NCBI RefSeq assembly: GCF_036172515.1
Contig: NZ_JAXKVW010000014.1
Coordinates: 1-64,000, forward strand
Length of the DNA: 64,000 nucleotides
Origin: Flexistipes sp.
GTDB taxonomy: Bacteria > Chrysiogenota > Deferribacteres > Deferribacterales > Flexistipitaceae
Direction of reading: 5' to 3'
Shown here: piece after piece, positions 1 to 64,000 of the stretch
Layout: each line of letters starts with the position of its first letter
Position numbering within the stretch: position 1 is the stretch's first letter
The notes under the pieces: generated by a model
Seen by the model: the letters and a program-made list of their open reading frames with translations, nothing else
Database searches by the model: none
What the model was told of the DNA's origin: nothing
Program-made: the position numbers and the translations under genes

Positions 1-2
1 CT

Positions 3-30
3 TACTGCAGATTCTTTAAATTCTGCAGTA
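3..30. repeat. Small inverted repeat
   Basis: A 9-bp perfect inverted repeat (TACTGCAGA / TCTGCAGTA) with a 10-nt loop sits at the window edge. No T-run follows on the plus strand, so it is not a clear terminator; it may belong to a gene left of the window. Confidence 0.5.
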
Positions 31-82
31 TAACTCCTGCGTCTCGATGTCATTTTGCACCTCTCTCTTATTTGTATAATAG

Positions 83-1240
83 GTGCTTAATTTTTTGTCC
101 ATTATTTTTGTACCACATCAAAAGAAGATAAAAATAGCAACAATAAGCTTTGTTATTCTAATTTTTTTAGGCATTGGTGTGTATACAACAGACTTGCTTT
201 TCTTCAAGGAGACAAGAGTTTTTAACAATAGTAAAAGTGATATTGCAAGCTTAAAAAATTTTATTAAAGAATATCCTGACAGCAAATATATTACTCAAGC
301 TAAAATTTTAATACATGATAAAACATACTCTAAAATGAGCCAAGATGTTGAAAGTTTAAAGAGCTTCATTGAAAAATATCCTGACAGCAGACACATTGAT
401 GAAGCTAAAATTTTACTTGATGATAAAATATATGAAAAAATGGGAAGTAATATTGAAAGTTTAAAGAGCTTCATTGAAAAATATCCTGATAGCAGGCACA
501 TTGATGAAGCTAAAGCAAGGTACAAGAAAGCTGTTGATAAAAACATATCAATAGCTGGACTCCACATGGTTTATGTGCTTGGCGGCTGCTACCAGATGGG
601 CGATATATTTGGCGATGGTGGTGAGGATGATGAAAAGCCTGTACACGAGGTGTGTATTGATGATTTTTATATAGGTAAGTATGAAGTAACTCAGGGGCAG
701 TGGGAAAAAATTATGGGATACAATCCTTCTTTTTTTGATGATGGAGACAGATATCCTGTGGAAAATGTTAGCTGGAATGGTGTTCAGGGTTTTATAGAAG
801 AGCTGAACTCCCAAAGTGGTAAAAACTTTCGTTTGCCTACAGAAGCAGAATGGGAGTATGCGGCCCGGAGTGGAGGTAAAAGACAAAAATATGCCGGTGG
901 TAATAATGTAGATGCAGTGGCCTGGTATGATGACAATTCAGGTGACAGGCCACACCCTGTAGGTCAAAAGGAACCTAATGACCTTGGGATATATGATATG
1001 AGCGGTAATGTATGGGAGTGGGTGAGCGACTGGTATGAAGATGATTATTATGCACAGAGTCCCCGTAATAATCCTACAGGTCCCTCATCTTCAAGTTACT
1101 CTTTACGAGTGCTGCGTGGCGGCGATTATTCTATACATTTTGAACAAGCTGAAGTAGTGCGATCAACTTCTCGATCAGCGGGGGATCCTTATGATAAGTA
1201 TATGTTTCATGGTTTCCGCCTTGCTCTCCCCGCTAAATAG
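83..1240 (+). CDS. SUMF1/FGE-fold protein with membrane anchor and 35-residue repeats
   Basis: The C-terminal part (about residues 160-385) has the formylglycine-generating-enzyme/sulfatase-modifying-factor fold signature: GGCYQMGD, EVTQGQW, NVSWNGVQGF, FRLPTEAEWEYAARSGG, DMSGNVWEWVSDWY and a final GFRL. The catalytic cysteine pair of true FGE is absent; the usual GGSW site reads GGDYS, so formylglycine formation is unlikely and a binding role is more plausible. Residues 16-41 are a transmembrane segment. Three copies of a 35-residue unit (SLKxFIEKYPDSRHIDEAK) start near residues 56, 91 and 126 and resemble TPR-like spacer repeats. The start is uncertain: GTG at 83 lies three bases after TATAAT (75-80), and TTG at 95 is an alternative. 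It precedes an unrelated gene on the same strand. Confidence 0.8.
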   Translation: MLNFLSIIFVPHQKKIKIATISFVILIFLGIGVYTTDLLFFKETRVFNNSKSDIASLKNFIKEYPDSKYITQAKILIHDKTYSKMSQDVESLKSFIEKYPDSRHIDEAKILLDDKIYEKMGSNIESLKSFIEKYPDSRHIDEAKARYKKAVDKNISIAGLHMVYVLGGCYQMGDIFGDGGEDDEKPVHEVCIDDFYIGKYEVTQGQWEKIMGYNPSFFDDGDRYPVENVSWNGVQGFIEELNSQSGKNFRLPTEAEWEYAARSGGKRQKYAGGNNVDAVAWYDDNSGDRPHPVGQKEPNDLGIYDMSGNVWEWVSDWYEDDYYAQSPRNNPTGPSSSSYSLRVLRGGDYSIHFEQAEVVRSTSRSAGDPYDKYMFHGFRLALPAK

Positions 1241-1318
1241 AGATAAGGCGCATCTGTTATTGAGGAAAAAAGTCATACAGCAACAATATTATTTATGTTA
1301 GGTTTATAAGAAGTTTTT

Positions 1319-2347
1319 ATGTATACCTTTGAAGAATGGTCGGAGTTGATAGATATTGATCCGGAGATTATCATAGAAGCACCGTATAATGTCAAGAATA
1401 ACAAGGGTATCATTGAACAGGTCATCTATGAAAAGCCTCAGCTGTTTAAATATGCTTCACAAAGACTCAAAAACATTGATGATCTGGTAATGTTTGCTGT
1501 CGAAGAATATCCAGCAAATATTTTTGAGGCGAATTCAAAATTTTTGAGAAATACGAAAGTACTTCACAGTGCTCTTTCAAATCAGTTTTCCCTTCTTCCA
1601 CAAATTCTTGAAAAAACAAATATTGCTGAGTGGTCTCAAGATAGATTCCCTTGTATCACTATAAAAATCAACAACCGAGATATTCATAAACACCTGCAAG
1701 TTGTGCTATCTGAATTAAAAATTTTCATTTCGGATGATTTCATGGAAAGCGGAATTTTGGTGATTGAAAAAGACAATGATAAAGTTCAATTTTTAAAAAA
1801 ACATCTGCCAAAATCATCCGGCAAAAAATTGAAGATCTATACTGTTGAAATGTTTCTGGCATCACTCATCGGAGAAACGGACATTTATGACTTTGGTCAG
1901 AAATATTTAGATTGTTGTGTAAAGGATTCCATTGCTTTTGAATTAATTTTTAAGATGAAGTTCAAATGGCCGTCAATTAATATTGACGATGAATCTAAAG
2001 AAAAAGATTATAATCCCTCCGAAGAAAGTTTGCTTAGTCTAAACGGTTATCATGTAGGCAAAAATGGAGTGCCTTTTGAGAAAAGAAAAGAAATTCTAAA
2101 AAAAACCTATAATATGGTTGCACCGGAAGAATTTCATTTTTGGGGTCAGCCCAAGTCCTCAAAGCGCTTATATTGGATGGCAAAAACCATCAGTGAATGT
2201 ATCAAAAAAGCTAAAGGCAAAGTTCGTAAAAATCAGGGGGATTTTTCAGTATCAATCGAAGACTGGACTAATGACAGAGCATGGTTAAAGAAAACCTATT
2301 ATGATACAAATAGATCTTTCCGCTTTGATGACGAAGACATCTGGTGA
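1319..2347 (+). CDS. Protein of unknown function, 342 aa
   Basis: I do not recognise the family. The product is soluble, acidic to neutral, with no signal peptide or membrane segment. The first 110 residues look like helical repeats (phrases such as EKPQLFKYASQRLKN and NIDDLVMFAVEEYPANIF), loosely reminiscent of DUF4116-type repeats; the last 100 residues contain a tryptophan- and lysine-rich stretch (FHFWGQPKSSKRLYWMAKT) and end FRFDDEDIW. No clear ribosome binding site precedes the ATG. It stands alone upstream of the DarTG pair, so a role in the same accessory region is possible but not shown. Base use is AT-rich like its neighbours. Confidence 0.6.
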   Translation: MYTFEEWSELIDIDPEIIIEAPYNVKNNKGIIEQVIYEKPQLFKYASQRLKNIDDLVMFAVEEYPANIFEANSKFLRNTKVLHSALSNQFSLLPQILEKTNIAEWSQDRFPCITIKINNRDIHKHLQVVLSELKIFISDDFMESGILVIEKDNDKVQFLKKHLPKSSGKKLKIYTVEMFLASLIGETDIYDFGQKYLDCCVKDSIAFELIFKMKFKWPSINIDDESKEKDYNPSEESLLSLNGYHVGKNGVPFEKRKEILKKTYNMVAPEEFHFWGQPKSSKRLYWMAKTISECIKKAKGKVRKNQGDFSVSIEDWTNDRAWLKKTYYDTNRSFRFDDEDIW

Positions 2348-2672
2348 TTACCGCCTACACCCGATATTTTGCAAATGGTATCTATCAGTTATGGCTTCAC
2401 TGAAAATTGCAAATAAAAAGATGGAAGATTTTTTATCTTTTCTTCAGCAATTTTGGATAAAAATTATTGCGAAAGTGAAATCATAGATGGTATTCCTGTT
2501 ATTAAAAAAAGTTTACTCGTGGCATAAGTCTGTGAAAAATGGGGTGATTTCAGAAATTTTTATTGATTGACAGCAAATTTTTATCACTATATCTTTTAAC
2601 TAACAATTTTAGAATTCTTTTAACATATTTAAACATTTCAAAAGAATAAGCGGATGAAAAGGTAATATAATA
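2348..2672. other. Intergenic region upstream of darT
   Basis: About 325 bp without a supported gene. A 61-codon frame overlaps the end of the upstream gene but has no homology I recognise and no ribosome binding site. The right half is AT-rich and holds the promoter-like site listed separately. Confidence 0.5.
2567..2595 (+). promoter_or_regulatory. Putative sigma-70 promoter of darT-darG
   Basis: TTGACA (2567-2572) is followed after 17 bp by TATCTT (2590-2595). The predicted start point would leave a leader of about 70 nt before darT. Some promoter strength and possible autoregulation by the antitoxin would fit a toxin-antitoxin pair, but no operator was identified. Confidence 0.5.
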
Positions 2673-3311
2673 ATGAGTGTACCCGAAAAACCAAAAATTT
2701 ATCACATACTTCATATAGATAAGTTATCTTCAGTTATCAAAGATGGTTATTTAAGGTGTGATAAAAAAATATCTCAAAGTCCTATTATAGGTACTAATAT
2801 AGGCTTGAATAGTATAAAAGAGCGTCGGCGAAAACTAAAGTTAAAAAGTCATGAAGATCTTCACGTTGGCGATTGTGTTCCATTTTATTTTTGTCCACGT
2901 TCAGTGATGCTTTACTTAGTTTACAAAGGTGATAATCCAGAGCTTAATTATAATAACGGTCAAGATTATATAATTCATTTACAAGCTGACTTAAAAAGGA
3001 CAGTCGAATGGGCAGAGGAAAACAATAAACGATGGGCTTATACAACAACAAACGCAGGCTCATTTTTTTTCGAAGATATGAACGACTTAAATAAACTTTC
3101 TAAAATTGACTGGGAAGCTATAGAATCCAGATATTGGCAAAATTGTAAAGAAACCAAGCAAGCAGAATTTTTAATAGAAGATTGTTTTCCTTTTTGTCTG
3201 GTTGAATGTATTGGAGTTTACTCACTTCAGATTTATCAAGAAATATTAGAAATATTACCTGCTGAAATGCAAGAAACCTTGCTTACAATAAAAGAAGAAT
3301 GGTATTATTAA
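2673..3311 (+). CDS. darT: DarT-type DNA ADP-ribosyltransferase toxin
   Basis: The protein matches the DarT (DUF4433) family: N-terminal YHILHIDKLSSVIKDGYLR for NAD+ binding, IKERRRKLKL with the conserved arginine near residue 51, VPFYFCPRSVMLY, and KQAEFLIED whose glutamate (about residue 165) aligns with the catalytic Glu of the family. DarT attaches ADP-ribose to thymidine bases in single-stranded DNA, blocking replication. The length of 212 residues is normal. The ATG is preceded by AAGG about ten bases upstream. The gene ends 16 bp before a macro-domain antitoxin gene, which is the expected DarT-DarG order. All key residues seem present, so the toxin is probably intact. Confidence 0.92.
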   Translation: MSVPEKPKIYHILHIDKLSSVIKDGYLRCDKKISQSPIIGTNIGLNSIKERRRKLKLKSHEDLHVGDCVPFYFCPRSVMLYLVYKGDNPELNYNNGQDYIIHLQADLKRTVEWAEENNKRWAYTTTNAGSFFFEDMNDLNKLSKIDWEAIESRYWQNCKETKQAEFLIEDCFPFCLVECIGVYSLQIYQEILEILPAEMQETLLTIKEEWYY

Positions 3312-3327
3312 GAAAGAGAGGATAGCC

Positions 3328-4416
3328 ATGATTGAATATAAACAAGGTAACATTTTAGAGGAGCAAACTGATGCATTAGTTAATACTGTAAATTGTGTTG
3401 GTGTAATGGGTAGAGGTATAGCTTACCAGTTCAAAAAGAGCTTCCCTGAAAATTTTAAAGCTTATGTTGATGCTTGTAAACATGGTAAAGTCCAGCCTGG
3501 TCAGATGTTTGTATTTAAAACTAACTTTATTACTAAACCTAAATATATTATAAATTTCCCCACTAAAAGACACTGGAAAGGGAAAAGTCGTATTGAAGAT
3601 ATCGAAAAGGGAATTGATTCACTTGTAGAAACCATCAATAAATATAACATAAGTTCAATTGCTTTACCTCCATTGGGAAGTGGATTAGGAGGGCTTGAGT
3701 GGCAAGATGTTAAACAGCTTATTGAAAAAAAGTTGTCTAAATTAACAGATATCAGTATCATAATTTATGAACCAGCAAAAGAGTCTAAAATAAATAAAAA
3801 ATTACATTCTAAAAAGTTACCTAATATGACTGCCGGACGTGCTGCATTAATAGGATTAATAGATAGATATCAAAAAGGTTTACTCGATCCATTAATGACT
3901 TTAATTGAGTTACACAAGCTATTATACCTTATGCAAGAAGCTGGAGAACAACTCAAACTCAAATACCAGGCAGCTCATTATGGCCCTTATGCTGAAAATT
4001 TACGCCACGTTTTAAAAGCAATTGAAGGGTACTATATTTTTGGATATGGAGATGGGGGAGATAATCCAAACAAGCAACTTAAATTAGTTCCCGGTTCTGT
4101 AGAAGATGCTAAGAATTTCTTAAACGAATGTCCTAACACACGAAAAAATTTTGAGAAAGTTGCTAACTTGATTGAAGGTTTTGAATCCTCTTATGGATTG
4201 GAATTACTTACGACAGTACACTGGATAATAATAAAAGAAAAGCCTAACTCTTTTGACAAATTGGTTGAGATTTTTTATAGTTGGAATAATCATAAAAAGC
4301 AATTCACAATTCGACAAATTGAAATAGCAGTAAATATTTTATGCGAAAAGGGCTGGGTCAATCATCATCAAATTAGCAAAGTTCAAGAAGACAATGGCAA
4401 ACAAAAATTAAGATGA
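3328..4416 (+). CDS. darG: DarG-type antitoxin, macro domain plus C-terminal inhibitory domain
   Basis: Residues 1-155 form a macro domain of the DarG/TARG1-like type (GNILEEQTDALVNTVNCVG, MGRGIAYQFKK, PPLGSGLGGLEW), which removes ADP-ribose from thymidine in DNA. Residues 165-362 form the second domain typical of DarG, which binds DarT directly (GRAALIGLIDRYQKG, LIELHKLLYLMQEAGE, HYGPYAENLRHVL). AGAGAGGA precedes the ATG. The gene follows darT by 16 bp and is surely co-transcribed with it. In other bacteria DarTG acts as a phage-defence toxin-antitoxin system; that function here is inferred from the family. Confidence 0.92.
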   Translation: MIEYKQGNILEEQTDALVNTVNCVGVMGRGIAYQFKKSFPENFKAYVDACKHGKVQPGQMFVFKTNFITKPKYIINFPTKRHWKGKSRIEDIEKGIDSLVETINKYNISSIALPPLGSGLGGLEWQDVKQLIEKKLSKLTDISIIIYEPAKESKINKKLHSKKLPNMTAGRAALIGLIDRYQKGLLDPLMTLIELHKLLYLMQEAGEQLKLKYQAAHYGPYAENLRHVLKAIEGYYIFGYGDGGDNPNKQLKLVPGSVEDAKNFLNECPNTRKNFEKVANLIEGFESSYGLELLTTVHWIIIKEKPNSFDKLVEIFYSWNNHKKQFTIRQIEIAVNILCEKGWVNHHQISKVQEDNGKQKLR

Positions 4417-4928
4417 TAGCAATATTATCTTGGAAATACAGTACCGTCATCAAATGCAAATATTTTGAATGAATTACATTGTACAAGATATGATATGCAG
4501 AATCCCATGCTTAATTTTTTTTTAAATTTCTCTAATCATCTTGTAAAATAAAATGACACCTACTTTAAAAAAGTGGTTCCATATACCAACAATCCAGCTT
4601 TCTGAGAAGGGGTTTAGACAAAAATACAATTCTCTATATAAATTCATGATTTATCCAAGCTGTATTTTTTATTTTAAAACATTGGACATCTTTGTATGTA
4701 AAAAACAGTAGTTTTTGCCCCCGCTTTCGAAGATGTATCCAAAAAGTGTATCCAATCAAAACCGGAGCCGAAAGTGTATCCAAAAGTGTATCCATAATGA
4801 GGGGTTAAAGGGGACAGGTAAATAATACTTGAAATGATAGTATTAAGTGCTAAGATTTAAGTATTAAGAGGGAAGGGATAAGTTTTTATAGTTATTGAGA
4901 GGAGAAAAGCAAAAACTGAGGGGTTGAA
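4417..4928. other. Intergenic region between darG and the RAYT-like gene
   Basis: About 510 bp without a supported gene. Between 4730 and 4800 the phrase GTGTATCCA (once ATGTATCCA) recurs four times around an inverted pair. Just after it lies AAAGGGGACAGGT (4806-4818), a phrase often found beside RAYT/IS200-like Y1 transposase genes. The rest is AT-rich with no recognised signal. Confidence 0.55.
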
Positions 4929-5813
4929 ATGGCAAGGACTAAGCGATTTAAAATTAACGGCGATGTTGGATACTACCATGTGATTTCCCGGACAGTGGGC
5001 GGAGAGTTTTTATTGGGTGATGTTGAAAAAGAAAAGCTTCTTTCTGTTATAAAGCAGTTCAACTCATTGTATTTTGTAAACATTATCGGTTATTGTATAA
5101 TGGACAACCATTTTCACCTTCTCGTAAAAACTTCATCCGTGGAAGATATTGATAATGTAGAACTTAAAGAGCGATTATCCCGCCACAATAAAAATATTTC
5201 GGATGAAATCACGGAATCTGAAATAATAATATATAAAGAGAAGCTGACTGACATATCTGAGTATGTAAAATCGATAAAAATGACGTTTTCCAGATGGTAC
5301 AACAAAAGGAACAACCGAAAAGGCTATTTCTGGGGAGACAGATTTAAGAGTGTACTGGTGGAAAGTGGAGAAAGTCTTTTGAACATGCTTGCCTACATTG
5401 ATTTAAACCCTGTGCGTGCAAATATCTGCAGTAAGCCTGAAGAATACAGATGGTGCAGTTTTTCAGACAGATTGGCAAAGTCAAACGATGATTTCCTGAG
5501 TTTTGAAGGCACTGAGATTGATAGAATTGAAGACTATGTGTCATTTATATACGGTGTGGGTAAAGTTGAGAGGAAAAGTTATCAAGGTGCAGAAAAAGGG
5601 AGAATCTCAGAAGATTCCCGACCGGAAATAAGTTTATGGCAGCACAGGATCAGATATTTTTCCGATACGCTTGTTATTGGTTCAAAGGGTTTCATAGAAT
5701 ATGCATACAAAACTTTTGAGGATAAAATAACGAAAAAGGAACGGAGAGCGCACAAAATTCCCATTGATCTCACGCACAATTTATATTCCATACGGCGGCT
5801 GAATAGTATTTGA
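4929..5813 (+). CDS. RAYT-like Y1 (HUH) transposase
   Basis: This is a REP-associated tyrosine transposase-type protein (Y1_Tnp domain). It begins with MARTKRFKI and GDVGYYHVISRTVGG, has the metal-binding HUH motif in MDNHFHLLVKTS (about residues 58-69), the KGYFWGDRFKSVLVE block, and IDLNPVRANI ending near residue 165. The catalytic tyrosine is expected in the YVKSIKMTFSRWYNKR helix. The family cuts and joins single-stranded DNA at hairpins and is linked to spread of REP-like palindromes. The C-terminal 90 residues are an extension without recognised domain. It is flanked by short palindromic repeats, so it is a candidate mobiliser of the window's repeats, though no direct link can be shown. 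Confidence 0.88.
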   Translation: MARTKRFKINGDVGYYHVISRTVGGEFLLGDVEKEKLLSVIKQFNSLYFVNIIGYCIMDNHFHLLVKTSSVEDIDNVELKERLSRHNKNISDEITESEIIIYKEKLTDISEYVKSIKMTFSRWYNKRNNRKGYFWGDRFKSVLVESGESLLNMLAYIDLNPVRANICSKPEEYRWCSFSDRLAKSNDDFLSFEGTEIDRIEDYVSFIYGVGKVERKSYQGAEKGRISEDSRPEISLWQHRIRYFSDTLVIGSKGFIEYAYKTFEDKITKKERRAHKIPIDLTHNLYSIRRLNSI

Positions 5814-5871
5814 GTTGTTTTATGTTTGATAAAAAGTACCCCCTCTTTATCTCCCCCAGTTTTAATTCAAT

Positions 5872-5960
5872 GTTCAACGTTCAAGGTTCATTGTTGAGAC
5901 CTCTCCGCTTCGGTCGAGGTGACAAGAATGTTGGTTGTCGAATCTATCATAGCTGCTGAG
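5872..5960. repeat. 89-bp direct repeat, left copy (contains half a T1 repeat)
   Basis: An 89-bp stretch recurs at 6732-6820 with two mismatches. It consists of iterated GTTCAA words, the T1 half-palindrome from 5896 to 5924 (GAGACC...GGTGACA), and about 36 bp of further unique sequence. The two copies bracket the TumE-type pair. Confidence 0.9.
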
Positions 5961-6048
5961 AGAAGTACTTTATTTTAATCTTCACCTTCGGGAGGATTAG
6001 CTCGGAAAGACAGATTTCTGTATGGTTTGCCAAATACCATAAATAGAT

Positions 6049-6387
6049 TTATGAGAGATTCTTTTTGATTATTTCAAGAACATCTTCAATGTGAATGTGG
6101 TAGTTTTCATAAATTTTGTTTTCTTTATGTATATGGTGTGGAAAAGTTTTTAGATTATTGTGATGAGGGGCATTATCCCAACGCATTATTAGATTTCCGT
6201 TTGCGTCCTGCCAGTGGTAAGAGTATTTTCTTTCATTATTATCAAAATATTCCCTGATAAACAGAAGGGTTTTGTTTTTGAGCACAGCTTCAGTTTTTAT
6301 ATAAAAACCGTCTGAGAATGTTTTGAAGTCCTTAATTTCGTAGGAATAAATGACAGGGGAATTATCCAGTAATTTTAATATTTTCAT
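6049..6387 (-). CDS. TumE-type toxin (DUF6516 family)
   Basis: The protein carries the hallmark of the TumE/DUF6516 toxin family: YSYHWQDANGNLIMRWDNAP, HHNNLKTFPHHIH and a C-terminal HIEDVLEIIKKNL. Members are small toxins, probably RNA-acting, encoded beside a small antitoxin. The ATG at 6387 is chosen; an upstream TTG at 6399 would add four residues. The gene overlaps the end of the preceding small gene by 26 bp, which is typical for a toxin-antitoxin pair. The identification rests on sequence recall, not on a search. Confidence 0.75.
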   Translation of the reverse strand: MKILKLLDNSPVIYSYEIKDFKTFSDGFYIKTEAVLKNKTLLFIREYFDNNERKYSYHWQDANGNLIMRWDNAPHHNNLKTFPHHIHKENKIYENYHIHIEDVLEIIKKNLS

Positions 6388-6628
6388 TCTCAATATCAAT
6401 TAATCTTTTTTCAATATTATCCATATTCTTTTTATATGACTTCCATTCGATGTAATCATCCCATTTTTCAAAATTTTCTTTTTCTTCTTCTAATTGAGCC
6501 TCAAATTCTTCTAAGGATTTCCCGTATTTCTTTTCAAAAAGTTTGAGTTTTTCTTTTGTTAAATTCAATTCGTAAAGAATCTCGGCTTTTAGATAGTCTT
6601 TGGCTTTATTTTGTGACAGTTCTATCAT
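6362..6628 (-). CDS. Probable antitoxin of the TumE-type pair
   Basis: An 88-residue, strongly charged, helical protein (MIELSQNKAKDYLKAEILYE, then coiled-coil-like stretches rich in Lys and Glu) encoded immediately upstream of the TumE-type gene. The ATG at 6628 has GGAG seven bases upstream; a longer frame back to 6703 lacks such a site and contains the TATAAT at the promoter position. I see no helix-turn-helix. Its antitoxin role is inferred from position, size and overlap. Confidence 0.65.
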   Translation of the reverse strand: MIELSQNKAKDYLKAEILYELNLTKEKLKLFEKKYGKSLEEFEAQLEEEKENFEKWDDYIEWKSYKKNMDNIEKRLIDIENENIKITG

Positions 6629-6731
6629 TTTATTTCTCCAGCTATGATTATATAATTCTATTATATTGCAATTATCAATTAATGCAATTCTGATATTTAA
6701 CATGTTTGGTAATAATTGATCCCAAAGTTTA

Positions 6732-6820
6732 GTTCAACGTTCAAGGTTCATTGTTGAGACCTCTCCGCTTCGGTCGAGGTGACAAGAATGTTGGTTGTCG
6801 AATCTATGATAGCTGATGAG
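6732..6820. repeat. 89-bp direct repeat, right copy (contains half a T1 repeat)
   Basis: Second copy of the 89-bp sequence at 5872-5960, with 87 of 89 positions identical. To its right (6840-6945) is G/C-rich palindromic sequence of the CCCCTAT/ATAGGGGG type with no gene. Confidence 0.9.
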
Positions 6821-6964
6821 GAAAAATCTCGGATATCGGTTGTCAAAAGTACCTTCTCTGTGTCTCCCCCTAAAAAAGTAGGGGGAGAGTGCGGTTCCCC
6901 TATCTGATATAGGGGGTTAAAGGTGGTATGAAAATAGCTGTTTGATACACTTTTGCTCTTAGAT

Positions 6965-8029
6965 CTAAAAGCCCAAAGTCACCTGCAACATATGCCGTTC
7001 GTCATCCCATTGACCTGCATATGCTCCAACTTCTTCTATATAATATGCGTAATCTATTTTAAGAATATTGAAATCAAGGCTGGCACCAAATGTGGGATAA
7101 CCCTGGTTGATCCCCGCCCTAAGAGCAAAAAACTGAAGGTTTGTAGGGCGTAGTTCTGCGCCGACATGAATTCTTTTGCCAAGGTCGTCATCCTGATCAT
7201 AAGCTTTTGTCACATCCACATAGTCTATAACTATATCTGATTCGAAAAACAGTATTTGAGGTGAAATAGATGCTGAAAGTGTAAGTGTTGTTTTCATATC
7301 TTTAGCATCACCAAAATCGGTGGAGCCAATATTGTTAACAGCTGTTCCCAATCTCGGATTCATCGGCAAACTCTTCATTTCATAGATTGCTCCAATATCA
7401 CCTAAAATACCTGTTCCGCTTTCTAAATCATCTTCAATGATCTGATCAAAATCGTCTTTTGCCAGATCTGCTGCAGTATACGTTTCAACAAGGGATTCCC
7501 GTTCTATCAATTTAACGTTTGCGCCTAAACTCAACGAATCGTTGTTTAAAAATTTTCCCGCAAAACCGGCTGTTATACCTCTATCCACAAAAAACTCAGT
7601 CTCGATATTTGGGTACACTTTGTTTCGGGGGACTGCATTCAACCGAGCATTGCCGAATACGCCTATCATAAAATTTTTATTATAATATGCCGGAAATAAA
7701 CTTACACCGGCGTGTTGATATTCTCCAATATTGTCCCTGATTAATTTTGCTATTTCACTTTCACTTTCCCAGTCTGTATCTTTGGCATCACGGTAAAAAT
7801 CCATTGCGTTTTTTCCCATGTCAAACTGTGGATTAAGTATGTCTACGCGTGAGTCCTTGTTGAAAGCCAAACCTGCCGGATTGTAAAATGCTGAATACTG
7901 ATCGCTGTTTATGGTATAATGAGCATTACCCATGCCGAGAGCTTTTGTTGATTTCATAAAATAAGGGTATTCAGCTGCATAAATAAATGTTGGCAGTATT
8001 AGTATTAAGAAAGCACAAATTTTCTTCAT
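6965..8029 (-). CDS. Outer-membrane beta-barrel protein (TraF/PorV-like)
   Basis: A signal peptide (MKKICAFLILILPTFIYA) is followed by a barrel-like sequence with alternating strands and C-terminal phenylalanine (LQVTLGF), typical of outer-membrane insertion. The motif GMGNAHYTINSDQYSAFYNPAGLA near the N-terminus is shared by FadL-like, PorV/PorQ-like and TraF-like barrels. ATG at 8029 is preferred because AGGAGG lies nine bases upstream; TTG at 8035 falls inside that spacing. The lipoprotein gene lies 20 bp upstream on the same strand, so the two form an operon and probably act in the same envelope complex. Substrate unknown. Confidence 0.8.
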   Translation of the reverse strand: MKKICAFLILILPTFIYAAEYPYFMKSTKALGMGNAHYTINSDQYSAFYNPAGLAFNKDSRVDILNPQFDMGKNAMDFYRDAKDTDWESESEIAKLIRDNIGEYQHAGVSLFPAYYNKNFMIGVFGNARLNAVPRNKVYPNIETEFFVDRGITAGFAGKFLNNDSLSLGANVKLIERESLVETYTAADLAKDDFDQIIEDDLESGTGILGDIGAIYEMKSLPMNPRLGTAVNNIGSTDFGDAKDMKTTLTLSASISPQILFFESDIVIDYVDVTKAYDQDDDLGKRIHVGAELRPTNLQFFALRAGINQGYPTFGASLDFNILKIDYAYYIEEVGAYAGQWDDERHMLQVTLGF

Positions 8030-8049
8030 TATCAATCTCCTCCTTTGGG

Positions 8050-8880
8050 TTAATTAAGGCTAAGTATATAGTTTTCTATCTCACTTTCAGTAACTTGATT
8101 GTCCGAATAGCCCAGATCGTTTTTGAAATCTTCAAAGTCTGCCCGTATACTATCAAAATTCTCTCCGGCGAGTATATAAACGGCTGTGTTTAATGCTGAG
8201 AGGTTTTTGTTTAAACGTGTCATTGTAGCATCAGGGATATTGTAAGATGTCAGAGCTGATTCGTACTGCGGAAAAAGGTCATTGATATAATTTTTTGATA
8301 ATTTCACCGGTTCATCCGTTACATTGTAAAGGATATCCCCAATAATAACCAAAGTGTCCATTGCTGCTGCAATTCCTTTGAGTAGGTCTTCATCTTCTGA
8401 AGGATTAGTGGCACTCAATTTCCTCTCAGGAGTGGCACCGTAAAGTGTTTTTGTTTTATAGTCCGCAAGAGAGGTACTTTCATAATCCGGATCAAGGGTA
8501 GTTAATGCTTTATTTATAAGATTTTCCTTGGTGTCTATAGAATCATTATCCAATGTTGGGTAGCTTAAGATTGCAGACATTGTGTCGAAACTTGAAACAT
8601 TGCTTTGTTCTGATATTTCAAGAGCATTTATGAAATCAACACCGGCTTTGCCCAGGTAAGCTGATGCAAGAAGGATTCTCTCCTCTTCATCTAAATTATC
8701 CTGGTTTTCGAGTTCGTTTATAACGGAATCATAGTTTCCATCATCCAAATCGTTTTTAAGTTCTACTTTTTGGGCTTCTGAACTATCTTTGTCTGCTGAA
8801 CCCTCAAACAGATTGTTGTCTCCGCAGCCGTAAAAAACAAAAATACTGAGTAGAAGAATCAAATAAAATATTTTTTTCAT
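8050..8880 (-). CDS. Predicted lipoprotein of unknown function
   Basis: The N-terminus (MKKIFYLILLLSIFVFYGCG) is a lipoprotein signal peptide with the acylated cysteine at residue 19. The mature part is acidic and helical, with a TPR-like beginning (DDGNYDSVINELENQ, EEERILLASAYLGKAGVDF). I do not recognise a family. It is the first gene of a two-gene operon with the barrel protein, and may be its periplasmic partner. GGAGGC lies just before the ATG. Confidence 0.75.
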   Translation of the reverse strand: MKKIFYLILLLSIFVFYGCGDNNLFEGSADKDSSEAQKVELKNDLDDGNYDSVINELENQDNLDEEERILLASAYLGKAGVDFINALEISEQSNVSSFDTMSAILSYPTLDNDSIDTKENLINKALTTLDPDYESTSLADYKTKTLYGATPERKLSATNPSEDEDLLKGIAAAMDTLVIIGDILYNVTDEPVKLSKNYINDLFPQYESALTSYNIPDATMTRLNKNLSALNTAVYILAGENFDSIRADFEDFKNDLGYSDNQVTESEIENYILSLN

Positions 8881-8985
8881 AGCAGCCTCCTGAAATTGTT
8901 ATCTTAACTGATTATATTTTAAAATGTTTTCTTGTGCAAATTGTTTTGTGAAACTTTTGGATGTAATTATATATTTGATTGGCAG

Positions 8986-9060
8986 GAGATCCCTAGGCTT
9001 CGCTCGGGATGACAAAAAGCTGTCATCTCGACCGGAACGGAGTGGAGCGGAGAGATCTCT
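8986..9060. repeat. T1 repeat, complete and without inserted module
   Basis: Two arms (GAGATCCC...GATGACA and TGTCATCTCGACC...GAGATCTC) in inverted order, separated by a few bases. This form resembles the widespread bacterial TGTCATCTCGA palindromes. Confidence 0.85.
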
Positions 9061-9194
9061 ATTTTTTGTTTGACAATAAGTACCCCCTCTGGTTCTCCCC
9101 AAGGTTTAGTTCAATGTTCAACGTTCAAGGTTCATCGTTGAGACCCCCTCCACTTCGGTCGAGGTGACAAAAAGTAGAAACCTGCCACCTCTCG

Positions 9195-9241
9195 CCCTGT
9201 TGAATGTTGCAAAGCAACCCGGCAAGCCGGATTTAACAGGG
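9195..9241. repeat. Module C, copy 1 (47 nt)
   Basis: Outer arms CCCTGTTGAAT and ATTTAACAGGG enclose two hairpins (GTTGC-AAA-GCAAC and CCGGCAAGCCGG), giving a three-way junction. It lies in a T1 arm and is nearly the reverse complement of copy 2. Confidence 0.85.
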
Positions 9242-9294
9242 CAAGCTTAGTAGAGGAATCTCTTGTCAAACAACATCTGAGATTTCTCCGCTCC

Positions 9295-9324
9295 ACCGAG
9301 CACATAAATTCTTATGTACTCGGT
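9295..9324. repeat. Module P, copy 1 (30 nt)
   Basis: A single hairpin with ends ACCGAG and CTCGGT and inner arms ACATAA / TTATGT. On the minus strand it is flanked by GTA and GGA, compared with GGA and GGA at copy 3. Confidence 0.85.
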
Positions 9325-9338
9325 TACGGTCGAAAGAA

Positions 9339-9415
9339 TGCCTGCGGCTAGCACCGGTCTTTTAGACTGGTAAATATGTGTAACATCCTATTTATCCGCC
9401 CAAGGCGGATGCTAG
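9339..9415. repeat. Module M, copy 1 (77 nt, inverted)
   Basis: Contains, read on the minus strand, CTAGCA, hairpin ATCCGCC-TTG-GGCGGAT, hairpin around ACATA, hairpin ending GACTGG-T, then GCC-GCA-GGC. Same length as the three other copies. Confidence 0.85.
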
Positions 9416-9470
9416 ACAGTTTTATGTCACCTCGAGCGAAGTCGAGAGGTCTCATTGGCAAAAACTATTT

Positions 9471-9519
9471 TCATACCACCCCTAACCCCACATCAGATAG
9501 GGGGTTAGGGGTGGTATGA
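9471..9519. repeat. Perfect 19-bp inverted repeat
   Basis: Arms TCATACCACCCCTAACCCC and its exact complement are separated by 11 nt. Related, less perfect forms lie near 6860-6945, 16160-16245, 28640-28770 and 45230-45315. It could act as a terminator-like structure or protein-binding site. Confidence 0.85.
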
Positions 9520-9572
9520 AAAATAAACTTTCAATGTATTTGTTTTTGTTTTAATATCAGCCGGGGAATTAT

Positions 9573-10013
9573 ATGTTTACTGCTAAAAAGTATTTCGTTT
9601 TTATTAATAGTTTTTTGGGCGGTGTTATCTATTTCACATTTAAACTTTGTTTCTTTGCTGATGACTTTGTTTTCAATATTAACAAGTTTTATTATTTTAT
9701 TGTTATTGTTCCGATTCTGGAAGAGTGGATTTTCAGAGGAAATATACAGAGGATATTGAAAGACAAATTAGAAAAAAAAGACAAAGGGCACAGAACTTTA
9801 TTTTTTAATACCACGGATAGTTTTATCTCTGTACAGAATATCATTACTTCTGTGCTGTTTGCATCTATTCACCTTGTTTATTCACCAATTTCTCATGCTT
9901 TAATGGTTTTTATCCCTTCATTGATTTTCGGTTTAGTCTATGATAGACATCAAAAATTGATATTTCCTGTTTTTTTGCACGGATTTTATAATTTAAACGT
10001 TTTTATTATTTGA
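9573..10013 (+). CDS. CPBP family intramembrane glutamic protease
   Basis: A small membrane protein with about four transmembrane helices and the CPBP/Abi signature: EEWIFRG (EExxxR, residues about 50-56), SVLFASIHL (FxxxH) and HGFYN near the C-terminus. These residues form the glutamate/histidine active site of the Rce1-like proteases. GGGGAA precedes the ATG. At 146 residues it is short for the family and may lack an N-terminal helix. It sits just upstream of the gspC gene, 30 bp away; a link to maturation of secreted proteins is possible but unproven. Confidence 0.75.
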   Translation: MFTAKKYFVFINSFLGGVIYFTFKLCFFADDFVFNINKFYYFIVIVPILEEWIFRGNIQRILKDKLEKKDKGHRTLFFNTTDSFISVQNIITSVLFASIHLVYSPISHALMVFIPSLIFGLVYDRHQKLIFPVFLHGFYNLNVFII

Positions 10014-10028
10014 TTTGAAAAAATTTTA

Positions 10029-10037
10029 TGCTAATAT
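10029..10037 (+). promoter_or_regulatory. Extended -10 promoter directly before gspC
   Basis: TGCTAATAT (extended -10 form TGnTAATAT) ends six bases before the gspC ATG at 10044, so the message would start at or within a base or two of the start codon. No ribosome binding site is present in TCGCAG. A TTGAAA lies too close to serve as -35. Confidence 0.45.
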
Positions 10038-10043
10038 TCGCAG

Positions 10044-10919
10044 ATGCTAAATACAAAGATTAATTTTATTGTTTGTTCGATAATTCTTGCATTCGGAGCT
10101 GCAGTTTTTGTTTCAGGATATATTGATTACAGGTTTCATCCGCCACTCCTGGATAATATACCTGATCGCATAAAAAACTCAGAGTTAGCCGATGAAGTTT
10201 TCAACAGAGAAATTGTTGTAGAAAATAATATTTTCAGTTTGCAGACCGGTTTGGCACCGGAAAATACTGCTTCAAAGAATGCGTCTGTTCAGTCACCAAA
10301 CACAAATAAGGCTGAGACTCCCACTAAATCTGCTGAAGAATTTGAAGGTGAACTTTTAGGACTTTTGGCAGGAGATGGTACATATTTAGCCATTGTAAAA
10401 TTTGAAGGTGATGTATTAATTTTAAGGAAAGGTGTGCCTCAGAAGGGACTGGAACTGATGGACGTTTTCCCGGACAGTGTTAATCTGAAATACAAAGGGG
10501 ATATATACAGTCTGGCTTTTCCGCAGCAGAATATACCCGGCTTGAACGGAGAGGCAGCTGATAAAGTTGCGGGGCAGAAAAAGGGCGGAAAAAATGATTT
10601 GCATTATACGATAAGTAAGCGGTATCTGACCAATCAACTGCAGGATATGAACAGCATATTGCGAACTGTTTTTATATCTCCTCATTATGATAATGGTAAT
10701 TTCATTGGATACAGAATAAGCAGGCTTGCTGATTCCTCGCCATTGACAAAGGTGGGGATTAAAAAAGGAGATATTCTTGTGCAGATAAACGGACAAACTC
10801 TGGATTCTCCGAACAAGATGCTTGAACTTTTCAGCAAGATTGATGATCTGACTGCTGCGACCATAGATATACTGAGGAACGGACAGAAAAAGACACTGTT
10901 TATAGAAGTTGAATCGTGA
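10044..10919 (+). CDS. gspC: Type II secretion protein GspC (HR and PDZ domains)
   Basis: The protein has an N-terminal membrane anchor (residues 8-27), a linker rich in Ser/Thr/Asn, a homology region (EFEGELLGLLAGDGTYLAIV, residues about 97-150), and a PDZ domain (about 200-290: ISRLADSSPLTKVGIKKGDI, VQINGQTL). This arrangement is that of GspC, which connects the inner-membrane platform to the secretin in type II secretion. The ATG has no ribosome binding site and may be leaderless. It is the first gene of a gspC-D-E-F run, separated from gspD by a T1 repeat with module C. Confidence 0.85.
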   Translation: MLNTKINFIVCSIILAFGAAVFVSGYIDYRFHPPLLDNIPDRIKNSELADEVFNREIVVENNIFSLQTGLAPENTASKNASVQSPNTNKAETPTKSAEEFEGELLGLLAGDGTYLAIVKFEGDVLILRKGVPQKGLELMDVFPDSVNLKYKGDIYSLAFPQQNIPGLNGEAADKVAGQKKGGKNDLHYTISKRYLTNQLQDMNSILRTVFISPHYDNGNFIGYRISRLADSSPLTKVGIKKGDILVQINGQTLDSPNKMLELFSKIDDLTAATIDILRNGQKKTLFIEVES

Positions 10920-10994
10920 AATCCGTAATGCGTGAGACGTAAAACGTAAAATGTTAAGTGTTAAATGTGAGATGATAAAGGTTGTTTGACGATA

Positions 10995-11115
10995 GAGACC
11001 TCTCGGCTTTGCTTGCCCTGTTAAATCCGGCTTGCCGGGTTGCTTTGCAACATTTAACAGGGCGAGAGGTGACAATTACGTGTAAGCTGTCATTTCGACC
11101 GGAGCGGAGAAATCT
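10995..11115. repeat. T1 repeat carrying module C
   Basis: Begins GAGACCTCTCGGC and ends GAGAAATCT. Module C interrupts the first arm after CTTTGCTTG; the uninterrupted equivalent lies at 16060-16090. The repeat separates gspC from gspD. Confidence 0.85.
11016..11062. repeat. Module C, copy 2 (47 nt)
   Basis: Outer arms CCCTGTTAAAT / ATTTAACAGGG with inner hairpins CCGGCTTGCCGG and GTTGC-TTT-GCAAC. Confidence 0.9.
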
Positions 11116-11184
11116 ATATGCCAGATATTTATGATAGTCTGCTTAGTTACATAGCTTTAATTTTATGAAATTTTGGAGGAGACA

Positions 11185-13038
11185 ATGAAAAAATTTTCCA
11201 ATGTGTTAATTATTACGATTACTGTCCTTTTGTTGAGCAGTGCGGCAAATGCTCAGATAAATGTTAATCTTAAAAATGTTTCTTTAAAAGATTTTGTTCA
11301 GTTTGTTGGGGAATTTACCGGCAAATCAATCGTGTACGATGAAAGGATGTTGCGAGGGAATATATCTATAGATTCTCAGGCTAAAATGAACAAAAAAGAT
11401 CTGATCGAGATTTTTTATACAGTTCTCAGCATGAACAATCTCTATGCTGTAAACAAAGATGATTATATCCAGATTCTTCAGGAAAGAGACCTTCAGGACT
11501 ATCCGGATAAGTTTGTTAAAAGTCCGGATAAAGACTCCAAAGATTTTGTAACCTCAGTAATCACTGTTGAAGGGATTGATTTGACTCAGGTGGCGGCTTC
11601 CGTTGCCAGATTGAAATCCCGGTTGGGACATGTTCAGCCGGTTAAAGGTATTAATGCCCTGGTTGTCAGAGACTCTTCAGACAGAGTGAATAAAATAACC
11701 AGTGTTATCGAATCGTTGAAAAATGTGGCAAATAATATGAATATTAAGGCAATCCAGATAGAAAATACCACAGCCACCAGTGTCTTGCAGAATATTAAGA
11801 ATTTTTTTAACCAGCTAAAAGCCCAGTCAATGGTGGCTATGGATCCTGTGTTAATTGCCGACGATATGTCCAATGTTCTGATAGCCGCAGCAAATGAAAA
11901 CGGAATGAAGAAAATAGAATACATTGTTTCCAAGCTGGATTCAGCTGATGCCCAGGCTGCAGCATCTCCCAAAGTATTTTACCTGAAAAATGCGGTAGCT
12001 GCCGATGTTGAAAAGGTTTTGAATCAGCTTCTCGGCTCTATACAGGATCCAAAAACAAAAAATGTAGTAAAGTCCAACGTAGCCTCTGATAAAGCCACCA
12101 ACTCAATAATAGTGGTGGGTGACAGTGAATTGTACGACAAGGTCGAAAAACTTATAGATAAATTAGATGTGCCCCGCAAACAGGTTTATGTAGAGGCACT
12201 GATAATGGAGACAACTTTGGAGAAAGGCGGCAACTTTGGTGTCGAGTGGATGGCCGGCGGCGGTAATGACGATTTTGCCGGCTCAGTGGGTTATCTGAAT
12301 GACGGAGCTGCTACCAGTTTTATGGCGCCTGTTTTGGAAGGCAATTCACCCAATTTTGCGGCTCTGCCCGGAGGTTTCACCGCAGGTGTTCTCGGCAATG
12401 TAATTACATATGAAGGTGTAAAATTCCCCACATTGACGGCACTGGTTAATTTCGTAAAAAGTGCCAGCGGAATAAATATACTTTCCAATCCCCAGATATT
12501 GACCCTTGATAATGAGGAAGCTGAAATTTTTGTCGGTGAAAACAGACCGTTTATCACAAGTACGAAATTCGACTCTAACAATAACCCCATTCAAAGCTAT
12601 GACTACAGGGATGTGGGTATAAGGTTGAATATTCAGCCCCATATTTCAAGTAATAACACTATTACCCTGGACATTAAGCAGGAAGTGAAAAAAGTTATTT
12701 CAAATGCTTCAGTTGATGCTCCGGCTCCCATTACACTCACCAGAAGCACAAATACAACAGTGAAGCTGAGAAATAACAGCAAGCTGGTTATAAGCGGACT
12801 GATAAAAGACGATTCGGATGAGATTAATTCGGCGGTGCCGGGGCTTTCAAAAATCCCGTTAATCGGATGGCTTTTTAAATCCAAGGAAAAGTCCAGTCAA
12901 AAAACCAATATGATGGTATTTATAACCGCCAAGATTATATCCACTCAATCTCAGGCGGAAAATTTAACGGAACAAAAGTTTAACAAAGCCATGGAGTTTG
13001 ATAACAAAACAGAGCAGCAATTGAGGGAAGAGTATTAA
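11185..13038 (+). CDS. gspD: Type II secretion secretin GspD
   Basis: A signal peptide (residues 1-23, ending ANA) precedes the N0 domain (VNLKNVSLKDFVQFVGEFTG), N1-N3 domains (about 110-340, with VVGDSELYDKVEKLIDKLDV), and the C-terminal secretin domain (about 345-595) carrying VEALIMETT, ILSNPQILTLDNEEAEIFVG, VGIRLNIQPHIS and VPGLSKIPLIGWLFKS. The product forms the outer-membrane channel of the type II system. ATG at 11185 is preferred over TTG at 11173 because GGAGGAG lies just upstream. The stop codon overlaps the gspE start (TAATG), so translation is coupled. Confidence 0.95.
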   Translation: MKKFSNVLIITITVLLLSSAANAQINVNLKNVSLKDFVQFVGEFTGKSIVYDERMLRGNISIDSQAKMNKKDLIEIFYTVLSMNNLYAVNKDDYIQILQERDLQDYPDKFVKSPDKDSKDFVTSVITVEGIDLTQVAASVARLKSRLGHVQPVKGINALVVRDSSDRVNKITSVIESLKNVANNMNIKAIQIENTTATSVLQNIKNFFNQLKAQSMVAMDPVLIADDMSNVLIAAANENGMKKIEYIVSKLDSADAQAAASPKVFYLKNAVAADVEKVLNQLLGSIQDPKTKNVVKSNVASDKATNSIIVVGDSELYDKVEKLIDKLDVPRKQVYVEALIMETTLEKGGNFGVEWMAGGGNDDFAGSVGYLNDGAATSFMAPVLEGNSPNFAALPGGFTAGVLGNVITYEGVKFPTLTALVNFVKSASGINILSNPQILTLDNEEAEIFVGENRPFITSTKFDSNNNPIQSYDYRDVGIRLNIQPHISSNNTITLDIKQEVKKVISNASVDAPAPITLTRSTNTTVKLRNNSKLVISGLIKDDSDEINSAVPGLSKIPLIGWLFKSKEKSSQKTNMMVFITAKIISTQSQAENLTEQKFNKAMEFDNKTEQQLREEY

Positions 13039-14492
13039 TGAAAACTTTTGAGGAGATTAAAGAGTACTATTTTAAATTTCCTGATAGAAGCAATTTTATA
13101 CCTATTTTTGATGAGGAAGGTAAGAATATTACATTATATTACTGTGACGATGACGGTTACAGAAAAGCCTTCCTGTTTGCCAACACTCTTGATCTGAATG
13201 CGGATTTCCAGGAGACGGATCAAAGTTTTATTCTGGAAAAACTTGAAGATACCTTTGAAGAAAGTTCTGCCGAGTTTGAAGACGGTGAAGAGGATTTTGA
13301 AGATGTAAGTGATATTTTATCAGCTTCATATGAAGATGCACCTGTGATTAAACTGGTGAATCAGATAATTATCAGTGCTGTTAAGGCAGGAGCAAGTGAT
13401 ATTCACTTTGAGACCAGAGCCAATACCTTTCTGGCGAGATTTAGAATTGACGGTAAGCTGAGGACGTTTAAAAGATACCCCAAATCGCTGCATGAAGCTG
13501 TGGTTGCCCGGATAAAAGTTATGGCAATGCTTGATGTGGCCGAAGGGAGAAGACCTCAGGACGGCAGAATAAACGTAAAAGTCGGTAATAGAAACATCGA
13601 CATGCGTGTATCTGTAATTCCTTCTATCTATGGTGAAAAAGTCGTTTTAAGAATTCTTGAAAAATCCAAGAATCTGCTGAGTCTTGACTCTGTGGGCATG
13701 TCGGAAGAATGGGTAAAACGCTTTGAAGAGCATATAAATAAACCTAACGGAATCATTCTTGTCACAGGCCCCACGGGAAGCGGTAAAACTACAACACTCT
13801 ACGCTGCGCTTCTCGCTATGAACAGGCAGGAAAGAAATATTCTGACGATTGAAGATCCGGTGGAATACGATGTGGACGGTATCACCCAGGTTCAGGTTAA
13901 CAATACTGTCGGACTTGATTTTGCGAGTGCAATCAGGTCGTTTCTGCGACAGGATCCCGATGTGATACTTGTTGGTGAAATCAGGGATGATGAGACGGCC
14001 AAAACAGCTGTTCAGGCTTCACTTACTGGCCATCTTGTGCTTTCCACTCTGCATACCAATGATGCTCCTTCTGCTGTTGCCCGGCTTATTGAAATGGATA
14101 TAGAGCCGTTTCTTATATCTTCATCACTTTCTCTGGTTGCTGCACAAAGGCTGGTTAGAAAAAACTGTCCTCACTGTTCAGAAACGGTGAAAGTTGATGA
14201 TGATCTCGGTTCAATATTAAAAAATGAAGGAATATATCTGAATGAGTACAAAAAAGGCAAAGGCTGTCAGGAATGTTTTGACACCGGTTATAAAGGAAGA
14301 CTGGCTATATTTGAATTTCTGGAGATAAACGATTCCATCAGAAAACTTATAAACAGACAGTCCGCAGCTTACGATATAAGGGAAGCCGCTAAAAAAAGCG
14401 GTTTTAAGTCTATGTTTTACAGCGGAATGGAGCTGGTTAGAGAAGGGATTACAACTCCTGAAGAAATTTTAGCCACAACCAGGATAGAATAA
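13038..14492 (+). CDS. gspE: Type II secretion ATPase GspE
   Basis: The GspE/PilB family ATPase that powers pseudopilus assembly at the inner membrane. Seen are the Walker A motif GPTGSGKTTTLY (about residue 244), the Asp box ILTIEDPVEYDV, Walker B VGEIRDDETA, and the His box GHLVLSTLHTNDAPSA. A four-cysteine zinc site (CPHC near 377 and CQEC near 412) is typical of GspE/PilB rather than of retraction ATPases. The N-terminal domain is shorter than usual and acidic. It overlaps gspD and gspF by one base each, in a coupled operon. Confidence 0.95.
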   Translation: MKTFEEIKEYYFKFPDRSNFIPIFDEEGKNITLYYCDDDGYRKAFLFANTLDLNADFQETDQSFILEKLEDTFEESSAEFEDGEEDFEDVSDILSASYEDAPVIKLVNQIIISAVKAGASDIHFETRANTFLARFRIDGKLRTFKRYPKSLHEAVVARIKVMAMLDVAEGRRPQDGRINVKVGNRNIDMRVSVIPSIYGEKVVLRILEKSKNLLSLDSVGMSEEWVKRFEEHINKPNGIILVTGPTGSGKTTTLYAALLAMNRQERNILTIEDPVEYDVDGITQVQVNNTVGLDFASAIRSFLRQDPDVILVGEIRDDETAKTAVQASLTGHLVLSTLHTNDAPSAVARLIEMDIEPFLISSSLSLVAAQRLVRKNCPHCSETVKVDDDLGSILKNEGIYLNEYKKGKGCQECFDTGYKGRLAIFEFLEINDSIRKLINRQSAAYDIREAAKKSGFKSMFYSGMELVREGITTPEEILATTRIE

Positions 14493-15688
14493 TGCCTACG
14501 TTTTACTACGAAGCACTGGATAAAACAGGCAAAAAGGTAAAAAATACCGTAGAATCGGCATCAAAGAATGCTCTGCTTAGCGAATTAAAGGCATCGGGAA
14601 TATTCCCTTACACCGTTAATGAAATCGGTGAATCAAAGAAAAAATTCAGTTTTTCGTTTAAATTAGGCAGATCAATAAGTGTAGCCGATATTTTTTTCCA
14701 GCTTTCTATGCTTATAAAAAGCAGTATTCCGCTGGTGGAAGCACTTCGTATTGTCGCCCAGAATATTAAAAAACAGAAGGTGAAAAGCATACTGCTGGAT
14801 ATCTCCACTGCTGTTTCAGAAGGTAAACGTTTTTCTGAAGCCCTCAACAAACACAGCAATTATTTCGACGAAATACATATTAGATTGATAGAAGCCTCCG
14901 AAAAAGTTGGTAAACTCAGCGATGTTCTGATGGATATAGCCGTTTATGAGGAAGAGCGCAAGAAGGCCTTTGACAAGGTAAAATCAGCTCTGGTTTACCC
15001 GCTGACGGTTCTGATTATCGGTTTGGGAGTTGTCGGTTTTCTGCTGAGCTATGTTGTGCCTAAAATGAATAATATTTTTGAATCTATGAACAGGGAAATA
15101 CCTCCTTCCACCCAGGTGATGATATTTGTCGGTAATTTTATTAAGGAGTACGGTTTTCTTGTGCTTCTGTTTTTCCTGTTTCTCGGTGTTCTGATTCAGT
15201 ATATATATCGCAAGAAGGAATCCGTCAGAGTCAAAGTGGACAGAAAGGTTTATTTTATAAATTTTTTCAGGGAAGCACTGGTGGGAAAACTTTCCCATAT
15301 GATTTCATTTCTGCTGGCTGAGGGGCTGACTCTTACCCAGGCAATAGCTCTTAGCTCCAAAACGCTGAATAACAAGTTTTTGCAAAATAATCTTGATGAA
15401 GTGGTGGAAGATATAAAATCGGGTAAAAGTTTTTCCGGTTCTGCCGAAAGTAAAAAAATCTTCCCCGAAATTTTTGTGGCGGCCGTCAAAACCGGGGAAA
15501 AATCAGGTGAATTATCAAGTATTCTGGACAGAATAGGTGAGTTTTACAGCAAGAGGGTGGATAAATACACTTCTGCATTCATTTCCCTTATAGAGCCTCT
15601 TTTTATTGTCTTTATCGGTATCATTGTCGGTTTTATAGTGCTGTCCATTATGGGGCCTCTTTTCGATTTGAATACGGTTGTTCAGTAG
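14492..15688 (+). CDS. gspF: Type II secretion inner-membrane platform protein GspF
   Basis: A polytopic platform protein with two GspF domains (about 65-190 and 265-390), each with the family pattern (FFQLSMLIKSSIPLVEALRI; HMISFLLAEGLTLTQAI; VAAVKTGEKSGELSSIL). Three transmembrane segments are seen near residues 168-190, 215-238 and 372-392. The start overlaps the gspE stop (TAATG). It is the last gene of the run; no gspG, L or M gene follows, and a 630-bp block of repeats comes next. Confidence 0.93.
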   Translation: MPTFYYEALDKTGKKVKNTVESASKNALLSELKASGIFPYTVNEIGESKKKFSFSFKLGRSISVADIFFQLSMLIKSSIPLVEALRIVAQNIKKQKVKSILLDISTAVSEGKRFSEALNKHSNYFDEIHIRLIEASEKVGKLSDVLMDIAVYEEERKKAFDKVKSALVYPLTVLIIGLGVVGFLLSYVVPKMNNIFESMNREIPPSTQVMIFVGNFIKEYGFLVLLFFLFLGVLIQYIYRKKESVRVKVDRKVYFINFFREALVGKLSHMISFLLAEGLTLTQAIALSSKTLNNKFLQNNLDEVVEDIKSGKSFSGSAESKKIFPEIFVAAVKTGEKSGELSSILDRIGEFYSKRVDKYTSAFISLIEPLFIVFIGIIVGFIVLSIMGPLFDLNTVVQ

Positions 15689-15730
15689 GTTAGTTCAATG
15701 TTCAAGGTTCAACGTTCAGCGTTCATCGTT

Positions 15731-15810
15731 GAGACCTCTCCGCTTCGGTCGAGGTGACAACTACGTGCAAGCTGTCTTCTCGAGCGAAGCGCAGCGGAGT
15801 CGAGAGATCT
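15731..15810. repeat. T1 repeat without module
   Basis: Starts GAGACCTCTCCGC and ends GAGAGATCT; the junction CTGTCTTCTCGAG is an empty site for module M. Confidence 0.9.
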
Positions 15811-15890
15811 TTTATGTTGTTTGACAAGATGTACCCCCTCTTACTCTCCCCCAGGTTTAGTTCAAGGTTCAAGGTTCATCGTTCATCGTT

Positions 15891-16042
15891 GAGACCTCTC
15901 CGCTTCGGTCGAGGTGACATAAAACTGTCTAGCATCCGCCTTGGGCGGATAAATAGAATGTTACACATATTTACCAGTCTAAAAGACTGGTGTTAGCCGC
16001 AGGCATTCTCTCGACCGGAGCGCAGCGGAGTGGAGAGATCTC
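15891..16042. repeat. T1 repeat carrying module M
   Basis: The arms GAGACCTCTCCGC...ACTGTC and TTCTCTCGACCGG...GAGATCTC are separated exactly by the 77-nt module M. Confidence 0.9.
15929..16005. repeat. Module M, copy 2 (77 nt)
   Basis: Hairpin 1 is ATCCGCC-TTG-GGCGGAT, hairpin 3 ACCAGTCTAAAAGACTGGT, final small hairpin GCC-GCA-GGC. Hairpin 1 differs from that of copies 3 and 4 with pairing kept. Confidence 0.9.
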
Positions 16043-16059
16043 TACTGTTATATTGCAAA

Positions 16060-16139
16060 GAGACCTCTCGGCTTTGCTCGAGGTGACAACTACGTGCAAG
16101 CTGTCTTCTCGAGCGAAGCGCAGCGGAGTCGAGAGATCT
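16060..16139. repeat. T1 repeat without module
   Basis: First arm GAGACCTCTCGGCTTTGCTC is the uninterrupted version of the arm that holds module C at 10995-11115. Confidence 0.9.
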
Positions 16140-16282
16140 ATATTGCTGTTTGAAAGAAGTTCCCCCTTTTACTCCCCTCTAAACCAGGGGGAGACAATGA
16201 TTCCCCTCCTAAGATATGCGGGGTTAGGGCTGGTAAGCAAATGGCTGTTTGAGAATAGAATGCTGCCAATATTTTTGCATGA

Positions 16283-16311
16283 TTTACTTCATATAAACAG
16301 CATGATATAAT
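16283..16311 (+). promoter_or_regulatory. Promoter giving a probable leaderless response-regulator mRNA
   Basis: TTTACT (16283-16288), 17 bp, TATAAT (16306-16311). The ATG of the response regulator starts at 16317, five bases after the -10 box, so the transcript should begin at about the A of the ATG. No Shine-Dalgarno sequence is present. Confidence 0.65.
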
Positions 16312-16316
16312 AATAT

Positions 16317-16970
16317 ATGCGAATTTTGATTATTGAAGATGACTTGGTTTTGGGCTCATCTGTACGGGATTATCTAAAATCCGAAGGTGAAAACGTGTCT
16401 CTTATTACAGATGACAGAAAAATCGACAGATTCTTTAACTTCGGACACTACGATATTGTCCTTCTGGATCTTATGCTTAAAATGAAAAAAGGGGAGTCCA
16501 TACTTTCACAGCTGAAAAAAAATAATCCTGAAATACCTGTAATGATAATTACCGCAAAAGAAGGTATAGAATCCAAAGAGGAGTGTTTTAAGAAAGGAGC
16601 TGATGATTATATCGTAAAACCGTTTGATCCGAGAGAGTTGCTGCTTCGGGTCAGATCTGTAAGTAAAAGATACGGCTGCCCGGCGGATAGAATGGAGATA
16701 GGGGATTTATGTATAGATGTTTCCGGTGAAACTATTTTTAAAAACGGTTGTGAGGTTAAGCTTACCAAAAGGGAGTGGGATATATTATATATATTACTGA
16801 TAAACCGCGGCAATGTTGTCAGTTTTGAAAAAATTATAAATTATGTCTGGGGGGATAAGCCGGTGGGAACGGAATCGGTTCGAACCTATATAAGGCATTT
16901 GCGTCAGTATCTTCCTGAAGATGCCATCAGAACGTATAAAGGAAGGGGGTATATGCTTGTCGGTCAATAG
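16317..16970 (+). CDS. OmpR-family response regulator
   Basis: Receiver domain with acidic pocket (EDD at 7-9), phosphoacceptor Asp51 (VLLDLML), Thr in MIITAKEG and Lys101 in YIVKPFDPRELLLR. The C-terminal winged helix (about 125-217) has TKREWDILYILL and TESVRTYIRHLRQYLP, ending with the usual YKGRGYML. MRILIIEDD fixes the N-terminus although no ribosome binding site exists, which fits a leaderless message. It is followed 47 bp later by its probable sensor kinase and lies between the gsp and pilin genes, so it may control one of them (inference). Confidence 0.93.
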   Translation: MRILIIEDDLVLGSSVRDYLKSEGENVSLITDDRKIDRFFNFGHYDIVLLDLMLKMKKGESILSQLKKNNPEIPVMIITAKEGIESKEECFKKGADDYIVKPFDPRELLLRVRSVSKRYGCPADRMEIGDLCIDVSGETIFKNGCEVKLTKREWDILYILLINRGNVVSFEKIINYVWGDKPVGTESVRTYIRHLRQYLPEDAIRTYKGRGYMLVGQ

Positions 16971-17017
16971 GCAAAGGCAAAGGTAAAGGTTGAGGTAGAG
17001 GTAGAGAGTGGGTATAG

Positions 17018-18262
17018 ATGAAAAAGCTTTTTAATGTTAGTTTTGAGTTGAAAATCTTTCTTTTCATTATTGTTACTCTGGTTATCGGTCTTTCGATGCT
17101 TAATGCCATTTTTCTCTATTCATTCAAGACGGAAATACAAAAGCGGATTTCCCTGGAAATTGACAGACATCAGGAGCTTAGCCGGTATACAAAACCGAAT
17201 GAACCTGCCTATCTTAAAGTTTCTGAAAAAAATATATTTATTCCCGGCTACGAATTGTATGATATCAGAGGCCGTTATAAATATTACGTGGACAAAAGTT
17301 ATTTAGCAGAGGAAGTCCGCAATAAATTGTTTCTGATGTTTTACTGGGATGCGGTCATAATTTTTTCCGTATCTGTACTGTATTATTTTACAGCTTACAG
17401 ACTGATTAAGAACCGTGAAAACTATTCAAAATCTTTTGAAATTATTCTTCTGGTATTGGGGCATAAACTAAAAAATTATCTTGCCGGCCAAAGGGTAAAT
17501 GCTGAGATTATCGACAGGGGTACTGATAGTTCTGTCATTGCAAAACCGAGCACTTTAGAATCTAAGTACTCGGTTGTGGCGATTTCAAAAGATGATAAAC
17601 AACGAGATTGCTTTGTCTCTGCCCAAGGGCGGATCCCTAACTTGTTAAATCCGACTTTGTCGGGCTGCGATGCAGCATTTAACAGGGCGAGCAAAGAGTT
17701 GCAGAACTTGCAAATGCGAAACTTGAATTATAAGCATATACGAGATGCTGTTAACAGAATCAAAACTGGAAACAGAATGCTGACAGCCGAACTGGAAAAT
17801 ATTTTTTCTTTTGTGAAAAAATTTGGGATTCAAAATAATACAAAATACAAAAAAAATACCACCAAAAGTTTTTTAAAACAAAATATTAATTTACCAGAGA
17901 TATTTGATGAGGTTGAGAAAGAATATTATGAAACACAAATCAGTTATGAAGATATTTCCGGTGGTGCGAAAAAAATTAAGAAAAAAATTAATTTAAAACG
18001 GGTATCTGTGAATTATGATGATATGAAATTTATTCTTTTTTTATTAATGGATAATGCGTATAAATATTCTGAAAATTTCATTTATATCAGGGCAGGAGTT
18101 TACAAAAGAAAAAAATATTTGTTCGTTATTAATGACTTCGGCAGTCCGGTAGAAAGCGGGTTGGGGGTAGGGCTGTCTGTTGCAGAGCAGCTGTGCAAAA
18201 AAAACGGAATAAAGCTGAGCTGGAATGCCGGCAGATATTTTACCTCTAAAATTATTTTCTGA
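17018..18262 (+). CDS. Sensor histidine kinase with a repeat element translated in frame
   Basis: Transmembrane segments lie at about residues 11-34 and 105-127, around a small periplasmic domain. The phosphoacceptor is His149 (LVLGHKLKNYLAGQR). The ATPase domain holds the N box (FLLMDNAYKYSEN, about 341-353), G1 (INDFGSPV) and G2 (GLGVGLSVAEQL). Between the histidine helix and the second helix (KHIRDAVNRIKTGNRMLTAE, from about 239) is an insertion of about 65 residues encoded by a T2-like repeat carrying modules P and C. The frame remains open through it. Typical hairpins of this domain have a short loop there. Upstream is a hexamer-like AAAGGCAAAGG purine run. The partner is the response regulator just upstream. 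Confidence 0.88.
   Translation: MKKLFNVSFELKIFLFIIVTLVIGLSMLNAIFLYSFKTEIQKRISLEIDRHQELSRYTKPNEPAYLKVSEKNIFIPGYELYDIRGRYKYYVDKSYLAEEVRNKLFLMFYWDAVIIFSVSVLYYFTAYRLIKNRENYSKSFEIILLVLGHKLKNYLAGQRVNAEIIDRGTDSSVIAKPSTLESKYSVVAISKDDKQRDCFVSAQGRIPNLLNPTLSGCDAAFNRASKELQNLQMRNLNYKHIRDAVNRIKTGNRMLTAELENIFSFVKKFGIQNNTKYKKNTTKSFLKQNINLPEIFDEVEKEYYETQISYEDISGGAKKIKKKINLKRVSVNYDDMKFILFLLMDNAYKYSENFIYIRAGVYKRKKYLFVINDFGSPVESGLGVGLSVAEQLCKKNGIKLSWNAGRYFTSKIIF
17545..17574. repeat. Module P, copy 2 (30 nt, within coding sequence)
   Basis: Ends ACCGAG / CTCGGT as in the other copies, but the inner arms are ACTT-TAGA and TCTAAGT, a different, still complementary pair. Encodes roughly residues 176-186 of the kinase. 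Confidence 0.85.
17640..17687. repeat. Module C, copy 5 (48 nt, within coding sequence)
   Basis: Outer arms ACTTGTTAAAT / ATTTAACAGGG (two mismatches) and inner hairpins CCGAC-TTT-GTCGG and GCTGC-GAT-GCAGC, different from all other copies but fully paired. Encodes about residues 208-224 of the kinase. Confidence 0.85.
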
Positions 18263-18327
18263 TTTTCACGATTTTTTTATGTTATAATGATTATATTGAA
18301 TTAAAGTTGTTATAAGTGGAGGAAATT

Positions 18328-18630
18328 ATGAGGCTAAGAATCTATACTTTTATTATATTAATGTTGTTTTTATTTGCGGGGGTCTCTTTTGCTGAAGACT
18401 TAACATGTGAGGAGCAATATAATGAATTACAAACTATTTTGCTGAATAATACACAGAACACAGAACCAACTTTATTGCATACAGAAGTTTTATGTAAGGA
18501 TGATGATTCTACCATTGTAAAGGTAAATGGCCGTTTTCTTTATGGTAAAACTTTCAGACTTGAAAAGGTAGTCGAGCAGGATATAGGGAAAAGATACGTT
18601 TTCCCCTATGCCAAAAGTAATGTTAGATAA
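18328..18630 (+). CDS. Small secreted protein of unknown function
   Basis: A 100-residue protein with a signal peptide (RIYTFIILMLFLFAGVSFAE). The mature part has two cysteines (LTCEEQY, EVLCKDD), which may form a disulfide in the periplasm. ATG at 18328 has GGAGG five to nine bases upstream; GTG at 18316 is part of that site. It directly precedes the pilY1-like gene by 15 bp and is probably the first gene of the pilin operon. I do not recognise the family. Confidence 0.7.
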   Translation: MRLRIYTFIILMLFLFAGVSFAEDLTCEEQYNELQTILLNNTQNTEPTLLHTEVLCKDDDSTIVKVNGRFLYGKTFRLEKVVEQDIGKRYVFPYAKSNVR

Positions 18631-18645
18631 ATATAGGGGGATTTT

Positions 18646-21600
18646 ATGAAAAAGATAATTATTGCAAGTTTCTTTTTTTTCATTTTTACGCAAAGCATAT
18701 GTTTCTCTGCTATGGGTGATGAGTATTATTCAATTCCTCCTTTTTTACAAAAAAATACTTATTCAAATTTAAGTCTGGTGTTGGATTATAGTGGTAGCAT
18801 GGCGTACCCTGCGTATAACACGTCCGGAAGTAGCTATGATTCATCTGAAGAATATTACGGTTATTATGACCGTAATAGTAATTATTCTTGTACAGGAAGT
18901 ATTTCTACAACCGAATATATTCCTCCTGGTTATTGGTCCTCTTTTGCTTATTACATTCATTGCGACGGACAGTGGCAAAAAGATTCTTCAGGCAGTTATT
19001 CCGGGAATGAATTGAATTTTTATAATATGGCAAGGATAGACCTTCTCAGATATGTTTTAACAGGCGGTGGTGTATCCCAGAATGATTACTGTCAGAGCAT
19101 AAATACATGTAATTCATATGATAATGAAATTGATTGTGAAAGCAATAACCTTTGTAGTTGGAGTAACTGGTGGTGGTTATCTGGCTGTTATAATAGATAT
19201 AATTGCAATGATTATTATAGTGATGCGACTGCTTGTAATTCAAATGATTTGTGCACTTGGAATTCTGAAAAAAGTATTATGACTGAATATGGGGAACGAA
19301 TTAAATATGTGGATATTTCAAATTATGATTCTGCAACACAAACAGCAAATGGTATTTTACAGGAAATCAATGAGAGAAGTGTAAAACCAAGGTTGGGATT
19401 GGTAATTTACAGTTCAGGTGTTACATACAATATAGAGCCGTCTTATGATTATAATAATATTATAGCTACAATTAACGATACTGTTGCAACAGGTGGTACA
19501 TATACTTACGGTGGAATTCAAGCTGCTAAAGAGTATTTTGAAAGTGATAGTGCTTATTCCTTTAATATTAAAGGGGATATGATTGATGTTAGTTGTACTA
19601 AAAATTTTACACTGTTAATGTCTGACGGTGCATGGAATGAAGGTGACAGCAATGACAGCCCTTCTAATGTTGATCCACAACATATAATTTATGACATGTG
19701 GAAAGGCGGGAATGCTGATTTAAAGTCTTCTTTAAGCGGGAATCAAAATGTTCAAACCTTTTCAATGGCAATGTTTTTGGATAGTGCATCAAATGGTTTT
19801 AATGCTATGAAACATTTTGGTGTTTTTGGTGGTTATAAAGGGCAGGGAGCACCTTGTGAGTATACTTCCGAATATCTTTATACTTCTTTAACCACAAATT
19901 TCCCCAATTCTTCATGTGATGAATGGGATGCTAATTCTGACGGATTACCTGATAATTTCTTTTCCGGTGAAAATCCGGATAAATTCAGGACTTCTTTGGA
20001 AAAAGTGTTTGAAGAAATACTAAAAGAGGTAAGTTCCGGTACCTCTGTTGCAGTACTGACAGATAAAAGAAAAGAAGGTTCCATTATGACACAGGCTGTT
20101 TTTTACCCGGATTATCAAGGTGTTCCATGGATAGGGAAACTTTTCGGATATTGGTTCTTGAATTTTAAAGACCCTCAGGGGAATGCTGTACAGAATATCA
20201 GAGAGGATACATATGATCCTTATAAGCTTAATATATGCAATGATAACGGTACGCCCGGTGGAGACAGAATATTAGGTTTTGGTTATAATGATTTAACCAG
20301 TAAACTTCAAGTCAGCCAATACAGAAGTGATTGCAGTGGATATAGATATGATAATACTTCTTATGAAACACCTTATGATCAGCTTGAAGATATTAATTCA
20401 CTTTTTGAAGTGTCTAACAAACTTGATAACACTCAGAGAACAATCTATACAACATGTGATAGTGCTAACTGTATACCTACACAAAATCTTACGGAATTAA
20501 AAAACTATGATACAGATTCGGATTTTGGGACTGATTATGGATGCCTGGGCAGTTTTGATAATTTAACTGATTTTGTGTACGGGGGAAGTATACCGGGGTG
20601 TGTTGACAGAACTGATGATGACGGAACTAAAAGAATTTTAGGTGATATTATATATTCCACTCCGCGAATTGCCAACTATGATAATATGAGCATGATATAT
20701 GTAGCTGCTAATGACGGTATGTTGCACGCTTTCAGAGCCGGTGAAACAGTGAAATATCAATCAAATGACTATATCGCCGTTCAACTGCAAAATGCCAAAA
20801 ATGATAATTCTACAGATAAGATCGGCAGAGAGGAATGGGCTTTTATTCCCAAAAATGCTCAGCCTTATCTGAGATACAGAGCCCAGCCTGGTTTTGAACA
20901 CCTTTATATAAATGATCTTACGCCCTATATTTTTGATTACAGCGATAAGAAAATTCTTATTGGCGGCATGAGGTTTGGGGGTGGAGTTAATTGTAATAAC
21001 GATAATTCCTCTTGCGTAAGCCCACCGTCAGATACTGTAGATAATTCATCGGTATCGGGAGGTTTTTCATCTTACTACGCTCTTGATGTAACTGACCCAT
21101 TAAATCCTAAATATTTGTGGAATTTTACTGACAAATATCTGGGTTTTGCTTATTCTGGACCTGCAGTAATAAAGAGACCTAATGGGCTTTATATTATGTT
21201 TCTTAGCGGCATGAAGGATTATGATGGAGAAGTTGCGTATGTAGGCAGTAACGCCAAAGTTTATGTTCTGACTTTGGATTCGAATAATCTCAGTATTACA
21301 AGTACATACAGTTACAGTGTTGGTGATATTGACAATAATTTGAAAAAAGATCAGGTTTACGGAAACCGGCTATTTACAGACGGTGTGGATCTGGACAATG
21401 ATGGTTATACTGATGCTTTGTTTTTTGCTTTTAGTTATTTGCAAGCCGGTGACTGGACTTCAAACTTATACGTTGCAAGGACAGATGACAGTTCTTTTCC
21501 TACAAATGGTAACTTTCTTGATAGAGTTGTTTCTTCTCTCCATGGTGCAGTTACAGCAAGCATTGTCAATATGCCCTGTTTTAATATGGACTACATTTAT

Positions 21601-22269
21601 TTTGGGACAGGGAGGTGGTTTTATAAGCAGGACGACTCCGCAGGCAGGACTAATAAACTTTACGGGATAAATATTAGTTGTCTTAGAGATGATAGCTGTA
21701 ATAATTTTAGTAATTTGGTTAACAATAATGATATATGTAGCGAATTAGAGGACAGCACAAAAAAACCTGCAGCCTGGGAAATTGGCTTAAACACTGAACA
21801 AACTATTGATAACATTACTTTTGGCAAAGAACGAATCATATCCGATGCAGGTAAAATGGAATGGGCTAACACAATTCTTTTCACCTCTATGCAGCCTAGT
21901 ACCAATCCCTGTTCTTACGGCGGCAGATCCAGAGGCTGGGGATTAAACTGCGCTACGGGGAAAAGTATATGGGATGATTCTTGTCCTGGATTTACAGTTG
22001 ACAATAGCTCTGTTACCTGCGGATATCTGCAGACATCAACAACTGCAATTAATCAATTATGTGCAGAAAGTTTCTCGAAGCAAGAAGGTGACAGAAATGT
22101 AAGTAATGCAATGGGGCAAGGAAACAGTTCAGGCGGCGATGCATCTATTAATGATGTTAACGCCGGTCAGACTGAGTGGTATACAGGCGTAACCCCTGAA
22201 ACACCTCCGATCATTCCTCCACCTTATTCAGGGTTGAAAGGAGACATATTGCTTTGGATAGAAAAGTAA
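18646..22269 (+). CDS. pilY1: PilY1-like adhesin/pilus-tip protein with von Willebrand A domain
   Basis: A 1207-residue exported protein (signal peptide about 1-22). The N-terminal von Willebrand A domain has the metal site DYSGS at residues 47-51 and LLMSDGAWNEGDSND. A cysteine- and tryptophan-rich insertion (about residues 148-208, two units ending CSW and CTW) interrupts it. The C-terminal PilY1 beta-propeller (about 650-1100) starts near GDIIYSTPRIANYDN and holds VAANDGMLHAF and the calcium-loop motif DLDNDGYTDA near residue 915. Such proteins sit at the tip of type IV pili and mediate adhesion and assembly. The stop overlaps the next pilin gene start by one base. At least four minor pilin genes follow. 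Confidence 0.9.
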   Translation: MKKIIIASFFFFIFTQSICFSAMGDEYYSIPPFLQKNTYSNLSLVLDYSGSMAYPAYNTSGSSYDSSEEYYGYYDRNSNYSCTGSISTTEYIPPGYWSSFAYYIHCDGQWQKDSSGSYSGNELNFYNMARIDLLRYVLTGGGVSQNDYCQSINTCNSYDNEIDCESNNLCSWSNWWWLSGCYNRYNCNDYYSDATACNSNDLCTWNSEKSIMTEYGERIKYVDISNYDSATQTANGILQEINERSVKPRLGLVIYSSGVTYNIEPSYDYNNIIATINDTVATGGTYTYGGIQAAKEYFESDSAYSFNIKGDMIDVSCTKNFTLLMSDGAWNEGDSNDSPSNVDPQHIIYDMWKGGNADLKSSLSGNQNVQTFSMAMFLDSASNGFNAMKHFGVFGGYKGQGAPCEYTSEYLYTSLTTNFPNSSCDEWDANSDGLPDNFFSGENPDKFRTSLEKVFEEILKEVSSGTSVAVLTDKRKEGSIMTQAVFYPDYQGVPWIGKLFGYWFLNFKDPQGNAVQNIREDTYDPYKLNICNDNGTPGGDRILGFGYNDLTSKLQVSQYRSDCSGYRYDNTSYETPYDQLEDINSLFEVSNKLDNTQRTIYTTCDSANCIPTQNLTELKNYDTDSDFGTDYGCLGSFDNLTDFVYGGSIPGCVDRTDDDGTKRILGDIIYSTPRIANYDNMSMIYVAANDGMLHAFRAGETVKYQSNDYIAVQLQNAKNDNSTDKIGREEWAFIPKNAQPYLRYRAQPGFEHLYINDLTPYIFDYSDKKILIGGMRFGGGVNCNNDNSSCVSPPSDTVDNSSVSGGFSSYYALDVTDPLNPKYLWNFTDKYLGFAYSGPAVIKRPNGLYIMFLSGMKDYDGEVAYVGSNAKVYVLTLDSNNLSITSTYSYSVGDIDNNLKKDQVYGNRLFTDGVDLDNDGYTDALFFAFSYLQAGDWTSNLYVARTDDSSFPTNGNFLDRVVSSLHGAVTASIVNMPCFNMDYIYFGTGRWFYKQDDSAGRTNKLYGINISCLRDDSCNNFSNLVNNNDICSELEDSTKKPAAWEIGLNTEQTIDNITFGKERIISDAGKMEWANTILFTSMQPSTNPCSYGGRSRGWGLNCATGKSIWDDSCPGFTVDNSSVTCGYLQTSTTAINQLCAESFSKQEGDRNVSNAMGQGNSSGGDASINDVNAGQTEWYTGVTPETPPIIPPPYSGLKGDILLWIEK

Positions 22270-22703
22270 TGACCAGAAAAGGAGTTACTTTAATAGAACT
22301 TTTGGTTGCTATTGCCATTTTAGTAATTCTGCTTGCCATCGCTGTACCCAACTATAACGAGTGGCGTGAAAAGAATAGTATAGAAAACGATGTGCACAAA
22401 ATGTACGGATTATTAAGTGAGCTTAGAACGAAAGCTTTTACCGAGAAAATGAATGTTGATTTTTCCTTTAATGGTACAAATGATGTTTTAACTGCTTCTT
22501 ATGATAACAGCTCTGCAAGTGTTAATCTGCAAAATGAATTTGAATTTGTTGGAAGTGATGTTAGCATTGATACCAGAGGCACTTATTCAGGATCAAGTAT
22601 CAAACCGGTTTCAGGTTCTACAATATCGCAGGTGGACTGTATTTCTGTTGATGACACGCGAATTGCTATAGGTAAATGGAACGGGAGCTGTGAACATGAA
22701 TAA
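22269..22703 (+). CDS. Type IV pilin-like protein (GspH/FimT type)
   Basis: Class III signal: MTRKG|VTLIELLVAIAILVILLA, with prepilin peptidase cleavage after the glycine and Glu at +5. The globular part is short (about 120 residues) and ends with a cysteine pair (VDCISVDDTR, GSCEHE) like GspH/FimT minor pilins. ATG at 22269 overlaps the pilY1 stop; a TTG at 22254 with GGAG upstream is an alternative start that would lengthen the leader. Co-transcribed with the next pilin genes. Confidence 0.85.
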   Translation: MTRKGVTLIELLVAIAILVILLAIAVPNYNEWREKNSIENDVHKMYGLLSELRTKAFTEKMNVDFSFNGTNDVLTASYDNSSASVNLQNEFEFVGSDVSIDTRGTYSGSSIKPVSGSTISQVDCISVDDTRIAIGKWNGSCEHE

Positions 22704-23094
22704 AGGCTTTACAATAATAGAGCTTATGGTGGCTATGCTTATTTTTGCAGTTGCAATGCTGGGCTTGGTTTCCGGAGCTATTCAGGTGAAAAAAATTAGT
22801 CTGAATAATATGCTCAGAAACGAGGCCGTTCGCATTGCTGCTGATACATTTGAAAACGCAAGAAATGTGATTGATGTAAATTCGCTTGACAATACAGGAG
22901 ATTGTGCTGGTGGATGTGATCCAGCCGGAAGTGATAATTGCACTGTTAGCCGTTATATCAGAAATGGTAATGTTAAATTTGGTAAAATAGTTGAAGTAAC
23001 CGGTTCTGATTTGAAAAAAGTAGAAGTGAATGTTTGCTGGGATTTTTTTGGCGATATTAAAAAGCATAGTGCAGTTAGTTATATAAGAAACTAA
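22696..23094 (+). CDS. Minor pilin (PilV/GspI-like)
   Basis: Prepilin leader MNKG|FTIIELMVAMLIFAVAML, Glu at +5. The globular domain carries two cysteines close together (DCAGGCDP), a further one in DNCTV and one in VNVCWDF, consistent with PilV-like minor pilins. It overlaps the previous gene by eight bases; an in-frame GTG two codons upstream is an alternative start. Together with its neighbours it probably primes pilus assembly and supports PilY1. Confidence 0.8.
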   Translation: MNKGFTIIELMVAMLIFAVAMLGLVSGAIQVKKISLNNMLRNEAVRIAADTFENARNVIDVNSLDNTGDCAGGCDPAGSDNCTVSRYIRNGNVKFGKIVEVTGSDLKKVEVNVCWDFFGDIKKHSAVSYIRN

Positions 23095-23105
23095 GGAGAC
23101 GTTGA

Positions 23106-24041
23106 GTGAAGAAAGGTTTTACTTTAATAGAGCTTTTGGTATCGATGGCGATTTTTGCCATTTTGATAGCAGGTGTTTATTACACCTATATTAGCTTGTA
23201 TAGTGATTACAAACACCAGACCGTTAATGTAGAAAGTGAAATAGAAAACTTATTAGGACAAAATATAGTTAGACTGGATATTGAGCATGCCGGTATGGGT
23301 GTGCCGGATAATTCTTCTATAAATCCTATAGAATGGGACAATGCAGCTAACCACCTTAAAATTGTATCATCAGTAAACAGTACAAACCAGGATACTTTGA
23401 AATGGGCACTAATAGATTGTGACAATGGCTCATGGACTAAGATGTCGGGCGATGATTTAAACGATAATCTAACATTCATAAACGTTTTTACATTGGCAGA
23501 GGATAACGGAAGTAATGCTTGGGGAACTTGCCCCGGCAATTCAGTTTATACGGTTTATCCGGAAAGGACTAACATTGCCATTAAGTTAAGTGAGAATACG
23601 AATGGGGATTCCGGTTATACAGGGGAGTTAAAAATATGCAATGACGGCACCTATAATTTACTTCGTGGAGTAGGGGTTAATGCCGGCAAAAATGATAACC
23701 AAGGCTCTCATATTATTGACTGTGTGGCTGATTTTAAGGTAACTTTTGATTATGATGAGGATGGCGGCGGTACATTGGATTTAGACGAATATGATCTTAG
23801 TAAATCTGTCCCAAATCCTGATAAGATTCGTGCTGTCAATGTATACTTACTTGTGCAGGAAGGGAAGTACGACAGAAACCTTAATTTTACAAATAACGTG
23901 GTTGGTGGAAGTTACGTTCTGCAGAATGTTAACCCGGACGGAGATGATATAACTCTCTCTTTACCTGCAGGTTATGAGCATTACAAATGGAACCCTATTG
24001 TCATGAAAGTAAAACCTATGGGGCTGGTAAATGATGATTAA
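23106..24041 (+). CDS. Minor pilin (PilW/GspJ-like)
   Basis: Starts with GTG after AGGAGACG; leader MKKG|FTLIELLVSMAIFAILIAG. At 311 residues it is a large minor pilin, as usual for PilW. The conserved phrase LGQNIVRLDIEHAGMG follows the helix. A DYDEDGGGTLDLDEYD segment (about 215-230) resembles a calcium-binding loop. The end overlaps the next gene by 11 bases. Confidence 0.83.
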   Translation: MKKGFTLIELLVSMAIFAILIAGVYYTYISLYSDYKHQTVNVESEIENLLGQNIVRLDIEHAGMGVPDNSSINPIEWDNAANHLKIVSSVNSTNQDTLKWALIDCDNGSWTKMSGDDLNDNLTFINVFTLAEDNGSNAWGTCPGNSVYTVYPERTNIAIKLSENTNGDSGYTGELKICNDGTYNLLRGVGVNAGKNDNQGSHIIDCVADFKVTFDYDEDGGGTLDLDEYDLSKSVPNPDKIRAVNVYLLVQEGKYDRNLNFTNNVVGGSYVLQNVNPDGDDITLSLPAGYEHYKWNPIVMKVKPMGLVNDD

Positions 24042-24447
24042 GACAAATGAAAAAGGGATGGCACTTATAATTACTTTGGTTTTAAGTTTTGTGGCACTTG
24101 GCTTTATTGCCGCTATCTTATATCTTTTAAATACCTCCACCAGCGGTTCCGGTGCTACAAAACGGTATTCGATGGCTTTGGAAACAGCAAAAGGCGTGTC
24201 CGATTATGTTGTGGAGAAAATACTGAGTGACGACCTAACCTGCAGTGGATCCAGCTGTGATTCAGGAGAAAGTATAGATATAGATATAGCTCCGCCTAAT
24301 CACAACATAAGCGCAATAATGCTATCTGATCCCAAAAAAGTTACTGTGGATGAGGTTGATTATACAATATATTCTGTAAGAGTTGAAGCTGAAAATGATA
24401 AAACCAATGATAAAGCTATCATAGAATTTGTCTACAGAACTTACTAA
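24031..24447 (+). CDS. PilX-like minor pilin
   Basis: The N-terminus NEKG|MALIITLVLSFVALGFIAAI has the pilin-type hydrophobic helix but no Glu at +5, which is the pattern of PilX/GspK-type tip pilins. Two cysteines (LTCSGSSCDS) may form a short disulfide loop. It is the last gene of the pilin operon and its stop overlaps the convergent MarR-type gene by four bases. Confidence 0.78.
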   Translation: MMIKTNEKGMALIITLVLSFVALGFIAAILYLLNTSTSGSGATKRYSMALETAKGVSDYVVEKILSDDLTCSGSSCDSGESIDIDIAPPNHNISAIMLSDPKKVTVDEVDYTIYSVRVEAENDKTNDKAIIEFVYRTY

Positions 24448-24902
24448 TTTATCTTTATCTTTTTGACTTCGGGGTCTATTGAGTCTGTTATTTTCTGGAT
24501 TGATTTAATGAGGTCTATTATAGCCTGCTCGTCAAATTTGTTTTTTTCAAAGAAACAGTCTTCTTCCAGCACCTGAAACGATCTGTCCACAAAGTCAGTA
24601 CCTTTTTCCGTGAGCTCTATATTAATAATCCGCCTGTCTTTTCCGCTTTTTACCCGCTGTACGTAACCTTTCAGTTCGAGCCTGTCTATTATGCCGGTAA
24701 TGGCGCTGTTATTCAGATTGACGCGCCTTGTCAGCTCCGTAAGATTGATGCTTCTTTCCTTTTTTATTTCGTACAGGCAGATGAGCTGAGGAAGGGTGAT
24801 ATTATATTTCTGATTGAGATATTTTGTATATTTATCCAGTAATCGGTTGATTTTTCTTATATTGAGAATAAGATCCATGCAAAGATGTTCGTTGTCATAC
24901 AT
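24444..24902 (-). CDS. MarR-family transcriptional regulator
   Basis: A 152-residue winged-helix protein of the MarR family: YNITLPQLICLYEI, RSINLTELTRRVNLNNSAITGIIDRLELKGYV as recognition region, then SGKDRRIINIELTEKG as wing. It presumably binds operator DNA as a dimer. It is convergent with the pilin operon. Its upstream region is only 28 bp long before a T2 element starts, so its promoter lies within or beyond the element. Target genes unknown; the divergent side has no gene for 490 bp. Confidence 0.9.
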   Translation of the reverse strand: MYDNEHLCMDLILNIRKINRLLDKYTKYLNQKYNITLPQLICLYEIKKERSINLTELTRRVNLNNSAITGIIDRLELKGYVQRVKSGKDRRIINIELTEKGTDFVDRSFQVLEEDCFFEKNKFDEQAIIDLIKSIQKITDSIDPEVKKIKIN

Positions 24903-24930
24903 AGTGTACCTCTGTTTGTAAAATTACTTA

Positions 24931-25151
24931 ATCAAGTTTCACACTTCATTTTGTCTAGCATTCGCTTTTAGCGAATATATAGAATGTTAAACATATTTAT
25001 CAGTCTAAAAGACTGGTGCTAGCCATAGGCATCCTTGCGACACCCTCTGGAAACAGGGTTGTGGCAATCTCAAAACAAGAAAAGTAGAGAGATTGCTGCC
25101 TCGTTTTCACTCCTCGCAAAGACGTGAAAACAGTTTAAGTGCGAAACTTGA
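24931..25151. mobile_element. T2 element A, MITE-like, carrying module M
   Basis: Ends ATCAAGTTTCACACTT and AAGTGCGAAACTTGA form terminal inverted repeats of about 15 bp. ATTACTTA occurs perfectly on both sides (24923-24930 and 25152-25159), as a target-site duplication would. No coding capacity. The core carries GTGGCAATCTCAAAA and GAGATTGC. Module M is placed after TGTC. Confidence 0.85.
24955..25031. repeat. Module M, copy 3 (77 nt)
   Basis: Hairpin 1 here is ATTCGC-TTTTA-GCGAAT, versus ATCCGCC-TTG-GGCGGAT in copies 1 and 2: the same 17-nt length with paired replacements. The small hairpin is GCC-ATA-GGC. Confidence 0.9.
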
Positions 25152-25351
25152 ATTACTTATTTAAAAAATTAATTTGATACTAAAACTTTTCAAGCATAAA
25201 ATAACAAAAAAATTCATATAAATCAAGAGTCAAATGTGTTTGGTAAAAAATAAAAAGTATAAATTGAGGGTTTAAATAATTCAGGACGTGCGGTAACATG
25301 GTAGTTCAATGCTATTAGAAACAAATAGTTATTTGTTATTCATTGGGAAAG

Positions 25352-25382
25352 GCCTGCCGTACAGTTCAATATACGGCAGGCT
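25352..25382 (-). terminator. Hairpin downstream of maeB
   Basis: Arms GCCTGCCGTA and its inverse TACGGCAGGC lie just after the maeB stop on the minus strand. The following run is CTTTCCC, not a good T-tract, so termination may be weak. Confidence 0.6.
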
Positions 25383-25388
25383 GAAGAT

Positions 25389-27689
25389 TTATCTGCAGAT
25401 TTCGTCTTTGTGCTGCTCTTTATAATGGGCGTCCACTACGGCAATTGCAGCCATATTAACTATCTCATTTACATCACTTCCCCTCTGCAGTACGTGTACG
25501 GATTTGCAGAATCCCTGCAAAATTGGGCCGATAGCTGTACCTCCGCCTAATCTGTAAAGCAGTTTGTATGCTATGTTTCCCGCCTCAAGATTTGGGAAAA
25601 CGAGTGTATTAGCGTCACCCTGAATGGCTGAGAATGGGAACGCATCTTGTGCTATAGGAGGATAGGTAGCTGTGTCTGCCTGCATATCGCCGTCTATGAT
25701 CAGCTCTGGATGTTTTTCTTTTACCATTTTCATAGCGTCGGAAACCTTTTTTGTCCTGGGAATACGGACACTGCCAAAGTTGGTGAAGGAAAGCATTGCA
25801 ATTTTGGCGTCAGTATCAAATTTTTTCCATGTTTCTGTGGACTGGAGAGCAATTTCTGCCAGCTGTTCTGCATCAGGATCGATATTTACTGTTGTATCGG
25901 CACATAAAACGATATTTTCTTTAAAAACCATAAAATAAGAGCCGGAAGGAACTTTGTAGTCTTTTTGAAGAGGTACAGTTTCCAAGAACGGCTTGACGGA
26001 CTCCGGATAGCTTCTTGAAAAACCTGTCAGCATACAGTCAGCTTCACCGTTTAGTACCATCATGGAACCGTAGTAGTTTGTTATTCTTATCAATCTTCTC
26101 TTGGCTTCAACTTTGGTCATACCCTTTCGCTGCCTCTGATTAAACAGTTGTTCGGCATACTCCTCAAGTTTGTCAGATTTTGCAGGATCAATTATCTCGC
26201 AGCCTTCCAGATTGATATTGTTAATATCAGCCAGCTCTTTTATTTCAGCTTCATCGCCAAGAATTACCGGTGTTGCGAATCCTTCCTCAACAATTTTCTG
26301 TGAAGCTCTTAATATTTTTTCATAATTGCCTTCGGCCATAACGATTTTTTTAGGGTTGAATCTGGCTTTATTGATAATCTGCCGTGTAAATTCTTTTGCT
26401 ATGGAAAGTCTTGATTCAAGAACATCTTTATATTTGTCCCAGTCTTTTATTTCCACTCGTGCCACACCTGTTTCCATTGCAGTTTGTGCCACAGCCGGTG
26501 CAACTGTTGTCAACACCCTTGGATCAAACGGCTTGGGAATAATATACTCTTTGCCAAATTCAATTTTTTCCAGCCCGTAAGCTTTGCACACAGATTCGGG
26601 AACGTCCTGTCTTGCAAGCTCAGCGAGTGCTTTGGCCGCAGCCAGTTTCATTTCCTCATTAATGGCAGTTGCCCTGACGTCAAGTGCACCTCTGAAGATA
26701 AAAGGAAAACCGAGAACATTGTTTACCTGATTCGGATAATCCGATCTTCCTGTGGCCATTATGGCATCACCTCTCACTTCTTCAACTTCCTCGGGAGTGA
26801 TTTCCGGATCAGGGTTAGCCATTGCCATAATAATGGGGTTTCTGTTCATCATTTTTACCATTTCTTTTGTGACTGCACCTTTTACGGATAATCCCAAAAA
26901 TACGTCAGCTCCGTCCATCGCTTCCAGAAGCGTTCTTTTGTCCGTATCCACGGCAAATTCTTCTTTGTACTTATTCATACCCTCTGTACGCCCCTGATAT
27001 ATAACACCTTTGGAATCGCACATTATAACGTTTTCCTTCTTTACTCCTGTGGAAATTATCAGTTTTGCTATGGCTATAGCCGATGCTCCTGCTCCGTTAA
27101 TAACAACTTTTAACTCCGAAATTTCCTTTTTCACAATTTCTGAGGCATTGAGAAGTGCAGCCAATGCGATAATAGCTGTACCATGCTGATCGTCATGAAA
27201 AACCGGTATATTCAAACGTTCCCTTAATGTCTCTTCAATATAAAAGCAGTCGGGAGCTTTGATGTCTTCTAAATTTATACCGCCGAAAGTGGGTTCGATA
27301 AGTTCGGCTGCTTTGATGACCTCATCCGGATTCTGAGAGTTTACCTCTATATCAAAAACGTCAACATCTGCAAACCGCTTAAACAGTACACCTTTTCCTT
27401 CCATAACGGGTTTTCCTGCAGCTGCCCCGATATTTCCCAGACCGAGAACAGCGGTTCCGTTGGACAGAACGGCCACAAGATTACCTTTTGCTGTGTAATC
27501 AAAAACTTTCTCAGGATCATTTTCTATTTCCAGACATGGGTATGATACACCGGGTGAATACGCGAGTGACAGCTCCCTTTGAGTGAAGCAGGGTTTAGTT
27601 GCAACCACCTCTATTTTGCCGTGCCTGTGCCCCATATGGTATTCAAGTGCTTCTTCTTTAGTTACCTTACCTTTTTTTTCCATTTCCAT
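25389..27689 (-). CDS. maeB: NADP-dependent malic enzyme with phosphotransacetylase-like domain
   Basis: A 766-residue two-domain protein. Residues 1-430 are the malic enzyme part ([71 protein letters not shown]). Residues 435-766 are phosphotransacetylase-like ([44 protein letters not shown]), which in MaeB proteins acts in regulation by acetyl-CoA rather than catalysis. The enzyme converts malate to pyruvate and CO2 in the cytoplasm. GGAGGAA stands before the ATG; a second ATG two codons later is possible. The gene is monocistronic with its own promoter and a hairpin downstream. Confidence 0.95.
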
Positions 27690-27743
27690 AAATTCCTCCT
27701 GCTGTTTTTATTTCAAGTTTTATAGTAAACTTAACATCTGCCA

Positions 27744-27773
27744 ATTATAGACGGATTGTGAGTATAGAGTAAA
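27744..27773 (-). promoter_or_regulatory. Putative promoter of maeB
   Basis: On the minus strand, TTTACT (27773-27768), 18 bp, TATAAT (27749-27744), about 55 bp upstream of the ATG. Confidence 0.5.
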
Positions 27774-28270
27774 CTATAAATCAACATTAATACAAAGTAA
27801 ACAAAAAAATGTAATATTTTGCAAAAATATTATTAAAAAATATTGCCGTTTTTAGATATATAAAATATCAATAATTATCTATTTTAACTTATTATTATCA
27901 AATAGACTGACGTTAAATATAAAATCTTATAATAAGTATAATTTGTAATATTATAAAAATATTCTATGATATAACTATTTGAAAAAAATGAAAATATATT
28001 TAAATTCCTGTTATAATGCTTATAAAAATTTGCTAAAACAATATTAGGTCATTGCAGTGTATTACAAATTTATCTCAATAATGGTACATTCGGGCATATT
28101 CTGATTGATTGTTCTTTTAATGGGCGGCTTCAATTTAGTTATAATGGAAAGAAATATGTGTTAATATACCCGGTTTGTTTAATTTATGGTTAATATATCA
28201 ATTTGGAGAAGTGGTACATTAGTATATTGGTTTATTTGTGTATTGGTTGTGGACATTCAACATCGGACAT

Positions 28271-28357
28271 CTCATATCACCCATCACTCATCACTCATCA
28301 CTCATCACTCATCACTCATCACGCATTACCCATAGCCCATAACCCATTACTCATCAC
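28271..28357. repeat. Heptamer tandem repeat (TCATCAC)
   Basis: CATCACT recurs with little change at least six times, then drifts into CCCATA/CCCATTAC variants. The copy number may vary between strains. Confidence 0.85.
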
Positions 28358-28498
28358 GGTACTTTCGGAACTATCAAAAGACTTATATTATTGATTCAGA
28401 AGATGTTTGGTGGTATTATTTGATTATAGGTTTTGACTGTTTTTGGTGGACAGTTTGGTTAGCCGATGAGGAGAAATAACATACGTAGTTTGAAAAAG

Positions 28499-28628
28499 GG
28501 ATCTCTCGACTACGCTTGCTCTGTTGAATAATAGCTTTGCTATTTGCCTTCGGCATTCAACAGGGCGAGAGGTAACAATTGACTAAAGGTGCCATCTCGA
28601 CCGGAGCGCAGCGGAGCGAAGAGATCTC
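28499..28628. repeat. T1 repeat carrying module C
   Basis: Arms GGATCTCTCGACTACGC... and ...GAGCGAAGAGATCTC, with module C after ACGCTTG in the first arm, the same place as in the copy at 10995. Confidence 0.85.
28519..28565. repeat. Module C, copy 3 (47 nt)
   Basis: Outer arms CTCTGTTGAAT / ATTCAACAGGG; inner hairpins AATAGC-TTT-GCTATT and TGCC-TTC-GGCA. The inner sequences are unlike those of copies 1 and 2, yet both remain paired; the outer T-to-G change (TTGAA) is matched by TTCAA. Confidence 0.9.
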
Positions 28629-28789
28629 TGACATTGTTTGACAAAAGAAGTACCCCCTCTTGCTCTCCCCCTAAGATAGGGGGAGAAGTAAAGTCCCTTC
28701 CCCTAACTTAGGGGAAGGCCAGGATGGGGTATTTTCCCCTCCTAAGATAGGAGGGGTTAGGGGGGGTATGAAATTAAGTTGTTTTACGA

Positions 28790-28885
28790 GAGACCTCTCG
28801 ACTACGCTCGAGGTGACAAAAAACTGTCTTCTCGACCGGAACCGAGTACATAAGACTTTGTGTGCTCGGTGGAGCGAAGAGATCT
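28790..28885. repeat. T1 repeat carrying module P
   Basis: First arm GAGACCTCTCGACTACGCTC, junction ACTGTCTTCTCGACCGGA (empty M site), module P, then GGAGCGAAGAGATCT. GGA is present on both sides of module P. Confidence 0.88.
28841..28870. repeat. Module P, copy 3 (30 nt)
   Basis: Ends ACCGAG / CTCGGT, inner arms TACATAA / TTGTGTG (two G-T wobbles). Flanked by GGA on both sides. Confidence 0.88.
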
Positions 28886-28971
28886 ATAAGGCGGGGTACT
28901 TATTTAAAGGACTCAATACAGGTTAAAGGAGTTTACTAATTTGTCCTGCAAAAGAAATTGAAAAAACTATT

Positions 28972-29868
28972 ATGAATAAGCTTTCACGTGTTTTGTTAAA
29001 TTATAAAAATTATTTGAGAACTGAGCTTGGTTTTTCAGAGAACACAATTAAGGCTTATATGCATGATGTTCAGTCTTTTTTTGAATGGTCAGAAAAATAT
29101 TATGATAAAATAGATATGGTTGATGTTGTTTCCTATATGTCTCATCTGAGGGAAAACACTTTTGCTGTTGATACAATTTTAAGAAAGCTGTCAGGTCTAT
29201 CTTCTTTTTACGATTTCCTGCTGCAGGAAAAGCTTGTTGGCAATAATCCTTTGAATGCAGTTCAAAAACCGGGAAGATGGGATAAAATTCCAAAGTTTCT
29301 TAATTTTGAGGAAATCGACAAACTTCTGGACGCCCCGGATATCAATACCCCTTTCGGCTTACGTGATAAGGTTTTAATTGAGACTCTATATTCTACAGGA
29401 GTCAGAGTAAGTGAACTGACCAACATAATGATCAGCGACATGGATTTAAAAAGAGGTATCATTAAGGTTACCGGCAAGGGGAGTAAACAGCGTTTTGTGC
29501 CCTTGTACAGTTCTTTAATTGATCTGATAAATCGTTATCTTGAAGTACGGAGGTTTTCTTTTGTAAAAAATCGTGATAATGGTTACCTGTTTTTAAATAA
29601 AAACGGAGGAAAACTTTCACGAGTTTCATGCTGGAGCATTATAAAAAAATACTGCGCTGCAGCCGGTATAAAAGGGGATTTCAGTCCCCATACACTGAGA
29701 CATTCATTTGCAACCCACCTATTGACCAACGGGGCTGATTTGAGGACTATTCAACTATTTCTGGGGCATGCTGATATTTCCACTACGGAAATTTATACTC
29801 ATGTTACAGATGATAAGAAAAGGAATGTTTTGCTTGAAAATCACCCGCGTTTCAGAGACAGGAAATAA
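28972..29868 (+). CDS. Tyrosine recombinase XerC/XerD
   Basis: A 298-residue site-specific recombinase. The N-terminal SAM-like domain (about 1-90) has the usual ENTIKAYMHDVQSFFEW. The catalytic domain shows R in YSTGVRVSELTN, K in VTGKGSKQRFVPL, HxxR in HTLRHSFATHLLTNGAD, H in FLGHADIST and the nucleophile Tyr in TTEIYTHV. Length and motifs match XerC/XerD that resolve chromosome dimers at dif; which of the two cannot be told. The ATG has no clear ribosome binding site. The stop codon overlaps the next start (TAATG). Confidence 0.92.
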   Translation: MNKLSRVLLNYKNYLRTELGFSENTIKAYMHDVQSFFEWSEKYYDKIDMVDVVSYMSHLRENTFAVDTILRKLSGLSSFYDFLLQEKLVGNNPLNAVQKPGRWDKIPKFLNFEEIDKLLDAPDINTPFGLRDKVLIETLYSTGVRVSELTNIMISDMDLKRGIIKVTGKGSKQRFVPLYSSLIDLINRYLEVRRFSFVKNRDNGYLFLNKNGGKLSRVSCWSIIKKYCAAAGIKGDFSPHTLRHSFATHLLTNGADLRTIQLFLGHADISTTEIYTHVTDDKKRNVLLENHPRFRDRK

Positions 29869-32513
29869 TGAAAATAGTTTTGACACATCATAACCCCGAC
29901 TTTGATGCCCTTTCAAGTGCTGTGGCTGCAGCACTTTTATATCGATGTGACCAGGTGATTTTATCGTCAAATACCGAAGGAAATGTCTCCGAATACCTTG
30001 ACAGGGTTGATTTGGGTATTGAAATAAGCAGGATGAACAAGAAAGAACTGGAGGATATGCCTGAAGAAAAAATTGAACTGGCTGTGGTAACAGATTGTAA
30101 GTTGAAAAACAGGCTGGGTTATCTTAATAAAATCCTTTCCAGGGCTGATAAAGTTATAGTTTTTGATCATCACCAGAGTAAAGAATCCGATATCGGTGCC
30201 GACGAGATGTACTTTTTCCCTTATGGCGCCACAACTACTATCCTTGTAAACAGAATACGTGAAGAAAATATACCGATTGATCCTGAACAGGCGACGCTGC
30301 TGTTGATGGGAATTTATGAAGATACAGGCTTTCTTTCGTTTAATACCACAAAATCCGAAGATTTGAGGGCATGCGCATACCTGCTGGATGCCGGAGCGGA
30401 TCTTTCCGGTGTCCCTTATTATATTAAACGGGATATGTCCAAGGAGCAGGTTTTTCTTTTAAATGAACTTCTTATGAACATGACGCTTATCATTGCCGAG
30501 GGTGTCTATGTCGGGGTTTCGTCTGCATCATTTGATGAATATGTGGAAGAAATTTCTTTTTTGGCACATAAAATAATTGATATGGAAAATCTTGATGCGC
30601 TGTTTATTCTCGTAAGGCTGGGAGACAGAATTGTTCTTGTGGGAAGAAGCAAGACTGAAAGTATTGACGCATCTGAAATATGTTATCATTTCGGCGGAGG
30701 CGGACATCCGGCAGCAGCCAGTTCCATAATAAAAGACAGAATGTTGCCGGAAGCATTCGATACTTTGAAGAATGTTATAAAAGATAAGATAAAACCGTCT
30801 AAAAATGCCGAGAGCATAATGACCTATCCGGTAAAATGTGTGTCCTTTTATCAAACTTTTAATGAGGCCCTGAGTCTTTTTATGAAATATAATCTGAATA
30901 TGATGCCTGTAGTGAAAGAAGGCGCAACTGTTGGCATTATTTCCAGAAAAGATATTTTGCAGGGGATTAAACACGGTTTGTCAGATGAACCGGTTAATTC
31001 GATAATGCAGATTGAGTTTGAAAAAGTAAATCCGGATACCCCTTATTATGAAGTTGAAGATATCATCCTGGGAGCAAATCAGAAAATTGTGCCGGTGGAA
31101 AAAGACGGGGTTCTCGTTGGTGTGATTACAAGAACTGATTTGTTGAGACTTATGAGAGAAGATATGGATAAGACCCCCAGTTATATGAAAGGGAGAATTA
31201 AAAGTCTTGGTCTGTCAAAAACGAGAAACCTTTCCAATATGCTGAAAGACAGACTGCCTGAAAAATATTTTTCAATTCTGGAAGAAGTCGGTATGCTGGC
31301 CGATGAGCTGAGGATGAACGCATATATTGTGGGCGGTTTTGTCAGAGATTTACTCATGCGCAATAAAAACTTTGATGTGGATATTGTTGTGGAAGGTGAT
31401 GCTACTGTGGTAGCCCGCACCTATGCCGGGCAAAAAGGGGCAAAGGTTTCTGTACATGATAAGTTCAAAACTGCAGTGGTAATTTTAAACGGCGATCGTA
31501 TTGATTTTGCAACTGCAAGAACCGAATATTACGATTTTCCGGCTGCTGCCCCGGAGGTTGAAAGTTCTTCCATTAAAAATGATTTATACAGAAGAGATTT
31601 TTCCATAAATTCTTTGGCGGTTCAGATTAATAACAAAGATTTCGGAAAACTGATAGATTTTTTCGGCGGGCAGAAAGATATTAAGGATAAAAAAATCAGG
31701 GTGTTACATAACTTAAGTTTTGTGGATGACCCGTCGAGGGTTTTCAGGGCTATCAGATTTGCAGTGAGGTTCGGATTTGAAATAGGACCCCATACAAAAA
31801 AACTGATAAAACATTCCGTTAATCTCAATTTGATAGAGCGCATAGCCGGAGTCAGGCTTTTTCAGGAATTAAAATATATCCTGAGTGAAGACAACTATAT
31901 AGATGCTTTAAAACTTCTCGATGAGTATGATCTTTTTAAATACTATTCTGCAAAAGAAGTTTATAATTCCGGTAAATTGGAAAATCTGGAAAACCTTGAA
32001 AAAATATATTCCTGGTATACATTTCAATTTTCCGAGGTGTGTGATGAAATTTATAAAAGCAGATTCTGTGTTTTATTCAGTAACCTTACATTTAAGGAAG
32101 TGGTAAATCTCGGAGAAAGATTTAACTTTTCTGCTAAAATGAGAGACGATCTTATTAAAGGTTTGCTGAAAACAAAGAATGTGGTGCTTAAGATTACAAA
32201 AACAAAAGAAGTAACGCCAGCCAAAGTTTACAGGCTTTTAAATCCGCTTTCCAATGAATACATATTTTCAGTTGGGGCCTTGCTTTCCCAAAAAGATGAT
32301 TATCTTATTAAAGATTATTTTACAAAATATAGAAATACAAAACTGATAATCAACGGCAATGATTTGAAAAAATTGGGTTACAAACCGTCGAAACTGTTTG
32401 GTATAGTTCTTGAGAAACTCTTGGATTTAAAGCTTGACGGGTATATTACAAACAAGGAGGATGAATTAAATTGGGCAAAAAAATTATTCAGGGAGCATGG
32501 CGCTGATGGCTGA
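29868..32513 (+). CDS. DHH-CBS-nucleotidyltransferase fusion (A-adding type tRNA nucleotidyltransferase)
   Basis: An 881-residue fusion. Residues 1-310 are a DHH/DHHA1 phosphoesterase (THHNPDFDALSSA, VFDHHQSKE, GGGGHPAAASSI). Residues 320-440 hold two CBS domains. From about 478 comes the poly(A) polymerase/tRNA nucleotidyltransferase head (YIVGGFVRDLLMRNKNFDVD, DFATARTEYY, NDLYRRDFSINSLAV) and the RNA-binding part (FVDDPSRVFRAIRFAVRFGF). In bacteria with split CCA addition this architecture is known from A-adding enzymes. The gene overlaps xer by one base and phoH by 17 bases, in one operon. Confidence 0.92.
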   Translation: MKIVLTHHNPDFDALSSAVAAALLYRCDQVILSSNTEGNVSEYLDRVDLGIEISRMNKKELEDMPEEKIELAVVTDCKLKNRLGYLNKILSRADKVIVFDHHQSKESDIGADEMYFFPYGATTTILVNRIREENIPIDPEQATLLLMGIYEDTGFLSFNTTKSEDLRACAYLLDAGADLSGVPYYIKRDMSKEQVFLLNELLMNMTLIIAEGVYVGVSSASFDEYVEEISFLAHKIIDMENLDALFILVRLGDRIVLVGRSKTESIDASEICYHFGGGGHPAAASSIIKDRMLPEAFDTLKNVIKDKIKPSKNAESIMTYPVKCVSFYQTFNEALSLFMKYNLNMMPVVKEGATVGIISRKDILQGIKHGLSDEPVNSIMQIEFEKVNPDTPYYEVEDIILGANQKIVPVEKDGVLVGVITRTDLLRLMREDMDKTPSYMKGRIKSLGLSKTRNLSNMLKDRLPEKYFSILEEVGMLADELRMNAYIVGGFVRDLLMRNKNFDVDIVVEGDATVVARTYAGQKGAKVSVHDKFKTAVVILNGDRIDFATARTEYYDFPAAAPEVESSSIKNDLYRRDFSINSLAVQINNKDFGKLIDFFGGQKDIKDKKIRVLHNLSFVDDPSRVFRAIRFAVRFGFEIGPHTKKLIKHSVNLNLIERIAGVRLFQELKYILSEDNYIDALKLLDEYDLFKYYSAKEVYNSGKLENLENLEKIYSWYTFQFSEVCDEIYKSRFCVLFSNLTFKEVVNLGERFNFSAKMRDDLIKGLLKTKNVVLKITKTKEVTPAKVYRLLNPLSNEYIFSVGALLSQKDDYLIKDYFTKYRNTKLIINGNDLKKLGYKPSKLFGIVLEKLLDLKLDGYITNKEDELNWAKKLFREHGADG

Positions 32514-33483
32514 GAAAGCGTTACAGCAAAAAGAGATTCAGGTTGAAGAGACACTGGTACCGGAAATACTGGGCAAACAGGATGAGTATCTTAAAATGAT
32601 TAAGAAAGAACTTTCCATTAATATAGCTGTTTTCGGTAATAATTTTGTTTTTTCAGGCAATTCGGAAGCTGTTGAAAAAGGGGTTAAGTTGCTGGAACAT
32701 CTGATCAGCATTGCGAAAACGAGGAATATAAATAAGTCGGATATAACTTATGCGCTGCGTATGATAAGTTCGGATAAGGATACAGATGTCCAGGGAGTTT
32801 TATTAGACAGTGTGAAAGTTTCGGGACGTGTAAAGGAAGTGGTACCAAAATCTCAAAAACAGAAGGAGTATCTTGGAAATATTAAAAATGACGATGTAGT
32901 CTTCGGCATAGGGCCGGCAGGTACAGGTAAAACTTACCTTGCAATGGCGATGGCTGTAAATATGTATCTGACAAAAAGGGTGAGCCGTATTATACTGACC
33001 AGACCGGCTGTGGAAGCAGGCGAAAATCTCGGATTTTTGCCCGGGGATATTGCTGATAAAATAAATCCTTACTTAAGACCGCTGTATGATGCTTTATACA
33101 GCATGCTTGATGTTGAAAAGGCTGCGCTTCTCATTGAAAAGGGAGTGATTGAGCTTGCACCTCTTGCCTTTATGCGCGGCCGAACACTTAACGATTCTTT
33201 TGTAATACTTGATGAAGCTCAGAATACAACTATGGAACAGATGAAAATGTTTTTAACAAGGCTGGGATTTCACTCCAAAGCCGTTATAACGGGTGATATT
33301 ACCCAGATAGATCTCCCCGTAGGCAAGGGTTCCGGACTTGTCCTGGTGAGAAACATTCTGAAGAACGTTGAAGGTGTCAAATTTGTGGAATTTTCTGAAA
33401 AGGATGTAATAAGACATCCGCTTGTTCAGAAAATCATAAAAGCTTATGAGAAATATGAGGAGAGGATTGGCAATGGAAATTAG
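32497..33483 (+). CDS. PhoH family ATPase
   Basis: The PhoH-like protein (YbeZ type) has Walker A GIGPAGTGKTYLAMAMAV, the LTRPAVEAGENLGFLPGD block, and Walker B FVILDEAQNTTMEQMKMF. The N-terminal 110 residues contain the KH-like region usual for YbeZ. It likely acts with YbeY, encoded immediately downstream and overlapping by 11 bases, in RNA metabolism and ribosome maturation. The start ATG lies inside the preceding gene; a second ATG three codons later is equally possible. Confidence 0.92.
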   Translation: MALMAEKALQQKEIQVEETLVPEILGKQDEYLKMIKKELSINIAVFGNNFVFSGNSEAVEKGVKLLEHLISIAKTRNINKSDITYALRMISSDKDTDVQGVLLDSVKVSGRVKEVVPKSQKQKEYLGNIKNDDVVFGIGPAGTGKTYLAMAMAVNMYLTKRVSRIILTRPAVEAGENLGFLPGDIADKINPYLRPLYDALYSMLDVEKAALLIEKGVIELAPLAFMRGRTLNDSFVILDEAQNTTMEQMKMFLTRLGFHSKAVITGDITQIDLPVGKGSGLVLVRNILKNVEGVKFVEFSEKDVIRHPLVQKIIKAYEKYEERIGNGN

Positions 33484-33931
33484 TGTTTTGTTAGACAATA
33501 AAACGGATGAAGATTTATTCTCCGGAGATTTTTTTGAGGATATTTCAAAAATTTTATTTGATAATGTGAAAGCGGAAAATGATTTTATTGAAATTTCGCT
33601 ACTAATATTGGATGATGCAAAAATCAGAGAGATAAACCGGCTTTATCGTGGAATTGATAAGCCCACTGATGTTTTATCTTTTCCCATGAATCCGGAGGAG
33701 AGTGCTGCTAAATACATGATCGGTGATGTTGTTATCTCTGCTGATAAAGCAAGAAAACAGGCTGAAGATGCCGATATTTCCTTTGAAAGGGAGCTGGCAT
33801 ATCTATATATTCACGGCCTCCTGCATCTTCTTGGATATGATCACGAACTCTCAGAGGCTGAAGAGAAGATTATGTTTGATATGCAGGAGAATATATTAAC
33901 TCAGGTTATTGAAGCCGGAATTTGCACGTGA
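33473..33931 (+). CDS. ybeY: Endoribonuclease YbeY
   Basis: A 152-residue rRNA maturation factor with the zinc motif HGLLHLLGYDH (HxxxHxxxxxH) and the preceding PTDVLSFPM and GDVVISADKA blocks. ATG at 33473 is preferred: GAGGAGAGG lies upstream and the product begins MEISVLLDN, normal for the family, while the longer frame from 33446 runs into phoH. Gene pair phoH-ybeY is common in bacteria. The following 126 bp hold no gene. Confidence 0.93.
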   Translation: MEISVLLDNKTDEDLFSGDFFEDISKILFDNVKAENDFIEISLLILDDAKIREINRLYRGIDKPTDVLSFPMNPEESAAKYMIGDVVISADKARKQAEDADISFERELAYLYIHGLLHLLGYDHELSEAEEKIMFDMQENILTQVIEAGICT

Positions 33932-34057
33932 GATTGAAAGTAATAGTCTTTTTAGAGGATTTTTGTGGATTTTACAGATTTTATATGGTAACTAAACTAA
34001 TATGATAAAATACACGTGTTTAAAAATGCTTCTAAGAGGTGAGCTTTTAGTAGCCAT

Positions 34058-34759
34058 ATGAAATCGGACAGTTGGTGGAAATCCCTCGGCTTTGCTACGC
34101 AGGGAGTGCTTTATGCGGTTAAAACCGAAAGAAATCTCAAGATTCACATCTTTTTGGCTATTGCCGTTTTATTTATTTCTCTTTTTTTCGATCTGGCTTT
34201 TCTGGAATATGTAATATTTGCATTGACCATTACGCTTGTTATTGCATCAGAACTTTTTAATACAGCCATCGAATACATAATAGATGCTCTGATACCTGAG
34301 CAATCCGAAACCGCCCGGGTGATAAAAGATGTTTCTGCGGGTGCTGTTTTGGTAACGGCATTTGGAGCGATTTTTGTCGGATATTTTGTTCTTTTTGACA
34401 GAATGCGCAAAATTGCTAATATGTCTCTGAGTAATCTCCCCAACCTTCCCGACCACATAGCGGTTATTTCCCTGTTTATAACTATTTGTTTTGTTGTGAT
34501 TTTTAAAACGATGAGTGTTAAAGGGATACCTCCCATAATAGGCGGGATGCCTTCCGGACATGCAGCGATATCGTTTTCAATACTTGTTTCCGTAGCATAC
34601 ATTACAAAAGATTTTCTGGTAATTCTTCTGGTTACTGTTCTGGCTCTTCTGGTGAGCCACTCACGTATTCAACTGAACATACACACCCTTAAGGAAGTGG
34701 CTATGGGCGGCATATTAGGGGCTGTGATAACGTTTTTTATATATGTATTTTTTTTGTGA
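34058..34759 (+). CDS. DgkA-type lipid kinase fused to a PAP2-like domain
   Basis: Residues 1-120 are a diacylglycerol/undecaprenol kinase of the DgkA family (LGFATQGVLYAVKTERNLKIH, ELFNTAIEYIIDAL, KDVSAGAVLVTA) with three membrane helices. Residues 130-233 resemble the PAP2 phosphatase superfamily, with MPSGHAAISFSI and SHSRIQLNIHTLKEVAMGG. The first PAP2 motif (KxxxxxxRP) is not clear; the segment reads KGIPPIIGGMPSGH. A kinase and a phosphatase for polyprenyl carrier lipid on one chain suggests undecaprenyl phosphate recycling at the inner membrane (inference). The ribosome site AGAGGTGAG is rather far from the ATG. Confidence 0.85.
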   Translation: MKSDSWWKSLGFATQGVLYAVKTERNLKIHIFLAIAVLFISLFFDLAFLEYVIFALTITLVIASELFNTAIEYIIDALIPEQSETARVIKDVSAGAVLVTAFGAIFVGYFVLFDRMRKIANMSLSNLPNLPDHIAVISLFITICFVVIFKTMSVKGIPPIIGGMPSGHAAISFSILVSVAYITKDFLVILLVTVLALLVSHSRIQLNIHTLKEVAMGGILGAVITFFIYVFFL

Positions 34760-34768
34760 GGTGAAAAC

Positions 34769-36064
34769 TTGGAAGACGGTGTAACGTTATATTCAGTGTT
34801 GATAATTATTTGTCTGGTGATGTCGGCTTTCTTTTCTTCGACGGAGACTGCTCTGACGTCGTTAACAGAGCTTAAAATCAACCATATTATTCACGAAAAG
34901 GGCAGTAAAGCAAAAGCGCTGGAATTGTGGCTGCTGCACCCAAACAAGGTACTGAACACCATACTTATAGGAAATAATATCTTTAATATTCTGGGCTCTG
35001 TTCTGGCTGCAGAGATAGCGAATATAATGTTTAACAACACACCCATTGCTCTTGTTACAGGTGTTATGACTCTGATGATTTTGATTTTTGGTGAAATAAC
35101 ACCCAAAACCTTTGCAAAACACAATGCCGAGGCATTTTCACTGTTTGCAATAAAAATTCTCAGGTTGTTTTATACTGTTTTTTATCCGGTTTCCTATTCC
35201 CTGAACGTTTTTGTAAAGGTTTTAATAAAATTTATGGGCGGTGAAGTGGAAAAGATTGGTCCGAGTATTACTGAGGATGAGTTGGAATTTCTTATTTCTG
35301 TTGGTGAAAAAGAGGGTGTGCTGGAGAATCAGAAGCGGGAAATGCTGCATAATATTTTTGAAATCAGCGATACCATAGCAAGGGAAGTTATGGTTCCCAG
35401 AACGGATATGACAATACTGAAAGTGGATCAACCGATTAATGATATTATAAATGTCGTCAGCCAGACGGAATATTCCAGAATTCCCGTTTATGAAAACAGG
35501 ATGGATAATATCATTGGGATTTTATATGTTAAAGATCTGCTGAAATATATTAAAGAGGATTTTGCTTCTATAGATATCCGCAAAATCATGAGGAAAGTGT
35601 ATTTTGTTCCGGAAACCAAAAAAATTGACGATCTGCTCAGGGAATTTCAGTTAAACAGAATACACCTGGCTGTAGTCGTGGATGAATATGGCGGAGTGTC
35701 GGGGATTGTAACTTTGGAAGATATTTTGGAAGAAATAGTCGGTGAAATAAGAGATGAGTACGACAAAGAGGATGATGATATTGTTGAGAAATCTTCCGAG
35801 TCGGAATATATTGTCAGAGCCAGGATGGATGTGGATGATTTCTGTGATTTTTTCGGACTGGAAAAATCCGAAGACATGGATGAGTATGAGACTCTTGGAG
35901 GGCTTATATATGACCTAGCCGGTAAAATCCCCGATGTTGGTGACGAGTTTAATCTTGATGGTTATACACTTACGGTGATTGAAAAAGAGAGCAGAAAACT
36001 TAAAAAAATTAAGGTGGTAAGAAACGAAGTTAATGAAGACTCAGAAGATGAACGATATGAGTAA
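34769..36064 (+). CDS. HlyC/CorC family transporter-associated protein (CNNM/DUF21 and CBS domains)
   Basis: Residues 1-190 are a DUF21/CNNM membrane domain with FFSSTETALTSLTELK and VTGVMTLMILIFGEITPKTFAK; residues 200-330 are two CBS domains (VMVPRTDMTILK, RIPVYENRMDNIIGILYVKD, VVDEYGGVSGIVTLEDILEE); residues 345-425 are the CorC_HlyC domain (DEYETLGGLIYDL). The family is associated with divalent cation, especially magnesium, transport. It starts with TTG after GAGGTG. The end overlaps era by eight bases. Confidence 0.92.
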   Translation: MEDGVTLYSVLIIICLVMSAFFSSTETALTSLTELKINHIIHEKGSKAKALELWLLHPNKVLNTILIGNNIFNILGSVLAAEIANIMFNNTPIALVTGVMTLMILIFGEITPKTFAKHNAEAFSLFAIKILRLFYTVFYPVSYSLNVFVKVLIKFMGGEVEKIGPSITEDELEFLISVGEKEGVLENQKREMLHNIFEISDTIAREVMVPRTDMTILKVDQPINDIINVVSQTEYSRIPVYENRMDNIIGILYVKDLLKYIKEDFASIDIRKIMRKVYFVPETKKIDDLLREFQLNRIHLAVVVDEYGGVSGIVTLEDILEEIVGEIRDEYDKEDDDIVEKSSESEYIVRARMDVDDFCDFFGLEKSEDMDEYETLGGLIYDLAGKIPDVGDEFNLDGYTLTVIEKESRKLKKIKVVRNEVNEDSEDERYE

Positions 36065-36932
36065 GTTTGGCGTTGTAACAATAATTGGCCGTCCGAATGT
36101 CGGCAAATCCACACTTTTGAATTATATTCTCGGAGAAAAGATTACAATCATTTCCTCCAAACCCAATACAACAAGAACCGTGGTTAAAGGGATAAAAACC
36201 ACGAAAGATTATCAGGCTGTGTTTGTGGATACTCCGGGTATTCATAATGCAAGGGATAAAATCAACCGGCTCATGGTGGATCAGGCAGTTTCAAGCTTGA
36301 GTATGGTGGATGTTATTTATCTTATGATGGAACCTGATGAGATATTTGCGTCTGAGTTTAACTATATAATGAGCCTGCTGAATGAGCTCAGTACTCCGAA
36401 ATTTTTGTTGATTAATAAAATTGATGCTTACAAAAGACACGAAATTTATAAGATAGCCGATACCGCCTTTAAAAAGGGTGATTTTAAATATGTTTTACCC
36501 ATCTCTGCAAAGAAAGGCACCAATGTGGAAAAGCTGCTGAATCTGACTGTCGAAGAGTTTAGCAGTGCCGGTGCTTTTTACGATGAAGAAGAAATTACGT
36601 CAGTCCCGGAAAAATTTCTTATTGCAGAATTCGTAAGGGAGCAGGTTTTCAACTATATGAAAGATGAGCTGCCTTATGATACCCTTGTGGAATGTGAAAG
36701 TTTGGAAGAGGAAAATGACAAGCTCTTTGCCAGTGTTGCCATAATTGTAAAAAGGGATTCCCAGAAAGGGATGATAATAGGCAGGCAGGGGCAGAATCTT
36801 AAAAATATAGGTAAAAGCGCCAGGCAAAATCTTAAAAAGTTTTTTGGAGTTCCAATACATCTTGAATTATGGGTGAAAGTCAAATCGAATTGGCAGGACA
36901 GTGATGAGTATTTAAGTATCCAGGGGTTGTAA
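36057..36932 (+). CDS. era: GTPase Era
   Basis: Ribosome assembly GTPase with G1 GRPNVGKS, G2 TTRTVVKG, G3 DTPGI, G4 NKID and G5 SAKKG, followed by the KH domain (GMIIGRQGQNLKNIGKSARQ, LELWVKVKSNWQ). It binds 16S rRNA in 30S maturation. ATG at 36057 is chosen because it lies at the end of the upstream gene and gives MSKFGVVTIIGRPNVGKS; an in-frame ATG at 36033 would add eight residues. Era beside a CorC-like gene, recO and ybeY upstream is a common gene order. Confidence 0.95.
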   Translation: MSKFGVVTIIGRPNVGKSTLLNYILGEKITIISSKPNTTRTVVKGIKTTKDYQAVFVDTPGIHNARDKINRLMVDQAVSSLSMVDVIYLMMEPDEIFASEFNYIMSLLNELSTPKFLLINKIDAYKRHEIYKIADTAFKKGDFKYVLPISAKKGTNVEKLLNLTVEEFSSAGAFYDEEEITSVPEKFLIAEFVREQVFNYMKDELPYDTLVECESLEEENDKLFASVAIIVKRDSQKGMIIGRQGQNLKNIGKSARQNLKKFFGVPIHLELWVKVKSNWQDSDEYLSIQGL

Positions 36933-36938
36933 TTCCGG

Positions 36939-37637
36939 ATGAAACGGATAAAAACACCCGCTATTATTTACAAAATGATGATGTATTCGGATAAATCTGC
37001 TATTGCCACAGCATTTTCCCTGTCTCACGGCAAAATCAAACTTTTTATAAACAAAGCTTATTCCAAACGCGGAGGCATATCAAAAATGCTGCCGGGAGAT
37101 CTGGATTTTCTCAAAAAAAGCAGTTCGGATTTAAACAAATTTTATGCTTTTTATCAGAATATCGGTATGTCGCACTTTTTGGAATCACCTGCTGTTTATC
37201 TGCGTATGAATCTTATATTTGAAGTTTTTGATATGTTTTACGGCCTTGACATGCCGGATGAACGGTTGTGGCGTTTGCTTATGAATGTCACACCCCATAA
37301 TTTCCGCAAGTCCTCAATTTATATTAGTGATTATATTTTGAGCGAATCAGGGTTCAGAGATAACTTTATTTTTTGTTCCTCATGTGATAAACATATGGTG
37401 GAAGGGTTTCTGGAAGATGGCAGAATTTTTTGCATGGATTGTTCAAAAGGAAACGGATTTTACATTGACGAAAAACTGGTGGAAATCTTTAATGCTTTGG
37501 ATGATAATGAATTATACAAAAAGCTTTTTGTGATAAGTGATGTGGAAATGATGTACTGGGATTTCTTTCAGAAATATTTCAACAAAATTACAGGAAAAAA
37601 TCTTAAAACCCTGGATACACTTAAACTTATTGAATGA
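36939..37637 (+). CDS. recO: Probable DNA repair protein RecO
   Basis: Shape and length (232 aa) fit RecO, which assists RecF/RecR in loading RecA. The N-terminal part (MKRIKTPAIIYKMMMYSDKSAIATAFSLSHGKIKLFINKA) is an OB-fold-like opening as in RecO, and a four-cysteine zinc site follows (FCSSCDKH ... IFCMDCSKG, about residues 145-170). The sequence is divergent, so the call rests on this pattern and on its place just after era, the usual recO position. The next gene starts at its end. Confidence 0.78.
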   Translation: MKRIKTPAIIYKMMMYSDKSAIATAFSLSHGKIKLFINKAYSKRGGISKMLPGDLDFLKKSSSDLNKFYAFYQNIGMSHFLESPAVYLRMNLIFEVFDMFYGLDMPDERLWRLLMNVTPHNFRKSSIYISDYILSESGFRDNFIFCSSCDKHMVEGFLEDGRIFCMDCSKGNGFYIDEKLVEIFNALDDNELYKKLFVISDVEMMYWDFFQKYFNKITGKNLKTLDTLKLIE

Positions 37638-37647
37638 GAGGCAAAAG

Positions 37648-38544
37648 TTGCAAATAAAAAAGCACACATTACAGACGCCGTATCCTGTGGGCCCTGTCCA
37701 TTTTTATACCTATGAAACGGACAGGTATGTTTTGATTTTTGATACGGGGCCGAGAACGGAAGAAGCTGCGAAATATGTTGAAGAATTATTCGATAATAAA
37801 AAGCAAAAATTTCTTTTTATAACCCACTGTCACGTTGACCATTATGGTATGCTGGATTTCTTTGAAAGGCGTGATGACACGGAGATTTTTATTTCAAAAT
37901 ATGATTTGTTTAAATTTGACAAAGTTGACGAACGGTTGGAAAAATTAAAACGGCTTCTTGCCGGGGAAGGATTCCCGGAGAATATTATTTCATCTGTTGA
38001 AGGGAGTCTTCGCTACTTCAAATATTCCGTTCCTTTTCCGAAGCGTTATAATGTGTTGGAGGAAAATGAAAATTATGTATCAGAACTCGGAATTGCATTT
38101 GAAAGGTGCCCCGGCCATTCACAGAGCGATATCCTCTATAAAATTAACGGCAGTGCTGTAAGCGGCGATATAATTCTAAGAAACATATTTCAGACGCCCC
38201 TGCTTGATATGGATTTTTATGATACTGACAGAAGATTCAAAAATTACGATGCATTTATAAATACCGCAATGAAGCTGAAGAGCATGAAAAATTATAACTT
38301 TTTGCCCGGTCATCGGGACTATATTGGCTCAGTTGATGAGCGGTTAAGATTTTACGTTAGAAAAGTAAAAGATCGCGCGGCTTTTTTGGAGGAAATGTGC
38401 AGCGAATGCACAGTATACGAGGTTGTGAAGAAACTGGTTAATGATGTGACTGAAAATCCTTTCTCTACATATATAAAAGCTTCAGAGACCTTTTTTATAA
38501 AAGATTATCTTTCTTCACCATCCAAACTTGACGGAATATTATAA
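37648..38544 (+). CDS. Metallo-beta-lactamase-fold hydrolase
   Basis: The MBL fold is shown by FLFITHCHVDHYGMLDFF (HxHxDH), CPGHSQSDILY (third metal histidine), SGDIILRN and LPGHRDYI. It looks like a glyoxalase-II-like hydrolase of unknown substrate with a C-terminal helical region. TTG at 37648 is preferred since GAGAGG lies six bases upstream; a TTG at 37630 would overlap recO. Convergent with the following minus-strand gene, with which it overlaps by a few bases. Confidence 0.85.
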   Translation: MQIKKHTLQTPYPVGPVHFYTYETDRYVLIFDTGPRTEEAAKYVEELFDNKKQKFLFITHCHVDHYGMLDFFERRDDTEIFISKYDLFKFDKVDERLEKLKRLLAGEGFPENIISSVEGSLRYFKYSVPFPKRYNVLEENENYVSELGIAFERCPGHSQSDILYKINGSAVSGDIILRNIFQTPLLDMDFYDTDRRFKNYDAFINTAMKLKSMKNYNFLPGHRDYIGSVDERLRFYVRKVKDRAAFLEEMCSECTVYEVVKKLVNDVTENPFSTYIKASETFFIKDYLSSPSKLDGIL

Positions 38545-39411
38545 TGGAATGTAATTGTAATAAATCTGGTTATTGATTTCCACTTCGCTTAAGGTAATTG
38601 TTCCTGAGCCGCAGGCAATTTCCGCTCCGTTTTCATCATTTTTGATTATTTCACCCGGCTCTCCAAAATGTCCCTGCCATTTTTCTGTTTTGGCCCTGAA
38701 CACTTTAACTTTGGTTCCTTCCGAATAAAAATAAGCGCCGAAAAACGGTCTGCTGAATGCCCTGATCTGATTGTAAATACTGTATGCATCCCGCCCAAAA
38801 TCTATTATGGCGTTTTTTGAACGTTTTCGGATAATATAGAAGGCTTCATCTTCGTTTTGCGGAAGGGTTTTGTAATTTTTCAGCCCGTTTTTTTCAACAT
38901 TTATAATAAATTCAGCTGATATATTCACAATATTTTCTATAAAATCTTCCGGATAATCGTCATATTCGATTCGCAGCGCTTTCTGATATATGATATCTCC
39001 GGCATCAACTTTCCCGGAAGGCTTGTAAAAAGTGACTCCGCTTTGATAAACTCCCTTCTCAAACTGTTCGCTGATACATCCATACCCTCTGTATTTTGGA
39101 AGAAGAGACGGCTGCATCTGAATGACATTAAATTCAGGTCTGCTTTTTTTGAAGAAATCTTTAGTCCAGTCGATGCATACGGCATTATCACAGTCCAGTC
39201 TGTCTAGAATGTTTTTATTGTATTCATACTTATTATTCTGCAGATACATTATACTGAATTTGTCCTCAAAAGGTGAAAAATCCTTTGACTGACCGGTACG
39301 TCTGAAAGCGGTATCGTATGTGATTATCTTCGGGTAAAAGTTAAGCGAGTGTAGCTTTTCCAGAAGTTTAAATCCAATAATATTGGCTGTGAAAACTGCT
39401 GTTCTTACCAA
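38539..39411 (-). CDS. Formyltransferase-like protein with degenerate active site
   Basis: A 290-residue protein of the formyl transferase fold (methionyl-tRNA formyltransferase type), recognised by PSLLPKYRGYGCI, GVTFYKPSGKVDAGDIIYQK and a C-terminal OB-like region (RAFSRPFFGAYFY, KVKVFRAKTEKW, GEPGEII). The usual N-x-HPSLLP catalytic motif here reads Q-M-QPSLLP (residues 98-103): both the Asn and His are replaced, while the Asp (136) is kept. Transfer activity is thus doubtful. The start is TTG overlapping the end of the DUF2207 gene, with no clear ribosome site, in an operon with it. Confidence 0.78.
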   Translation of the reverse strand: MVRTAVFTANIIGFKLLEKLHSLNFYPKIITYDTAFRRTGQSKDFSPFEDKFSIMYLQNNKYEYNKNILDRLDCDNAVCIDWTKDFFKKSRPEFNVIQMQPSLLPKYRGYGCISEQFEKGVYQSGVTFYKPSGKVDAGDIIYQKALRIEYDDYPEDFIENIVNISAEFIINVEKNGLKNYKTLPQNEDEAFYIIRKRSKNAIIDFGRDAYSIYNQIRAFSRPFFGAYFYSEGTKVKVFRAKTEKWQGHFGEPGEIIKNDENGAEIACGSGTITLSEVEINNQIYYNYIPL

Positions 39412-41120
39412 CTTCCACCGCCTCCGCCGCCGAAACCGCCGCCGGAGAATCCTCCGCCTCCACCAAAACCGCCGGAACCTGAAGATTTGGGCTGTGAGCT
39501 CATTGTGCTGCTCATGGATTTTGCAGAGCTTTCAATTGAGCTGGCAAGGTATATCAATGAAAAATTATCCATGGTACGGCTGCGGTACCATGAAGGCGGA
39601 CTGGTCAGAATATTTTCAAATTTTTCAGCCCACTTTGTTGTCAGTCCGAAAACAACGGCATATGGGAGTGTCTTGTCAAAATATGAAGGATCCTTTTTTA
39701 AGAAAATTTTAAGCTTCGGTTCCTCAACCATATTTATAAAATCTTTAAAACCTTTTACCTTTTGGTACCTTTTTAAGCCGGCATCCGTTTTTTTAGGCAT
39801 TATATATCCGAAAATAAAAACGATGACAGAAGTGAGAGCCCCTGCAATAATAAAATCTATTCTGTGCAAACTGGCTCCGAGATATATCCCGGCAAAAAGT
39901 ATAATTGCAGCTGCTGATTTCATCAGTCTGCCCAGCTGCCTGCTGAAACCTTCGTAAACCCCGCTTTTGTTTATTTCTTCACGCAGCTGTTCTTTTGCCT
40001 GTTTCATATATGTGTAAAAATTGTCTTTTAGTGTGGATACCCGGACGTTGGTTGTGTTCGCAGGAAATAGTCCGTAAAAGATTGTTTTTTCAAAAGGTTT
40101 TGCATCCTTATTAAGCTCTTTTTCTTTTGTCAGGATATAGTCTTTGGATGAGAAGAACCCTTCATCCTCAACTTCTTCAATACTGATAAAACCTTTTGAT
40201 GCCCAGTAGAAGATAAGTGAAGTTAAATCTCTGTTATCCCCTTTGTCATCTATAATAAAACCGGCTTCAGCAGGTGTGATTTTATCAGGTATTTTATAGT
40301 GGACAACGTCTATTATGCTTTTGTCTTTGCCGATAAAATACCATAAAGCAAAAAGGGCAACAAGCACGAAAATAGGGATAAACAAAGCCCAATTGCCGGA
40401 TATAAAAAGCTGCAACGATTTAAAATAGGATATGTTTCCCAAATATCCTGGCGGAAATTTTATCCCTACAGTCAGCCCTTCGCCTGGAGAGAACGGTTTT
40501 TCAGTCGATCCGTATATTGCTTTTGGCTTAATTTTTACTGTATCAACTTTTTTCTTCTCACCATAGCTGCCCCTGAAAAGAAAAAAATCGTCTTTGTTTA
40601 AATTCAGCGGTTTTGGCAGAAAAATCGAGAATGTTGAATTTTCAATACTAACAGGCCATTCGGTGCCAATCAGATTCCAGTAAAATTCCTGACGGTCTTC
40701 GAAATTGAGGATTCCGCCAGCCACTTTATAAGAAATATTATACTTTACACGGCCTCTGACATATTTATTGGCGGAGCCTATTCTTATCGTTATGAAATTA
40801 CCATCTTTGCTGATTTTATAATTATAGTTTTCAACATTGATGTCATATATGTTTAGTTTGTAAGCGTCTTTTGCTGAGCCTGAAAACGAAGTAAATTCCG
40901 CAGACAGATTTTGTGCATCTGTTATCTCATATTTATAAGGGATTTTTCTGAAAATTCCGTGTCTGGGGGATGAGAATCTTACTGTCAATTCTTCTTTTAC
41001 TTCAATTACTGAGTTACTTTGGAGAAAAATTTCGTTACTGTAATTTTCTATGGTAAAATATTCAGCATGAGCAAAACTACTTACAAAAAACAGCAGGACT
41101 AAAGAAAAAAGTTTTTTCAT
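39405..41120 (-). CDS. DUF2207 family membrane protein
   Basis: A signal peptide (residues 1-19) precedes an extracytoplasmic DUF2207 domain (FSSPRHGIFRKIPYKYE, FYWNLIGTEWPV), a membrane segment near 235-258, a cytoplasmic part with two further membrane segments near 400-445, and a glycine-rich C-terminal tail ending GGGGGSW. The tail type is usual for this family. The function is unknown; family members are commonly encoded with LemA proteins, as here, where lemA ends two bases upstream. Probably an inner-membrane partner of LemA. Confidence 0.9.
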   Translation of the reverse strand: MKKLFSLVLLFFVSSFAHAEYFTIENYSNEIFLQSNSVIEVKEELTVRFSSPRHGIFRKIPYKYEITDAQNLSAEFTSFSGSAKDAYKLNIYDINVENYNYKISKDGNFITIRIGSANKYVRGRVKYNISYKVAGGILNFEDRQEFYWNLIGTEWPVSIENSTFSIFLPKPLNLNKDDFFLFRGSYGEKKKVDTVKIKPKAIYGSTEKPFSPGEGLTVGIKFPPGYLGNISYFKSLQLFISGNWALFIPIFVLVALFALWYFIGKDKSIIDVVHYKIPDKITPAEAGFIIDDKGDNRDLTSLIFYWASKGFISIEEVEDEGFFSSKDYILTKEKELNKDAKPFEKTIFYGLFPANTTNVRVSTLKDNFYTYMKQAKEQLREEINKSGVYEGFSRQLGRLMKSAAAIILFAGIYLGASLHRIDFIIAGALTSVIVFIFGYIMPKKTDAGLKRYQKVKGFKDFINMVEEPKLKIFLKKDPSYFDKTLPYAVVFGLTTKWAEKFENILTSPPSWYRSRTMDNFSLIYLASSIESSAKSMSSTMSSQPKSSGSGGFGGGGGFSGGGFGGGGGGSW

Positions 41121-41122
41121 CG

Positions 41123-41677
41123 CTAAGAAAAAGAAACCTCTACATTTTGTCGTTCAGCAGCTTCTATTTCAAAAAAATCACGTTTTTTAAAGCTAAAAGC
41201 ATTTGCTATAATAACCGAGGGAAAAGCTTCACACAGAATATTATAGTCCCTTACTACTGCATTATAATAACGGCGTGCCATCTGAATGTTTTCTTCAATT
41301 TCCGACAATGTGTTCTGAAGATTCAGGAAATTTTCATTAGCTTTTAAGTCAGGATAATTTTCGGAAAGTGCGAAAATGCTCTTCAGCGTTTCACTCAGCA
41401 TATTTTCAGCCTTTGCCTTTTCTTTTACCCCTTCTGCATTCATCGCCATATTTCTTGCTTTTGTAACGTTTTCCAGAGTAGTTTTTTCGTGGGACGCATA
41501 TCCTTTTACCGTTTCTACAAGATTCGGAATCAAATCATATCTTCTTTTCAGCTGAACATCAATGCCGCTGAAAGACTCATCCGCCTGATTTCTCAAACTG
41601 ATAAACTTGTTATAATAATAAATAAGTAAAAGGATGACAATTAGAATTAAAACTATTATAATTATTCCGGTTATCAT
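41123..41677 (-). CDS. LemA family protein
   Basis: One N-terminal membrane segment (residues 3-24), then the helical LemA domain: YNKFISLRNQADESFSGIDV, LKRRYDLIPNLVETVKGYA, EIEENIQMARRYYNAVVRDYN and FPSVIIANAF. The length of 184 residues is normal. Exact role unknown. First gene of a minus-strand unit lemA - DUF2207 - formyltransferase-like, and divergent from the RNase Z-like gene with a 57-bp shared upstream region. Confidence 0.92.
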   Translation of the reverse strand: MITGIIIIVLILIVILLLIYYYNKFISLRNQADESFSGIDVQLKRRYDLIPNLVETVKGYASHEKTTLENVTKARNMAMNAEGVKEKAKAENMLSETLKSIFALSENYPDLKANENFLNLQNTLSEIEENIQMARRYYNAVVRDYNILCEAFPSVIIANAFSFKKRDFFEIEAAERQNVEVSFS

Positions 41678-41699
41678 AGTTTATGCTCCATATTAAGTT

Positions 41700-41726
41700 T
41701 TGAAATTTATATTAAATTATTATATC
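41700..41726 (+). promoter_or_regulatory. Promoter close to the RNase Z-like start codon
   Basis: TTGAAA (41700-41705), 15 bp, TATATC (41721-41726); the ATG at 41735 lies eight bases further, so the leader would be zero to two bases. No ribosome binding site is seen in the ATCATCAATTT segment. Confidence 0.4.
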
Positions 41727-41734
41727 ATCAATTT

Positions 41735-42481
41735 ATGAAAGGTAAAAGTATTAAATTTACAATTTTGGGTTCCGGCAGCGCTGTTCCTTTTGAAAACAGG
41801 GCATCTGCTTCCTACCTTTTGGAAACAAACGGCGGTAAATTTTTGCTCGATTGCGGTTTCGAATGCGTAGGCAGATTAAGCGCGGCAGGGATTGATTTGG
41901 ATGAGCTGAGCGGTATATTTATCAGCCATAAACATCCGGATCATTTTATGGGACTTATACATTTGCTTTTTGCTTTGAAATCTCCTTTTTACAACAGACT
42001 GAACCCCCTTTATATAACTGGATTTGAAGGAATTGAGGAATATTTTAACAGTTTCAGGAAAATATTGGGGAAATGGGTTGAGCCTGGATTTGATGTCAGA
42101 TTTTCAGACAAAGATGAGCTTGATATTGCTGACTGTAATTTTCATCTCTTCCCTACAGTACATTCTGAAGAATCTACCGGAGTATATATTATTGTTGATG
42201 GTAAAAAAATAGTTTATACTTCAGATACGGAATACTCTGATTCCTATCTGGAGTACCTGCAGGATGCAGAACTGGCGGTTCTTGATTGCGCAGCTTCAAC
42301 GGAATTTCCGGTTGAAGGGCATATGAACTACAGAGAGGGGCTGGCCATGGCCGAAAAAGCCGGAGTAAAGCGATTGGTGTTCAGCCATTTTTATCCGAAC
42401 AGTGCGGATTTTGCCCTGAGCAGGCTGGATACCGATGTGGAATTTTATAAAGCAAATGATCTTATGAGTTTATATTTATAA
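41735..42481 (+). CDS. RNase Z-like metallo-beta-lactamase-fold hydrolase
   Basis: A 248-residue MBL protein of the RNase Z/arylsulfatase-like group: FTILGSGSAVP start motif, ASYLLETNGGKFLLDCG, FISHKHPDHFMGL (HxHPDH), TVHSEES, VYTSDTEYSD and LVFSHFYP. It lacks the exosite insert that marks canonical RNase Z, so the substrate is uncertain. No ribosome site precedes the ATG (see promoter). Gene korA begins 13 bp later and has its own GGAGG, suggesting co-transcription. Confidence 0.85.
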   Translation: MKGKSIKFTILGSGSAVPFENRASASYLLETNGGKFLLDCGFECVGRLSAAGIDLDELSGIFISHKHPDHFMGLIHLLFALKSPFYNRLNPLYITGFEGIEEYFNSFRKILGKWVEPGFDVRFSDKDELDIADCNFHLFPTVHSEESTGVYIIVDGKKIVYTSDTEYSDSYLEYLQDAELAVLDCAASTEFPVEGHMNYREGLAMAEKAGVKRLVFSHFYPNSADFALSRLDTDVEFYKANDLMSLYL

Positions 42482-42493
42482 ACGGAGGAATTT

Positions 42494-44188
42494 ATGTCAA
42501 CTTTAAACATTGTGCTCGGAGGGGCAGCGGGTCAAGGTATTAACACCACTGAAGAACTGCTTACCAAAGCGTTAAAACAATCAGGATTTAATATTTTTGC
42601 AACCAAGGAATATATGTCCCGTGTCAGAGGCGGCATTAACACAACGACTATAAGCATTTCTTCTTCTCCCGTCAGATCTTACAGAGAAAAAATAGATATT
42701 CTGGTTCCTTTTACTAAAGGTGTTGTTGACTGGACAGGCGGCAGACTCTCAGAAGATACGTTAATTCTGGGTGAAAAATATCTCGAACAGGAGATACCGG
42801 ACGGTTTAACACATGTTATTGTTGAAATAGAAAAACTTGCAAAAGAGCTGGGAAACAAACTTTTTGCAAATACCATTCTGAGCGGTCTTTTATTCGGAAT
42901 TGTAAAAGCCGATAAGAAAGCTCTTAAGAAAGTAGTGGAAAAAAAGTTTTCCTCAAAAGGTGAAGAGGTGGCCGCTAAGAATGTGCAAGCTGCTGAAAAA
43001 GGTTATGAATTAAGTGAGACAATCTGCAAGGAATATGATTTTTCTTTTGAAATAGAAAGAGACAGCTCTGTGTGCGAAGACATAGTAATTAACGGATCGG
43101 AAGCTGTTGCCCTGGGGTCTTTAAATGGGGGGTGTAATTTTGTAAGCTTTTATCCCATGTCTCCTTCCACAAATGTAGCGGTGGAATTGGCGAATATGGC
43201 TGAGGAGATGGGTATTATAGTTGAGCAGTTTGAGGATGAGATTGCTGCTTCCAATGCTTCCATTGGCGCATGGTTTGGGGGTGGCAGAGGTCTGGTGACC
43301 ACATCCGGCGGCGGCTTTTCTCTAATGTGTGAGAGTCTGAGTCTGGCCGGTATGTCGGAATCTCCGGTTGTTATACATCTTGCCCAGCGTCCGGGCCCTG
43401 CAACCGGACTGCCTACAAGAACTGCACAGGGAGATTTGAATCTGGCGCTTTATGCGGGGCATGGTGATTTTCCCAGAGTGATGTATGCCCCTTCCAATAT
43501 TGAAGAGGCATATGCACTCAGCACAAAAGCATTCGATACAGCTGATAAGTTCCAGGTTCCTGTTATACTTTTAACGGACGAATACCTGGTGGATATGTAT
43601 TACAATGTAGGAACACTGGAAGTGAATGATACTGTTGATAAACATATTGTGGAAATGAATAGTGATTACAAACGCTATAAATTGAGCAAAACCGGAATTT
43701 CCCCCCGGGGCATCCCTGGATACGGGGAGGGAATAATAATAGCAAACGGTAATGAGCATGACGAATACGGCGATACTACTGAAGAAACAGGGTTGACTAC
43801 TGCTATGCAGGAAAAACGTATGAAAAAACTGGAAGGGTTAAAAGATGAAGCGTTGGAACCATTTTTTTACGGAAATGAGAATTATTCCGTTTTAATGGTG
43901 TCATGGGGCTCAACACGCGATACTGTTAAAAGTCTGGTTGATAAATACGAGGATAAAGGTTTGGCTATGCTTCATTTTTCACAGGTGTATCCTGTTTACG
44001 ATGCTTCGGATTATTTGAAAAAAGCTGATCAGATTATTGCTGTGGAACAAAATCTTACAGGGCAGTTTGCCGATCTTATCCACAGAGAACTTGATATAAA
44101 AATCAGCAAGAGAATTTTAAAATATGACGGCAGACAGATTTCCGAGGAATTTCTGGAGAAAGAACTGTCTGAGAAGGGGGTATTATAA
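42494..44188 (+). CDS. korA: 2-oxoacid:ferredoxin oxidoreductase, fused gamma-alpha subunit
   Basis: Residues 1-185 form the gamma domain (GGAAGQGINTTEELL, YMSRVRGGINTTTISIS); residues 195-564 the alpha domain with FYPMSPSTNVAVELANMAEE, QFEDEIAASNASIGAWFGGG, TTSGGGFSLMCE and LAQRPGPATGLPTRTAQGDL. With the beta subunit it oxidises a 2-oxoacid (probably 2-oxoglutarate) with CoA and thiamine diphosphate and reduces ferredoxin, or runs in reverse. The fused architecture is typical of KorA of anaerobes. GGAGGA precedes the ATG; the end overlaps korB by one base. Confidence 0.92.
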   Translation: MSTLNIVLGGAAGQGINTTEELLTKALKQSGFNIFATKEYMSRVRGGINTTTISISSSPVRSYREKIDILVPFTKGVVDWTGGRLSEDTLILGEKYLEQEIPDGLTHVIVEIEKLAKELGNKLFANTILSGLLFGIVKADKKALKKVVEKKFSSKGEEVAAKNVQAAEKGYELSETICKEYDFSFEIERDSSVCEDIVINGSEAVALGSLNGGCNFVSFYPMSPSTNVAVELANMAEEMGIIVEQFEDEIAASNASIGAWFGGGRGLVTTSGGGFSLMCESLSLAGMSESPVVIHLAQRPGPATGLPTRTAQGDLNLALYAGHGDFPRVMYAPSNIEEAYALSTKAFDTADKFQVPVILLTDEYLVDMYYNVGTLEVNDTVDKHIVEMNSDYKRYKLSKTGISPRGIPGYGEGIIIANGNEHDEYGDTTEETGLTTAMQEKRMKKLEGLKDEALEPFFYGNENYSVLMVSWGSTRDTVKSLVDKYEDKGLAMLHFSQVYPVYDASDYLKKADQIIAVEQNLTGQFADLIHRELDIKISKRILKYDGRQISEEFLEKELSEKGVL

Positions 44189-45063
44189 TGGCCAAGCAAT
44201 CTAAGTTATTTGATTCTGACAGACCGAAGTCTCAGGATATATCCTGGTGTCCGGGCTGCGGAAATTTCGGTATAAGAAATGAGCTGATGGATGTCCTGGA
44301 AGAGATGCAGTATTCGCCAAAAGAGGTAGCCGTCATCAGCGGAATAGGGCAGGCCGGAAAAATGCCCCACTATTTAGAAGCCAATGGTTTTCATACACTT
44401 CACGGCCGTTCTCTCCCCATAGCAACAGCTGCAAAAGCAGTAAATCCAAGATTGGAGGTAATTGCTATAGGAGGAGACGGTGATATGTTCGCAGAAGGAG
44501 GCAATCATCTTCTGCACGCCGTAAAGAGAAATCCCAATATTACCGTTATTGTTCATAATAATCAGGTTTACGGACTCACCAAAGGTCAGGGTTCTCCCAC
44601 ATCTTTGCCCGGTATGAAGACCACCACTCAGCCCTGGGGTGTTTACGATGAACCTATGAACAGCATTGCACTTGTTGTTTCCCAGGGGTGTTCTTTTGTT
44701 GCCAGAACATTTATGGGTTACAAAGAGGAAACAAAAGAGATTATTAAAAATGCGATTAAGCATGTAGGTTTTTCATATGTTGAAATATTCCAGCCATGTG
44801 TCACTTTTAACAAAGTGAATACGTTTATGTGGTATAAAAATAACACCTATTTTATGAAGGACCATAATGTCATGGACAAAGATCAGGCAATGATTAAAGC
44901 TTTTGAAAAAGATCCTTATCCGTTGGGCATTTTTTACATTAATAAAGAAAAGCCTTGTTTTGATAATCATCTTCCACCTTATAAAGATAGTGCTGAACCG
45001 TTGTACAAAAGAGAGCCTGATTTTAATAAAATCAGTAAAAAAATAGAACTGAAGAGGGGATAG
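44188..45063 (+). CDS. korB: 2-oxoacid:ferredoxin oxidoreductase, beta subunit
   Basis: Thiamine-diphosphate-binding subunit with SWCPGCGNFGIRNELMDVL, the HGRSLPIATAAKAVNP block and the metal/cofactor motif GGDGDMFAEGGNHLLHAVKRNPNI with NNQVYGLTKGQGSPTS. The CPGC motif and later Cys (FQPCVTF) are those that hold the iron-sulfur cluster of KorB. It is translationally coupled to korA (TAATG). The 320 bp after it carry repeats and the promoter of the next gene. Confidence 0.93.
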   Translation: MAKQSKLFDSDRPKSQDISWCPGCGNFGIRNELMDVLEEMQYSPKEVAVISGIGQAGKMPHYLEANGFHTLHGRSLPIATAAKAVNPRLEVIAIGGDGDMFAEGGNHLLHAVKRNPNITVIVHNNQVYGLTKGQGSPTSLPGMKTTTQPWGVYDEPMNSIALVVSQGCSFVARTFMGYKEETKEIIKNAIKHVGFSYVEIFQPCVTFNKVNTFMWYKNNTYFMKDHNVMDKDQAMIKAFEKDPYPLGIFYINKEKPCFDNHLPPYKDSAEPLYKREPDFNKISKKIELKRG

Positions 45064-45383
45064 AGCGCAAATAAAGTCTGACTGCTGGTTAGCTTTTTGG
45101 TGAGGTAGTGAGATAGGGATGTGGAGAGGGAGACAAGTAGTAATTTGTTGAACAGTATATTTGTGTATTGGTTGATTGGGTACTTAACGCTGAAAGTTGA
45201 ACCTTGAACATTGAACATTGAACGGTGAACTTTCCCTTAATCCCCTTCTAACTCTTTGATAGGAGGGGAGATAAAGCTCCTCCCCTAATTTAGGGGAGGT
45301 TGGGTGGGGTACTTATTCAAAGGTCTTATATTGACTTCGCTTATATTATTAATAAAATAACAGTGTTATGTATGGGGGTGTTA
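45064..45383. other. Repeat-bearing intergenic region
   Basis: Contains short TATTGGTT words, an inverted series of TTGAAC words (45190-45227), a G/C-rich palindrome (about 45230-45315) and the promoter of the next gene. No gene supported. Confidence 0.7.
45331..45358 (+). promoter_or_regulatory. Putative promoter of the acyl-CoA synthetase-like gene
   Basis: TTGACT (45331-45336), 16 bp, TAAAAT (45353-45358), about 20 bp before the GGGGGTG ribosome site of the gene starting at 45384. Confidence 0.5.
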
Positions 45384-47264
45384 ATGTTTAATAAAAAACT
45401 AACCGATGTGAATAAAAACTATAAAAGAGCCAACTATTCCAGCGAAGAGATAAAGAAATTTTATAAAGAAGCCGAAAATAATTTAGTTTTTTTTAATAAA
45501 ATATCACTTGAACTTTTAACATGGGAGAAAAAGTTTGATAAAGTTCTGGATGAATCAGAGGCTCCTTTTTACAAATGGTTCAGCGGCGGGCTTCTCAACC
45601 CTTTTTACAATATTTTAACAAAACATCTTCATTCGGCCACAAAAAATAAGGCGGCCATAATCTGGAAAGGCAGCGACCATACCGAAAAAATTTATACCTA
45701 TCAGTCTTTATATTCTGAAACCATGAAGTTTGCTTCGGCTTTGAAGAAACTGGGTGTTAATAAAGGTGACAAGGTTTTTATTTATATGCCGAATATACCG
45801 GAGCTTATTATAAGCATGCTTGCCTGTGTACGCTTGGGTGCTGTTCATGTTGTTTACCATCACAGCTATTCATCAGAGTCCTTTGCGGAAAGGCTGGATG
45901 ACTGTAAACCGAATTATATTGTTTGCTGCAATGTGAGCTATACCGGTGCAGAGAGGGAAATCAAAAAGAAGGTGGATGCTTCAATCGAGAAAGCTTCCTA
46001 TAGCCCTAAACACTGTATTGTTGTTCAGCGGAGTGAAAAGAAGGTTCATATGAAACCGTTAAGGGACCTGTGGTATCACGATTTGATAAGTGATGAGGAC
46101 TTCACAGCAGCCAAGAATCTGGACAGCGTTTATTACGATTCATCCGATCCGTTTTTTATGACATACACATCCACGAACCTAAAAGAGCCGAAAGGACTTG
46201 TGTTTAACTGTGCCGGCTATTTACTCTGGGTGTACTTCAGTTATCTGTTGATTTTTGATCCCAATGACCTGGACACTTACTGGAGCACAGCTGATATTTC
46301 CTGGATTCCGGGGCACTCTTACGGGGCATACGGCCCCCTTATGGCCGGTCAAAGTATTCTTATTTTTGAAGATACTCTGGATATGAACAATGCTTACCGC
46401 TTTTATGACATATGCGAAAAGTTTCAGGTTACAAAATTTTATACCACTCCAACTATCCTAAAATCAATTATGAATGCCGCCCAAAAGAGAAGTATTTACA
46501 GGAAACTCAGCAGTATAGAGCTTATAGCCACCGGTGGGGAAAGAACTTCCGATGAGCTACTGGAATGGGTATTTAAAAAGATACTTTTTCAAAAAAAACC
46601 GATTGTCAACATTTACTCGCTGACGGAAGCCGGCGGGGCCCTTGCAGCAAATATACCCGGATATTCGGAGATTGATTTTTCCAATGTTTCAAAACCGCTG
46701 CCGGGTATAGATGTATTCATCTATGATGAACTGGATGAAAGCAAAATTAACGCTCAGGGCAGTAAAGGTTCACTGATGCTGAGTAAGCTTACGCCGTCTA
46801 TCTGTAAAAATATCTGCAATGGCAGTGAATTGTACAGAAGTATATACTGGAGGAAAGTAGACAGTGATTTTCTCTTTAAAACAGGAGACGGAGCTGAATT
46901 CACTGAAAATTATGAGATAGTCTTAACCGGTAGAATGGATGAGGTTATGCATATAGGGGGTAAAAGGGTAAGTTTTACTGAAATTGAAGCAGCTATAAAG
47001 AAACATCCTTTGGTGCTTGATGCTGCAGTTATTAACATTAATGATGAAAAAAGAGGGGATATGCTTGTTGCATTCTGTGTGCTTTCAAGAAAAATTGAGG
47101 AAAGCTATTACGATCAGACGGTCAGGGAAATCAGGGAAACAATAATTTCTGAAATCGGGGAGATTGTGTTACCGGCTGAAATTAAATTTACAAGGGCTCT
47201 TCCCAAATCTGCCGACGGATCTATATTGAGAGACATGCTTAAGGAGATTGCCACACAGATGTAA
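45384..47264 (+). CDS. Acetyl-CoA synthetase-like protein with degenerate motifs
   Basis: A 626-residue member of the AMP-forming acyl-CoA synthetase family: N-terminal ACS domain (YKWFSGGLLNPFYN), FIYMPNIPELIISMLACVRLGAVH, TYWSTADISWIPGHSYGAYGPL, FYTTPTILKSI, NIYSLTEAGG, FKTGDGAEF and LTGRMDEVMHIGGKRVS. Two catalytic motifs are abnormal: the phosphate loop reads TYTSTNLKEPKG (about 261-271) instead of TSGxTGxPKG, and the end reads LPKSADGSILRDML, placing Ser613 where the catalytic Lys belongs. It may be inactive or regulatory. ATG at 45384 follows GGGGGTG; longer frames upstream lack such a site. Repeats and a promoter separate it from the CBS gene. Confidence 0.88.
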   Translation: MFNKKLTDVNKNYKRANYSSEEIKKFYKEAENNLVFFNKISLELLTWEKKFDKVLDESEAPFYKWFSGGLLNPFYNILTKHLHSATKNKAAIIWKGSDHTEKIYTYQSLYSETMKFASALKKLGVNKGDKVFIYMPNIPELIISMLACVRLGAVHVVYHHSYSSESFAERLDDCKPNYIVCCNVSYTGAEREIKKKVDASIEKASYSPKHCIVVQRSEKKVHMKPLRDLWYHDLISDEDFTAAKNLDSVYYDSSDPFFMTYTSTNLKEPKGLVFNCAGYLLWVYFSYLLIFDPNDLDTYWSTADISWIPGHSYGAYGPLMAGQSILIFEDTLDMNNAYRFYDICEKFQVTKFYTTPTILKSIMNAAQKRSIYRKLSSIELIATGGERTSDELLEWVFKKILFQKKPIVNIYSLTEAGGALAANIPGYSEIDFSNVSKPLPGIDVFIYDELDESKINAQGSKGSLMLSKLTPSICKNICNGSELYRSIYWRKVDSDFLFKTGDGAEFTENYEIVLTGRMDEVMHIGGKRVSFTEIEAAIKKHPLVLDAAVININDEKRGDMLVAFCVLSRKIEESYYDQTVREIRETIISEIGEIVLPAEIKFTRALPKSADGSILRDMLKEIATQM

Positions 47265-47534
47265 TATGTTTTGGGAAAGAATGAGATGATTGGTATATTG
47301 GTGTATTGGTTGAGTGGTGTATTGGTTGAGTTGTTGAGTGATATAGTGCCAAAGTAACTAATTATAAAACATTGAACGTTGAACTTTGAACGTCCCGCGT
47401 CACGGTTTTATTTAGGAGGGTATCAAAAAATTCTTTACATTTAAAATCAAATGCTCTATAATTTTAAACAACGTTTGATTATTGAGATACTGTGTTTTTG
47501 ATTATAAACGTTTATTAACCGGAGGTCAATATTA
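47265..47534. other. Repeat-bearing intergenic region
   Basis: TATTGGT and TTGAGTG words (47280-47342) and a GAACGTTGAACTTTGAACG series (47373-47397), followed by the promoter below. No gene is seen. Confidence 0.65.
47434..47462 (+). promoter_or_regulatory. Sigma-70-like promoter of the CBS-DUF169 pair
   Basis: TTTACA (47434-47439), exactly 17 bp, TATAAT (47457-47462). The leader would be about 65 nt, ending in GGAGG before the ATG at 47535. Confidence 0.7.
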
Positions 47535-47957
47535 ATGAAAATCAAAGTTAGTGAAGTAATGACTACAAAGGTCATAACGGCTAATGAGAACGAAAGTATC
47601 AGGCAGGTAACACTGAAATTAAGAAAGAAAAGTATAACAGGTCTGCCGGTTTTGAATAAAGACGGGGAGGTTGTGGGAGTTTTTAGTGAATCCGATGTTT
47701 TAAATCAATTACCGGACATATTAAATGATGCTGATAAAATCCCTCTTGTTGATGTACAGGAGCTGACAAATCCACCAGTAAAAAACATTATGGGCAAACC
47801 GCCTATAACTGTAACCCCGGAGCATAACTTAAAGGATGTGGCAAAAATATTCCTGGAAAATTATATTCATAGGATACCGGTTGTTGAAAACGGCAAATTG
47901 GTTGGAATCGTTTCTCTCGGGGATTTACTTAAGGCTTTGACTGAAAACGGAGGCTGA
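47535..47957 (+). CDS. CBS domain pair protein
   Basis: A 140-residue stand-alone CBS pair (VSEVMTTKVITANENESIRQ, ITGLPVLNKDGEVVGVFSES, KNIMGKPPITVTPEHNLKDV, IHRIPVVENGKLVGIVSLGD). Such proteins bind adenine nucleotides and regulate partners. CCGGAGG lies before the ATG. It ends one base before the DUF169 gene. With the abnormal acyl-CoA synthetase upstream, it may sense the energy state for carbon metabolism (inference only). Confidence 0.9.
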   Translation: MKIKVSEVMTTKVITANENESIRQVTLKLRKKSITGLPVLNKDGEVVGVFSESDVLNQLPDILNDADKIPLVDVQELTNPPVKNIMGKPPITVTPEHNLKDVAKIFLENYIHRIPVVENGKLVGIVSLGDLLKALTENGG

Positions 47958-47958
47958 T

Positions 47959-48708
47959 ATGAAAGAATTTCTGGCTGTACTGCAAAAAACTGTTAAACCT
48001 CAGACCAGCCCTGTAGCGGTTAAACTGTTTAAAGAAACTCATTTTGACGGTAAAGCAAAAGTGAAAAATAAAAAAATAAATATCTGCCAGCAGATTGCAT
48101 ACTCCCGTTACTACAACTGGCCTACATATATTACTGCGGAGGATAGTTACTGTGTTCTCGGTGCTTCATGCTGCGGACTTATTGAAACCCCGGAAAGGGT
48201 GCTGAACGGCGAAGTTAATTGCAATGTTTATCAGAAGGATATTCATGCTGCATCTAATATGCAGCGACTTATGCCGAGGATTGACGAAAATATTCAGGGT
48301 GTTTTGACATATTCACTTGAAAGACCTGTGGAGAATATTCAGCCGGATGTCATTGTTATGTATGTAAATTCGGCTCAGGCGATGAGGTTTGTCCAGGCAT
48401 TTCTTTATGATAAAGGCGGTGAATTTGTGATGAAATCCTCAGGGGATGCCGGTGTATGTTCCAGAGGTGTGGCTGAAGTGTACAAATACAGAAAACCCGT
48501 TTTAGAGATTCCATGTCTTGGCGACAGGCGTTTTGCAATGGCTCAGGACTTTGAAATTGTTGTGGGTTTTCCTTTTGAAATGATGGATGAGGTTGCAGAA
48601 GGTCTGCTGAATACACATAAAGCAGGCATTAGGTATCCAATTCCTTTTGATATGGTGGAGAGCTGCAGCCTTCCGGATGATTATACGACAAAAGAAAGCG
48701 ACCTCTGA
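47959..48708 (+). CDS. DUF169 family protein
   Basis: A 249-residue protein of the DUF169 family (COG2043 type), recognised by VKPQTSPVAVKLFKE at the start, INICQQIAYSRYYNWPTYIT, CVLGASCCGLIETPERV, VMYVNSAQAMRFVQAFLYDKG and EIPCLGDRRFAMAQDFEIVVGFPF. The conserved cysteines hint at metal or iron-sulfur binding, but the role is unknown. It is co-transcribed with the CBS gene, with GGAGG overlapping the end of that gene. A T2 element begins 36 bp after the stop. Confidence 0.85.
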   Translation: MKEFLAVLQKTVKPQTSPVAVKLFKETHFDGKAKVKNKKINICQQIAYSRYYNWPTYITAEDSYCVLGASCCGLIETPERVLNGEVNCNVYQKDIHAASNMQRLMPRIDENIQGVLTYSLERPVENIQPDVIVMYVNSAQAMRFVQAFLYDKGGEFVMKSSGDAGVCSRGVAEVYKYRKPVLEIPCLGDRRFAMAQDFEIVVGFPFEMMDEVAEGLLNTHKAGIRYPIPFDMVESCSLPDDYTTKESDL

Positions 48709-48767
48709 CGAGCCGGCGTTTTTCAATAAATAACTAAGAATAAATCAAGTTTCGCACTTCGTTTTGT

Positions 48768-48844
48768 CTAGCATTCGCTTTTAGCGAATATATAGAATGT
48801 TAAACATATTTACCAGTCTAAAAGACTGGTGCTATCCATAGGCA
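48768..48844. repeat. Module M, copy 4 (77 nt)
   Basis: Nearly identical to copy 3 (hairpin 1 ATTCGC-TTTTA-GCGAAT). Confidence 0.9.
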
Positions 48845-48929
48845 TCCTTGCGAAACCCTGTGGAAACAGGGTTGTGGCAATCTCAAAACAAGAAAAATAG
48901 AGAGATTGCTTCGTCGTTTTCACTCCCTG

Positions 48930-48976
48930 CCCTGTTAAATGCCACAGGCAATCAGCGAAGCTGATATTTAACAGGG
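48930..48976. repeat. Module C, copy 4 (47 nt)
   Basis: Outer arms CCCTGTTAAAT / ATTTAACAGGG; inner hairpins TGCC-ACA-GGCA and ATCAGC-GAA-GCTGAT, which differ from the other copies but remain paired. Sits between CACTCC and CAAAGACGTG, where element A reads CACTCCTCGCAAAGACG. Confidence 0.9.
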
Positions 48977-49109
48977 TGAACAAAGACGTGAAAACAGTGT
49001 AAGTGCGAAACTTGAATAACAATAAATATTTATTTCCACTTTCAATAAGTTTGAACCTTGAACCTTATTGTTACAGCACTTCCCGGATTATTCAAAATAA
49101 TTCAAAGCT

Positions 49110-50582
49110 TTACTCCTCTTCCTCTTCCGGTCTCATATGAGGAAAGAGTATTACTTCTCTAATGGATTTGCTGTTAGTTAAAAGCATGACAAGACGGTCT
49201 ATCCCCAAACCTTCACCTGCAGTTGGCGGCAATCCGTATTCCAGTGCTCTCAGAAAATCTTTGTCCATAAGATGAGCCTCTTCATCCCCGGCATCTTTTG
49301 CTTCCACCTGCTTTTCAAAACGCTCTTTCTGATCTATCGGATCGTTGAGCTCATTAAATCCGTTGGCCATTTCAAAGCCGCCTATAAACAGTTCAAATCT
49401 CTCAGTGACATCGGGATTGTCAGCTTTTGATTTAGATAAGGGAGAAACTTCTTTAGGGTAATCAATTATAAAAGTGGGCTGAAAAAGTTTATCTTCGACA
49501 AGTTCTTCAAATATTTCCAGAACAATTTTCCCTCTGCCCCATGATTTGTCGACTTTTATATTATGATTTTCTGCAATCTTTTTAACACTTTCATAGTCTT
49601 TCAAATCGCTTTGGGGTATGTTTGCGAATTTTTCAATGGATTCTTCAAGGGTCAGTTTCGGCCATGGTTTTTGCAGATTTATCTCTTTACCGTCGTATTC
49701 AATTGAATTTTTCCCCAGTATTTTTGTTGTCACTGATACTATCAAATTTTCAGTCAATGCCATCATATCGTAATAGTCGGCATAAGCCATATACCACTCT
49801 ATCATTGTGAACTCAGGGTTATGCTTTGTGGAGATCCCCTCATTCCTGAAATTTCTGTTTATTTCGTAAACTTTCTCCATCCCCCCGATAACCAGTCTTT
49901 TCAGGTACAATTCGGGCGCTATTCTCAGATACAGCTGCATATCAAGGGCATTATGGTGAGTAATGAATGGCTTTGCAGTTGCTCCGCCTGCCAAAGGCTG
50001 CATCATGGGGGTTTCAACCTCGAGAAAATCTCTATCATTGAAGAAATCTCTTATCCCTTTAATTATTCTGCTGCGCGTTATAAAAATATCTTTCACATGC
50101 TCATTGACAATCAAGTCTGTATAACGCTGTCTGTACCGCTTTTCCACGTCTTTCAGACCGTGCCATTTTTCCGGTAGATCTCTCAGTGCCTTTGTCAGCA
50201 TTCTGTAGCTTTCAGTAAACAGTGTTAATTCGCCGGTTTTTGTTTTAAAGAGAAAACCGGACATTCCGGCAAAATCGCCCACATCGGTGGATTTGAAAAC
50301 TTCGTACTCTTCTTCGGTTATTTCACCCTTCTTTAGATATATCTGAAAGGAGGTGCTTCTGTCTTTAATTGTAATAAAGGCCGCTTTTCCGAATTCTCTT
50401 ATGGACATCACTCTGCCGGCTACAGTAAATCTGTATTTGTTTTCCATCAGTTGAGATTTTTGTACTCCTTCATACTTTTCCTTGATTTCTGCAAGCGAAA
50501 AAGGGACTTTAAATGAATTTACGTACGGTAAAATATCAGAATTTTTTAAATGCTGCAGTTTTTTGTATCTGTGTTCATCCAT
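49110..50582 (-). CDS. lysS: Lysyl-tRNA synthetase, class II
   Basis: A 490-residue class II lysine-tRNA ligase. The N-terminal OB-fold anticodon-binding domain ([20 protein letters not shown]) precedes the catalytic core with motif 1 ([23 protein letters not shown]), motif 2 ([21 protein letters not shown]) and motif 3 ([16 protein letters not shown]). It ends in an acidic tail (PEEEEE). ATG at 50582 is chosen because AGGAGA lies seven bases upstream; a longer frame to 50618 has none. It is a single gene, convergent with the T2 element. Confidence 0.96.
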
Positions 50583-50713
50583 CTGTTTCTCTCCTGAGTA
50601 TTTATATATTATTGACAATTATATTCTATTGATAATATTGTTAGGGTAATGTTATACATAAAACCATATGTGTTTACAATATAAAATCTTCACCCGTCAA
50701 TATGGAGAGTACT

Positions 50714-51187
50714 ATGAAAGTCGGTGTTATTTCAGATTCCCATGATAATGTCAAGAATCTTTCATTTGCAGTTGAATATTTCAATCGTAACGGTGCAGAT
50801 TATGTTATTCATTGCGGAGATATAGTGTCACCGTTTGCCGCTGAGTATTTAAACAAACTCCGGATGCCGTATTTCGGGATTTTTGGCAACAACGACGGTG
50901 AATGGTTAGGTCTGGCTAAAATTACCGGCGGAAAAATAGTAAAGGGACCTCTTGTGAAGGAAATAGGCGGCTGCAGGTTTGCTGTGTTTCATGAGCCATC
51001 TGTTATAGATTACATAAGCAGTGATGTCTCCTATGTTTTATACGGGCATACTCACAGTAAAGATTTAACAAAACGGGATAAACAGACGATAATAAATCCA
51101 GGCACGCTGGGAGGATATATGGCTGATAGTGCTTCTTTTGCCGTTATTTATACAGATAACGGCAAAACGGATTTTATTGACTTGTAG
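50714..51187 (+). CDS. YfcE/MJ0936-type metallophosphoesterase
   Basis: A 157-residue calcineurin-like phosphodiesterase: GVISDSHDN, DYVIHCGDIVSP, FGIFGNNDGEW, VLYGHTHSKD and IINPGTLGG include all usual metal ligands. ATG at 50714 follows GGAG by about five bases; an in-frame ATG at 50702 is an alternative. Substrate unknown. It lies before the mreB gene but 147 bp apart. Confidence 0.9.
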   Translation: MKVGVISDSHDNVKNLSFAVEYFNRNGADYVIHCGDIVSPFAAEYLNKLRMPYFGIFGNNDGEWLGLAKITGGKIVKGPLVKEIGGCRFAVFHEPSVIDYISSDVSYVLYGHTHSKDLTKRDKQTIINPGTLGGYMADSASFAVIYTDNGKTDFIDL

Positions 51188-51274
51188 CACTATTGAGCCA
51201 TGCATCAATTGCAGCAGCATCAGTTATGCTGAAAATATTCTCTTAAGGTTGTTTTATATTGAATAGATGCATAA

Positions 51275-52359
<1,085 letters not shown>

Positions 52360-52360
<1 letters not shown>

Positions 52361-53157
52361 TGATTTTTAGAAGAAAATTTATAGCAGTTGTTATACTTTT
52401 AATTCTAATCATTCTTCTTCAGACGAGAGTTCCTGAATCCCAAAAAGTGTTCAGGGGAATTTTCGGTAATATACTGAATCCTGTTCTTTATTATACAGAG
52501 ATGACAACGAGTTATATTTCCAATATTTACGATGATTACATAAACCTTGTTGGTGTAAAGAAAAACAATGAAGAGCTCAGAGAAAAGATTCGGCAACTTA
52601 AACTTGAAAACAGTATTTTAAGTGAAAAATTAACTGAATATAATCGATTAAAAAAATTACTGAACTTTAAAAAAGCTTATGATTTCCGGACAATAGCTTG
52701 CAATGTGATAGGACGTAATATAGAAGGCTTTTTAAAATACATCATAATAGATGCCGGAAGTACGGACGGTGTGGAAATTAATGATGCGGTTGTCAGCTAT
52801 GAGGGGCTTGTGGGCAAGGTTGTGGAGGTTTACCGCAGCTCTGCGAGGGTGAATGTTATTCTGAATGTGAACAGTTATGTCAGCGTTATGAACTTTAATA
52901 CAAGAACAGTCGGAATTCTCAGTGGCGATGGGCAAGGTAAATTGGTGGTTGATTTTTACGACAAACTGGATGAAGTCTCAAAAGGAGACCTTTTTATTAC
53001 CTCGGGACTTGGAGGACTTTATCCTAAAGGTATACCGGTGGGTAACGCTGTAAAAAACACGGAATCTGTGAACGGTATTTTTCAGAAGATATTTGTGGAG
53101 CAAAAGGTAAATTTTTATAAACTTGAAAACGTATTAGTAGTAAAAGATGAAGAATAA
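52360..53157 (+). CDS. mreC: Rod-shape-determining protein MreC
   Basis: One membrane segment (residues 8-24), a coiled coil (about 58-98, KKNNEELREKIRQLKLENSI), then the beta-rich MreC domain (NVIGRNIEGFLKYIIIDAGS, GLVGKVVEVYRSSARVNVIL, FITSGLGGLYPKGIPVG). It acts as periplasmic scaffold of the elongasome. ATG at 52360 is used (TGATG overlap); a TTG lies one codon before. The end overlaps mreD. Confidence 0.95.
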
Positions 53158-53611
53158 AAGGTACATCAAAATCACAGTGGCTTTGATTGTCTGTTATGTT
53201 CTGTTTATGATTTTTGACGGGGTGCTCAATTACATAAATTACCCTTTTTTAATATATTTTGCCTTGGAACATGAAGTGGATAGTGAAAATCTGATTCCGC
53301 ATGCATTTTTACTTGGTATGTTTAACGATTTTATAACATTCGGAATTTTCGGTATTTCTGTTTTGAGCATAATTTTATTTTACTTTACAAAAAGACTGCT
53401 TATTACGCTTTTTGATTATAACAACCTGCTGATTAAACTGCTGTATTCATTTCTGAGTTATACTATCTTTGTAGTTATCGCTTTTTCTTTTACCGATTAT
53501 TCATTTGCTAACGATAGTAACTTACTTCTGATTCCTCTGGTTGTTAACTCATCACTGTATTTTGTTTTGCTTTCATTAAAGGATTTCGGTTATGCTTTTT
53601 CGCTTTCTTGA
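53147..53611 (+). CDS. mreD: Rod-shape-determining protein MreD
   Basis: A 154-residue hydrophobic protein with about five membrane segments, placed between mreC and the PBP2 gene as usual. Characteristic is the FLLGMFNDFITFGIFGISVLS segment, corresponding to the LGLxxD region of MreD. Similarity is weak as for most MreD proteins; position and topology carry the call. Overlaps both neighbours (11 and 20 bases). Confidence 0.85.
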   Translation: MKNKRYIKITVALIVCYVLFMIFDGVLNYINYPFLIYFALEHEVDSENLIPHAFLLGMFNDFITFGIFGISVLSIILFYFTKRLLITLFDYNNLLIKLLYSFLSYTIFVVIAFSFTDYSFANDSNLLLIPLVVNSSLYFVLLSLKDFGYAFSLS

Positions 53612-55406
53612 AGAAAATGTTATTGCCAAATATAAAAAACGCAGTTTCTTGCTGTTTGCAGCTACTTTCTTTTTAATTTTGCTCCTTTTTTTAAGACTTT
53701 ATTATCTTCAGGTGGTTGTGCATGACAAATATAAGCGGCTTTCGGAAGATAACCGTATCAGAATATTAAGAATTAAGGCTCCCCGGGGGTTTATAAAGGA
53801 TAGAGATGGTGAAATTTTGGTTAAGAATGCCCCCAGTTACAATCTCAGTGTTATCAGAGAGGATACCAGGAATCTGGACAGGCTGTTTGATAAGTTAAAA
53901 AATGTTGTGAATATAAACGTTGAAGAGGCTAAAGAGAAGATTTTGAAAGGATACTACTATGACCCGGTTACCATCTTCAGGGGTCTAACTTTCAAACAAG
54001 TATCTTACCTTTATGAAAATTTGAAAAATTATCCAGGAATCAGAATAGATATGGAGGCCGTAAGAAATTACAAAGACGGTTTTGCATACAGTAATTTGGT
54101 TGGATACATGGGGGAAGTTAACGATAGTGAGTTGAAAAAGTATAATGGGTACAGACCTGGTGATTTAATAGGAAAGACCGGTTTGGAGAAGGAATACGAA
54201 GAAAGACTTAAAGGGGTTAACGGTGCCAAACAGGTTGAGGTTAACAGTTTTGGTCAGGTTGTTAAAGTTTTGAAAACGAAACATGCAAAACCGGGTGCAA
54301 ATGTTGTGCTCAGCATGGATTATGACCTTCAGAAGTTTGGAATGGAACTTTTGAAGGGAAAAAAAGGAGCAATAGTTGTTCTTAATATTTACAACAATAA
54401 GGTTTTGCTTATGGCGACAAACCCATCTTATGACTTGAACAAGTTTGTTCCTTTTATAAAAAGTGATTATTGGAAAGCTATAACAAATGATCAGGACAAA
54501 CCCATGTTAAACAGAGCTATTGAAGGCTCTTATCCACCGGGTTCTGTCTTTAAAATTTTAATGGCTGCAACCGCCTTGACGGAAAATGAAATTACCCCTG
54601 ATACTACTTTTGAGTGTAACGGAGTGTTCTATTACGGCAGTTATGATTATAAGTGCTGGAAAGAATCCGGCCATGGCGAAGTGGATTTAAAAAAATCAAT
54701 AGTGGAGTCTTGTGATATATATTATTATAACCTTGGGCTTAAGCTCGGTATCGACACTATCAGCAGATATGCACATAACTTTTCTTTAGGTAGAAAAACA
54801 GGTATCGATTTGCCTAATGAAAAATCAGGCATATTTCCTGATAGAAACTGGAAAGAGAAGGCGTTTGATCAGCCTTGGTATCCTGGAGAAACAATAATTA
54901 CCTCAATCGGGCAGGGGTATACCAATGTCACTCCTTTGCAGATGGCAGTTATGCTGAGCGGTATTTTCAACGGCGGGATGATTTATCAGCCCGGTTTAGT
55001 AAAAGGTTTTGAAACCGCTGACGGATTCGAGACTAAACCGGTTAAAATTAACAATAGAATAGATATCGATAACTCAACAAGGAATTTTCTCCTGAATGCT
55101 ATGTATAATGCCGTATACGGATTACACGGTACAGCTTACCGCGCCAGGGTTAGTGAAATTAAAATCGGTGGAAAAACGGGAACAGCACAGGTGGTAAGCC
55201 TGAAAAAATTTGAACAGTATGAAGAAGGAGAAGTCCCGGAAAAATACAGGGATCACTCATGGTTCGGCGGCGTTTTCCCTGTTGAGGAGCCACGCTATGT
55301 TATAGTTTCGCTGATTGAACACGGAGGCTCCGGAGGACACAGCGCGGCATCAATTTCAGGGGCGGTAATAAATAAGATGGTGAGTATGGGTTATGTTTCA
55401 GATTGA
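53592..55406 (+). CDS. mrdA: Penicillin-binding protein 2 (elongasome transpeptidase)
   Basis: A 604-residue class B PBP. One membrane segment (19-37), dimerisation domain starting RILRIKAPRGFIKDRDGE, then the transpeptidase with PPGSVFKI (SxxK, Ser near 318), the second motif SxN-type region in VESCDIYYYNLG, and GGKTGTAQV (KTG). It crosslinks peptidoglycan in the elongasome with RodA. The start overlaps mreD by 20 bases and the end overlaps rodA by 14. Confidence 0.96.
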   Translation: MLFRFLEENVIAKYKKRSFLLFAATFFLILLLFLRLYYLQVVVHDKYKRLSEDNRIRILRIKAPRGFIKDRDGEILVKNAPSYNLSVIREDTRNLDRLFDKLKNVVNINVEEAKEKILKGYYYDPVTIFRGLTFKQVSYLYENLKNYPGIRIDMEAVRNYKDGFAYSNLVGYMGEVNDSELKKYNGYRPGDLIGKTGLEKEYEERLKGVNGAKQVEVNSFGQVVKVLKTKHAKPGANVVLSMDYDLQKFGMELLKGKKGAIVVLNIYNNKVLLMATNPSYDLNKFVPFIKSDYWKAITNDQDKPMLNRAIEGSYPPGSVFKILMAATALTENEITPDTTFECNGVFYYGSYDYKCWKESGHGEVDLKKSIVESCDIYYYNLGLKLGIDTISRYAHNFSLGRKTGIDLPNEKSGIFPDRNWKEKAFDQPWYPGETIITSIGQGYTNVTPLQMAVMLSGIFNGGMIYQPGLVKGFETADGFETKPVKINNRIDIDNSTRNFLLNAMYNAVYGLHGTAYRARVSEIKIGGKTGTAQVVSLKKFEQYEEGEVPEKYRDHSWFGGVFPVEEPRYVIVSLIEHGGSGGHSAASISGAVINKMVSMGYVSD

Positions 55407-56508
55407 TAAACGGCATGTTGTAAATTTTGACTATATACTTTTTTTTCAAACGGTCTTGTTACTGTTTCTCGGCATTATGGCTATATACAGTGCATCATAC
55501 AATCTCCAGCTTCAACAGTCGGGAGATTATTATATAAAACAGATAACCTGGAGTGTTATTGGTATTGCTCTTTTTCTTGGTTTCTCATTTATAAGTTACA
55601 AACGATTAATATCCTGGACAGCTGTAATTTATACCTTGGGTGTGATATCTTTGGTTTATGTTTTGATTTTTGGTGATGTGAGCATGGGAGCAAAGCGATG
55701 GATTGATATAGGAGGTTTCAGTTTACAGCCTTCTGAGTTTTTTAAAGTTGCATGGGTTATAACTTTGGGAAGGGTTTTTAAGGATATCGGAATGAAAAAT
55801 TTCTCTTTTTTCCCTATACTGAAAAAATTTATTCCTGCCGTCCCGCCATTGCTGCTGATTTTTTTGCAACCTGACCTGGGCACAGCCGTTATATTTTTAG
55901 CAGTCTGGGGGATTGTTCTTTTGTACAGAGGGATTACAAAATATACATTTTTTGCCGTATTGACAATTTTATTGGTTAGTATCCCCGTGATATGGGCAAA
56001 TATGCATGATTATCAAAGACAGAGGGTTGTTACATTTCTTAATCCGGAAGCAGATCCTTTCGGGGCGGGTTATCATGTTATTCAATCCAAAATTGCTGTC
56101 GGCTCGGGCGGACTTACCGGCAAAGGGTATCTTCAGGGTACACAGTCCCATTTGAAATTTTTACCGGAAAAGCATACGGATTTTATCTTTTCGGTGATTG
56201 GCGAAGAATTCGGCCTGGTGGGTGCTGCTGTTATTTTATTGTGTTTTTTAAGTCTGCTTGCCCGAATTTTGTTCATTTCCGCATATTCAAAAGAGCCCAC
56301 AGCAAAAATTATGTGTGTGGCAGTTTTTGCCTTTATTTTTTTTCAGTTTTTTGTTAATGCCTCAATGGTTGTCGGAATGATGCCTGTTGTGGGAATACCT
56401 ATGCCTTTCATAAGCTATGGCGGTTCATCTCTTGTTACCTTCATGTCTATGCTTGGTATTGTCAATTCCATAGCTATGCGCAGATACGACAGACCGGCAG
56501 ATTTTTAA
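55393..56508 (+). CDS. rodA: Peptidoglycan glycosyltransferase RodA
   Basis: A polytopic (about ten helices) SEDS protein of 371 residues: YIKQITWSVIGIALFLG, GAKRWIDIGGFSLQPSEFFK, LLIFLQPDLGTAVIF, SGGLTGKGYLQGTQSHLKFL, LPEKHTDFIFSVIGEEFGL and PFISYGGSSLV. All standard RodA motifs are present. It polymerises glycan strands with PBP2. Last gene of the rod operon; the radical-SAM gene follows after 16 bp with GGAG upstream. Confidence 0.97.
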   Translation: MFQIDKRHVVNFDYILFFQTVLLLFLGIMAIYSASYNLQLQQSGDYYIKQITWSVIGIALFLGFSFISYKRLISWTAVIYTLGVISLVYVLIFGDVSMGAKRWIDIGGFSLQPSEFFKVAWVITLGRVFKDIGMKNFSFFPILKKFIPAVPPLLLIFLQPDLGTAVIFLAVWGIVLLYRGITKYTFFAVLTILLVSIPVIWANMHDYQRQRVVTFLNPEADPFGAGYHVIQSKIAVGSGGLTGKGYLQGTQSHLKFLPEKHTDFIFSVIGEEFGLVGAAVILLCFLSLLARILFISAYSKEPTAKIMCVAVFAFIFFQFFVNASMVVGMMPVVGIPMPFISYGGSSLVTFMSMLGIVNSIAMRRYDRPADF

Positions 56509-56524
56509 ACGGAGTGTTTGTGTT

Positions 56525-58942
56525 ATGAATTTCCACGATTTTCTTCAGGTGTCTAAGCCTCCGAGATATTTGGGAAGTGAAATAAATTCCTATAAAAAAG
56601 AGTATTCTGACAAGCTGAGGGTGTGTCTTTCCTTCCCGGACAACTACGAGGTCGGGATGTCACATCTGGGTATAAAGATTTTATATGAGAATCTAAACCT
56701 ATCTTCCCAGATTTATGCGGAGCGTTTCTTTATGCCCTGGCCTGATGCAATTGATAAAATGGGCGGAGATATTTTTGTTTCGCTTGAGTCAAAAACCCCT
56801 CTGCAGAAGTTTGATATTTTAGGCTTCAGTGTCCAGTACGAATTATCTTATTCCAATATTTTGTCCATACTTCTTAATTCCGGTATTCCGGCAGAGAGCA
56901 GTCTCAGAAGTGATTCTCCGGTCATTGTTGCCGGCGGCCCTTGTGTTTATAACCCCAAGCCTTTGGAAAAATTTATAGATGTATTTTTTATAGGCGAGAT
57001 GGACCATGTTTTCACAGATATTTGTGAAGAATACGCCGGGAAAAAATTTGCCGGACGCAGAGAGCGTCTTGAGTTTTTTGATTCATATGATTTCACTTAT
57101 GTCCCTTCTGTGAATTCGGAAAAACATGTTGTGAAAAAAGTTTATACAGATTTTAAAAATGATATTACGGTAAATGCTCCGGTTGTACCTTTGATTCCGG
57201 CTGTACAGGACAGGGTTGTTTCGGAAATATCCAGGGGGTGCAGCAGGGGATGCAGATTCTGCCAGGCCGGCATGATTTACAGACCTGTCAGAGAGAGAAA
57301 TGTTGATGATATTGTGAACAATATTCTCAATCAGCTTAAAAATACAGGATATGAAACGGCCTCACTTCTTTCTTTATCCGCCGCAGATTATTCATGTCTG
57401 GAGGATTTGCTGGTGAGATTATCGTCTATTGTTAAAAATTCGCACACCTCCATTTCACTTCCTTCCCTTAGAGCTGATAAAATCAAAGATTATATATTCA
57501 GGGAACTTTCCCGTGTCAGAAAATCGGGATTTACCATTGCACCGGAAGCGGGAAGCGAAAGAATGAGAAGAATTATAAACAAGAATCTTTCTGAGGATGA
57601 AATTATATCATCCGTTAAAGTAGCGGCTGACAACGGATGGAAAACAGCTAAACTGTATTTTATGATAGGCCTGCCGTTTGAAACAGAAGAGGATGTTTTG
57701 GGGATAGCCGCTCTCGTTAAAAAAATAAAGGAGAATGTTAAAGGCAAAGGCGGCTTTGATGTTAGTGTGTCGGTTTCCAATTTTGTTCCGAAACCGTTTA
57801 CTCCTTTCCAGTGGTGGCCCCAAAACAGTATTGAAGAATTGACTTATAAACAGAACATTTTAAAATCGGAATTCAGAAAGATGAAGATAAAGTTTAGTTT
57901 TCACGATATTCAACAGAGTGTTATGGAAGCTGCTATCTCCAAAGGTGATGAGTCCATTGGTAATATACTGTTGGATGCTGTAAAGTCAGGGGCTATGTTC
58001 GACGGATGGAGTGAGCATTTTGACTATAATAAATGGCTGAATGCTTTTAAAAATTACGATTCTGCTCCTGAGCAATATTCAATGAAAATTCTGCAAACCG
58101 AAGATGAACTTCCGTGGGATTTTATAGATATAGGAGTTAAGAAGGAATTCCTCGTTTCAGAATTTGAAAAGTCGAAAAAGGAAGTAATGACAAAAGATTG
58201 CAGAGTAGGCAGTACAAGTATCTGTGTAGGGTGCGGCGTTTGTGATTTCGATTTTCTCAGGAATGAATTTGCATCACCGGGCAAAAAATCTTTTAATGTA
58301 AATGAGTTTAACAGTGTGTCTGATATTGATCAAAAATATTTTAGTTATATTATTGATTTTGAGAAGAAAGATTCCGCTGTTCTATTTTCAGCTATTGAAA
58401 CGTGCAGGGCATTCGCACATGTATTTAAAATGTGTGATGTTGATATGTCTTATTCGCAGGGGTACAATCCTCAACCCCGGATAAGTTATATTTATCCTCT
58501 CTCAGTGGGTATGGAAGGTTATAATGAAAAGCTTATTATAAAGGCTTATGTTAAAGACAAAAATTTGTTGTTAAACCAGCTTAACAAAAAGTTACCTTCC
58601 GGATTCAGGATGAAGGGTATCCGGCAGTTTGAGAATAAAATGAGCGATGAAATGATTGCAGCTTATTCTCTGAATTTTGAAGCTTATATGCAGCTTATCG
58701 GGGCTTTTTATGAAAATAAAGCACTCTATAAAAAGATTACTAAACGCGGCAGAGAAAAAATAATTGACCTTAAAGAGTATTTTGTTAAAAAAGATGATGA
58801 AAATTGTATGATTTATGTTAAGATAAACGATAGAGGAAGTTTTAATTTCCTTGAATTTTTCAGGCAAATTAATTATATTGATTCCAAAGTAACAGTTGTT
58901 AGGCAAAATATTTTTTTTACTGAGGAGCTGCAAAATGCATAA
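56525..58942 (+). CDS. Radical SAM protein fused to DUF2344 (TIGR03960 type)
   Basis: Residues 1-560 are a B12-binding-like N-terminal domain (VCLSFPDNYEVGMSHLGIKI) and a radical SAM core with the cluster motif SRGCSRGCRFCQAGMIYRP (near residue 238) and FTIAPEAGSERMRRIINK. A cysteine-rich segment (STSICVGCGVCDFDF, about 562-580) follows. The C-terminal DUF2344 domain (ETCRAFAHVFKMCD, MSYSQGYNPQPRISYIYPL) completes the family architecture. The role is unknown; related genes often stand beside ribonuclease G, which is absent here. The Fur-type gene overlaps its end by eight bases. Confidence 0.93.
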   Translation: MNFHDFLQVSKPPRYLGSEINSYKKEYSDKLRVCLSFPDNYEVGMSHLGIKILYENLNLSSQIYAERFFMPWPDAIDKMGGDIFVSLESKTPLQKFDILGFSVQYELSYSNILSILLNSGIPAESSLRSDSPVIVAGGPCVYNPKPLEKFIDVFFIGEMDHVFTDICEEYAGKKFAGRRERLEFFDSYDFTYVPSVNSEKHVVKKVYTDFKNDITVNAPVVPLIPAVQDRVVSEISRGCSRGCRFCQAGMIYRPVRERNVDDIVNNILNQLKNTGYETASLLSLSAADYSCLEDLLVRLSSIVKNSHTSISLPSLRADKIKDYIFRELSRVRKSGFTIAPEAGSERMRRIINKNLSEDEIISSVKVAADNGWKTAKLYFMIGLPFETEEDVLGIAALVKKIKENVKGKGGFDVSVSVSNFVPKPFTPFQWWPQNSIEELTYKQNILKSEFRKMKIKFSFHDIQQSVMEAAISKGDESIGNILLDAVKSGAMFDGWSEHFDYNKWLNAFKNYDSAPEQYSMKILQTEDELPWDFIDIGVKKEFLVSEFEKSKKEVMTKDCRVGSTSICVGCGVCDFDFLRNEFASPGKKSFNVNEFNSVSDIDQKYFSYIIDFEKKDSAVLFSAIETCRAFAHVFKMCDVDMSYSQGYNPQPRISYIYPLSVGMEGYNEKLIIKAYVKDKNLLLNQLNKKLPSGFRMKGIRQFENKMSDEMIAAYSLNFEAYMQLIGAFYENKALYKKITKRGREKIIDLKEYFVKKDDENCMIYVKINDRGSFNFLEFFRQINYIDSKVTVVRQNIFFTEELQNA

Positions 58943-59348
58943 AGAAGAAGCTCTTGATATGCTTAAGAAGTCTGGGTACAAAGTTACAAAACCGCGGGAG
59001 TGGATAGTGGAAGCTCTTGAGGGGAACACTTCTCACCCTTCAGCGATGGAAATTTTTGACCAGCTGAGGAAAAACGATAAAAGTTTTTCTTTTGCCACCG
59101 TTTATAATACGCTGGATACTCTTGTAAAGGCCGGTGTTGTCAAGCAGGTGACTGTTGATCCGCAATGCAGCAGATACGATCCGGATATGTCATCTCACGG
59201 TCATTTCTATTGCAGAAAATGCGGCAGTGTTAAAGATGTTTTTGATGTGAGCCTTGATATGGGATCCACCTCTCTGCAGGATGAAATCGAAGGTTACGAA
59301 CTTAATTTGTTCGGTGTCTGCCGGGAATGCAGTACTGAAGCCAATTAA
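58935..59348 (+). CDS. Fur/PerR-family transcriptional regulator
   Basis: A 137-residue metalloregulator: winged helix with KVTKPREWIVEALEG, HPSAMEIFDQLR and FSFATVYNTLDTLVKAG, then HGHFYCRKCGSVKDV and VCRECS giving the CxxC zinc sites. It lacks clear residues to tell Fur from PerR. ATG at 58935 follows GAGGAG; the longer frame from 58896 runs into the upstream gene. Iron or peroxide control of other genes is presumed. Confidence 0.92.
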   Translation: MHKEEALDMLKKSGYKVTKPREWIVEALEGNTSHPSAMEIFDQLRKNDKSFSFATVYNTLDTLVKAGVVKQVTVDPQCSRYDPDMSSHGHFYCRKCGSVKDVFDVSLDMGSTSLQDEIEGYELNLFGVCRECSTEAN

Positions 59349-59358
59349 TTCATTAGAC

Positions 59359-60159
59359 TTGCCTTCTGTATCACGTCCCTCTGAAAGAATATTTTGGGAG
59401 CATATATACTCTCAATATACGCGTGCTGAATTTATAGGTACAGATCCCATTATTTTTCCCTCCAGAATTGACGGAAATAAGGAATACATAAGTCTTGTTT
59501 CTTCTCTTTTTGCTTACGGGAGAGTTAACGCCATTCAGGATTTTCTGAAAAAGTTTTTTTACAGGTACGGAAATGACCCTTTTGAGACTGATAATTCTGA
59601 GGCAAAGCTATACTATCGCTTTCAAACGGCCGAGGATATCCGGCTGTTGGTTACACTGATAAAAAGAATTTATTTGCAATACGGCAGCGTTCAGAATTTT
59701 TTCGTAAATTTATCAGATAGTCTTGAGAAGGCCCTGGAAGGATTTCTTGATTATGCCAGAGGGTTCGGCGCCGAGAATAATGCCGGGAGAGGATATTTTT
59801 TCCTTTTTCCCAAATACGGCAAATCAGGCTTGAAAAGATTAAGAATGTTTTTAAGGTGGATGGTTCGCAAAGATGATGTGGATTTTGGTCTTTGGGGGGC
59901 TTACAAAACAGGAGAACTGCTTTACCCCCCTGACACACATATATTAAGATTTGCAAAAAATTTTGGTATTATTTCTTCTGAGGCTAACAGCCACCGAAAT
60001 GCCCGTTTAATAACGGATTACTTCAAAACTATAGATAAGCGTGATCCGGTTAAATATGATTTTGCCATTACCAGACTTGGTATGTTGAACTCGTGTAAAT
60101 TTAAGAGATCTGTCAGCTGTGAAGTGTGCGGCTTGAAAAATGGGTGCCTTTTTAATTGA
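59359..60159 (+). CDS. TIGR02757 family protein
   Basis: A protein of the TIGR02757 (DUF2400) family, recognised by FIGTDPIIFPSRIDGNKEYI, LVSSLFAYGRVNAIQDFLKK, KRLRMFLRWMVRKDDVDFGLW, LLYPPDTHILRFAKNFGI and the final cysteine cluster (MLNSCKFKRSVSCEVCGLKNGCLF), suggesting an iron-sulfur or zinc site as in DNA glycosylase-like proteins. Function unknown. The start is uncertain: the TTG at 59359 is chosen near the family's usual beginning; the open frame extends upstream over the Fur gene. No ribosome site is evident. Confidence 0.82.
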   Translation: MPSVSRPSERIFWEHIYSQYTRAEFIGTDPIIFPSRIDGNKEYISLVSSLFAYGRVNAIQDFLKKFFYRYGNDPFETDNSEAKLYYRFQTAEDIRLLVTLIKRIYLQYGSVQNFFVNLSDSLEKALEGFLDYARGFGAENNAGRGYFFLFPKYGKSGLKRLRMFLRWMVRKDDVDFGLWGAYKTGELLYPPDTHILRFAKNFGIISSEANSHRNARLITDYFKTIDKRDPVKYDFAITRLGMLNSCKFKRSVSCEVCGLKNGCLFN

Positions 60160-60183
60160 CAAATATTCATAAAACTATATATT
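60156..60183 (+). promoter_or_regulatory. Promoter of trxA
   Basis: TTGACA (60156-60161), 16 bp, TATATT (60178-60183). Starts near 60190, leaving a 20-nt leader with GGAGG before the ATG. It overlaps the stop codon of the upstream gene. Confidence 0.65.
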
Positions 60184-60209
60184 AGTTTTCACAAAAAAAG
60201 GAGGTTGCA

Positions 60210-60527
60210 ATGTCGTTAGTATTCACTGAAGAGAATTTTCAAAAGGAAGTATTGGAAAGCGATATTCCTGTTGTAGTGGATTTCTGGGCTGTATGGTGCG
60301 GACCTTGTAAAATGCTGGCTCCTACACTTGATCAGGTTTCTGCCGAATTTGAAGGGAAGGCAAAAGTAGGCAAGGTCAATGTTGATGAAAATCAGCAGCT
60401 TGCTGCACAGTATGGCATTATGAGTATACCCACGGTTATGATATTCAAAGACGGCAAAGTTGTTGAGCAGTTTATAGGCGTGCAACCAAAAGGCGTCTAT
60501 GTTGATGCCCTGCAAAAACATCTGTAA
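60210..60527 (+). CDS. trxA: Thioredoxin
   Basis: A 105-residue cytoplasmic thioredoxin with active site WCGPC (Cys30, Cys33), the buried Asp (VVVDFWA), cis-proline in MSIPTVMIF and length typical of the family. It reduces disulfides with thioredoxin reductase. AAAGGAGG lies six bases before the ATG. Probably co-transcribed with the zinc-ribbon gene 18 bp later. Confidence 0.96.
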
Positions 60528-60545
60528 GTAAAAGAGGTACGACGG

Positions 60546-60737
60546 ATGCCGATTTTTGAGTATAAATGCCAAGGTTGTGGACAGGAATTCAGCAAGCTTG
60601 TATTTAAACTTTCAGAAGAGATAAAGTGCCCGGAATGCGGGGCTACTGATGTGAAAAAGAAGATTTCAGCTTTTTCATCCTCTTCCGAAAATTCTTCAAG
60701 CGGCTCATCCTGTGGCGCAGGTTCGGGATTTACCTGA
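60546..60737 (+). CDS. FmdB-type zinc ribbon protein
   Basis: A 63-residue protein: MPIFEYKCQGCGQEFSKL and KCPECGATDVKKKIS form a two-CxxC zinc ribbon of the FmdB family; the tail is serine/glycine-rich with one extra cysteine. Members are putative regulators or RNA/DNA-binding adaptors; the role here is unknown. A bidirectional terminator follows. Confidence 0.9.
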   Translation: MPIFEYKCQGCGQEFSKLVFKLSEEIKCPECGATDVKKKISAFSSSSENSSSGSSCGAGSGFT

Positions 60738-60789
60738 GCTTAAGAAAATTATCTGCCAGGCTGGCGGGTTAATTTAATAGTAAACGTTT

Positions 60790-60824
60790 AATAAACCCCC
60801 GTAACATAAAGCGGGGGTTTATTA
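60790..60824. terminator. Bidirectional intrinsic terminator
   Basis: Stem AATAAACCCCCG / CGGGGGTTTATT with an A/T-rich flank on both sides, between the convergent FmdB-type and HU genes. It overlaps the HU stop codon. Confidence 0.9.
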
Positions 60825-61103
60825 TGATTTAAGCAATGTTTCTTTAATTTCTTTACCAGGCTTAAAATATGGAACTTTCTTCGGCGGAACTTTAACCTGT
60901 TCTCCGGTTTTGGGGTTTCTTCCGATTTTTGATTTTTTGTCCCTGACTTTAAAGCTGCCGAATCCTCTTATTTCGACTTTATCACCGTTGCCCAAGGCAT
61001 CCTTTATGTTGCTGAATACATTGTTAACAATGTACTCAATATTCTTTTTTGTCAGATTGGGGTTCTCGGCAACAATTTTTTCGATAAGTTGAGATTTGGT
61101 CAT
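60822..61103 (-). CDS. HU/IHF family DNA-binding protein
   Basis: A 93-residue nucleoid protein: MTKSQLIEKIVAENPNLTKK, KVEIRGFGSFKVRDKKSKIGR, NPKTGEQVKVPPKKVPYFKPGKEI includes the DNA-inserting proline and the family signature. The VRDK and NPKTGE sequence is somewhat IHF-beta-like but it cannot be told from HU by eye. GGGAGG stands before the ATG. It has its own promoter and shares the terminator above. Confidence 0.95.
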   Translation of the reverse strand: MTKSQLIEKIVAENPNLTKKNIEYIVNNVFSNIKDALGNGDKVEIRGFGSFKVRDKKSKIGRNPKTGEQVKVPPKKVPYFKPGKEIKETLLKS

Positions 61104-61162
61104 AAAAACCTCCCTGTAGATTCTTAAAACATAAAAATATTTTTACTTTTAAACTCAAAAAT

Positions 61163-61191
61163 ATTATAACTTACTATCTTTTAATAGTAAA
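61163..61191 (-). promoter_or_regulatory. Promoter of the HU gene
   Basis: On the minus strand, TTTACT (61191-61186), exactly 17 bp, TATAAT (61168-61163), about 60 bp before the ATG. Confidence 0.6.
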
Positions 61192-61217
61192 GTTAATTTA
61201 ACGGATTTAGGAATATT

Positions 61218-62696
61218 ATGAATAACTTTTTATCCAAACTTGTGAAATCAAGTTCCGGCGTGCTTACTAGCAGGATTCTCGGCTTGGTTCGGGATGTTGC
61301 AATTGCCGCTTTTTTCGGTTCATCAAAATTTACGGATGCTTTTTTTATGGCTTATGCTATACCGAACCTCTTTCGTGCTCTGTTTGCAGAGGGGGCTCTT
61401 TCTTCTGCTTTTGTTCCGATAATGAGTGATAAGATGCATAGAAGCCCTGATAATGCATACAAATATTTAACCGATCTTATATTGGTGCTTACGTTTTTTA
61501 CTTTGAGTATTACCGCAGTTTTTATAATATTTTCCGATTATGCAGTTCTGCTGTTTATACCCGGTTATCTGAATGATCCTGAAGTAATTGCTGCTGCATC
61601 ACATATGCTCAGGATTGTGATGCCTTATCTTGTCATCGTGAGTATATGCGGGCTGCTTTCCGGGTATCTGCATGTGATAGGCAGTTATTATATTCCGTTA
61701 TCCTCAACTGCAGTTTTGAATGTTTCTATGATTGTATCGGCTTTTCTGGGAGGGTATTTCGGCGGCAGCGTGACTTATCTGGCATGGGGTGCATTGATCG
61801 GGGGAGTTTTACAGCTGATTTATATACTCATTTACTCTCTCATCAAAGGTTTTCGTATAAACCGAAAAAACCGCATAGACAAAATGGTGAAGAAAACTTT
61901 CAAGTTGATAATTCCGTCAATAGGCGGTGTTGGCATAAATCAGCTTAATTTTACCATTGGAAGAATAATTGCCTCTTTTCTTTCAACGGGCAGTATTTCA
62001 TATCTGTACTATGCAAGCAGGCTTTTTCAGTTTCCACTCGGTGTTTTTTCGATAGCGTTCAGTACCGTTTCACTTTCGGAAATCAGCAATTCCTACAGCA
62101 GAAATGACCTTAACAATGTTAATAAACTTATAGACAAATCTGTGCTGGCTATAATTATGGTTATTGTACCTGCATCGCTGGGAATGTTTTTCCTTTCAAA
62201 TGAAATTTGCAGTCTTATTTTCGAGTACAAAATCTTTTCGTCAAAAGATACATTTGCCACGGCATCTGCTTTGCGAATGTATACGATTGGACTTATCTGC
62301 TATTCTTTTGTAAATTTGTTCACAAGGGTTTACCACTCTGTTAAAGACACGCTTACTCCTGTTAAATTTGCTTTTGTAAGTTTTCTTGCCAATATAGCTT
62401 TTATTCTGATATTTATAAATTTTATGGGGCACTCCGGTATAGCTTTGGCATCCAGTATCAGCGCGGGTATTAATGCAGTTTTGCTCTATACAGGTATTAA
62501 ATATTATACTTTCAGTATAAAAAAATACAAAAGAACTGTTCTGAAAATTTTCACATCAAGTCTTCTCATGCTGATTTTCCTTTTATCCTTGAAGAATGCG
62601 GGCATCCATGTTTTAATTATCATCGGATTGAGTGTTTGCGTGTATTTTCTCAGTCTTTATATGTTTCGAGTGTCTATCCGGCAGGTGTTGAAATGA
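61218..62696 (+). CDS. murJ: Lipid II flippase MurJ
   Basis: A 492-residue protein with about 14 membrane helices of the MviN/MurJ family: SSGVLTSRILGLVRDVAIAAFFG, FTDAFFMAYAIPNLFRALFAEGALSSAFVP and RVYHSVKDTLTPVKFAF are hallmark sequences. It moves lipid II across the inner membrane for cell-wall synthesis. The ribosome site is weak (AGGAA). Divergent from the HU gene; overlaps dtd by four bases (ATGA). Confidence 0.95.
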   Translation: MNNFLSKLVKSSSGVLTSRILGLVRDVAIAAFFGSSKFTDAFFMAYAIPNLFRALFAEGALSSAFVPIMSDKMHRSPDNAYKYLTDLILVLTFFTLSITAVFIIFSDYAVLLFIPGYLNDPEVIAAASHMLRIVMPYLVIVSICGLLSGYLHVIGSYYIPLSSTAVLNVSMIVSAFLGGYFGGSVTYLAWGALIGGVLQLIYILIYSLIKGFRINRKNRIDKMVKKTFKLIIPSIGGVGINQLNFTIGRIIASFLSTGSISYLYYASRLFQFPLGVFSIAFSTVSLSEISNSYSRNDLNNVNKLIDKSVLAIIMVIVPASLGMFFLSNEICSLIFEYKIFSSKDTFATASALRMYTIGLICYSFVNLFTRVYHSVKDTLTPVKFAFVSFLANIAFILIFINFMGHSGIALASSISAGINAVLLYTGIKYYTFSIKKYKRTVLKIFTSSLLMLIFLLSLKNAGIHVLIIIGLSVCVYFLSLYMFRVSIRQVLK

Positions 62697-63139
62697 TTTG
62701 TTGTGTCCAGCGTGTTGACAGTGCAGCGGTTAATATCAATGCAGAAGAGGAAAGGAATATAGGCAGAGGACTGCTGATTTTTATTGGAGTGGAAAAATCA
62801 GATGGAGAAAATTCCTGCTCATGGCTGGCTGATAAAGCTTGCGGACTGAGAATTTTTGAAGATGATAACGGCAAAATGAGTAACTCTGTTCAGGATATTG
62901 GCGGAGAGATTATGGTTATAAGTCAGTTTACTCTTTCTGCTTCCTGTAAGAAAGGGAAGCGGCCGGATTTTTCAAATGCAATGGAGCCGGAAAGTGCGAA
63001 GATGTATTATGAAAAATTTGTAAATGAGTGCAAAAAAATTATGGGCAGTGGAAAGGTAAAAACAGGGGAATTCGGTGCCTATATGAAAATTTCCCTTGTT
63101 AATGACGGACCGGTTACAATATTATTGAATCATAAATAA
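62693..63139 (+). CDS. dtd: D-aminoacyl-tRNA deacylase
   Basis: A 148-residue enzyme that clears D-amino acids from tRNA: MICCVQRVDSAAVNI start, LLIFIGVEKSDG, SQFTLSASCKKGKRPDF with the SQFTL motif and NDGPVTILL with the GPVTI motif at the end. The GP motif is intact. ATG at 62693 overlaps the murJ stop. Followed after 22 bp by an MBL hydrolase. Confidence 0.95.
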   Translation: MICCVQRVDSAAVNINAEEERNIGRGLLIFIGVEKSDGENSCSWLADKACGLRIFEDDNGKMSNSVQDIGGEIMVISQFTLSASCKKGKRPDFSNAMEPESAKMYYEKFVNECKKIMGSGKVKTGEFGAYMKISLVNDGPVTILLNHK

Positions 63140-63161
63140 ACTGTTGCTGCGGAGGGGGTTT

Positions 63162-63782
63162 ATGGATATTAATGTTATACAGGTTGGGCCTTTAATGGTG
63201 AACTGCTATATAATTCACGATTCACAAAATTGTATAATAATTGATCCGGGTGATGAGCCCGATAAAATAATAAATTATATCAAAAATTCGGGACTTATGC
63301 CTCTGTGTATTTTCAACACCCACGGCCACTTTGATCATATAGGTGCTGTAAAGAGGTTAAAAGAGGAATTTGGAATTAAATTTTATATTCATGAGTCGGA
63401 CGTTTTTCTGGTGAAAGAAAGTGCTAGCCACGGTGCTTTCTTCGGTGTTATGGGGGTGGAAAGCCCTGAAATTGATGAATATGTTAAAGATGGGGATTTG
63501 TTTGATTTTGACGGGTTGTCCTTCAAAGTTATACATACCCCGGGGCATTCTCCAGGCGGTGTTTGTTATTATTTTGATAGGGAGAAAGCAGTATTTTCAG
63601 GAGATACGCTTTTTGAGCTTTCCATCGGTCGTACCGATTTTCCTTACGGGGATATGGATATGCTTATTAGCTCTATTAAAAATAAATTGTTTTCTTTGGG
63701 AGACGATGTAACAGTATATCCGGGACACGGTGAAAAAACAAACATCAGAAAAGAAAGAGAAAATAATATGTTTCTTAAATAA
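63162..63782 (+). CDS. Glyoxalase-II-like metallo-hydrolase
   Basis: A 206-residue MBL protein: MVNCYIIHD, CIIIDPGDEPDKI, FNTHGHFDHIGAVK (HxHxDH), HTPGHSPGGVCYY, VFSGDTLFELSIGRTD and VYPGHGEKTNIRKER contain the full set of metal ligands for two metals. The short length without the C-terminal glutathione domain suggests a thioesterase-like hydrolase of unknown substrate. ATG at 63162 has GGAGGGGG upstream. Terminator follows directly. Confidence 0.92.
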   Translation: MDINVIQVGPLMVNCYIIHDSQNCIIIDPGDEPDKIINYIKNSGLMPLCIFNTHGHFDHIGAVKRLKEEFGIKFYIHESDVFLVKESASHGAFFGVMGVESPEIDEYVKDGDLFDFDGLSFKVIHTPGHSPGGVCYYFDREKAVFSGDTLFELSIGRTDFPYGDMDMLISSIKNKLFSLGDDVTVYPGHGEKTNIRKERENNMFLK

Positions 63783-63783
63783 A

Positions 63784-63811
63784 AAAAGGGTGCTGAAAGC
63801 ACCCCTTTTAA
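63784..63811. terminator. Bidirectional intrinsic terminator
   Basis: Stem GGGTGCT / AGCACCC with A-run before and CTTTTAATTT after; separates the hydrolase gene from the convergent slyD-like gene. Confidence 0.9.
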
Positions 63812-63812
63812 T

Positions 63813-64000
63813 TTAGTTGACTTCTACAACTTCAACGTTAAATGTCAGTTTTCTTCCTGCTAATGGATGATTAAAGTCAATTTTCACATTATCATCGTTA
63901 AGCTCTTTAACAAGTCCTCTGAAATTCTGCTCGTTTTCGTCAGTAAGGTCAATATACATGCCTTCCTGAATATTTTCGTCAAGGTTAATATTTTGTCTTG
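63813..64000 (-). CDS. SlyD-like FKBP peptidyl-prolyl isomerase (C-terminal part)
   Basis: The minus-strand frame ending at TTA (63815-63813) reads NINLDENIQEGMYIDLTDEN, then FRGLVKELNDDNVKIDFNHP and LAGRKLTFNVEVVEVN before the stop. This is the inserted flap and C-terminal FKBP part of SlyD-type isomerases, which assist protein folding. The gene runs out of the window, so its start is not visible. It carries no His-rich tail. Confidence 0.9.
   Translation of the reverse strand, partial: RQNINLDENIQEGMYIDLTDENEQNFRGLVKELNDDNVKIDFNHPLAGRKLTFNVEVVEVN

Follow-up and report, generated by a model that had tools for sequence, protein, structure and literature searches.

A composite, MITE-like repeat lies in frame, and is presumably translated, within a sensor histidine kinase gene of Flexistipes sp., between the helix that carries the phospho-acceptor His149 and the second helix of the DHp domain. 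The gene lies in the stretch of 64,000 nucleotides that was analysed as a whole (the window). The explanation that best accounts for all observations, and that we consider very probable in its entirety, combines a single in-frame insertion, a deletion in UBA1873, a recombination tract and the persistence of the insert as a near-neutral passenger. The kinase and its partner were delimited as follows.

17018 to 18262, + strand: sensor histidine kinase gene, 414 aa (open ORF, CpxA profile match, histidine kinase fold match, orthologues)
17462 to 17464, + strand: codon of the phospho-acceptor His149, invariant across the kinase family
16317 to 16970, + strand: partner response regulator gene, 217 aa (tblastn, 49–97% identity adjoining each kinase)

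The regulator-kinase gene order is identical at all orthologous loci examined. The kinase is built from an N-terminal sensor part with two long helices, which are probably membrane-spanning, followed by the DHp and by a CA domain with a short lid. Neither Pfam, with no HATPase_c match above the cut-off, nor NCBIfam confidently recognised a kinase domain in the 414-aa protein; a profile search matched it to CpxA, and a fold search returned histidine kinases, its CA fold matching VanS and PhoQ at a TM of 0.77. The invariance of His149 and the helices found on either side in AlphaFold2 models support a phospho-acceptor in a two-helix DHp. The initial annotation had regarded all kinase motifs as intact, which holds for His149, Asn153, the N-box Asn346 and GLGVGL, all conserved in the kinase family (with Asn346 and the glycines of GLGVGL invariant in the orthologue comparison), but not for the H box, where His is followed by Lys, nor for the ATP lid, which is almost absent, nor at the level of a Pfam kinase domain. 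The His-Lys pair and the near-missing lid are family traits, because all members have both, including the orthologues without the insert. The window gene (17018–18262) and its orthologues L034–L041 form an order-level kinase family that falls below the Pfam threshold and in which the His-Lys H box is invariant.

The copy of the repeat inside the kinase gene has the following anatomy.

17515 to 17725, + strand: composite MITE-like element, about 211 bp, recognised by repeat matches; its left end is approximate, being placed by means of a degenerate terminal repeat
17546 to 17573, + strand: module P hairpin CCGAGCACTTTAGAATCTAAGTACTCGG, with TTA in place of the in-frame TAA usual in P
17547 to 17552, + strand: left CGAGCA direct repeat, at the edge of the 141 bp missing from UBA1873
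17578 to 17612, + strand: core hairpin GGCGATTTC...GAGATTGCT
17618 to 17633, + strand: small GC hairpin TCTGCCCAAGGGCGGA, with a similar hairpin in copies L002 and L065
17635 to 17691, + strand: module C hairpin CCCTAACTTGTTAAAT...ATTTAACAGGGCGAG
17688 to 17693, + strand: right CGAGCA direct repeat, at the other edge of the 141 bp missing from UBA1873
17712 to 17725, + strand: right terminal repeat AAATGCGAAACTTG (consensus AAGTGCGAAACTTG)

That a composite repeat with modules P and C lies within the kinase frame was borne out, since both modules are present and 17018–18262 is open for 414 aa. The stretch 17533–17726, to which the repeat had been assigned, does consist of repeat and matches 38 places in the source genome (itself included), but the element starts further left, at about 17515, where its left end is degenerate. 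Only the right terminal inverted repeat (TIR) is clear, the left TIR and the target duplication being too degenerate to fix exact borders. The gain had been put at about 65 residues; compared with the outgroup orthologues, it amounts to about 72 codons by alignment count. Folded as RNA, the kinase copy retains its inner hairpins (z −3.4), and a consensus copy written from the intergenic copies also closes the outer stem (z −9.7). No stop interrupts the reading frame of the kinase copy, whereas 55 of 60 other copies have one in the homologous frame. By itself, the open frame is nevertheless weak evidence because 5 of these 60 are open there too.

About 60 copies of the family to which this one belongs have both ends; their TIRs measure 14–17 bp (CAAGTTTCGCACTT/AAGTGCGAAACTTG) and the basic element 140 bp. 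Many copies are flanked, outside the TIRs, by AT-rich target duplications of 6–12 bp (11/11 at L025, L059 and L076, for instance). Both features agree with what is expected of MITEs, namely TIRs of about 15–30 bp and target-site duplication. With at most one mismatch, TIR matches number 105 in the source genome, 65 in F. sinusarabici (type strain chromosome of 2,526,590 bp; PMC3236037) and 8 in UBA1873, against 0–1 per strand for the reversed control; copy counts were drawn from searches and from fetched genome stretches. The family is modular: one slot of the basic 140-bp element takes P, CCCTGTG..CAGGG or other hairpins, and C or ACCAGTC..GACTGGT hairpins occupy other slots of larger copies. 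Such modular copies include L022, L055, L065, L071 and L010, and those at 24930–25158 and 48743–49022 of the window. With lengths of 118–400 bp, the copies are too short to encode a transposase, and no parent IS with the family ends was found. In F. sinusarabici, 1.26 kb (1346347–1347604, L143) lie between inverted family TIRs and apparently form a large nested repeat array; this pair was discarded as a parent IS, as no transposase-sized ORF lies inside. The repeat was absent from every one of the 37 further genomes searched within the order, so that among the 40 related genomes only those of the genus carry it; Rfam returned no matching family for the window. We conclude that the family is most probably a non-autonomous palindromic transposable element of MITE-like type, restricted to the genus in the genomes searched.

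Among 183 TIR-like sites, the kinase copy is the only convincing in-gene case. L060 (G000:C7:57508) was rejected as a second open in-frame copy because its position just ahead of an ATG start makes it a mere leader extension; the ORF overlaps at L012, L076, L089 and L119 are either spurious or due to an ORF end running into the element, and the match of L162, in a crotonase-like gene, is due to chance.

The origin of the insert was traced by comparing three Flexistipes genomes, of which UBA1873 (Deferribacteraceae UBA1873, contig DDHP01000033) is a metagenome assembly with 88% completeness. In the same regulator-kinase operon, all eight orthologues from other families align with a short connection only and contain neither the element nor its residues. 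The F. sinusarabici kinase carries the full insert. The UBA1873 kinase retains the element only at its two extremities: a piece of exactly 141 bp (47 codons) is gone and a single CGAGCA is left. The remnant contains a TIR with one mismatch, and its remaining right arm is identical to intergenic copies at 35 of 37 positions (E 1e-9), which excludes chance. Module P is represented in the remnant by its first bases, so UBA1873 probably possessed the middle part of the element at one time. The element-free orthologues of eight genomes and the partly deleted UBA1873 allele together confirm that the extra residues were inserted and are not native to the kinase.

Judged from these alleles, the simplest history would be one in-frame insertion at the DHp hairpin loop in the genus ancestor, before the split between the three known Flexistipes species, and then one deletion in UBA1873, where the middle of the element would have been lost between the 6-bp CGAGCA repeats, in frame again. 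The gap of 141 bp is clean and the direct repeat at its edges looks like a target duplication, as would be left by two nested insertions: a short element, kept in UBA1873, would have come first, and the 141-bp piece would have been added afterwards in the lineage shared by the other two species, with duplication of CGAGCA. We consider this unlikely, given that the 141-bp piece starts inside the left arm of P and stops at the edge of C, borders that were seen in no other copy, that UBA1873 keeps the first P bases and both outer parts in a deletion-like manner, and that the duplications of the family are usually AT-rich and located outside the TIRs.

The same alleles bear on how the gene is read. 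As an ATG occurs inside the element ahead of a conserved downstream part, and as the hairpin-rich mRNA (z −3.4) could impede elongation, two proteins might be made, the second from an internal start codon within the element or downstream of it, such as the ATG at codon 233. This is very improbable: two species preserve the frame across the element, the third has kept it despite its deletion, the equivalent of codon 233 in UBA1873 is GTG, and such a split would part the two DHp helices. In the full-length reading, the stop codons of the element would have been lost or avoided through selection for the complete protein; the TAA of P, for example, reads TTA.

Selection acts differently on the element and on its flanks. 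Comparison of the source genome with UBA1873 gives a dN/dS of 0.09 upstream of the element and 0.15 downstream, and in the 23 element codons common to both, 11 of 54 nonsynonymous sites have changed, against 64 of 822 in the flanks (p = 0.004), which corresponds to a protein change about three times faster in the remnant. The kinase segments on either side are under purifying selection and the remnant is relaxed, in line with the initial view of an insertion tolerated at a loop; the reading frame is maintained through the element, its residues being free to change. From F. sinusarabici, the source genome differs in a mosaic manner, with 5 of 522 bases in codons 176–349 and 80 of 720 in the rest of the gene (p = 1e-14).

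17543 to 18064, + strand: recombination tract, codons 176–349, whose identity to F. sinusarabici is 99%, against 89% in the stretches on either side

The near-identity of the insert in these two genomes (99%) was not retained as a sign of constraint, since the recombination tract explains it better; this tract may have spread or homogenised the insert-bearing segment in the two species. On the left, this tract and the 141-bp indel begin within about 10 bases of each other (window 17540–17552), a coincidence that could be due to chance or to integration guided by the CGAGCA microhomology. The response regulator (16317–16970) is 98–100% identical to that of F. sinusarabici (L032) in its N-terminal half and drops to 82% in its C-terminal part, which we interpret as a second mosaic tract beside that of the kinase.

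As for the consequences at the protein level, a long and a short form of the kinase were modelled. At low confidence (loop pLDDT of about 33–50), AlphaFold2 predicts a helix at 133–171, a disordered segment at 172–213 and a helix at 214–269 for the long form, and helices at 93–170 and 182–227 for the short form; the insert thus appears disordered and the helices on both sides intact. The DHp loop is probably a permissive site, where the extra residues would yield a disordered loop and a few added helix turns in a kinase that would still work. In PMC5956149, which cites Ashenberg 2013, the length and handedness of this loop are reported to influence whether autophosphorylation occurs in cis or in trans. 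As the insert is situated at that very loop, inside a tract exchanged between species, it might have been retained for a change in signalling, for example a reset of the loop that decides between cis and trans or a longer helix 2. Such retention is improbable in our opinion: the tract reaches well past the insert, the remnant codons evolve under weaker constraint than the flanks, and two thirds of the insert are gone in UBA1873, which speaks against an essential role. Bolder still, and quite doubtful, is the proposal that the mobile element rewired the kinase, the new loop altering autophosphorylation, in direction or in set point, and the segment being exchanged between species because it was useful. 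Most likely, the insert is carried as a nearly neutral passenger and has brought no new function.

The gene exists in three natural states, with no element, a full element and a trimmed element, which provide a ready-made test of how far the DHp loop can grow and of whether its length by itself influences kinase behaviour. They add a clear case of selfish DNA turned into protein, none having been reported for the phylum in the literature searched, and suggest that an insert can persist through its harmlessness at one structural spot and not through usefulness.

Among known histidine kinases, CpxA, EnvZ and HK853 (HisKA-type) share the DHp-CA fold and the motif order of the Flexistipes kinase, which differs by its His-Lys H box, its nearly missing ATP lid and a DHp loop lengthened by about 72 codons. 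The closest behaviour is that of the Rickettsia palindromic elements (RPEs) found within protein-coding genes (Ogata 2000, 2002; Abergel 2006, as presented in the reviews PMC10969869 and PMC2229807), to which the initial annotation had likened the repeat. The parallel holds for a palindromic repeat of similar size that is carried in frame by a conserved gene and apparently tolerated, selfish DNA thereby becoming protein; for the RPE of guanylate kinase, the effect is described in these reviews as possibly neutral or slightly detrimental. The parallel does not extend to frequent in-gene location, which is exceptional in Flexistipes (one convincing case among 183 TIR-like sites) and concerns nearly half of RPEs. 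The Flexistipes element also differs by its typical MITE ends and by the stops that most copies have in the kinase frame. GTAG and CGTC REPs within ORFs (PMC3733652, which does not mention Flexistipes) are palindromic as well, and their clusters sometimes code for 20–82 residues that were spotted through shorter homologues, but their units are short (20–40 bp), unlike the Flexistipes element. Finally, ERIC, RU-1, RU-2 and other enterobacterial MITEs (PMC2759123) resemble the Flexistipes family in their TIRs, their mostly intergenic location and their occasional in-frame fusion to genes, whereas the latter belongs to a different phylum and is made of composite copies with interchangeable hairpins.
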